DNA of 32,314 bases from Bacillota bacterium (GTDB taxonomy: Bacteria; Bacillota; Sulfobacillia; Sulfobacillales; Sulfobacillaceae), in the NCBI GenBank assembly GCA_021784595.1, contig JAJYHT010000041.1, positions 1 to 32,314 of the forward strand. The letters are read 5' to 3'. Shown here piece by piece: positions 1-32,314 of this stretch (positions are counted from its first letter, which is position 1; the number at the start of each line of letters is the position of its first letter). The position numbers and the translations under genes are program-made. The notes beneath the pieces are model-generated. The model was not told where the DNA came from, did not search any database, and worked only from the letters and a program-made list of their open reading frames with translations.

Positions 1-199
1 CCGGGGTCGTTTTTCTGATCCTTGTAGGACTCTTCGCAGGTAAACCGTTGTCCATAGGCGGCTACGATGTGGCCCCAGGGATAATCCGCTAAGCCGGGCG
101 ACACGAGCAGGAACCAGGGATTGGAACCAAAAACCGGAATAAGGGTTACTCGTCCCTGAGGGGCGCCTCTTGGTCGCTCTGAATCGGACCACGTCGCTC
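1..199 (-). pseudogene. C-terminal fragment of an IS4-type (DDE) transposase, running off the left edge
   Basis: Reading the minus strand from about 199 down to 1 gives an open frame of about 65 residues. It contains PWFLLVSPGLADYPWG followed by AAYGQRFTCEESYKDQKND. The pattern Y-x2-R-F-T-x-E-E-x3-D-x-K is the Y-(2)-R-(3)-E-(6)-K-like signature around the last catalytic Glu of IS4-family transposases, where RFT-EE-FRD-K is typical. A TGA stop lies in the same frame at about 199-201, immediately upstream. The rest of the protein is therefore lost, frameshifted or in another frame: the 95-codon frame upstream (to 485) shows no convincing transposase sequence. The fragment continues beyond the window, so its true 3' end and inverted repeats cannot be seen. 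I infer an insertion-sequence remnant; similarity to a named IS was not tested. Confidence 0.6.
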
Positions 200-483
200 A
201 TGCGCTGGACCAGAGCATCAGGCAACCAAGGCCCCGGCCTCCCCAACGCCAAAACCACGGATTCAACGACAACCCTCCTCCCGCGTGGGGCAAACGGAGG
301 GACGATGGGGGCATTGCGTGTGTGCCCATAGCTGAGGAGTAGGTCAATCTGCCACAGCCGACAGCTTCTTTGATGGCGAGCCGCCCTGACCTCTTACTCA
401 ATTCCCACTTTGGGATAATATGGGACTGGGCGACTCTGAAACACTCTTGTTGGTGGTTACGTTTTAAGGAGGTGTGTGAGAAC

Positions 484-1156
484 ATGTTTAAGCTTAAATT
501 ATGGGGAATCGGAATTGCGCTGGGTCTGTTCTAGCAAGCGGCTCTTCGGCATTTGCGATATCTGGTTGCCCATACTCCCCTAACTATTACGCGGGGGGTA
601 CCGATACGGGGACCAATACCTACTATGGCGTACAAGGATAGATCTCGGCACACAGTGAGTCGGTTCCTGATTCAAATTACAACTTCACTGATGAGGCCAT
701 GCACATCATTGCTAGTAGTCCAAGTTCATCCGCAAATGGTCTAGAGATTGGCTGGTACGTTGGTTGGGAGAATGGTAATGGCACATATGTGACGAGTCCC
801 CATGTATACGGTACACTCAATGGTCCTGCCGAGATAGACGGTCCCAGTGTATCAACTTCATCTGACTATCACTATGTCACCTATACAGACTCCAATAACG
901 TCGCCCATTTTATATTGCGGTCAAGTCAAACAGGGACGGATTTATGGTTTAACACGGAATCGTACCCGGGTACTCCAGGGGGGACAGCGGGGGGGAAACT
1001 AATAATAACACGCTACCAATGGGTCCATCGACATTAAGTGGGCTTAATCACTTAAATGGCGCTGGACAGTGGTTTTTGTGGCCCGGGTTGTCGCCGTGTG
1101 CGGATTCCCCATATTCTGTGACATCATATTCCAGCACGTCAGTGTCCAACGATTAG
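484..1156 (+). pseudogene. Decayed gene for an exported protein of unknown function
   Basis: A strong ribosome binding site (aaggaggt, about 467-474) precedes ATG 484. The first 16 codons encode a basic start and hydrophobic core (MFKLKLWGIGIALGLF), then hit TAG at 532. Moving to the frame that reads CTA at 531 continues with LASGSSAFA, a normal signal-peptide cleavage region, and a mature chain beginning ISGCPYSPNYYAGG. This frame has a TAG at 639-641, then continues to about 1000 with Tyr/Gly/Ser/Thr-rich text (GLEIGWYVGWENGNGTYV) typical of a secreted beta-rich protein. A further shift at the G runs 978-983 and 989-995 leads to a third frame (MGPSTLSGLNHLNGAGQWF) that stops at 1156. So there are at least two frameshifts and one amber stop. 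Family unknown. Homopolymer-associated sequencing errors are an alternative explanation. Confidence 0.6.
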
Positions 1157-1183
1157 TCAATTGATCGGGAGGAGGCAAAAAAT

Positions 1184-1842
1184 ATGTAGCGGCAGCACAT
1201 ACTGTCCATCGCGGGAGGATTTGTGGCGTTATTTGTTGTCGCGGGAGCGGCAATTCTTCATCACACACAAATTCAAGCATTAACCAATGTTTCGGGGTTG
1301 CTGTCCACGCAACTTCCACCTGCCCTTCCGCAGACGGCAGGATTACCACCTATTGCCAGCTTGACCCTTGAATCGTCGGGTAGTGCACTACTTTGGATGG
1401 GGAAAGATGGTTCCGGACCCTTTTACCCCAGCTCAATTGGGGCTCAAAGCTGGTCTTGCTCAAATCTGGTCGTCGAGCGCGGCGGTTGCCCAATATGGAT
1501 CGCTGGGTCACGGACTTCAACTTCCGTTGCCGGCGAATTTTGTGGCGGTGCACCCTGGGCAACCGCTAGAGGTCTACGTTATTGAATTGCAATTCAATAA
1601 TACAAAAGCATCTCAAACGTTGCTCAGCAATAAGGATTACAATTTTCATCTGCCGATATATCAAAATATCGTGACATCCTGGCCCCAAACCATTAACGGA
1701 GGCTGGGCGTATCCCATGGCTGTCCCAATAGACCGAATATCTATATCAATGGGCCAATGGAGATTACTGGAACCAAGTTGCAGTGTTAGGAAATGTCTCC
1801 ACAGCACAAGCCATGACTGTAGCTCAGCAATTGAACAACTAA
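1184..1842 (+). pseudogene. Decayed gene for a membrane-anchored or exported protein of unknown function
   Basis: A near-perfect ribosome binding site (gggaggagg, 1168-1175) sits 8 nt before ATG 1184, but the second codon is TAG (1187-1189). The same frame then reads a classical hydrophobic N-terminal segment (ILSIAGGFVALFVVAGAAIL) and an extracytoplasmic stretch to about 1400. The coding pattern next moves to another frame (WGKMVPDPFTPAQLG through AVHPGQPLEVYVIELQFNN to YPMAVPIDRIS at about 1740). It finally moves to a third frame that reads YQWANGDYWNQVAVLGNVS and ends in TAA at 1840-1842. That C-terminus, with a closing ALxxAxxL-like helix, resembles the end of extracytoplasmic domains found in anti-sigma or lipoprotein-sorting-like proteins, but I cannot name the family. 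It has two frameshifts plus one nonsense codon, the same kind of damage as its upstream neighbour. Confidence 0.6.
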
Positions 1843-1897
1843 ATAAACGTCTCGTTTGGCACGACAAATTGAATTACACGTGTGACCTCGCGTGGCG

Positions 1898-1955
1898 AAT
1901 ACCCGAATCGGGTGGTCGGTGGTCGGAGAAATCTGTCCGATTCGGGTATTTTTCT
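1898..1955 (+). terminator. Rho-independent terminator-like hairpin
   Basis: A perfect 14-bp inverted repeat has arms AATACCCGAATCGG at 1898-1911 and CCGATTCGGGTATT at 1937-1950, separated by a 25-nt loop. The second arm runs directly into TTTCTC, giving TTTTTCTC. It lies 56 bp after the last stop codon of the broken gene pair and probably ended that transcript. The loop is longer than usual, so a protein-binding or recombination site is a weaker alternative. Confidence 0.65.
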
Positions 1956-2545
1956 CTGGCGGGGACAGGAGCGTTATCCACTTATCCGGGTTGAGTGGAT
2001 TGGCCCTGATTGCCCTGGTGGACGTACCCGGATCGTATGGCATTGCTCGAGTGGCCAGAGGCCGATTACGGTTCAAACCGCGGCAAATCGGCGAACCGCC
2101 GAAGCCACGTGGTCCCGATTCATGACAACGCGTCACCGTTAAGGCATACCCGGGGAAGACCGCCCAAATCCTAGGCTTCGAGCCTGCCTCTCAGATAGGT
2201 CCAATCCCCGGTCCCCTTGCGGGGCCCCCGCTGAAGCTCGGATCAACATCTGGGGCGTACGAGCCCGTGTACGTCAGGAGGAGCCGCTCAGGATTTGGGG
2301 CACCGCACCGATAGAATTGGTAGTGGTTGGCAGGGATAAAACGGCATATTCCTGCAGGTGTTGATCCTGGCCCGGGGCCAATATTTATTCCCAAAATAAA
2401 AGTGTTGACATATCCGATAACATCTGTGAGGACTGCGGGTCCCGTTAGGGGCCGAGAAAAGCCGAAAGAGATTATCGTAGTTTTTTTAACCAGTAAATCT
2501 GCTATTATTCGCCGAGATGGCGTCAGAGCCGGGCGGTCTCTTTGA
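1956..2545. other. Region without a convincing gene between the decayed genes and remA
   Basis: No ORF here has both a good ribosome binding site and recognisable protein character. The only candidate is a 44-codon ORF with one hydrophobic segment (1991-2125), listed separately. A 67-codon minus-strand ORF (2191-2394) is Pro/Gly-rich with no start signal. A TTGACA at 2405-2410 has no acceptable -10 element at 16-18 bp. The stretch where yicC and gmk would be expected upstream of remA and rpoZ in many Firmicutes contains neither. Confidence 0.5.
1991..2125 (+). CDS. Possible 44-residue single-span membrane protein (weak)
   Basis: From TTG 1991 the frame encodes a short hydrophobic stretch (LSGLALIALVDV) followed by a basic, Pro-rich tail (RGRLRFKPRQIGEPPKPRG) ending at TGA 2125. 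That layout fits a small single-pass membrane protein with a cytosolic tail. The only ribosome binding site candidate (aggag at about 1967) is about 19 nt away, which is too far, and TTG is the only start. No family is recognised. It could equally be a fragment of a larger decayed gene or chance, so confidence is low. Confidence 0.22.
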   Translation: MSGLALIALVDVPGSYGIARVARGRLRFKPRQIGEPPKPRGPDS

Positions 2546-2575
2546 TTGACACCTGATTGCTTAGTCCCTTATCAT
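2546..2575 (+). promoter_or_regulatory. Sigma-A-type promoter for the remA-rpoZ-coaBC run
   Basis: A perfect -35 box TTGACA (2546-2551) is followed after 18 bp by TATCAT (2570-2575), one mismatch from TATAAT. It lies about 85 bp before the remA start with no intervening gene. The aroF promoter at 28448 uses the same -10 hexamer, which supports this as a genuine promoter type in this genome. The leader 2582-2659 shows no obvious riboswitch or attenuator. Confidence 0.6.
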
Positions 2576-2659
2576 AAAATGAATGAGAAATCCCACCCAA
2601 TTCGCCGCCAAGACGAGATTTCCCATCGTACCTTGAGTAGATTACGGGAGGCCTGAAGC

Positions 2660-2950
2660 TTGGACATAAAGTTGGTCAATATTGGTTTTGGCAATATCGT
2701 GTCAGCTAACCGCATTGTAGCTATTGTGAGTCCAGACTCGGCCCCTATCAAACGCATCATAACGGAGGCTCGGGATCAGGGCGTGTTGGTGGATGCGACG
2801 TATGGGCGTCGAACGCGGGCGGTGATTATTACCGACAGCGATCATGTGATATTATCGGCAGTGCAGCCGGAAACGGTTGCCAACCGGTTAAGCAGTCGTG
2901 AAACATCCTCGACCGAGGATGAAGAAGACGACGAGGAGGATACCGAATAA
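2660..2950 (+). CDS. remA: RemA-family (DUF370) DNA-binding regulator
   Basis: The 96-residue protein begins [21 protein letters not shown], the near-invariant start of the DUF370/RemA family. Arg18, Arg50 and Arg51 fall at the positions known in Bacillus RemA to matter for function. In Bacillus, RemA forms ring-shaped oligomers that bind DNA and activate biofilm matrix and osmoprotection genes; the role in this organism is inferred. TTG at 2660 is chosen because it gives the family N-terminus, with gggagg about 8 nt upstream. The last 14 or so residues ([12 protein letters not shown]) are an acidic tail not usual for RemA. It is the first gene after the promoter and is followed 3 nt later by rpoZ. 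The gmk gene that commonly sits between these two is absent. Confidence 0.88.
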
Positions 2951-2953
2951 TTT

Positions 2954-3163
2954 ATGGGCCATCGACTAAGTTTGCAAGAACTCACGGATCAGGCCGAGAG
3001 CAAGTACGCTTTGGTGGTTGCTGCCGCTCGGCGCGGACGAGCTATTATGGACGGGCATCAACCGTTGATGGACGCCACGGCCACTAAACCGGTGACAATT
3101 GCCTTGCAGGAAATTCAGCAAGGACTGATTCGCGTAGAAGTACCACCTGTCGGCATTAAATAA
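2954..3163 (+). CDS. rpoZ: RNA polymerase omega subunit
   Basis: This 69-residue protein starts LSLQELTDQAESKYALVVAAARRGRAI, matching the omega-subunit pattern in which SKY.LV..aakRAR is followed by conserved helices, and then KPVTIALQEIQQGLI. Omega binds the beta-prime C-terminus and helps RNA polymerase assembly. The length is normal for Firmicutes. The ribosome binding site (gaggagga) lies inside the end of remA, 3 nt upstream of ATG, and coaBC starts 2 nt after the stop, so the three genes should be co-transcribed and probably translationally coupled. The rpoZ-coaBC-priA order is a conserved bacterial neighbourhood, which supports the assignment. Confidence 0.88.
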   Translation: MGHRLSLQELTDQAESKYALVVAAARRGRAIMDGHQPLMDATATKPVTIALQEIQQGLIRVEVPPVGIK

Positions 3164-3165
3164 CC

Positions 3166-4365
3166 ATGAGGGTTATTTTCGGGGTGAGCGGCGGAATCGC
3201 CGCGTATAAGGCGGCGACTCTGCTATCGCGCTTAGTCCAGCGTGGCCATGACGTACAGGTGCTCATGACGGCGGGAGCTACTCAATTTGTCACACCGCTA
3301 ACATTTGAAGCGCTGTCAGGTCGCGCGGTTGGGGTACAGACAACTGACCAACCTATGGGTCCTATTTCTCATGTCAAGCTAGGCAATTGGGCCGAAGTGC
3401 TAGCCGTGGTTCCGGCCACGGTGGGGATCTTGTCCCGAATGGCGATAGGTCAGCCGACTGACTTGCTATCCCTGACCTATATGAGTTACCAAGGTCCAGT
3501 GGTGGTGGCTCCAGCTATGGAACCCAAAATGTGGCAGCACCCACAGACGGTAGCTCATTGTGAGCGTCTTAAAACTGAGGGTGTCCAAATTTACGGGCCG
3601 GTGGCAGGCCACTTAGCTTCCGGTGAAACCGGCTGGGGACGACTTATCGATACCGACTTTTTGGTGCGCGCGATTGAACATGCAGCCGATGCCCGGGAGT
3701 TATCGCATACCCGTGTACTAATCACCGGCGCATCGACCTGGGAGCATTTTGATCCAGTGCGGGCGCTGACCAACCCATCGACGGGCATGATGGGATTTGA
3801 ACTGGCTCAGGAAGCGGCGTTTAGGGGTGCCCAGGTGATTTATGTGCATGGGCCGGGCGGAGCGCAGTTTGGCACGTTGCACCCCAATATTTTGCCGGTT
3901 GCGGTCACCAATGCCAAGGAAATGTACGACGCCGTCTTTCATCACATTGAGGACACCAATATAATGGTATCCGCAGCGGCCGTATCGGATTTTCGGCCTG
4001 AACGCATGGCCGCCCAAAAGCTTCATAAAGACAGCGTATCGGACTGCTGGCAGATGATTCGCAACCCCGACATTCTTCAGGACGTGGGTCAACGCTATGG
4101 AGACAGAAAGTTTTTAGTGGGATTTGCTGCCGAGACGGAAAATGTGGTGGAATCGGCGCTGAAGAAATTGGAGCGTAAACGTCTGGACCTCGTGGTGGCC
4201 AACCAAGTCGGGGCGCACCAAGGCTTTGGGTCGAGCGATCATCGGGCGCACCTGTTGGATCGCTACGGCGGCCGTCAAACATTGGACCCAATGACAAAAG
4301 AGCAGTCTGCGCGCATAATTTGGGACCGGATAATCCAGTTGCTTAAACGAGATCACAATGTTTGA
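3166..4365 (+). CDS. coaBC: Bifunctional phosphopantothenoylcysteine decarboxylase / phosphopantothenate-cysteine ligase
   Basis: The protein (399 aa) carries both activities of CoA synthesis: joining cysteine to 4'-phosphopantothenate (CoaB) and decarboxylating the product to 4'-phosphopantetheine (CoaC). The flavoprotein half is residues 1 to about 185, starting VIFGVSGGIAAYKAA, with His69 in ISHVKLGNWAE as the equivalent of the catalytic His. The ligase half begins near 185 with ITGASTWEHFDPVRALTN and includes FLVGFAAETEN and KKLERKRLDLVVANQVG. Two normally conserved decarboxylase positions differ: the PAMN motif is PAME (116-119), and the substrate-flap Cys (LACG) is Ser152 in LASGETGWGRL. 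Actinobacterial enzymes also deviate at these positions, so activity is still likely. ATG 3166 follows rpoZ by 2 nt; the last 8 nt overlap the next gene. Confidence 0.92.
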   Translation: MRVIFGVSGGIAAYKAATLLSRLVQRGHDVQVLMTAGATQFVTPLTFEALSGRAVGVQTTDQPMGPISHVKLGNWAEVLAVVPATVGILSRMAIGQPTDLLSLTYMSYQGPVVVAPAMEPKMWQHPQTVAHCERLKTEGVQIYGPVAGHLASGETGWGRLIDTDFLVRAIEHAADARELSHTRVLITGASTWEHFDPVRALTNPSTGMMGFELAQEAAFRGAQVIYVHGPGGAQFGTLHPNILPVAVTNAKEMYDAVFHHIEDTNIMVSAAAVSDFRPERMAAQKLHKDSVSDCWQMIRNPDILQDVGQRYGDRKFLVGFAAETENVVESALKKLERKRLDLVVANQVGAHQGFGSSDHRAHLLDRYGGRQTLDPMTKEQSARIIWDRIIQLLKRDHNV

Positions 4366-4789
4366 CCGCCCTTTTTCAGAAATACACCCCGGCGACTTGT
4401 GGCAAAGCCCAGAGCGGCGCATTGCAACGCAGGATCGCATGTTTTTCGCGACGTGGAGCGGGGATGATTATGCCTTGCACACAGATCCGTCATATGCCGC
4501 CCAGACTCGCTATGGCACGCCCATTCTTCATGGTCTGGCTGTTTTAAGCGTCTCCTTTGGGTTGATCCCACTGAAGGCGCCGCATGTCGTAGCGCTCTAT
4601 GGTTTAAACCACGTCCGCTTCGTTTCTCCAGTGTTTGATGACTCTGTGATTTTTTCCGAACTGGTGTGTCAAAAGACGGAAATCACCAAATCGGGGGGAC
4701 TGGTAACTGCCGAGTTGTCGGCCAAGTTCGACACCGGACAAACCGCTATGGTCGCGGAATTGCTGGTTTTGATGCAGGTGCCGTCATGA
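4358..4789 (+). CDS. MaoC-like hot-dog fold dehydratase/hydratase
   Basis: The 143-residue protein carries the hydratase-2 signature: GDDYALHTDPSYAAQTRYG followed by TPILHGLA, with the Asp and His of the D-x4-H pair (ALHTD) and the hot-dog helix. The family hydrates or dehydrates enoyl-CoA or enoyl-ACP thioesters; single-domain members of this length act as dimers. The substrate cannot be told from sequence. It overlaps coaBC by 8 nt and priA by 4 nt (ATGA), so it belongs to the same transcript, although this position between coaBC and priA is not usual. A link to acyl-CoA metabolism beside a CoA biosynthesis gene is suggestive only. No catalytic residue is obviously missing. Confidence 0.78.
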   Translation: MFDRPFSEIHPGDLWQSPERRIATQDRMFFATWSGDDYALHTDPSYAAQTRYGTPILHGLAVLSVSFGLIPLKAPHVVALYGLNHVRFVSPVFDDSVIFSELVCQKTEITKSGGLVTAELSAKFDTGQTAMVAELLVLMQVPS

Positions 4790-6948
4790 GAATTGCCGAA
4801 GTGGTGATTGACCGATCAGTCCGAGGCCTGGATCGGTCGTGGTCGTATGCCATTCCTCAACCTCTTGAGCCTTTAGCGGTGGGTACCCGCGTCGAAGTGC
4901 CGCTCGGCAACGGAAAAGCTCAGGGAATTGTCGTGGCGGTGGAGCCAGCCAGTCCATTGCCGGCGGAAGTGGAGATAAAGGCCGTCATCCGGGTTTTGGA
5001 CCCCTATCCAGTGCTCACAGAGGAAATGTTGGACTTGGCGCGTTGGATGGCGGAGCGCTATGTCTGCTATTTGCCGCAGGCCCTAAAGGCCATGGTCCCA
5101 TCAGCAGTGCGTCGTGGAGTGCGCCCACCTGTGAAGTGGCGATACCGCGCCACGGGACAACGGCACAAGCGCAGTTCTCTCAAACAAACGCTATGGGAAT
5201 GGCTGCACGACCATCCTGGCGCCACGCGCCAAGAAATTCAGCAGACTTTGGGAGACAAAAGCGGGGCTGCGATCCAAGCGCTCCTGGCAGAAGGCTCGGT
5301 AGTGGCGGAAGAAGATCATGCGAGCGCCCCTTTAACGGTGACTGACTTACCCTATGACTTAAACGAAGACCAGGTGCGGGCAATAACCGCCATTCGGGAA
5401 CGCCGCTTCAATCAATGGCTTTTGGAAGGCGTAACCGGGTCTGGCAAAACCGAAGTCTATTTGGCTGTGCTTGACGAGATCTTACAGCAGGGTGGACAGG
5501 CATTGGTGCTGGTTCCAGAAATCGCGTTAACACCTCAGACCTGGGAGCGGTTCGCCCAGCGCTTTCCAAACTCGGTCCAGGTGTGGCACTCGGGACTGGC
5601 TGACCGAGATCGGGCGAAAATTTGGTTTGACATCCAGCACGATCGGCCCGCGGTAGTCATAGCAGCGCGCTCCGGCGTGTTTTTGCCTTTTCGCCGCTTG
5701 CGTCTAGTGGTTATTGACGAAGAACAGGAAACCAGCTACAAACAGGACGAACATCCACGCTATCATGCTCGCGATGTCGCCATAAGGCGTGCCCAAAGCT
5801 TTGGCGCCACCGTAATATTAGGCTCTGCCACCCCAAGCGCGGAGACCGCCTGGGCGGCCCGTGAAGAAAAGATTGGCTGGCTCAAATTGCCCCATCGCGT
5901 GATGCAGCGCAGTTTGCCTCACATGAATGTGGTGGATATGCGCCAAGAGTTGGAGGGGGGCAACCGGGGCATTTTCAGCCAGGCGCTTACCGTAGCGGTT
6001 GGTTCGGCACTGGACAAAGGGCACCAAGTCCTGCTGTTTTTAAATCGCCGGGGATTTTCCACCTTTGTCCTCTGCCGGGCGTGCGGCCAAGCCATCGGCT
6101 GTCCGCACTGCGCGGTGACCCTGACCTATCACAGCGACCAGGAGCGCCTGCGGTGCCATTATTGCGATTTTCAAATCCCGGTGCCCAACGAGTGCCCCAC
6201 GTGCCACAGCTCTAAGATCCGACATTTTGGCGCGGGTACGGAACGAGTGGTGGCAGAAGTGGAGCGGCTTTGGCCCAAAGCACGGATTATGCGCGCGGAC
6301 CGGGACAGCCTGACCACCCGCGACAGTTATTACACCATGTATCGCACATTCCTTGAGGGGAAGGCGGATGTTTTGGTGGGAACTCAAATGATTGCCAAGG
6401 GCATGGATTTCCCTATGGTGGCGGTGGTGGGAATCGTGGCGGCCGACATGGGGCTGCATTTTCCTGATTTTCGGAGCGGAGAGCGCACGTTTCAGCTTTT
6501 GGTTCAGTCTGGGGGCAGAGCCGGCCGAGGTAGCGTGCCCGGCCAGGTCGTTGTACAGACTTACAATCCCGAGCATTACGCGATCCAGCACGCCGTAACC
6601 CAGGACGTGCAAGCGTTTTTGCAACAAGAATTCGAAATGCGTCGCGAATTGCAATACCCACCTTTTGGGAGCCTGTGGCTTTTAGAGCTCAGTGGCCCAG
6701 CAGAACCCACGGCATTGGAAATGGCTCATGAAGTCGCCAGGCAACTGGCCTGGCGATTGGAAGGACTAGAAGCCACCATTTTGGGTCCTAGCGCAGCGCC
6801 GTTGTTGAAAATCCGCAATCATTTCCGATATCATATACTGGTTAAATCAACACTTGCGCAAGAGGCGCGGGTTGGCATCCAGTTGTCGCAGTGTCAGGGG
6901 GAGTTTCCCGAGCTCAGTGTCACGGCCGACCCCTATTTTATGTTGTAG
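4786..6948 (+). CDS. priA: Primosomal protein N', replication restart helicase PriA
   Basis: The 720-residue 3'-5' superfamily 2 helicase recognises abandoned forks and reloads the replisome. The start is ATG 4786, overlapping the previous TGA, because it gives the family N-terminus MRIAEVVIDRSV; longer upstream frames are spurious. In order it has an N-terminal 3' DNA-binding domain (1 to about 100), Walker A GVTGSGKTEVYL (about 213), and a motif II that reads DEEQ rather than DEEH (about 310, IDEEQETSYKQDEHPRYHARD). Eight zinc-binding Cys follow in CRACGQAIGCPHC, CHYC and CPTC (about 428-475), then GTQMIAKGMDFP and SGGRAGRG. Length is slightly short for the family but complete. The His-to-Gln change in motif II sits at the coupling residue and is worth noting. 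Confidence 0.93.
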   Translation: MRIAEVVIDRSVRGLDRSWSYAIPQPLEPLAVGTRVEVPLGNGKAQGIVVAVEPASPLPAEVEIKAVIRVLDPYPVLTEEMLDLARWMAERYVCYLPQALKAMVPSAVRRGVRPPVKWRYRATGQRHKRSSLKQTLWEWLHDHPGATRQEIQQTLGDKSGAAIQALLAEGSVVAEEDHASAPLTVTDLPYDLNEDQVRAITAIRERRFNQWLLEGVTGSGKTEVYLAVLDEILQQGGQALVLVPEIALTPQTWERFAQRFPNSVQVWHSGLADRDRAKIWFDIQHDRPAVVIAARSGVFLPFRRLRLVVIDEEQETSYKQDEHPRYHARDVAIRRAQSFGATVILGSATPSAETAWAAREEKIGWLKLPHRVMQRSLPHMNVVDMRQELEGGNRGIFSQALTVAVGSALDKGHQVLLFLNRRGFSTFVLCRACGQAIGCPHCAVTLTYHSDQERLRCHYCDFQIPVPNECPTCHSSKIRHFGAGTERVVAEVERLWPKARIMRADRDSLTTRDSYYTMYRTFLEGKADVLVGTQMIAKGMDFPMVAVVGIVAADMGLHFPDFRSGERTFQLLVQSGGRAGRGSVPGQVVVQTYNPEHYAIQHAVTQDVQAFLQQEFEMRRELQYPPFGSLWLLELSGPAEPTALEMAHEVARQLAWRLEGLEATILGPSAAPLLKIRNHFRYHILVKSTLAQEARVGIQLSQCQGEFPELSVTADPYFML

Positions 6949-6966
6949 ATCCGGGAGGGTTTAATA

Positions 6967-7449
6967 ATGATGGAAATCCGCACCGTGGGCGACGAGGTGC
7001 TGCGGCGCCAAGCCAAACCGGTCAAAGCGGTGACGGCAGCGGTCCGCCGTTTGTTGGACGAGATGGCGCTGACCATGCGCGCCGAAGAAGGCATTGGACT
7101 GGCCGCACCGCAAGTGGGGGTAACCAAACGCATCTTAGTAGCAGATATCGGTGAAGGCCTAATTGAGCTCATCAATCCAGTAATTCTTCATGCCGAGGGC
7201 TATCAGCTTGGCCTTGAGGCATGCCTGTCGATCCCCGATGTGGTGGGAGAGGTAGAACGCTCAGAAAATATACGTCTGACCGGAATGAACCGGGATGGCC
7301 ACCAGATCTGGATGGAAGCGAGTGGCCTTTTGGCCCGTTGTCTGCAGCATGAAATTGATCACTTGGATGGCATTTTGTTTACAGACCGCGCTATTCGGAT
7401 TTTGAGCGAGGAGGAAATGGCGGCGCGAAACGAGGTGGTGCTCGATTAA
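6967..7449 (+). CDS. def: Peptide deformylase
   Basis: This 160-residue metalloenzyme removes the formyl group from the N-terminal methionine of new proteins. All three motifs are visible: GIGLAAPQVG (42-51), EACLS (84-88, with Ala where Gly is usual, keeping the metal ligand Cys86) and HEIDHLDG (128-135) with two metal-binding His and the catalytic Glu. The start ATG 6967 has a clear ribosome binding site (gggagg, about 6954), 18 nt after priA; the next codon is also ATG (6970). The priA-def-fmt-rsmB order is conserved in Firmicutes and pairs deformylation with Met-tRNA formylation by the next gene. The short C-terminus fits a compact enzyme. Confidence 0.93.
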   Translation: MMEIRTVGDEVLRRQAKPVKAVTAAVRRLLDEMALTMRAEEGIGLAAPQVGVTKRILVADIGEGLIELINPVILHAEGYQLGLEACLSIPDVVGEVERSENIRLTGMNRDGHQIWMEASGLLARCLQHEIDHLDGILFTDRAIRILSEEEMAARNEVVLD

Positions 7450-8377
7450 TTCGTCGCCACTGCGTATTCTATTTATGGGCACTCCGGAGTATGCCCGCAT
7501 CATAGGAGAAGGGTTGGCCCAACAACCGAATCTCTTGCTGCGGGTGGTAACCAGACCCGACGCGCCCGCAGGTCGGGGATATAAGATGACGCCATCACCG
7601 GTGGCCAGGTGGGCTATCGACCAAGGTCTAGAGCTCGATCGTCCGCAGCGCCTTACTGAGATGCTGCCGGTATGGCAGGCGTTCGATCCAGATCTGATTG
7701 TGACGGCCGCATACGGGCGCATATTGAAGCCAGGGCTTTTAACCCTTGCAAAACTGGGAGCAGTTAACCTTCATGCTTCTTTGCTGCCACGCTGGAGAGG
7801 GCCCAATCCCATTGCGTGGGCAATCAGGGCAGGCGATGCCATGACCGGAGTCTCATTGATGAAAATGGACGCTGGCGTGGATACGGGGCCGGTGTACGCG
7901 CAACGCGCGATACCGATTGGGGCTCGCGTGTCGACAGGCGCTTTGACTAAGGAATTGGCCCATCTGGCGCGCGACTTGCTGCTGGAAAGCCTCCCCAGGG
8001 TGGTGGCGGGCATTTTGGCGCCAGTACCTCAAGATAACCAGAGGGCTAGCCAGGCCCCAAAGTTTTTATCCCAAGAATCAGAGATTTCCTGGCAGCAAAC
8101 GGCAGTCGAAATAGACCGCAGGGTGCGAAGCATGAGTCCAGAGCCTCGAGCTCATACTACTTTTCGTGGACAGCGCATTCAAATCCTCGAGGTGATGCCG
8201 CAGGAACTAGCTGGCCTGGAGCCCGGGCAATTACGGTTTGACAAGGAGGGTGTTATCGTGGGAGCGGGAATAGGAGCTGTCCGATTGTTGAAGATCAAAC
8301 CTATCGGAAAACGGGAGATGGCTGCCGGTGATTGGAGCCGGGGCATTAAGCACCAGGATTCGGAGCGATTCGAATGA
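7445..8377 (+). CDS. fmt: Methionyl-tRNA formyltransferase
   Basis: Fmt transfers a formyl group from 10-formyl-THF to initiator Met-tRNA. Visible motifs are ILFMGTPEYARII at the N-terminus, HASLLPRWRGPNPI with the catalytic His region, GDAMTGVSLMKMDAGVDTGPV, and a C-terminal OB-like domain. The start is uncertain: the first ATG (7475) would delete the first beta-strand residues LRILF, and no ATG, GTG or TTG occurs in this frame between that codon and the upstream in-frame TGA (7403-7405). ATT at 7445, which overlaps the def stop and lies about 6 nt after gaggtggt, gives the family N-terminus; CTG 7460 is an alternative with no ribosome binding site. Both would be rare starts. The end overlaps rsmB by 4 nt. 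Confidence 0.88.
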   Translation: MNSSPLRILFMGTPEYARIIGEGLAQQPNLLLRVVTRPDAPAGRGYKMTPSPVARWAIDQGLELDRPQRLTEMLPVWQAFDPDLIVTAAYGRILKPGLLTLAKLGAVNLHASLLPRWRGPNPIAWAIRAGDAMTGVSLMKMDAGVDTGPVYAQRAIPIGARVSTGALTKELAHLARDLLLESLPRVVAGILAPVPQDNQRASQAPKFLSQESEISWQQTAVEIDRRVRSMSPEPRAHTTFRGQRIQILEVMPQELAGLEPGQLRFDKEGVIVGAGIGAVRLLKIKPIGKREMAAGDWSRGIKHQDSERFE

Positions 8378-9720
8378 CCACCACGGGCCAAGCCCGCGAC
8401 GAGGCGCTTAAAGTGTTGCAACGGGTGCGTCAGAATGTGCCGGTGGCCGAAGCATTGGCCGCATCGCATCGTGCAACGGCGATGTCAGCCAATGATAGGG
8501 CGTTAATGACCCAACTGGTTTACGGGGTGTTGCGCCATCGCCGCTATTTAGACGCCCTCATGGAGCCTTTCCTGCAACAGGCGCTCGAACCGGACGTCCG
8601 GGAAATTTTGCGCATGGCATTCTTTCAACTGCGATTTCTGGACCGGGTGCCGGCATACGCGGTAGTGAATGCGGCCGTTGAGCAGACAAAGGTTGTCCAG
8701 CCCAAAGCATCCCGAATGGTCAATGCCATTTTACGGCGCGGACAAGAATATGAATTGAAAGATCCGCCACTGGCGGTGGCCTATTCGCATCCGGATTGGT
8801 TAGTGGCCCGTTGGGCCAAGCGATTTGGAGACAGACTGGGCGATATCTTAAAAGAAAACAACCGCATACCGCCATTGACGCTGCGGATCAATCGCGTCAA
8901 CACGACAACCAAAGACGTCCTGGCGGCATTGAACCAACAAGGGATTGAAGCGGCCGCTTCGGAATTTTTACCGGAAGCGGTGCGCGTCTTCGGGTCCGTA
9001 TGGCTGGAGGACTGGGCGCTCTTCCAAGAGGGCAAAGTGTCCGTGCAAGATGAGAGCGGCATGCTGGTCAGCCGCATTCTGGATCCCCAACCGGGAGACC
9101 TGGTGTTGGATGTTGCCGCGGGTGTGGGAGGAAAAACCGGCCACATTGCGGAGTTGACGGCAGGTCAAGCAGAGATTGTAGCAGTCGATGTTTCTGATCG
9201 CAGATTGGGTCTTCTGCGCCAAAATCTCAGCCGCTTGGGCATGGCGTCTTCGGTCAAAACCATCGTCGGCGATGCTCGCAATGTTGTCCCCGATACTTTG
9301 GCAGAATCTTTTGACAGGGTGTTGGTCGATGCCCCGTGCAGCAACTTAGGAGTGCTCAGACGACGTGTGGACGCGCGGTGGAAAAAGAGTGTCGATGACT
9401 TTGCTACCCATCAACGCACGCAAACGATGCTGCTAGAGGCGGCCGTTTTAGCAACCAAACCCGGTGGGGTGATTGTCTATAGTACGTGCTCCATCGAGCC
9501 GGAGGAAACTACTGAGGTAGTGAGCCAGATACAAGCCCAATTTCCCCACCTGCTAAAAGAATCCGTTACAGACTGGCTACCTCATCCGGCTCTGCAACAA
9601 GCCGTTATGGATGGCACCTTGACCATTGTACCGGGAGATTTTGGGATGGATGGTTTTTTTATTGCGCGATTTCGCAAGCTAAGAGAGAAGGAAAAATTAG
9701 ATGACATCAGAAAATCCTGA
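8374..9720 (+). CDS. rsmB: 16S rRNA (cytosine-967-C5)-methyltransferase
   Basis: The 448-residue protein has a NusB-like RNA-binding domain (about 1-130: ARDEALKVLQRVR through LVYGVLRHRRYLDALM) and a Rossmann methyltransferase domain. SAM-binding motif I is DVAAGVGGKTGHIAEL (about 246). The motif IV catalytic-pair Cys is in DAPCSNLGVLRRR (about 320), and the nucleophilic Cys is in YSTCSIEPEE (about 369). Both Cys are the hallmark of RNA m5C methyltransferases. It methylates C967 of 16S rRNA in E. coli; the same target is inferred here. It starts in an ATGA overlap with fmt and overlaps rlmN by 20 nt, the common Firmicute order fmt-rsmB-rlmN. Confidence 0.93.
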   Translation: MTTTGQARDEALKVLQRVRQNVPVAEALAASHRATAMSANDRALMTQLVYGVLRHRRYLDALMEPFLQQALEPDVREILRMAFFQLRFLDRVPAYAVVNAAVEQTKVVQPKASRMVNAILRRGQEYELKDPPLAVAYSHPDWLVARWAKRFGDRLGDILKENNRIPPLTLRINRVNTTTKDVLAALNQQGIEAAASEFLPEAVRVFGSVWLEDWALFQEGKVSVQDESGMLVSRILDPQPGDLVLDVAAGVGGKTGHIAELTAGQAEIVAVDVSDRRLGLLRQNLSRLGMASSVKTIVGDARNVVPDTLAESFDRVLVDAPCSNLGVLRRRVDARWKKSVDDFATHQRTQTMLLEAAVLATKPGGVIVYSTCSIEPEETTEVVSQIQAQFPHLLKESVTDWLPHPALQQAVMDGTLTIVPGDFGMDGFFIARFRKLREKEKLDDIRKS

Positions 9721-10753
9721 TGTGCTGTCGGCATCTCCCGAAGAATTAGCTTCGCTGCTAACCGAAGCGGGAGAGCCAAGGTTTCGCGGACGCCAACTTT
9801 TTGAGTGGCTCTGGCTTCATGGAGTAGAGAGCTATGATGAAATCACCGTGTGGCCTAAAGCCCTGCGGATAAAAATGGCCCAAGCACTGCCCTTGGTACG
9901 TCTTGTGGCTGAACACACCCAAGTGGCCCGCGATGGCACCACAAAACTACTCTTAAGACTGGCCGACGGAAACCGAGTGGAAACCGTTCTGCTTCCTCAT
10001 CCTTATGGCTATAGTGTTTGCGTCTCTTCTCAAGTGGGATGCAATATGGGGTGCCATTTTTGCGCATCGGGCCTGTTGGGCAAAAAACGCAATCTGACAG
10101 CCGGGGAAATGCTGGATCAGATTCGGTACGCCCAAAAACTCCTGCAGGACCGCGGACAGCGGGTCAGCCGCGTCGATTTAATGGGAATTGGCGAGCCCTT
10201 GGACAACTATCAGGAAATGGTCCGGTTTCTTCACTTGTTGCACCAACCGCCAGGCTTCAACCTTAGCTACCGCCATGTCACGGTCTCCACTAGCGGCCTG
10301 GTGCCTGCCATCTACCGATTGGCCGACGAAGGTATGCCACTAACTTTGGCGGTGTCCTTGCACGCTCCCACCGATGAGTTGCGCTTGTCCTTGATGCCGG
10401 TCAACAAAGCGTTCCCGTTGGCCCGGCTCATCCCGGCCTGCCAGTATTACAGCGAAACTACTGGACGGCGAGTCAGTTTCGAATATGCCATGTTGGATGG
10501 CATTAACGATTCAGACGAAGCGGCGCGCCAACTAGTCGATTTAATCCGAGGATTTCCGTGTCACGTTAATTTGATTCCGTGGAATCCTGTCGAAGAACAC
10601 CCATTTCAACCATCTCCTTTAACTCGAGTTCGACAGTTTCAAGAATTAGTGCAAGATCATGGAATTTCTTGTACGATACGAAAAGAGCTAGGACAAGAGA
10701 TTGACGCCGCGTGTGGCCAGTTGCGTCGCCGCGAGGAGGAGATTTTACGGTAA
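9701..10753 (+). CDS. rlmN: Dual-specificity 23S rRNA/tRNA adenine-C2 methyltransferase, radical SAM
   Basis: RlmN methylates A2503 in 23S rRNA and A37 in certain tRNAs by a radical-SAM, Cys-relay mechanism. The 350-residue chain shows the [4Fe-4S] motif C114-x3-C118-x2-C121 (GCNMGCHFCASG). It has the N-terminal RNA-binding segment FRGRQLFEWLW, GIGEPLDN, VSLHAP, the substrate-binding stretch VNLIPWNPV, and a late Cys (AACGQL, about 341) that would carry the methyl-Cys intermediate. Start ATG 9701 is preceded by agagaagg and lies inside the end of rsmB. The reading frame overlaps the following phosphatase gene. Cfr-type resistance enzymes are homologous, but the conserved chromosomal position favours RlmN. 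Confidence 0.93.
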   Translation: MTSENPDVLSASPEELASLLTEAGEPRFRGRQLFEWLWLHGVESYDEITVWPKALRIKMAQALPLVRLVAEHTQVARDGTTKLLLRLADGNRVETVLLPHPYGYSVCVSSQVGCNMGCHFCASGLLGKKRNLTAGEMLDQIRYAQKLLQDRGQRVSRVDLMGIGEPLDNYQEMVRFLHLLHQPPGFNLSYRHVTVSTSGLVPAIYRLADEGMPLTLAVSLHAPTDELRLSLMPVNKAFPLARLIPACQYYSETTGRRVSFEYAMLDGINDSDEAARQLVDLIRGFPCHVNLIPWNPVEEHPFQPSPLTRVRQFQELVQDHGISCTIRKELGQEIDAACGQLRRREEEILR

Positions 10754-11487
10754 AGACCTACGGGCAATCGCATCGAGGGTTGGTACGTCTTCGCAATGAA
10801 GACAGCCTTTTAATGCGGTCGGTTGATTTCGACGGATATTTAATCGCGGTAGCGGACGGCATCGGTGGGGGACCTAGTGGCGGGGAAGCCAGCCGATTGG
10901 CGTTGCAGACGCTCGATGATGCAGTGGGAATTCTGGTTAAAGACGTGTCCAGACTGGTATCGGCAGTCTCTCTAGCCAACCGCCGCCTGTTCGAAGTGGC
11001 GCAGGAAGAAGAGTCTTTGCATGGAATGGGAACCACGTTGACCGCCGCTATCTTATATCCTGCACGTCTGTTTTTAGCTCACGTGGGAGATTCTCGCGCC
11101 TATCGACTCAAAGTCGATGAAATGGTGCGGCTTACAGCGGACCATTCGGTGGCGGGGGAGATGGAACGTGCGGGGTCCCTGACCCAAGATGAAGCGATGC
11201 ATCATCCGCGCCGTCACGTGCTGACCCGTGCCATCGGACCCTTTGACCGCGTGCGTGTGGATGTAGCCGACTTAGCCTGGCAAACCGATGATCGACTGCT
11301 CTTGTGCACTGATGGTTTATCTTCGGTAGTGCCTGACGAAGAGATTTTCCGGATGAGCCAGCGGTTTTCTGGCCAAAATTTGGTTGACGCTTTAATTGAA
11401 ACCGCGCTTTCGCGCGGGGGACCCGACAATGTCACCGTGGTGTTGGCAGAAGTGGTGCAGGATGTGGGTGACGGTCATGGTAGGTAA
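10711..11487 (+). CDS. PP2C-family Ser/Thr protein phosphatase
   Basis: The phosphatase is the likely partner that dephosphorylates the kinase encoded immediately downstream and its targets (PrpC/Stp type). PP2C metal-binding motifs are all present: RNEDSLL, VADGIGGGPSGGEAS, GMGTTLTAAIL, AHVGDSRAYRL, LTADHSV, LLLCTDGLSS and GGPDNVTVV. The start is uncertain. GTG 10711 adds about 12 residues before the family start and has only a weak upstream AGGA. An excellent ribosome binding site (aggagga, 10734-10740) instead points to ACG 10747, with no canonical start in this frame between GTG 10711 and TTG 10780, which would remove the first strand. The gene overlaps rlmN by up to 43 nt and the kinase by 11 nt. 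Confidence 0.9.
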   Translation: MWPVASPRGGDFTVKTYGQSHRGLVRLRNEDSLLMRSVDFDGYLIAVADGIGGGPSGGEASRLALQTLDDAVGILVKDVSRLVSAVSLANRRLFEVAQEEESLHGMGTTLTAAILYPARLFLAHVGDSRAYRLKVDEMVRLTADHSVAGEMERAGSLTQDEAMHHPRRHVLTRAIGPFDRVRVDVADLAWQTDDRLLLCTDGLSSVVPDEEIFRMSQRFSGQNLVDALIETALSRGGPDNVTVVLAEVVQDVGDGHGR

Positions 11488-13390
11488 GGTTTTAGGGGGA
11501 CGCTACGAGGTTTTAGAGCGGATTGGCACCGGCGGCATGTCGCTTGTCTATCGCGCTCGGGACCTGACACTGAATCGCCTGGTCGCGGTTAAAATTTTGA
11601 AACATCAATGGGCAGAAGATGAGGAGGTGGTGCGGCGCTTCGACCAGGAGGCACGTTCTGCGGCATCCTTAGTCAACCGCCACATCGTGCAGGTTTATGA
11701 CGTCGGTCGGGAAGAGCCCGATGTCCACTATATGATTATGGAACTGGTCGCCGGCGAACCATTACGCACCAAGATAGACCGTGACGCGCCGTTGCCTGTC
11801 ATGGAAGCGTTGGACATTGTTGACCAAGTGGCGGCGGGCCTGGAAGCAGCCCATAGCAACAAAGTGGTGCATCGTGACATTAAACCGCAAAATATTTTAC
11901 TGGCCGAAGACGGCACGGCTAAAGTCACTGACTTCGGAATTGCTTATGCGGCAACTTCGGGGACCTTGGTCAATACCGGGTCCATGCTGGGCACCGTGCA
12001 ATATCTCAGTCCGGAACAAGCTCGTGGCAAATCCGTAGGCCCGCAGTCCGACTTGTATTCATTAGGTGTGGTGCTGTTTGAAATGCTCACCGGACGGCTG
12101 CCCTTCGAAGGCGAAAGCGCGATCGGCGTGGCCATCAAACACCTGCAGGACGAAGCGCCTAAAGTGCAAAGCCTGCGTCCAGACATTCCCGACGCGGTAA
12201 GCCGGATTGTAGAGCGTTCCTTGGCCAAAGACTCTGCCGAACGTTATCGCACAGCGCAAGCATTTCGACAGGATGTCGCGCAGGTGTTGCATCCCGATCC
12301 GGTACCGGCCGTGTCCGCACTGCCCGAATCAGAGCTAGCCAACCGCAGCGTCGTCGCGGAAACTGCTAAAAAAAAGCCCAAGGGCCCTCGAAAACCTCGA
12401 CCGCGGTGGATTCCTTGGGCCATTGGGGTCGCTATGCTGTTGCTGTTGGCGGGAGGAAGCCTCTACGCCTTTAACAAATGGTTGGATGTACCTTCGGTAT
12501 CTGTGCCTAATGTCAAGGGACAGTCCTTGGTGAGTGCCAAAATACATTTGGAAAGCGTGCGCTTGACGGCGACAATCGTGGGCCGAGCACCCTCGACACA
12601 CCTGCCCAAAAACTATGTCATTAATGAAATTCCCGGCGCCGGGACGCTAGTCAAAGAGGGTCAATCAGTACAGCTGGTATTGTCTTCGGGACCCATTGAG
12701 GTCAGCGTGCCCAACGTCAAAGGACAGGATATTTTCCTGGCCAAGCAAGAATTGAGCACATTGCAACTGCATGTGACCGTGCACCAGGTAACCAGTCAAC
12801 AACCCCAAGGACTGGTGATCAGACAATCGCCGACGCCAGGCACGATGCTGCCCCAAGGCCGGACGGTAACCATCTGGGTTTCCAACGGTCCGCCGGCGGC
12901 AGCTCAAACCATGCCCAATCTGGAAGCTCTGACGGTATCGGAAGCAGCCAGTGAACTGATTGGACTGAATCTTACGGTGGGAACCCCTAATGTGACTTAT
13001 AGCACGCAACCGGTCAATACCATAATCGACCAGAATCCCGAGCCGTATGCTGCCATCTCTGGAACCTCTTCAGTTAGTGTGACGGTTTCAGAGGGCCCTA
13101 GTCCTCAGAGCGCGAACTTGCCGAAAAATGTTCAAATGTTAACGTGGCAGATTCCGTCCACCGCGCAGCCTAAATCGGTATTGAAGGTGGTAGTAACCGA
13201 CAGTGCGAACAACGAAGAGGTGTTTTACCAGCAGGTTAACCCAGGAACGCCCGTGCAGATCCCGGTGACCTGGTTTGGCACCACGGGTCAAATGCTGGTG
13301 TTTTTGAATGGTCAGGCGCAGGCGCCTCAAGTGCTCACGTCCAATACCGGCACTTCGACGCCGCCCGGCACTACCGGAAATGGGACTTAA
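11477..13390 (+). CDS. prkC: Membrane Ser/Thr protein kinase with PASTA repeats (PknB/PrkC type)
   Basis: The 637-residue kinase starts at ATG 11477, overlapping the phosphatase stop. Kinase domain (10-272): glycine loop GTGGMS (17-22), Lys39 in VAVKILK, HRD at 132-134, DFG at 152-154, and an activation segment rich in Thr/Ser before YLSPEQARG. A basic juxtamembrane stretch (KKKPKGPRKPRPR) leads to one membrane helix (about 311-331). The outside part holds three PASTA repeats (about 341-408, 409-475, 476-545), which in relatives bind muropeptides or lipid II. After them come about 90 residues of a separate beta-rich domain and a Thr/Gly/Pro tail. In spore formers such kinases sense peptidoglycan fragments and affect germination and cell-wall control; here that is inferred. 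The C-terminal domain is not part of the minimal PrkC layout. Confidence 0.92.
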   Translation: MVGKVLGGRYEVLERIGTGGMSLVYRARDLTLNRLVAVKILKHQWAEDEEVVRRFDQEARSAASLVNRHIVQVYDVGREEPDVHYMIMELVAGEPLRTKIDRDAPLPVMEALDIVDQVAAGLEAAHSNKVVHRDIKPQNILLAEDGTAKVTDFGIAYAATSGTLVNTGSMLGTVQYLSPEQARGKSVGPQSDLYSLGVVLFEMLTGRLPFEGESAIGVAIKHLQDEAPKVQSLRPDIPDAVSRIVERSLAKDSAERYRTAQAFRQDVAQVLHPDPVPAVSALPESELANRSVVAETAKKKPKGPRKPRPRWIPWAIGVAMLLLLAGGSLYAFNKWLDVPSVSVPNVKGQSLVSAKIHLESVRLTATIVGRAPSTHLPKNYVINEIPGAGTLVKEGQSVQLVLSSGPIEVSVPNVKGQDIFLAKQELSTLQLHVTVHQVTSQQPQGLVIRQSPTPGTMLPQGRTVTIWVSNGPPAAAQTMPNLEALTVSEAASELIGLNLTVGTPNVTYSTQPVNTIIDQNPEPYAAISGTSSVSVTVSEGPSPQSANLPKNVQMLTWQIPSTAQPKSVLKVVVTDSANNEEVFYQQVNPGTPVQIPVTWFGTTGQMLVFLNGQAQAPQVLTSNTGTSTPPGTTGNGT

Positions 13391-13393
13391 GGC

Positions 13394-14257
13394 ATGCCGG
13401 AGGGATTAGTCACCTTGCTGGAAGCCAATCGACCAACGGTCACCACATCGACGGGCACCCAATTTTTATGTTATTTGCGAGGGCGCGTGCGCCGCGACGC
13501 CGGGCGCATCATGGTTGGCGACCGGGTGGAATTTGAACCCACGGAAAACAATGAAGCCATTATTACCAGAATTCTGCCGCGTGGCCGCCAGTTAATCCGC
13601 CCCCCAGTTGCCAACATTAGAGGAATATTTGCTTGTTTTTCCTTGACTTATCCTTCGGGAAATTTGGAGCTGTTGGATAAGCGACTGGTGTTAGCGGCAC
13701 TAGACGGCATTGAAGCTGAGATTGTGGTCACCAAAGTAGATTTAGTTAATGACACTGAACGACTCCATCAATTACTTTCACTGTACCGGTCGATTGGATA
13801 TCGAACCTGGAGCCTTAGCGTGGTCGACGAAACAGGAATTGCCGAATGGCTCTCCACCCCACGTGACGGGATTTGGGTCTTGACGGGAGAAAGCGGCGTA
13901 GGCAAGTCCTCCTTGATTCGGCGGACAATTCCCCATGCCGCCATCGAAACCGCAGATTTAAGCCGCATCGGGAGGGGCCAGCAGACGACCCGCTGGGTGC
14001 GGCTCCTGCCCATTCATAATTTTTGGTTGGCCGATACTCCAGGATACACCGCGTTGGAAAAAGAGGGCGCCGATCCGCGTCTGATTGCGTCTGCTTTTTG
14101 GGAGTGGCGCAACGTGAGATGCCGCTTCCCCGATTGCTCGCACCGCACCGAACCCGAGTGCCAAGTGGTGGCGGGCGTATCTGGGGGACAATTTGCGCAG
14201 ACCCGCTACGACCATTATCGATTAATGCTGGAACAGTGGGCGAAACGATGGAATTGA
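13394..14257 (+). CDS. rsgA: Ribosome small-subunit biogenesis GTPase RsgA
   Basis: The 287-residue circularly permuted GTPase acts in late 30S maturation. It has an N-terminal OB fold (about 1-70, GRVRRDAGRIMVGDRVEF). The GTPase motifs come in permuted order: G4 TKVD, then G1 GESGVGKSSL, then G3 DTPG. A C-terminal zinc site is formed by C-x4-C-x-H-x5-C (CRFPDCSHRTEPEC). The switch I region includes GRGQQTTR, where many family members have GRHTTT. The start ATG 13394 follows the kinase stop by 3 nt; the end overlaps the next gene by 10 nt. The phosphatase-kinase-rsgA-rpe order is conserved in Firmicutes. Confidence 0.93.
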   Translation: MPEGLVTLLEANRPTVTTSTGTQFLCYLRGRVRRDAGRIMVGDRVEFEPTENNEAIITRILPRGRQLIRPPVANIRGIFACFSLTYPSGNLELLDKRLVLAALDGIEAEIVVTKVDLVNDTERLHQLLSLYRSIGYRTWSLSVVDETGIAEWLSTPRDGIWVLTGESGVGKSSLIRRTIPHAAIETADLSRIGRGQQTTRWVRLLPIHNFWLADTPGYTALEKEGADPRLIASAFWEWRNVRCRFPDCSHRTEPECQVVAGVSGGQFAQTRYDHYRLMLEQWAKRWN

Positions 14258-14775
14258 CCACACCGCGCCGCGGGCTCATCGTGTCGGGCGGTCTGCCCTT
14301 TTCTAGCGCTGGCGTTGACGTGCTGCATATCGACTTAGTGTGTGACCAGATCGAACCCACGCTGCAATTGGTGGACAACATCCGACAGGATACTGAGCTG
14401 CCCATCGACCTGCATATGATAAAAGGGTGCCAAACAATCTCGGCAGATGTCTGGCATCGCCACGGCGTCGACCTGATATCTCGGGACTGGAGTGCAGCCC
14501 TTGGCCTGGATGATTTTAAAAGCTTGCGCCAATTCGGCCTACTGTGTGGAGTGGTCTTCGGACGGTGGAGTGAGGTCTTAGAGGAAGAGCTACTGCAAGC
14601 GTGGCCATGGATTGACATGGTCACGGTGACCAGTTCGGATCCGTGCTATGAAAGAGCGTTAGCCTGGCTCATCCAGCACAGAGGGCAGCACAACCATCGC
14701 CCACTAGTCGCGCTAAAAGGCCGACTGGATATCCTCAACGTGGACATTGCGATGGCGGACGCTACATCTTCTTAA
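14248..14775 (+). CDS. Degenerate ribulose-phosphate 3-epimerase-like protein
   Basis: The 175-residue protein sits exactly where rpe is expected, overlapping rsgA by 10 nt. Its first half matches Rpe: SAGVDVLHIDLVCDQ aligns with the GGAD-HIDVMDG strand, keeping His27 and Asp29, and LPIDLHMI aligns with LPLDVHLM, keeping Asp54 and His56. The rest is eroded. There is no MDG-FVPN segment, the VNPGFGGQ phosphate loop is replaced by VTSSDPCYE, and the VDGG strand carrying the second catalytic Asp reads LVALKGRLD. It is about 45 residues shorter than normal Rpe. I infer loss of epimerase activity, perhaps with a retained structural or regulatory role, since the frame is intact and codon use resembles its neighbours. 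A true rpe would have to exist elsewhere. Confidence 0.65.
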   Translation: MELTTPRRGLIVSGGLPFSSAGVDVLHIDLVCDQIEPTLQLVDNIRQDTELPIDLHMIKGCQTISADVWHRHGVDLISRDWSAALGLDDFKSLRQFGLLCGVVFGRWSEVLEEELLQAWPWIDMVTVTSSDPCYERALAWLIQHRGQHNHRPLVALKGRLDILNVDIAMADATSS

Positions 14776-14862
14776 ATCATGCACCTTTTGCCGCAAGCTC
14801 CGTACCATGATGAGTGTCACTTCTGGTGATGCATCGGGAGGCCCGGCAAAGGAGGGAAGATT

Positions 14863-15084
14863 ATGCGTCCCATCCGCGGTTCATGGAGGGCCCGTCGGCA
14901 AATGCCATATAGGCTAGGGGGTGTCGGACTCGCACTGGTGGGTGGAATTCTGATCATTAAAATTCTGCCGCTTTGGACTTGGGCGGTCGGTATCGGGTTA
15001 TGGCTGGTGTGGGCAGGACTGGGGCCTGTGTTGGTGGGAGGACTGTTGATATGGGTTGGATATCGATTATTCGTGGTGCGATAA
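14863..15084 (+). CDS. Small two-span membrane protein of unknown function
   Basis: ATG 14863 is preceded by a perfect ribosome binding site (aaaggaggg, 14848-14856). The 73-residue product has a very basic N-terminus (RPIRGSWRARRQ), then two to three hydrophobic stretches (VGLALVGGILIIKIL; WAVGIGLWLVWAG; LGPVLVGGLLIWVGYRLF) separated by short turns, and ends VVR. I do not recognise a family. It lies 29 nt upstream of spoVM and could be co-transcribed with it, which makes a sporulation role possible but unproven. The 87 bp between the epimerase-like gene and this start show no clear promoter or terminator. Confidence 0.7.
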   Translation: MRPIRGSWRARRQMPYRLGGVGLALVGGILIIKILPLWTWAVGIGLWLVWAGLGPVLVGGLLIWVGYRLFVVR

Positions 15085-15113
15085 GTCGATACTAGAAGGG
15101 AGTGGGGGAGCAA

Positions 15114-15200
15114 ATGCGGGTACAGGTGGTAAAGGTTCCGCGCGTAGTAGGCAGAGTGTTGCAATTTGTGTTAGGATTTTGGGCGCGAGACAAGCATTAA
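15114..15200 (+). CDS. spoVM: Stage V sporulation protein M, curvature-sensing coat-assembly peptide
   Basis: A 28-residue ORF starting at ATG 15114 after a purine-rich ribosome binding site (gtgggggagc). It matches SpoVM position by position: Lys7, Pro9, Gly13, Leu20, Gly21 and Asp26 coincide with the Bacillus protein, and the rest keeps an amphipathic, basic-hydrophobic helix (VVKVPRVVGRVLQFVLGFW). In Bacillus this peptide embeds in the convex outer forespore membrane, recruits the coat ATPase SpoIVA and is needed for coat and cortex formation. Pro9 is the residue that sets the shallow membrane insertion. The position between the rpe locus and rpmB is also that of spoVM in Bacillus. It is easily missed because of its size. 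Confidence 0.88.
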   Translation: MRVQVVKVPRVVGRVLQFVLGFWARDKH

Positions 15201-15242
15201 TGCAACCTATGATTAATGCCGGATGGGAAGGACGGGTGATGG

Positions 15243-16115
15243 GTGCTGGATTATCGGGTTAAGGCGACGGCAGCTGGCGGCTCTATACGGGCCTTTGCCA
15301 CTAGGACGACGCACACAGCGCGTGCCATTCAAAGTGTGCAACAAGCGTCCCCTGTAGCTGCCGCCGCCTTAGGGCGGCTGGCCACGGCAGCAGTTCTTTT
15401 GGCTGCGGACTTTAAAACCGACTTTCGACTGATGGTGGAGGTAGATGGGCAAGGGCCGTTAGGCCGCACAGTGGCTGAAATTCGCACTGGGGGATTGGTC
15501 AGAGCCCGTGCGCAGCATCCAGGAATAGATCTGCCCTTGCGGGCCGATGGCAAGTTGGCGGTGGGACAAGCCGTTGGTTGTCCAGGCGTCCTGCGGGTAG
15601 TGCGCGAAGAAGCGGGACAGGCTCCGTATGAAGGCCGTACGCCTTTGATTAGTGGAGAAATTGGCCAAGATTTGACCGCCTATTATGTGCAGTCGGAGCA
15701 GGTACCCAGTGCCGTGGCCTTAGGCGTGTTGGTCGATAGGGACACCACGGTGGCGGCGGCAGGGGGGATAGTAGTGCAGGCATTGCCCGGCAGTGACGGG
15801 CGCACTGAAGAGATCGCAGCCCGTTTTGAACAATTGCATAATCTGAGTTTACGGCTATCTTTGGGCGACACGCCAGAAGATTTGTTGCGCTATGTTTTGC
15901 CTGGCCCCATTCACTGGTTTGAGCGCGAGCCCATTCAGTATCAGTGCCAATGCAGTTTGGAACACAGCATTGCCATTATCGAAAGCTTGCCTAAGGAAGA
16001 ACTGGAAAGTTTGCTTTTAGAGCAGGGGGCAGAGGTGGTGTGCCATTACTGTAACACGGCATACCCCATCTCGGCAGCCGTCTTACACAGGGCAACACAG
16101 ATTTCGGAGCACTAA
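15243..16115 (+). CDS. hslO: Redox-regulated chaperone Hsp33
   Basis: Hsp33 is a holdase chaperone switched on by oxidation and heat. The 290-residue protein starts at GTG 15243, chosen because LDYRVKATAAGGSIRAFA is the family N-terminus. Visible features are RLMVEVDGQGPLG and the C-terminal zinc switch C235-x-C237 (QCQCS) with C267-x2-C270 (CHYC), all four Cys present. Oxidation would release the zinc and expose the binding surface, a sensible safeguard in an organism facing metal and acid stress (inference). It follows spoVM by 42 nt and points towards rpmB, from which it is separated by about 140 bp with a terminator on the other strand. Confidence 0.93.
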   Translation: MLDYRVKATAAGGSIRAFATRTTHTARAIQSVQQASPVAAAALGRLATAAVLLAADFKTDFRLMVEVDGQGPLGRTVAEIRTGGLVRARAQHPGIDLPLRADGKLAVGQAVGCPGVLRVVREEAGQAPYEGRTPLISGEIGQDLTAYYVQSEQVPSAVALGVLVDRDTTVAAAGGIVVQALPGSDGRTEEIAARFEQLHNLSLRLSLGDTPEDLLRYVLPGPIHWFEREPIQYQCQCSLEHSIAIIESLPKEELESLLLEQGAEVVCHYCNTAYPISAAVLHRATQISEH

Positions 16116-16202
16116 ACCGAAGGCCGCCAGGGACAAACACTTGCTTCGCCCGGGTCATGGACAGCATCAGCTAGGCACACCTCTTAAAACCTCATGTTGC
16201 TC

Positions 16203-16240
16203 GTAAAAATTCCACCTCGACCCCCTAAGGGGTCAGGTGG
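16203..16240 (-). terminator. Rho-independent terminator of rpmB
   Basis: On the minus strand a stem of CCACCTGACCCC pairs with GGGGTC-G-AGGTGG (one bulged base) around a short TTAG-containing loop (16212-16240). It is followed by AATTTTTACG (16203-16211). It starts 14 nt after the rpmB stop codon. No T run follows on the plus strand, so it is not a strong terminator for hslO. Confidence 0.75.
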
Positions 16241-16253
16241 CGAGAAAACTTAT

Positions 16254-16445
16254 CTAAATGGCACGATCAACTTTGCCCGATCGAAGACACCGGGTACAAA
16301 TATAAATGTGTTGCGTCTTGCCGTTAATGCGGGCACGCACCCTTTGAATGTTGGGTTTCCAGACTCGACGGGTTTTGTGATGGGAATGGCTCACATTATT
16401 GCCATGCACGGTGTGTTTATCACAAATTTCGCACCGATACGCCAT
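16254..16445 (-). CDS. rpmB: 50S ribosomal protein L28
   Basis: The 63-residue minus-strand protein is L28 of the zinc-ribbon (C+) type. It reads AYRCEICDKHTVHGNNVSHS, then KTRRVWKPNIQRVR, then a second Cys pair in YICTRCLRSGKV. Both CxxC pairs are intact, implying zinc binding. The start is ATG 16445-16443 because a perfect ribosome binding site (aggagg) lies just upstream and the family begins with MA-x-C; a longer frame to 16511 is not used. It is transcribed away from the asp23-family gene, the same divergent arrangement as in Bacillus subtilis. Confidence 0.95.
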   Translation of the reverse strand: MAYRCEICDKHTVHGNNVSHSHHKTRRVWKPNIQRVRARINGKTQHIYICTRCLRSGKVDRAI

Positions 16446-16525
16446 AAAAGGATCCTCCTCCGACACGATAACATACCGTGATATGGTACCATGAACGTAA
16501 AATCTGCGCAAGGTTGGGATATGCT

Positions 16526-16870
16526 ATGAACAAAGACACAGAGTGGGGACAAATTTCGGTGCATGATGATGTGTTAGCGGCATTGGCAGGTGCTGCCGCT
16601 CTTAGTGTGCCAGGAGTGGCTCAAATGGTGGCGCGCCATCATGGGGATGACACCGTCGAGAAAATCTCGCAAGAAGATTTGGCGCGCGGTGTAGTCATCA
16701 CCATGGATTCTATCGGAATGGTAGTTGATATTTCCCTAATGGTACGCTATGGTGTGAAAATCAAGGATGTGGGTCTTGATGTGATTCGCGCCGTACAACG
16801 TGCCATGTGGGATGCGGTGGCAACTAGGCCGAATCGGATCGTGATTCACGTTGAAGGAGTTCGGAAGTAG
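16526..16870 (+). CDS. Asp23/Gls24-family protein (YloU type)
   Basis: The 114-residue protein reads WGQISVHDDVLAALAGAAALSVPGV near the start and IHVEGVRK at the end, with a central VVDISLMVRYGVKIKDV, the alpha/beta Asp23 (DUF322) fold. Family members are envelope-associated proteins, and the copy preceding the DAK-type kinase gene is conserved across Firmicutes, although its exact task is not settled. ATG 16526 is chosen from the family start; the ribosome binding site is weak. The stop TAG overlaps the GTG start of fakA, so translation is probably coupled and a functional link to fatty acid kinase is likely. The divergent gap to rpmB contains a 10-bp palindrome ATGGTACCAT (16483-16492). Confidence 0.85.
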   Translation: MNKDTEWGQISVHDDVLAALAGAAALSVPGVAQMVARHHGDDTVEKISQEDLARGVVITMDSIGMVVDISLMVRYGVKIKDVGLDVIRAVQRAMWDAVATRPNRIVIHVEGVRK

Positions 16871-18276
16871 TGTCCCATGCAGCAAAAACAGTAGGGATAA
16901 CTCGAATTACAGCCGGTGAGTTCACTAAATGGCTAGGACGCGCATTGACTGTATTGCGGCGCGAAGTGGAACGCATCGATCGGATCAATGTGTTTCCGGT
17001 CCCAGACGGGGATACCGGCCACAATATGTTAGGAACCCTGGAAGCGGCAGTCCAAGCGATACTCCGTACCCCGTCCCACCATCTCGGACATCAGGTGCGC
17101 GTGGCAGCTGAAGGAGCGGTGATGGGAGCCCGGGGCAACTCCGGCACCATTTTATCGCAGTTTTTGGTGGGACTCGCCCAAAGTGGGGGAGATAAGGAAG
17201 AGTGGTCACTGAGCGATTTTCGGCAAGCGCTCGCACATGCCGCAGACGTGGCCTATCAAGGCGTCTATCAACCCGTAGAGGGCACCATGCTGACCATTAC
17301 CCGCACATTGGCTCAAAATGCCTACGGCGATGATGTCGGTCAAATATTGGCCAATATGGTCAAGGCCGCTCACGATGCCGTATTGCGCACACCGTCAATG
17401 CTGCCGGCACTTCGCGATCAAGGTGTGGTCGATGCCGGAGCCGAAGGACTTTACCTTATTGTGGCAGCGTTTGCCAATGAAAATGTGCAGCCTGTCAACC
17501 TGGTAGCCTCCCCCGAGGCAGTGTCTGCAACCCGGCGACTAGACGACATTCCCTACCCTTATGATACAGAAGCCCTCATATCACCATGGCACCAGAACCA
17601 GGCATTGTCTGAAATTCGCTCTCAATTAGCGTCCTGGGGTGATTCCGTAGTGGTTTCGGAAATGGGAAGCTCTCTAAAGGTGCATGTTCATACCACCAAC
17701 CCCGCCGATCTCACTCGGTTTTTGTTTGCCCTAGGACCCGTAGTGCAAATGGAAATCTTGGATATGCGGCATCAAATGCATACCTTAGGCAGACCAGAGC
17801 GGCGCCCAGTCGTGATGGATCCAGCCTGGGGGCCAGTGATGCCGATAGCGGTTGATCTAGTTGAGCCGTGTAGCGCCATGGAACCCGACGTGTTATGGGT
17901 AGGACAAGATTATAAGGACAGCCCACGAGGCCTGGCGTCACCCGCGTTAGCCTGCCAATTGTTTGTGGATTACAACGAAGACCAGTCATGGGAAGACAAT
18001 CTTAAAGTCCTCTTGGCATCGTCTCGCACTATGGTGTCGCTGTCGGTTGCCAAAGACCACAATGGGTACCAGGTGGGGGATTTGGCCATGGCGAACCGGG
18101 ACCAAGCTGTGCTGGCGGCCAAAGCGGTGGTGGGGGTGCGCCGGATGGTCACTCTCTATGTGTCTTTGGACGACTGGGATGGGGAGGCGGAGTGGTGGCA
18201 GACACAACTGGACGCCGAGGTGGTCAATCTTCCGGCCGAAGTCGCTCGACGAGTGATGGAAATCGTCGCCCAATAA
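16870..18276 (+). CDS. fakA: Fatty acid kinase catalytic subunit (DAK/DhaL family, YloV type)
   Basis: FakA phosphorylates fatty acids held by a FakB carrier, feeding phospholipid synthesis. The N-terminal DhaL-type ATP-binding domain shows INVFPVPDGDTGHNML (the Asp cluster that binds Mg-ATP) and GARGNSGTILSQFL. A middle domain (DQGVVDAGAEGLY) and a C-terminal EDD-like domain follow. At 468 residues it is about 80 shorter than Bacillus relatives, mainly in the C-terminal half. GTG 16870 overlaps the upstream TAG (TAGTG), and the stop TAA shares its last base with the recG ATG. No fakB lies in this window. The asp23-fakA-recG order is a conserved Firmicute cluster. Confidence 0.88.
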   Translation: MSHAAKTVGITRITAGEFTKWLGRALTVLRREVERIDRINVFPVPDGDTGHNMLGTLEAAVQAILRTPSHHLGHQVRVAAEGAVMGARGNSGTILSQFLVGLAQSGGDKEEWSLSDFRQALAHAADVAYQGVYQPVEGTMLTITRTLAQNAYGDDVGQILANMVKAAHDAVLRTPSMLPALRDQGVVDAGAEGLYLIVAAFANENVQPVNLVASPEAVSATRRLDDIPYPYDTEALISPWHQNQALSEIRSQLASWGDSVVVSEMGSSLKVHVHTTNPADLTRFLFALGPVVQMEILDMRHQMHTLGRPERRPVVMDPAWGPVMPIAVDLVEPCSAMEPDVLWVGQDYKDSPRGLASPALACQLFVDYNEDQSWEDNLKVLLASSRTMVSLSVAKDHNGYQVGDLAMANRDQAVLAAKAVVGVRRMVTLYVSLDDWDGEAEWWQTQLDAEVVNLPAEVARRVMEIVAQ

Positions 18277-20315
18277 TGGGATTGGGCCAACCCTTGACCC
18301 AGTTGCCGGGGATAGGGCCTAAAAAGGCTCTTGACTTCGAAAAACTGGGAGTGCGCCTGCAAGGCGATCTATTGGCGTTGTGGCCTAGACGACACGAGGA
18401 TCGTACCGTCATTACGCCATTGTCATCCGTCCAAAGCGGTGGCGAATATACCATAGTCGGGTCGGTAGGCTCAATAGATTACGATCCCCGGCGTCAGGTG
18501 TTGAAGGTTACCGTGACCGATGGGTTGTTTGCATTGTATGCCACATTCTTTCATGCTCGTTGGCTTGCCCGACAACTGCAGCCTGGAACCAGGATATTGC
18601 TTCAAGGACGAGTGGAATATTGGGGACGGCGTTTGGCCATGACTCATCCCCGCCACGAAGTGTTGTCTCCCGGTGAGGAACCTGCCCGAGGGCTGATACC
18701 TATTTATCCTCTGGCCGGCGATTTAAAGCAACGGGTGGTGCAACAGGTGATGAGCCTGGCGATTCCCTATCTTGCTCCTCAGGCCTTCGAACCGTTGCCC
18801 CACACCTTGCGGGAACAAGAAGACCTGTTAGAACGGCCCCAAGCCATTATGCATTTGCACTGGCCTCCTAATAAAGATGCCTTTGAAAAAGCTCGGCGGC
18901 GTCTAGTGTTTGATGAATTTCTCAAAGTGTCGCTAGCTGTAATGCGGATGCAACAATGGGACATCGGGATTCCCGGTGTTAAGCAGAATCCCGACGGGCC
19001 AATCTCGCAAAAGTTTCTTGATCTTTTGCCCTTTCAACTGACTCCAGGCCAGTCGCGCGCCTGGGCTTCGATTCGCGAGGATTTATGCACTGAGCGGCCC
19101 ATGACCCGGCTGCTTCAAGGCGATGTGGGTTCAGGCAAGACCGTGGTGGCCATTTTGGCTATGTTGGCAGCACTCGACGCCCAGCATCAAGCAGCCTTCA
19201 TGGCCCCTACCGAACTTTTAGCCGAACAACAGTGGCGCGTGTTAAACACTTTTACCGAACCGCTAGGGGTGCAGGTTGGTCTTTTGACTGGCCAGGATGC
19301 TGGACAGGCCGCCCGTGTACGCGATGACATAGCCCTTGGTCGACTGTCTTTAGTGGTTGGCACGCAAGCGTTGCTATCTCCCTCGGTTCAATTTCAGAAA
19401 TTAGGCTTGGTAGTCATCGACGAGCAACATCGGTTCGGCGTGCGCCAGCGGGCGCACTTAGCTCAAAAGGGCTATTTTCCCGATTTGCTGGTGATGACGG
19501 CAACGCCAATTCCCCGAACCCTAGCCCTCACGCTGTATGGTGATTTGGACCTTTCTCAAATTGATGGCATGCCACCAGGAAGACTGCCTATTACGACCAT
19601 CCATTTGTCCTATGCCGACCGACGCACGGCTTACGAGTCGGTTAGACAAGCCGTGCGCCGTGGTGAGCAGGCGTATGTGGTTTGCCCCTTGGTCAACGAG
19701 AATGAAGAACTCGATGTGACGGCCGCCACAGTACTGGCCGATGGAATGCGACGAATTCCGGGATGGCGGGTAGGTCTGGTTCATGGACAGTTGCCTAGCA
19801 AAGAAAAAACGGCGGTCATGGAGGCCTATCGTACTCATCAAATAGATGTTTTGGTGGCTACCACTATTGTCGAAGTGGGAGTCGACGTACCCAATGCTAC
19901 GGTGATGGTGATTGAAGAAGCTGATCGCTTCGGATTGGCACAATTACATCAATTGCGCGGGCGAGTGGGCCGGGGCAGCAAGCCTGCCACCTGTTATTTG
20001 CTAGCAGACCCCAAGACCGAAGACGCTGAACAACGCATGGAGGCCATGGTGCGATGGTCCGATGGTTTAAAATTGGCGGAACAAGATCTTAAGATACGTG
20101 GTCCGGGTGAAATTCTTGGACTGCGTCAGCATGGACTGGCAGGTTTCGAACTAGCTGATCCAGTGGCCGATCTCTTGCTGATGGAACATGTCCGAGACAT
20201 TGCCCGACAAATTGTGGATGCCGATCCTCGTTTGGAGCAGCCCGAACATCAAACGTTGAAAAAATGGGTAGACGAGGCCATTGAAGATGCGTTGCCCACC
20301 CAAGTGCTCCATTAA
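18276..20315 (+). CDS. recG: ATP-dependent DNA helicase RecG
   Basis: RecG is a double-strand translocase that regresses stalled forks and processes branched intermediates. The 679-residue protein begins LGQPLTQLPGIGPKKALDFEKLG, followed by the OB-fold wedge domain (about 45-150, GGEYTIVGSV). The helicase core has Walker A QGDVGSGKTVVA (about 281), DEQH (about 382, VIDEQHRFGVRQ), TATPIPRTLALT, EVGVDVPNATVMVIE and QLRGRVGRG. The start ATG 18276 overlaps the fakA stop (TAATG). All helicase motifs look intact and the length is normal. No sharp terminator follows; an 8-bp hairpin (20371-20399) in the gap to the converging transporter gene may serve. Confidence 0.94.
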   Translation: MGLGQPLTQLPGIGPKKALDFEKLGVRLQGDLLALWPRRHEDRTVITPLSSVQSGGEYTIVGSVGSIDYDPRRQVLKVTVTDGLFALYATFFHARWLARQLQPGTRILLQGRVEYWGRRLAMTHPRHEVLSPGEEPARGLIPIYPLAGDLKQRVVQQVMSLAIPYLAPQAFEPLPHTLREQEDLLERPQAIMHLHWPPNKDAFEKARRRLVFDEFLKVSLAVMRMQQWDIGIPGVKQNPDGPISQKFLDLLPFQLTPGQSRAWASIREDLCTERPMTRLLQGDVGSGKTVVAILAMLAALDAQHQAAFMAPTELLAEQQWRVLNTFTEPLGVQVGLLTGQDAGQAARVRDDIALGRLSLVVGTQALLSPSVQFQKLGLVVIDEQHRFGVRQRAHLAQKGYFPDLLVMTATPIPRTLALTLYGDLDLSQIDGMPPGRLPITTIHLSYADRRTAYESVRQAVRRGEQAYVVCPLVNENEELDVTAATVLADGMRRIPGWRVGLVHGQLPSKEKTAVMEAYRTHQIDVLVATTIVEVGVDVPNATVMVIEEADRFGLAQLHQLRGRVGRGSKPATCYLLADPKTEDAEQRMEAMVRWSDGLKLAEQDLKIRGPGEILGLRQHGLAGFELADPVADLLLMEHVRDIARQIVDADPRLEQPEHQTLKKWVDEAIEDALPTQVLH

Positions 20316-20421
20316 TCGAATGAGCCACCAGGAAATGACGGATCGTTGGCATAACTCTAATGAATACAAATGGGGTGGCGCGGCGTTCCGACCACCCCAA
20401 AACGATTGCACTCCCAGACTA

Positions 20422-21603
20422 TCAAATGCTCGTGGGAGCCTTTAAACGGAGGCTAAAGGGAATGCTCACCAATAGCAGGACGGCTGTGATGTCCAGTGCT
20501 CCGACGGTGCCGATGCGGTTGGCCAGCAGTCCAATGGCGCCGACCGCCAGCGCTCCCAAAGTATTACCAACACCCAGTGTCAGACCGGATGCCATGCCTT
20601 TGTTTTCCGGAAATAAAGCCTGACCATATACCATCACCACGGAACCAGTGGAATATAAGGAAAAGCCTAAAAGACCTATGCTAATCCAGATCCCAATACC
20701 AGTCGCATGCAAAAAGGCCCACAAGAAAATACTGGATAAGAGGGCGGAACCGATCAGTACGGGCCGCGGACCCACTTTATCGGAAATGGCCCCTCCACTC
20801 ATGTTGCCAATGCTGCCCACCAAAAACAAGGTCGACAGGAGAGCAGCCGACTCGCCTAACGGGCGATGCAGAGAGTGCCACAATATAGGAACTAAAGTCA
20901 GTGTGGCCATCGATGCCATGTTGCGTAAAACGACGACCACCAATAGATTGCCCGCGTGCTTTAGTCCACGGCGAAAAGCCGGTGTCCAGATGGCTTGCTT
21001 TTTGGCCTTCGGTGGAGGTGCTGGCCGCATCACAAACCACATTACAATGGCCATCGCCATGCCGGGCAGTGCCAATACCCAGAGCCCCTGTCTACCCAAA
21101 TACAAAAAGGTCGTAGTGGCCGCGATAGGGGCCAATGCCCGACCAAAGTTGCCGCCAATCATAAAAAGGCTCATGCCTAAACCTTTTCGGGAACCGGACA
21201 GTTCACCTACTAAAGCTGACGCATGCGGGTGGAAAGCGGCGTTACCTAGACCGCCCACTAAAAGAGCAAATACGAAGATAGCATACGAGGGCGAAAAGGC
21301 TAGTGCGGCGGCGGATACCATGCTGCCGACGAAGAGACCGCCCACTACAAAATATCGGGTTCCCACGCGATCCGCCCACAAACCCATCAGAGGCTGCAGC
21401 AATTGCGTAGTTAAAGCTGCGATGGAACTCAATAATCCCGCTAAGGCTATCGAAAAATGCATAGCCACCATTAACACTGGGAGCAATGATGGGTACAAAT
21501 TCGGATAGGCGTCGTTTAAAAAATGCGCGAAGGTGTAATATCCCGTTCTCCATGACGGGTGCGCGCTATGCGAATTAGCTTGAACAACGCCGCTTGAAAT
21601 CAT
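20422..21603 (-). CDS. MFS transporter, fosmidomycin-resistance (Fsr) type
   Basis: The 393-residue minus-strand protein has about 12 hydrophobic segments. Its first helix carries FAHFLNDAYPNLYPSLLPVL, the H-x2-N-D pattern characteristic of the Fsr-like MFS branch, and the loop after helix 2 reads GLWADRVGTRYFV (MFS motif A). A basic cytosolic loop (PPPKAKKQ) separates the two six-helix halves. Export of a drug or small metabolite by proton exchange is likely; the substrate is not predictable. ATG 21603 is used because agaagga lies 7 nt upstream. It converges on recG and is divergent from the trp operon, with its promoter close to the trp promoter. Antisense ORFs inside it are shadows. Confidence 0.85.
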   Translation of the reverse strand: MISSGVVQANSHSAHPSWRTGYYTFAHFLNDAYPNLYPSLLPVLMVAMHFSIALAGLLSSIAALTTQLLQPLMGLWADRVGTRYFVVGGLFVGSMVSAAALAFSPSYAIFVFALLVGGLGNAAFHPHASALVGELSGSRKGLGMSLFMIGGNFGRALAPIAATTTFLYLGRQGLWVLALPGMAMAIVMWFVMRPAPPPKAKKQAIWTPAFRRGLKHAGNLLVVVVLRNMASMATLTLVPILWHSLHRPLGESAALLSTLFLVGSIGNMSGGAISDKVGPRPVLIGSALLSSIFLWAFLHATGIGIWISIGLLGFSLYSTGSVVMVYGQALFPENKGMASGLTLGVGNTLGALAVGAIGLLANRIGTVGALDITAVLLLVSIPFSLRLKAPTSI

Positions 21604-21639
21604 GATCAAATCCTTCTTTCTAAAATTAATCTGTTATTG

Positions 21640-21671
21640 ACAGTGTACTGTAAAAGGCAGTAACAAATCAA
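21640..21671 (-). promoter_or_regulatory. Candidate promoter and operator-like repeat for the MFS gene
   Basis: On the minus strand TTGATT (21671-21666) and TACACT (21647-21642) are 18 bp apart, a plausible sigma-A promoter about 40 bp before the transporter start. The -10 is covered by an inverted repeat ACAGT-GT-ACTGT (21640-21651), a possible repressor site. No regulator gene is adjacent. Confidence 0.4.
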
Positions 21672-21702
21672 GATTATAAGACGATCAATTTTCTAGCTGC
21701 AA

Positions 21703-21730
21703 TTGACACTGGCTGACAAGATGGTATACT
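21703..21730 (+). promoter_or_regulatory. Sigma-A-type promoter of the trp operon
   Basis: TTGACA (21703-21708) and TATACT (21725-21730) are separated by 16 bp. The expected start near 21737 lies just before the T-box leader, and the distance to trpE (about 300 nt) fits a full T-box. No palindrome is present in this spacer, unlike the aroF promoter. Confidence 0.75.
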
Positions 21731-21736
21731 AAGCGC

Positions 21737-22019
21737 AATCGAATGTTATGCGATGAGTGGGAAGAGTACTTTAGGCTAATCTCTCTAGCGAGCCGAAGAC
21801 GGTGGAAGTTCGGCGAGAATGATCCTAAACGAATGGGCCCATGAGCAGCCAACCGAACTTTTTTGCAGTAGGCTTGGCCGGACTCTTCCACCGTTATTCG
21901 GGAAGGCAATATCGGAGAAATCCCGTATTGAGTGAGAGAGGCTCTTTAGAGTCTAATTGGGGTGGTACCGCGGAGAAACCTTCGTCCCTATATAGGGGGA
22001 TGAAGGCATTTTTATTTTT
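21737..22019 (+). promoter_or_regulatory. Tryptophan-specific T-box leader with attenuator
   Basis: The leader contains a complete T-box riboswitch. Stem I has the AAGAGTA S-turn strand (about 21760) and the specifier strand CCTAAACGAATGGGCCC; the specifier codon TGG (Trp) is at 21834-21836, followed by the usual purine. The T-box sequence GGGGTGGTACCGCGGA lies at 21959-21974. An attenuator stem follows (CCTTC 21979-21983 with GAAGG 22002-22006, reinforced by TCCC/GGGA) and a run of Ts to 22018. Uncharged tRNA-Trp should pair with the specifier and the T-box bulge and stabilise the antiterminator, letting transcription enter trpE; charged tRNA allows termination. Confidence 0.92.
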
Positions 22020-22032
22020 GCGGAGGGACATC

Positions 22033-23481
22033 ATGGGCTTTTTTGAGCAGTCAGGCAGCGCAGAGGTATGGGGTACTCCCCATAACGCCCATGTCGCAGT
22101 GGTACAGCGTTATGTGGTGGACCAGTTAACGCCGATTGCGGCTTTTTTACGGTTGCGTCCCCTAGGAGCGCACACCCTTTTAGAAAGCGTGGAAGGCGAT
22201 GAAAAGATTGCAAGATATTCCTTTATTGCGATAGGCGAGTGGGCGCGATTATTGGAAGCGGACGGACAGGCCGTGCTAGTCGGACCGGAGGGCACTACCG
22301 TAGGTCGCGATCCGGTAGTAATGCTGCGCCAACAGTCTGAGCGCCAGCGAATTGCCGTGCCGGATTCAGTGGAGTTGCCTTTTGCCGGTGGCGCGGTGGG
22401 ATATTTCGGTTATGATTGGGTGCAGCATTTGGAAAAGCTGCCACGCCGCCATCAGAAAAAGGGTCCCGATTGGGAATGGGTATGGCCTAAGGCTGTGGTG
22501 GCTTTCGACCATCGGCGCCACCAATTGACCGTCATTGTGGAGGCTGTCCGCGAACAACAGGATCAGGCCCGCACTCGCTTGCAAATTTTGGTCGATGCGT
22601 TACGTCAGCCTTTAATGTTGGCTGAGCCTCGGGTGCAGCGAGTGGGACCGGTGATTTCCAACATGACGCGAGACGCTTACGATCAAATGATCCAACGGGC
22701 TCAGCAGTATATTGTAGCGGGGGATATCTTTCAGGTAGTGTTGTCTCAAAACGTGTCAGCCCAAATTGTCGGGGATCCCTTCAATCTGTATCGGCGGCTT
22801 AGACACGTCAACCCATCGCCCTACCTATTTTATTTAGAAACTCCGCGCAGAACTTTGGCGGGATCCTCCCCCGAAGCCTTGATTCGGGTCACCAATGGCA
22901 TGATCAGCAACCGTCCCATTGCAGGCACCAGGCCGCGAGGCAAAACCGAGGCCGAAGATCAGGCCTTATGGGCCGATTTGATCGAAGATCCCAAAGAGCG
23001 TGCCGAACATGTCATGTTGGTTGATTTAGCGCGCAATGATTTGGGTCGGGTCTCTCAATATGGATCCGTGTCGGTCAGCGAATTCATGCAGCAAGAACTC
23101 TACTCCCATGTGATGCATATTGTCTCCGAAGTGCAAGGGCGTTTGACCACGGACTATGATGCCTTGGATGCGTTAAAAGCCTCATTCCCAGCGGGAACCC
23201 TTACCGGCGCGCCGAAAATCCGGGCCATGGAGATCATTGAGGAGCTAGAGCCATGCGCGCGTGGAGCCTATGGAGGGGTCGTCGGATATTTTTCCCATCA
23301 GGGCAATTTGGATACCTGCATTACCATCCGTACTTTGGATATTGCCGAGGACCGTGTGGTGGTCCAGGCTGGAGGCGGGATTGTAGCCGATTCCGATACT
23401 GACCGCGAATATCAGGAGTCGTTGAACAAGGCCGCGGCCGCATTGTCGGTATTGGAGCCGAATGAGGAGGAATGGCTATGA
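22033..23481 (+). CDS. trpE: Anthranilate synthase component I
   Basis: TrpE converts chorismate and ammonia (from TrpG) to anthranilate. The 482-residue protein starts at ATG 22033, 6 nt after ggaggg; earlier in-frame codons lie in the T-box. The N-terminal domain has LLESVEGDEKIARYSFI, the LLES element used for tryptophan feedback binding, and GAVGYFGYDWV. The chorismate-binding core includes IVAGDIFQVVLSQ, RRLRHVNPSPYLFYL, SSPEALIRV, RPIAGTRPRGKT, DLARNDLGRV, PAGTLTGAPKIRAMEII and YGGVVGYF, all typical and intact. It overlaps trpG by 4 nt, consistent with coordinated production of the two subunits. Confidence 0.95.
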   Translation: MGFFEQSGSAEVWGTPHNAHVAVVQRYVVDQLTPIAAFLRLRPLGAHTLLESVEGDEKIARYSFIAIGEWARLLEADGQAVLVGPEGTTVGRDPVVMLRQQSERQRIAVPDSVELPFAGGAVGYFGYDWVQHLEKLPRRHQKKGPDWEWVWPKAVVAFDHRRHQLTVIVEAVREQQDQARTRLQILVDALRQPLMLAEPRVQRVGPVISNMTRDAYDQMIQRAQQYIVAGDIFQVVLSQNVSAQIVGDPFNLYRRLRHVNPSPYLFYLETPRRTLAGSSPEALIRVTNGMISNRPIAGTRPRGKTEAEDQALWADLIEDPKERAEHVMLVDLARNDLGRVSQYGSVSVSEFMQQELYSHVMHIVSEVQGRLTTDYDALDALKASFPAGTLTGAPKIRAMEIIEELEPCARGAYGGVVGYFSHQGNLDTCITIRTLDIAEDRVVVQAGGGIVADSDTDREYQESLNKAAAALSVLEPNEEEWL

Positions 23482-24083
23482 TTCTGGTCATCGATAATTA
23501 TGACTCCTTTACCTACAACTTGGTTCAATACTTGGGAATGCTCGATCAAGAAGTTCAAGTGGTCCGCAACAATCAAATTACGGTAGACCAAGTCATAGGG
23601 CACAAGCCGAGCCAAATTGTTATTTCGCCAGGTCCAGGCCGTCCCGAGGATGCTGGCATCACGGTAGAACTCATTAAGCGGGTAGGACACCGTATACCGA
23701 TATTGGGAGTGTGTCTGGGCCATCAGGCGATTGCCTTGGCCTATGGCGGGCAGGTGATTCCCGCCGTGCGCCTGATGCACGGTAAGGCAGATGCTGTATA
23801 CCACAACGGCCGCGATCTTTTTCGCGATTTACCGCAAGGATTTCAAGCGGGCCGCTATCACTCGCTTGCGGTTAATGTGGATGGCGCGCCTGCAATGGAA
23901 ATTACCGCCCATAGCGACGACGGCACTATCATGGCCATATCGCATAGAGACTATTCGGTGTACGGCATTCAATTCCACCCAGAGTCCATTTTAACGCCGG
24001 TGGGCATGGACATTTTGCAAAACTTTGTTCATTTGACGATGGCGCCTGGAGCCACACATGCCACTGGAGTAGGAGGAATCTAG
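23478..24083 (+). CDS. trpG: Anthranilate synthase component II, glutamine amidotransferase
   Basis: The 201-residue class I glutaminase supplies ammonia to TrpE. The catalytic triad is visible: Cys79 in GVCLGHQAIA, His167 and Glu169 in FHPES. The oxyanion strand reads ISPGPGRPEDAG. ATG 23478 is preferred over ATG 23472 because the ribosome binding site gaggagg ends at 23470, leaving 7 nt. This start overlaps the trpE stop as ATGA. Such subunits are often shared with PabB for folate synthesis; no pab gene is in this window, so a dual role is possible but unseen. Confidence 0.94.
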   Translation: MILVIDNYDSFTYNLVQYLGMLDQEVQVVRNNQITVDQVIGHKPSQIVISPGPGRPEDAGITVELIKRVGHRIPILGVCLGHQAIALAYGGQVIPAVRLMHGKADAVYHNGRDLFRDLPQGFQAGRYHSLAVNVDGAPAMEITAHSDDGTIMAISHRDYSVYGIQFHPESILTPVGMDILQNFVHLTMAPGATHATGVGGI

Positions 24084-24085
24084 AG

Positions 24086-25117
24086 ATGAGCGATGTAATA
24101 ACCACCAGTTTGTTGGCATTAAGCGAAGGACAGGCTTTAGCCGAGGATAAAGCCTATGCGTTGATGGATGCCATCATGAGCGGTGCCGTCAGCCCGATTC
24201 AACTAGCCGGCGCATTGATGGCCTTGCGGGTGCGAGGAGAAACAATTGACGAATTGACTGGCTTTGCCCGCGCCATGCGCGATCATGCCATAAAGATCCC
24301 AGTGACACGTCGACCAATATTGGACACCTGCGGAACGGGGGGAGATCGTTCGTTTTCGTTCAATGTCTCCACCGTGGCTGCTTTTGTGGTGGCGGGAGCA
24401 GGAGTGGCAGTAGCTAAACATGGCAATAGGTCGGCTACCTCTAAAAGCGGCAGTGCGGATCTTTTGGAGGCATTGGGCGTACCGATATCCCAAGATCCCA
24501 TCTCGGTCGCCCGATCGGTGGATGAAATTGGCTTTGGATTTTTATTTGCCCAAAGTGTGCACACATCGATGAAATACGCAGCCCAGACGCGTCGTGAATT
24601 GGGAGTGCGCACAGTCTTCAATGTACTCGGCCCCCTAACCAATCCGGTGAATCCCGAACGCCAACTGCTGGGCGTATTCAGTCCGGAGTGGGTAGCACCG
24701 ATGACCGAAGTGCTGGCTCGACTGGGCACGGATCATGCCTTGGTGGTGCATGGGGCGGGTGGGCTCGATGAAGTCTCTCTGTCTGGACCGACCGTCTTTG
24801 GCCGCGTTAATCAGGGTCAATTGACCTTTGGGGAAATCACTCCAGAACAATTGGGGTTGCCGCAATATCCCAAAGAGGCCATTTTAGGTGGTGACCCAAC
24901 GGTCAATGCGGCCATCTGCATGGAGGTGTTAAATGGTCGTTCAGGACCGCACTTGGATATGGTGCTGGCCAATGCAGGCACCGCATTGTTCGCCGCGCGG
25001 GCGGTGGACACCGTGCGCGACGGCGTCGAGTTGGCGCGCGAAGTCGTGCGTCTAGGGCGGGCCCGCCAGGTATTGGAACGCCTGAGCGAGCCACTGGTGA
25101 AGGTTCAGGAAAATTAG
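24086..25117 (+). CDS. trpD: Anthranilate phosphoribosyltransferase
   Basis: TrpD joins anthranilate to phosphoribosyl pyrophosphate. In the 343-residue protein the PRPP-binding loop is DTCGTGGDRSFSFNVST. The second conserved block reads AKHGNRSATSKSGSADLLE, and NVLGPLTNP with the later GLDEVSLSGPT complete the family signature. An N-terminal helical segment (GQALAEDKAYALMDAIMSGAV) is standard. ATG 24086 follows trpG by 2 nt with taggagga upstream. It is a standalone enzyme, not fused to TrpG. All catalytic loops appear intact. Confidence 0.95.
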   Translation: MSDVITTSLLALSEGQALAEDKAYALMDAIMSGAVSPIQLAGALMALRVRGETIDELTGFARAMRDHAIKIPVTRRPILDTCGTGGDRSFSFNVSTVAAFVVAGAGVAVAKHGNRSATSKSGSADLLEALGVPISQDPISVARSVDEIGFGFLFAQSVHTSMKYAAQTRRELGVRTVFNVLGPLTNPVNPERQLLGVFSPEWVAPMTEVLARLGTDHALVVHGAGGLDEVSLSGPTVFGRVNQGQLTFGEITPEQLGLPQYPKEAILGGDPTVNAAICMEVLNGRSGPHLDMVLANAGTALFAARAVDTVRDGVELAREVVRLGRARQVLERLSEPLVKVQEN

Positions 25118-25133
25118 TCTGGGGGATTGTGCG

Positions 25134-25910
25134 ATGTTTTTGGAAGAAATCGTGCGCTCGGTCGACGAACGCGTGGGACGTCTGTTGCCGGTGCAATCAT
25201 ACCTGCGCCAAAAAGCTGAAGCCATGCCCAGCGGGCGCTCACTCTGCCAGGCGTTGCGCCAAGGGCCCACCAGGCCAGCTGTGATTGCGGAGTGCAAGCA
25301 TCGTTCTCCCTCCAAAGGATGGCTGACCGGTTCGTACGATCCGATGGCGCAAGCCCAATATTATGCCAAGGCTGGCGCAGCAGCCATCTCGGTGCTGACC
25401 GAACCCCAGTTTTTTGCCGGTTCACTAGAACATTTGGCGGCTGTGAGGTCAGTTGTGCCTCTCCCCGTATTGCGCAAGGATTTCACCCGTCATGAAGTCC
25501 AGTTGTATCAGGCTCGGGCGGTGGGAGCCGACGCCGTGCTGCTCATCGTGCGGATCATTGAAGATGACAAACGCCTGCACGATTTGTGGCAAACGGCTAC
25601 CGACTTGGGCCTCGATGTCTTGGTGGAGGTGCACTCGGCCAGCGAAGTGGATCGTGCGTTAGCATTGGAAGCGCCACTTATTGGTGTGAACAACCGGGAC
25701 TTGGACACGTTTGACACGCGCCTGGCCTTTTCAGCCGAAATGGCTCGGATTTTGCCGGGTGAGACCATTAAAATCAGCGAAAGTGGGATAAAAACTGTAG
25801 CCGATGTCCAATGGTTGGCCGCGCAAGGTTTTGACGGCGTGCTGATGGGAGAAGCCCTCATGCGGGGCACCCCTATTTTGGAGGAATTGCCCCATGCCCC
25901 TTACCGTTAA
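25134..25910 (+). CDS. trpC: Indole-3-glycerol phosphate synthase
   Basis: TrpC closes the indole ring of CdRP with loss of CO2 and water. The 258-residue (beta/alpha)8 barrel shows the E-x-K motif in IAECKHRSPSKG (Glu53, Lys55), LRKDFTRHEVQ with the second catalytic Lys, GVNNRDLDTF, and the phosphate-binding ISESGI near the end. ATG 25134 lies 16 nt after trpD; the preceding gggggat is a fair ribosome binding site. The protein is not fused to TrpF as in enterics: trpF follows as a separate gene overlapping by 17 nt. Confidence 0.95.
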   Translation: MFLEEIVRSVDERVGRLLPVQSYLRQKAEAMPSGRSLCQALRQGPTRPAVIAECKHRSPSKGWLTGSYDPMAQAQYYAKAGAAAISVLTEPQFFAGSLEHLAAVRSVVPLPVLRKDFTRHEVQLYQARAVGADAVLLIVRIIEDDKRLHDLWQTATDLGLDVLVEVHSASEVDRALALEAPLIGVNNRDLDTFDTRLAFSAEMARILPGETIKISESGIKTVADVQWLAAQGFDGVLMGEALMRGTPILEELPHAPYR

Positions 25911-26457
25911 AATTTGCGGAGTTCGAGATGCCCAAACTGCTCGCTTTTGCTTTGACCACCACGCCGATTACGTCGGGCTGGTATTTGCCCCAAGTCGGCG
26001 CCAGGTCACCATTGAGATGGCCCAAGACATTGTCCGGCAGACACCGGGAAACTATGTGGCGGTCGTTCAAAGTCCCGATGAGGCGGACTTGAGAGACATC
26101 ATTGGTTCGGTATCGGTGGTTGCCATCCAGCACCATGGACAAGCACGGTGTGATTGGGTGAAGATTTCCCACCAGTATTCGCTTTTGGCCATTGCCTCTC
26201 AACTAGATCCTCGAGCTGATGTCGCTTTGCTCGATGGCGCCGTCCCCGGAAGCGGCCAGACCCGGCAGTGGCAAAAACCGACCTGGCCCAAGCCAGTATG
26301 GCTGGCAGGAGGCTTGTCCCCGCAAAATGTGCGATCGGTAGTCCAGATGTTGAATCCCGAGGGCGTGGATGTGTCTTCTGGTGTGGAGCAAAGAGGGCAA
26401 AAGGACCCCGCGCTGATTGCAGCGTTTATCAAGGAGGCCAGAGAATGGGCAAAATGA
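25894..26457 (+). CDS. trpF: Phosphoribosylanthranilate isomerase
   Basis: TrpF performs the Amadori rearrangement of PRA to CdRP. The 187-residue barrel has the general-base Cys8 in VKICGVRD and the general acid Asp114 in [12 protein letters not shown], plus [24 protein letters not shown] and GVDVSSGVE for phosphate binding. The strand usually written VQLHG reads IQHHGQARC here, and the chain is about 15 residues shorter than typical. Both catalytic residues are present, so activity is expected. ATG 25894 overlaps trpC; the end overlaps trpB by 13 nt. Confidence 0.9.
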
Positions 26458-27659
26458 AGTTAATGCCAGATGCACACGGACGGTTTGGGCCTTTTGGAGG
26501 CCAGTACGTACCGGAAACCTTAATGCCGGCGTTGGACGAATTAAGCGCGGCTTACCACCAGGCCAAAACCGACAAAAGTTTTCACGAGGAATGGATGGCG
26601 CTGCTAAAAGATTACGTCGGCCGCCCGACACCTCTTCGCCAAGCCTTTCGCATGAGTGAGAAACTTGGATTTCCGGTGTATCTGAAACGTGAAGATTTGA
26701 ACCATACCGGCGCGCATAAGATCAACAATACCATGGGGCAGATTTTGTTGGCGCGGCGAATGGGAAAGACCCGCATCATTGCCGAAACGGGCGCTGGCCA
26801 GCATGGTGTCGCCACGGCCACCGCCGCTGCCCTATTTGGACTGAAGGCGGAAATCTACATGGGAGCCGAAGATGTGGAGCGTCAGGCCCTCAACGTCTAT
26901 CGCATGCGTCTTTTGGGCGCTGAAGTGCATTCTGTGCATTCCGGCACCAGCACGCTCAAAGATGCCACCAACGAAGCGATTCGCGACTGGGTCACCAATG
27001 TGCGCGATACCTTTTACGTCATTGGCTCGGTGGTGGGACCCCATCCTTATCCGATGATGGTGCGCGATTTCCAATCTATTATAGGCATCGAGGCGCGACG
27101 CCAATTTCGCCAGTTAACCAGTGGCTTTCCCACCCACATTGTCGCGCCAGTCGGTGGCGGTTCCAATTCCATGGGGATATTTTACCCTTTTCGGCAGGAC
27201 CCAGTGGCGTTGATCGGGGTGGAAGCTGCTGGCGAGGGAATTGAAACCGGACGCCATGCTGCCACCATTACCATGGCGGAAAGAGGCATCTTGCACGGCA
27301 GTCTCAGCTACTTGCTGCAAGATGCAGACGGCCAAATTCAACCCGCCCATTCGATTTCGGCCGGTCTGGACTATCCCGGAGTGGGTCCTGAACATGCGTA
27401 TTTTCATCATACTGGTCGGGCGCAATATGTATCGATTACGGACCAGGAAGCGCTCGATGCATTTCACCGTCTAGCTGAATGGGAGGGCATTATTCCTGCT
27501 TTGGAAAGCGCTCATGCCATTGCCTGGGTCATTAAAGAACAAAAAGTGCTGGAATCCGCCAATGCGCGGGTATTGGTCAACCTCTCAGGACGAGGGGACA
27601 AAGATGTGGACGCCGTGTTGGGATATGAGGAGGGAAATCATGGACAAGAGCCGCATTAA
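26445..27659 (+). CDS. trpB: Tryptophan synthase beta subunit
   Basis: TrpB condenses indole with serine using pyridoxal phosphate. The 404-residue protein begins with [19 protein letters not shown] and has the PLP lysine Lys92 in [19 protein letters not shown] supplies the catalytic Glu, and GGGSNSMG binds the cofactor phosphate; [10 protein letters not shown] is also present. These features mark the usual TrpB1 type that pairs with TrpA, not the standalone TrpB2. ATG 26445 is chosen over ATG 26454 because aaggagg (26431-26437) sits 7 nt upstream. It overlaps trpA by 20 nt, in line with the alpha2-beta2 complex. Confidence 0.96.
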
Positions 27660-28422
27660 AGACGCCTTTCAAAAGACCCGCCAGGAGGGCCGAGCCGCGC
27701 TCATTCCCTATGTGACCGCAGGATATCCCACGCTTGGAATGCTAGCGCCGCTGGTACGCGCCCTGGAAGCCGGCGGAGCCGATCTGATCGAGATAGGCAT
27801 CCCCTTTTCGGATCCTCTCGCCGATGGCCCCATATTGCAGGAGGCTGCCACTAGGGCGCTGGCGGGCGGCGTGCGGGTGCAGCAAATCCTCGATGTCGTG
27901 TCCGGCATTGAGACCTCCGTGCCGTTGCTGTTTTTGACCTACGTTAATCTGGTCTATCGTCGGGGCATTGAACAATTTATTCGTGACAGCCATGAGGCTG
28001 GCATCAGTGGTCTCATCATTCCTGACTGGCCGTGGGTCGAAAGCGCGCAGCATCAAGCGTGGGCTCATGACCACGACGTAGCGCTGATTCCTTTTGCGGC
28101 GCCCACCTCAACCGACCCACACCTGGACGCCATAGCGCACGGTCACGGGTTTGTGTATACGGTTTCGGTGACCGGGGTAACGGGAGCCAGGACCACGGTG
28201 GATAAGGGTCTGGCGCCACTGGTCACCCGAATTAAAGAGCATGTGTCACTTCCGGTAGCTGTGGGTTTTGGGATATCCACTCCCGAGCAGGCGAGGGAAA
28301 CCGGTCGAATAGCGGATGGTGTCATTGTCGGGAGCGCATTGGTCAAGGCTCTTATGGAGGATCCTGACCATGCGCCGGCGGTGGCTGAGCGATTCGTCAA
28401 AGGTTTGCGGGACGCACTGTAG
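27640..28422 (+). CDS. trpA: Tryptophan synthase alpha subunit
   Basis: TrpA splits indole-3-glycerol phosphate and channels indole to TrpB. The 260-residue barrel includes [11 protein letters not shown] and [19 protein letters not shown] with catalytic Glu51 and Asp62. It also has [23 protein letters not shown] and the phosphate-binding [10 protein letters not shown] and GVIVGSALV. The usual DLP triplet after GLIIPD reads WPW. ATG 27640 lies inside the end of trpB with gaggaggg upstream. No terminator is evident between its stop and the aroF promoter 25 nt later, so some read-through into the aro leader is possible. Confidence 0.95.
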
Positions 28423-28447
28423 TCCACATTAAATAACGAAAAAGGCC

Positions 28448-28476
28448 TTGACACCCTAGAGTCTAGGGGGTATCAT
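28448..28476 (+). promoter_or_regulatory. Sigma-A-type promoter of aroF-tyrA-aroA
   Basis: TTGACA (28448-28453) and TATCAT (28471-28476) have the ideal 17-bp spacing. It begins 25 nt after the trpA stop and precedes a T-box leader. The -10 hexamer is the same as in the remA promoter. The spacer is almost completely filled by a palindrome (see separate entry). Confidence 0.75.
28454..28468. promoter_or_regulatory. Perfect palindrome between -35 and -10: putative operator
   Basis: CCCTAGA-G-TCTAGGG is a perfect 15-bp inverted repeat starting at the base after TTGACA and ending two bases before TATCAT. A dimeric regulator bound here would block RNA polymerase or, in MerR fashion, distort the spacer to activate it. 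As an RNA hairpin it would be poor (three-base loop, no T run), and it lies upstream of the transcription start. No regulator gene is adjacent. This suggests a second control layer above the T-box, possibly responding to an aromatic metabolite (inference). Confidence 0.5.
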
Positions 28477-28483
28477 TCCACCA

Positions 28484-28766
28484 ATATAATCGACCGAAAG
28501 TGATGATTGGGAAGAGGTCAGATGTTTAGGAGTCGCAGCGAGCCGGCGGGTGGTGTAAGCCGGTACCCTAACGCTAGACCGTACCCCCAGGAATGTGCAT
28601 CGAACCCCAGTTGGGCAGTAGAGAATCCGGAATCCATCCGTTAACGTGGAGCGGCTGTGTTGGCAGTCGGCAGAGGGGTCAAGCAGTGCTTGGCCAATAG
28701 GGTGGTACCGCGGAGTGAAGGCCTTCGTCCCTAATATAGGGGATGTAAAGGCCTTCTTATTTTTAT
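28484..28766 (+). promoter_or_regulatory. T-box leader of the aroF operon, probably tyrosine-responsive
   Basis: The T-box sequence AATAGGGTGGTACCGCGGA is at 28696-28714. A perfect 9-bp attenuator stem follows, GAAGGCCTT (28717-28725) with AAGGCCTTC (28748-28756), and then TTATTTTT. Stem I is recognisable (TTGGGAAGAGG on the 5' side; CCTAACGC down to CCCAG on the 3' side), but it carries about 5 extra base pairs (GGTC/GACC) and lacks the AGTA/GAA loop of the trp leader. TAC (Tyr) at 28582-28584 is the best specifier candidate, fitting tyrA downstream, but the base after it is C rather than a purine, so the specificity is uncertain. The attenuator core is nearly the same sequence as in the trp leader. 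Confidence 0.85.
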
Positions 28767-28800
28767 CAATGCACTGAGATGCGAAAAAGGTGGGCTCGCG

Positions 28801-29811
28801 ATGATTATAGTGATGGCAAAACATGCAACGGCAGATGATATTAACGCGGTGACTGACCGATTGAAAGCCGATGGCTTCCAAGTCCATCTCTCCCAAGGAG
28901 TGGAACGGACTATCATCGGCGTCATTGGAGAGCGGACTGAGGAGGTGGTCAGATTGGGTGTGATGCAGGCAGTGGAACAAGTCGTACCGGTACGCAGGCC
29001 GTATAAATTGGTCAGCCGGGACTTTCATCCCGAAGACACCGTGGTCAAGGTGGGTAAGGCCGAGTTTGGTGCCAATCGAGTGGTGGTGATCGCTGGTCCT
29101 TGCGCGGTGGAGAGCCGGGATCAAGTCATGCAGGCGGCCCTCGCCATTTCGGATATGGGATTGTCGGTTCTGCGCGGCGGAGCTTACAAGCCCAGAACTT
29201 CCCCCTACAGCTTTCAAGGCATGGGCGTGCAGGGTCTGCAAATTTTGGCCGAGGCCCGCGAAAAGTTTGGCTTAATGGTGGTCACAGAAGCCGTAGACCA
29301 CGTTAGTTTGGGCAACGTGGCGGAATGGGCCGACATTGTGCAAATTGGCGCGCGCAACATGCAAAATTTCGAGTTGCTGAAGGCTGCAGGACAAACTGGC
29401 AAGCCCGTGCTGTTGAAACGCGGTCTGTCAGCCACGATTGACGAGTGGTTGATGGCGGCCGAATATATTGCTGCCCACGGCAATCCCAACATCATTTTAT
29501 GTGAGCGGGGCATTCGCACCTATGAGTCCAAAACGCGTAATACCTTAGATCTGAGTGCGATACCGGTAGTCAAGCAATTGTCTCATTTGCCGATCGTCGT
29601 CGACCCTTCCCACTCGACCGGGCAATGGAACTGGGTGGCCCCGATGGCGCGGGCCGCAGTAGCGGCGGGGGCCGACGGCCTCATTATCGAGGCGCACCCC
29701 AACCCCCAAGAAGCGTTGTCAGACGGTCCGCAAAGCCTAAACCTGCCCCACTTGGCGGAACTGGTGACTTCACTAAGCACGGTCGCCCAGGCTGTGGGGC
29801 GGTCGGTGTGA
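28801..29811 (+). CDS. aroF: 3-deoxy-7-phosphoheptulonate (DAHP) synthase, type I-beta
   Basis: This is the first shikimate-pathway enzyme, condensing PEP with erythrose 4-phosphate. The 336-residue protein has an N-terminal ferredoxin-like regulatory domain (about 1-70: [17 protein letters not shown] through GVIGER), the Thermotoga-type arrangement linked to Phe/Tyr inhibition. A catalytic barrel follows with [23 protein letters not shown], the active-site [12 protein letters not shown] with [10 protein letters not shown], and the metal-binding DPSHSTG. ATG 28801 follows aaggtggg; ATG 28813 is a possible internal alternative. The end overlaps the tyrA GTG by 4 nt. Feedback through this domain would complement T-box control. 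Confidence 0.94.
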
Positions 29812-30629
29812 GAATTGGGGTGATTGGCTTAGGGCTGATCGGGGGTTCGATAGCCAAGGCTTGGCACGCTGCGGGACATGAAGTGTATGGTTATGACGTG
29901 GACGCTGCAAGCATTGGGCTGGCTGTTGAAGAAAAGGTCATCCAGCCCCTGACCGAATGGCGACAGTGGACCCCTTTGGTGGAACAAATCGTGCTAGCGA
30001 CGCCACTGGCGGGAGTCGTGCCTTGGATTGAAGCGCTGACAGCTGTTCAACGTCACCAGCCGGGATGGTTAATCGACGTTTCGTCGGTAAAAACCGGGGT
30101 CGTGCAAACTCTAGCAAACGTTAGTCCGCCGTGGGCGGGATTGTCCTTACATCCCATGGCGGGCCGAGAACATCGGGGGTATCGGGCAAGCGATGCTCAA
30201 TTGTTCCAGGGCTTTGTCTGTGCGGTAATTGATGATCGGGTGACCAAACTGCCTCAGACCTTAATCAATCAGTGGATGGCGGTGCTGGGATGCCGGCCCG
30301 TGGTGGTCTCACCGGACGACCACGATAAAATGGTAGCGGCCGTAAGCCATCTGCCATATTTGGTATCAGCGGCACTGTTAAGCGCCATTGGACGCGAACC
30401 CGAGCAAGTGCTGAGCTTGGCGGGGTCGGGGTTTCGCGATACGACCCGGGTAGGCGCCAGCGATCCCCAGCTTTGGGAAGAAATTGTCTTAGCTAATGTC
30501 AATCCGGTGCGCCAGGTGCTCTCGCAATATTTAACGGTCTTGGAACAATGCCAAGAAGACCTAGAGCACGGGCGATTTCCCGACATCCTGCGTCAGGCGC
30601 CGCTAGTACGGCAGGCCATATCATTTTGA
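29808..30629 (+). CDS. tyrA: Prephenate dehydrogenase
   Basis: TyrA oxidatively decarboxylates prephenate to 4-hydroxyphenylpyruvate for tyrosine. GTG 29808 overlaps the aroF TGA and gives the normal N-terminus [19 protein letters not shown], a Rossmann NAD(P)-binding loop; the longer upstream frame is spurious. Other marks are GYDVD (the acidic residue after strand 2 favours NAD), [17 protein letters not shown] with the catalytic His, and [16 protein letters not shown]. At 273 residues it lacks the C-terminal ACT domain found in many Firmicute TyrA proteins, so tyrosine feedback may fall on aroF and the T-box instead. Arogenate preference cannot be excluded. Confidence 0.92.
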
Positions 30630-30642
30630 AAGGATAGCTCTT

Positions 30643-31920
30643 ATGCAACTGTACCCTTGGAAAGGCCCCTTTAGGGCTCGGGTTCAACCGCCCGGCGACA
30701 AATCGATCACACACCGAGCCGTCCTCTTAAGTGCAATGACCGTCGGCGACACGGAAATTTTTGACCCTCTGGACTCGCTTGACACGAGAGCCAGTGTGAA
30801 TTTAGTCCAAAGTTTAGGAGTGGAATTGAGGGAATCCACAACCAATCGGTGGGTTTTGCGATCGCCCGGCTACGATAACTTAAAAGAGCCCGATGACGTG
30901 GTTAGCTGCGCCAACTCCGGTACTACCATGCGTTTAGCCACCGGACTTTTGGCAGGCCTCAACGGGTTGGTCATCTTGACCGGCGACAATTCCTTGCGGG
31001 AGCGTCCGATGGCACGGGTGATTGACCCGCTTCGGGCGCTCGGCGTGTCCATTACAGGACGCGGTGGGGGCCGGGCGCCCATGGCGATTCGTGGTGGGTC
31101 GCATCGGGGAGGACAAGTGACGCTGGCCGTAGCTTCAGCCCAGGTAAAATCGGCGCTGCTGCTGGCCGGGCTGACGGCATCCGAACCGCTCACCATAGAA
31201 GAGAATCTGCCTACGCGCGACCATACCGAGCGATTTTTGCAGGCGATGGGGGCGGACCTTTCTCGGGAGGGAACTCGAATTACCGTAAAGCCGGGAAGAC
31301 TGGAGGCCTATCCGGTAGCAGTTCCGGGCGATCCATCGTCCGCCGCGTTTTGGGCAGCCTTGGCCGCCATAGTGCCCGATTCAGAATTGGTAATTGAGCA
31401 TGTCAGTCTAAATCCTGGCCGGATTGGCTTTTATCAGGTGTTGGAACGCATGGGAGCATCCATAGAGTACAGCGTGACCCAACCAAAACCCGATCCGGTG
31501 GGAGATATTGTTGTACGCTGGTCACCACTTAAAGGCACCACGGTGAGCGCCAGTCAAGTACCGGGGCTGATTGACGAATTGCCTCTGGTAGCCCTCTTGG
31601 GGGCCTTTGCCCAGGGCACCACCGAGGTGCGTGGAGCGGCCGAACTGCGGTTTAAAGAAAGTGATCGGATCGCGTCCACAGTGGCCAATCTCAACCAATT
31701 AGGCGTGCGGATAGAAGAGTTCCCGGATGGCTTTGCGATAATGGGCAAGCAAACCCTCCAAGGGGGATTAGTGGACGCCGGCGGAGATCATCGGATAGCC
31801 ATGATGCTGGCCGTAGCGGCAGCGGCGGGTACCGGCGCCGTAGATTTGATAGGCACCGAAGCGATTGCGATTAGCTATCCCCAGTTTTTTTCCGACTATC
31901 TGAGCTGGGCTTCGGTATAG
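30643..31920 (+). CDS. aroA: 3-phosphoshikimate 1-carboxyvinyltransferase (EPSP synthase)
   Basis: AroA transfers the enolpyruvyl group of PEP to shikimate 3-phosphate, giving EPSP, the precursor of chorismate. The 425-residue two-domain protein shows PPGDKSITHRAVLLSA, CANSGTTMRLATGLLAG, RPMARVIDPLRALG, ASAQVKSALLLAGL, TRDHTERFLQAMG, VPGDPSSAAFWAALAA, ELPLVALLGAFAQG, RFKESDRIA and GGDHRIAMMLAVAA, the complete family set. ATG 30643 is 13 nt after tyrA with aaaggat upstream. The gene closes the aromatic cluster; aroC, aroK and pheA are not in the window. Glyphosate class cannot be settled by eye, although the NSGTTMRL loop resembles class II enzymes. Confidence 0.95.
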   Translation: MQLYPWKGPFRARVQPPGDKSITHRAVLLSAMTVGDTEIFDPLDSLDTRASVNLVQSLGVELRESTTNRWVLRSPGYDNLKEPDDVVSCANSGTTMRLATGLLAGLNGLVILTGDNSLRERPMARVIDPLRALGVSITGRGGGRAPMAIRGGSHRGGQVTLAVASAQVKSALLLAGLTASEPLTIEENLPTRDHTERFLQAMGADLSREGTRITVKPGRLEAYPVAVPGDPSSAAFWAALAAIVPDSELVIEHVSLNPGRIGFYQVLERMGASIEYSVTQPKPDPVGDIVVRWSPLKGTTVSASQVPGLIDELPLVALLGAFAQGTTEVRGAAELRFKESDRIASTVANLNQLGVRIEEFPDGFAIMGKQTLQGGLVDAGGDHRIAMMLAVAAAAGTGAVDLIGTEAIAISYPQFFSDYLSWASV

Positions 31921-31992
31921 GGTTAAGGTGGCAGGTCATACTAGACATCGATACCACTTGATTCTGGTATCTCCGGTTTCTCCTCTCCCAAT

Positions 31993-32019
31993 GACGACCT
32001 ACTCCCCCGGTAGGTCGTC
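31993..32019. other. Strong hairpin downstream of aroA
   Basis: GACGACCTAC (31993-32002) and GTAGGTCGTC (32010-32019) form a perfect 10-bp stem around TCCCCCG. It starts about 70 bp after the aroA stop. Neither strand shows a T run after the stem, so it is an imperfect terminator at best; a transcript-stabilising 3' hairpin or a protein site are alternatives. Confidence 0.5.
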
Positions 32020-32095
32020 CCCTGGTTACGTCACTTCTTGCGTTGCAGGAGGGGTCCCTCACAGCTCTCGGAAGGACATGGGACATTCGCGGACA

Positions 32096-32173
32096 CTAGT
32101 CAGTTAGTAAGCCAGCAGATGCAACCAATGAAACTGCCACCAGTCGACCAAGAATGTTCGACAGATGATTCAT
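32096..32173 (-). CDS. Possible 25-residue hydrophobic peptide or truncated signal peptide
   Basis: On the minus strand ATG 32173 is preceded by ggagagaccc, a usable ribosome binding site. The 25 codons read a polar start (NHLSNILGR) and a hydrophobic core (LVAVSLVASAGLL) before TAG at 32098-32096. The pattern is that of a signal peptide cut off by a nonsense codon, like the two decayed genes at the left end, or of a tiny membrane peptide. The sequence after the stop shows no convincing continuation. Low confidence. Confidence 0.25.
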   Translation of the reverse strand: MNHLSNILGRLVAVSLVASAGLLTD

Positions 32174-32276
32174 GGGTCTCTCCGGGTCCTGTTTGGGGCA
32201 TCGTCGCGTGAACCGGATGCACCGGATCGTACCGACCACTCGAACCTGGAACACGATGAAGAGGACACACTCTGAT

Positions 32277-32313
32277 GGCGGTGTCAAGCGGGTGGATATA
32301 GAGAAACACCGCC
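32277..32313. repeat. Inverted repeat at the right edge
   Basis: GGCGGTGT (32277-32284) and ACACCGCC (32306-32313) are perfect 8-bp inverted arms separated by 21 bp. The repeat abuts the window end, so its extension and role (operator, hairpin or mobile-element end) cannot be judged. The remaining sequence from 31921 to here contains no recognised gene. Confidence 0.4.
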
Positions 32314-32314
32314 C

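Follow-up and report, generated by a model that had tools for sequence, protein, structure and literature searches.

Beside rsgA, the stretch of DNA analysed here (the window, 32,314 nucleotides) carries a gene that resembles rpe, the gene for ribulose-phosphate 3-epimerase, but encodes a protein without the active site of that enzyme. An earlier note, made from the letters alone, left the question of whether such a gene has taken on a new role or is in recent decay. The gene, here called psi-rpe, lies at 14248-14775 on the forward strand as an open frame of 175 codons and a stop. Its ATG is situated 10 bases within the 3' end of rsgA (cpgA; 13394-14257, +), overlapping the rsgA stop, and this overlapping ATG was kept in five relatives. 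Upstream of rsgA are a PASTA Ser/Thr kinase gene of the prkC type (11477-13390, +; assigned with Pfam, start codon inferred) and a PP2C phosphatase gene of the prpC/Stp1 type (10711-11487, +; profile match). Downstream of psi-rpe follow genes for a conserved small hydrophobic protein of 73 aa (14863-15084, +) and a conserved SpoVM-like microgene of 28 aa (15114-15200, +), and then hslO (Hsp33; 15243-16115, +) at the right edge of the conserved block. The order is therefore prpC, prkC, rsgA, psi-rpe, the 73-aa gene, the 28-aa frame and hslO, and both the open, rsgA-coupled frame and the neighbours named in the earlier note (PASTA kinase, phosphatase and RsgA) were confirmed.

The 28-aa frame, MRVQVVKVPRVVGRVLQFVLGFWARDKH, is conserved in five relatives; it had no match in Pfam or NCBIfam, being too short for one. 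We take it to resemble SpoVM of B. subtilis and to sit where that gene order predicts. The 73-aa protein also had no family match in Pfam or NCBIfam. Very few synonymous changes were found in its gene among the genomes G001, G003 and G004 (dS 0.03-0.06, compared with about 0.8 in rsgA), which suggests constraint at the nucleotide level. Between psi-rpe and this gene lies a conserved leader (14781-14862, +) containing GCACC...CGTACCATGATGAGTG. An outer helix of the leader pairs CCTTTT-GC-CG with CGGCAAAGG; its arms covary between species, and the ribosome-binding site would lie within it (RNAfold -28 to -35 kcal/mol). The leader had no Rfam match at the gathering score. The genome contains its core motif once, a second match within an unrelated coding gene having been discarded as chance. 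The leader could be a promoter combined with a regulatory RNA. Beyond hslO, rpmB (ribosomal protein L28; 16254-16511, -) overlaps the start region of an asp23-type gene at 16478.

The psi-rpe protein scored 21.9 bits against the Pfam profile Ribul_P_3_epim (PF00834), just above the gathering cut-off of 21.1, and 21.2 bits against TIGR01163, far below the equivalog cut-off of 212.6. When profiles of six pseudo-Rpes and nine Rpes were compared with hhalign, psi-Rpe residues 17-175 aligned with Rpe residues 20-197 (probability 98.6, E 6e-16), spanning strands 2-8 of the Rpe barrel. A sequence-profile search of PDB chains likewise returned Rpe as the top match (1rpx, E 1e-9). The word remnant, which the earlier note had applied to this TIM barrel, does not suit an alignment of that extent; the sequence represents a whole barrel in shortened form, not a truncated one.

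A functional Rpe has four metal ligands, the H and D of HxD, the H of DVHxM and the D of DGG, with two catalytic Asp residues among them. In psi-Rpe, H27, D29 and H56 are present and the second Asp is absent. H27-I-D29 (codons 14326-14334, +) is what remains of the first metal-ligand motif; in relatives its His is lost in genus g3 and its Asp is changed to Glu in two cases. Of the Rpe metal ligands, only H56 (codon 14413-14415, +) is shared by 7/7 pseudo-Rpes. Lys157 (codon 14716-14718, +) replaces the invariant catalytic and metal-binding Asp, which was found in 25/25 rsgA-linked Rpes and 16/16 Rpes of a second type described below, compared with 0/7 pseudo-Rpes. The M-D-G-x-F-V-P-N segment and the VNPGFGGQ and DGG phosphate/substrate loops are missing, as are the phosphate-binding loops after strands 6, 7 and 8. 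Most of what had been read from the letters agrees with this alignment: HID and LPIDLHM are kept (H27/D29 and H56), and MDG-FVPN, VNPGFGGQ and the second catalytic Asp are gone. The statement that the first strands match Rpe holds for HID and LPIDLHM but fails for the first-strand motif PSILSADF, which is also lost. A shortfall of about 45 residues is a fair estimate, since in normal Rpes at the rsgA locus of relatives the matched core spans about 209 aa or more.

A functional rpe elsewhere had been envisaged, and when the genome of the window (3.79 Mb, 97.5% complete) was searched with the Pfam Rpe profile, one normal, full-length Rpe was found, at G000:C42:55676-56269 (280.6 bits with Pfam, 294.5 bits with TIGR01163). 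Its gene has a phosphoribulokinase gene upstream and a gene for an AAA protein with an AAA_lid_6 domain downstream, which we read as CbbX-like. An Rpe adjoining phosphoribulokinase and a CbbX-like gene was found in other genomes of the family as well. Wherever the rsgA-linked copy is degenerate or deleted and genome coverage is good, this second type was present; the only exception is G001, which is 71% complete. A direct search of the genome collection with the psi-Rpe protein matched only a normal Rpe. In the tree, the second-type Rpes group into one clade whose branching agrees with the species tree, so the common ancestor probably had two Rpes. Third, more distant full-length genes of the Rpe family were also observed at G003:C22:55294-55878 and G005:C107:11240-11818 (173 and 183 bits).

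The block prkC-rsgA-rpe-small protein-hslO is conserved across the family and in one neighbouring family. At the rpe position, a degenerate Rpe was found in genera g1 (G000, the genome of the window, with G001, G003 and G004), g3 (G006 and G015) and g2 (G005), the frame being free of internal stops in all six species besides that of the window. A normal Rpe occupies the position in genera g4, g6, g7, g8, g10 and g11 and in family f2, and genus g5 (G008) has both a normal Rpe there and a second Rpe. The gene has been deleted in seven g9 genomes and in G035; g9 keeps the same downstream genes without the psi-rpe frame, and the locus gene is thus dispensable in this sister genus. Sequence comparison suggests that the lineages probably sorted two ancestral Rpes differently. 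Sequencing or assembly error was ruled out, as independent genomes share the degenerate state. Synteny, together with the residues that psi-rpe shares with rsgA-linked Rpes, excluded descent of the gene from the Calvin-cycle copy; the Rpe tree, with its extremely long pseudo-Rpe branches, was uninformative on this point. With rsgA and hsp33 as markers, a single origin with g1, g3 and g2 as a clade was rejected (AU p 0.005), whereas a single origin followed by deletion in g9 was not (AU p 0.093). The sequences thus indicate one origin, with deletion in g9, or two.

An AlphaFold2 model of psi-Rpe had a pLDDT of 76 and a pTM of 0.74, and it matched Rpe structures with Z 14-16 over about 169 residues (Z 16.0 to 1tqj_E), although the alignment supplied consisted of normal Rpes and the model leans to the Rpe fold accordingly. 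Prediction from the single sequence was uninformative (pLDDT 44). As to whether the barrel closes, a check that the earlier note had proposed, strands 2-7 were modelled with confidence and strands 1 and 8 with low confidence; judged by the model, the (beta/alpha)8 barrel probably closes.

Almost every residue conserved across all Rpes has been lost. Among positions invariant in both Rpe types, 4/54 (including the His of strand 3) were kept in at least six of the seven pseudo-Rpes, compared with 9/24 among positions invariant only in rsgA-linked Rpes (Fisher p 0.002, which is indicative only, as the rows are related). These nine positions (R65, L70, P71, D94, L119, L133, R172, R177 and P178 in G008 numbering), several of which vary in second-type Rpes, are for the most part located immediately ahead of strands 3, 4, 5 and 7 in the model. 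Overall, the majority of the kept positions precede strands 3-8, at the barrel end opposite the active site. On the model, this pattern fits a loss of catalysis with the fold kept, and perhaps a contact surface too; residues at the N-terminal strand ends may also be kept merely for folding. Contact through the face opposite the lost active site is, on this modelled evidence, a possibility that we place slightly on the doubtful side of even.

If psi-Rpe acts by contact, one conceivable partner is the catalytic Rpe itself, psi-Rpe entering the oligomer of the Calvin-cycle enzyme and tuning its activity as a regulatory subunit. Activation by a dead paralogue has a precedent in S-adenosylmethionine decarboxylase (PMC10211241), and in all well-covered genomes psi-Rpe is accompanied by the second Rpe. 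However, the residues kept are of the rsgA-linked type, unlike the second-type Rpe, the two rpe genes are unlinked, and g9 has the second Rpe without psi-Rpe. We regard this arrangement as unlikely.

Barrels of this kind often change reactions, and psi-Rpe might instead be a new enzyme, remodelled for another small-molecule reaction with His56, Trp81 and Trp119, which are invariant in 7/7 pseudo-Rpes. Trp81 and Trp119 were rejected as new shared residues, being present in some normal rsgA-linked Rpes. With the loops after strands 6, 7 and 8 gone, a sugar-phosphate site is unlikely, and residues of the catalytic face differ among g1, g2 and g3, so that no common new site is visible. A new catalytic function is therefore quite improbable.

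Selection on the gene was assessed in four close pairs of pseudo-rpe sequences, which gave dN/dS values of 0.22, 0.17, 0.27 and 0.18 (bootstrap 95% limits 0.09 to 0.39). For the copy in the window, which lacks a close relative among the genomes compared, support for selection is indirect and comes from the 24 invariant residues given below and from comparison with G001, in which codon positions were 48, 63 and 35% identical, with second positions held and third positions near saturation. Comparison values were 0.05-0.15 for rsgA and hsp33, 0.08-0.18 for the second-type Rpe and 0.04-0.10 for normal rsgA-linked Rpes, which places the pseudo-Rpes at about twice their neighbouring genes and far under neutrality. 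Amino acids changed about six times faster than in rsgA/hsp33 (tree branch length 1.6 compared with 0.27), which indicates weak to moderate constraint. The last quarter of the gene evolves fastest (dN 0.22-0.39) and is the least constrained. The psi-rpe gene is kept intact by purifying selection, with constraint weaker than on its neighbours.

These values bear directly on neutral or near-neutral decay, by which psi-rpe would be a pseudogene, made redundant and still open for lack of time. A redundant full Rpe does exist in the genome, g9 and f3 did delete the locus copy, and the fast last quarter would also suit decay. However, neutral simulation at the same distances gave dN/dS of 0.5-1.4 and a stop codon in 96-99% of runs per close pair, whereas the observed values of 0.17-0.27 lie outside that range and no internal stop was found in seven genomes. 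Moreover, 24 residues are invariant over six pseudo-Rpe sequences of g1 and g3. The degenerate state is common to these two genera, between which synonymous sites are saturated, and it is not recent. Decay is thus very improbable, and the comparison of sequences supports the other outcome that had been put forward, a non-catalytic role, whether new or residual. It is equally hard to credit a passenger frame, selected only for ribosome passage to the small protein, the spoVM-like gene and hslO with its residues hardly mattering, for although the overlapping start and the downstream genes are conserved, such selection would purge stops but not yield these dN/dS values, and g9 has the downstream genes without the frame.

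As in pseudoenzymes generally, a conserved catalytic motif has been lost and the gene is intact under purifying selection. From the sequence comparisons, its product is very likely a selected protein that is no epimerase, and we consider it probable, with some reserve, that it is a long-maintained pseudoenzyme acting by protein contact since catalysis passed to the Calvin-cycle Rpe. The sequences strongly indicate that two rpe genes existed in the ancestor of this family and of its sister family, one beside rsgA and the other adjoining phosphoribulokinase. In this lineage the latter copy kept its full Rpe motifs and would have taken over catalysis; the rsgA-linked copy lost its active site, but its frame remains open at the old position, where it still overlaps rsgA and is subject to purifying selection. 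Its product would still fold as a shortened (beta/alpha)8 barrel and act through the conserved face at the N-terminal strand ends, a face that goes back to the rsgA-linked Rpe. As its partner, a protein encoded in the same operon (RsgA or the RsgA regulators PrkC and PrpC) would be the most likely, with the catalytic Rpe in second place; RsgA by itself is a tentative and rather doubtful choice. In B. subtilis, RsgA (CpgA) is a target of PrkC and also proofreads a side product of pentose-phosphate metabolism (PMC6449344). According to the same paper, deletion of rpe does not give the glucose phenotype of cpgA; any direct link between Rpe and RsgA is therefore tentative. A more speculative and unlikely idea is that in Firmicutes the rsgA-linked Rpe also has a non-enzymatic role, in contact with RsgA or PrkC/PrpC, which the loss of activity exposes here.

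A duplicated housekeeping enzyme has met four fates in one family (kept alone, both kept, deleted, or kept catalytically dead), a natural experiment on the effect of redundancy on an enzyme. Should a contact role persist in the dead form, this would explain why rpe stays by rsgA and prkC in Firmicutes and would tie pentose metabolism to ribosome assembly.

Pseudoenzymes are known as a kind and commonly work by allostery or scaffolding (PMC10211241); as far as we searched, an Rpe-derived case is undescribed, a partial literature library containing nothing that joined ribulose-phosphate 3-epimerase with pseudoenzyme or Sulfobacillus with Rpe. Among its nearest known counterparts, psi-Rpe shares with the rsgA-linked Rpe (PF00834/TIGR01163) the prpC-prkC-rsgA-rpe position, a whole-length profile alignment and the residues R65, L70, P71, R172, R177 and P178 (G008 numbering); it differs in lacking the catalytic Asp, DG-FVPN, the phosphate loops and the first-strand motif, and in being about 35-45 aa shorter. 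The Calvin-cycle-linked Rpe (CbbE type; C42:55676-56269) belongs to the same superfamily and probably shares the fold, but its Rpe motifs are all intact, its neighbours are phosphoribulokinase and CbbX-like genes, and it belongs to a separate clade in the tree. The activator of S-adenosylmethionine decarboxylase is, like psi-Rpe, a catalytically dead paralogue kept by selection; there, partner and effect have been measured (PMC10211241), whereas the role of psi-Rpe is proposed from sequence and modelling.
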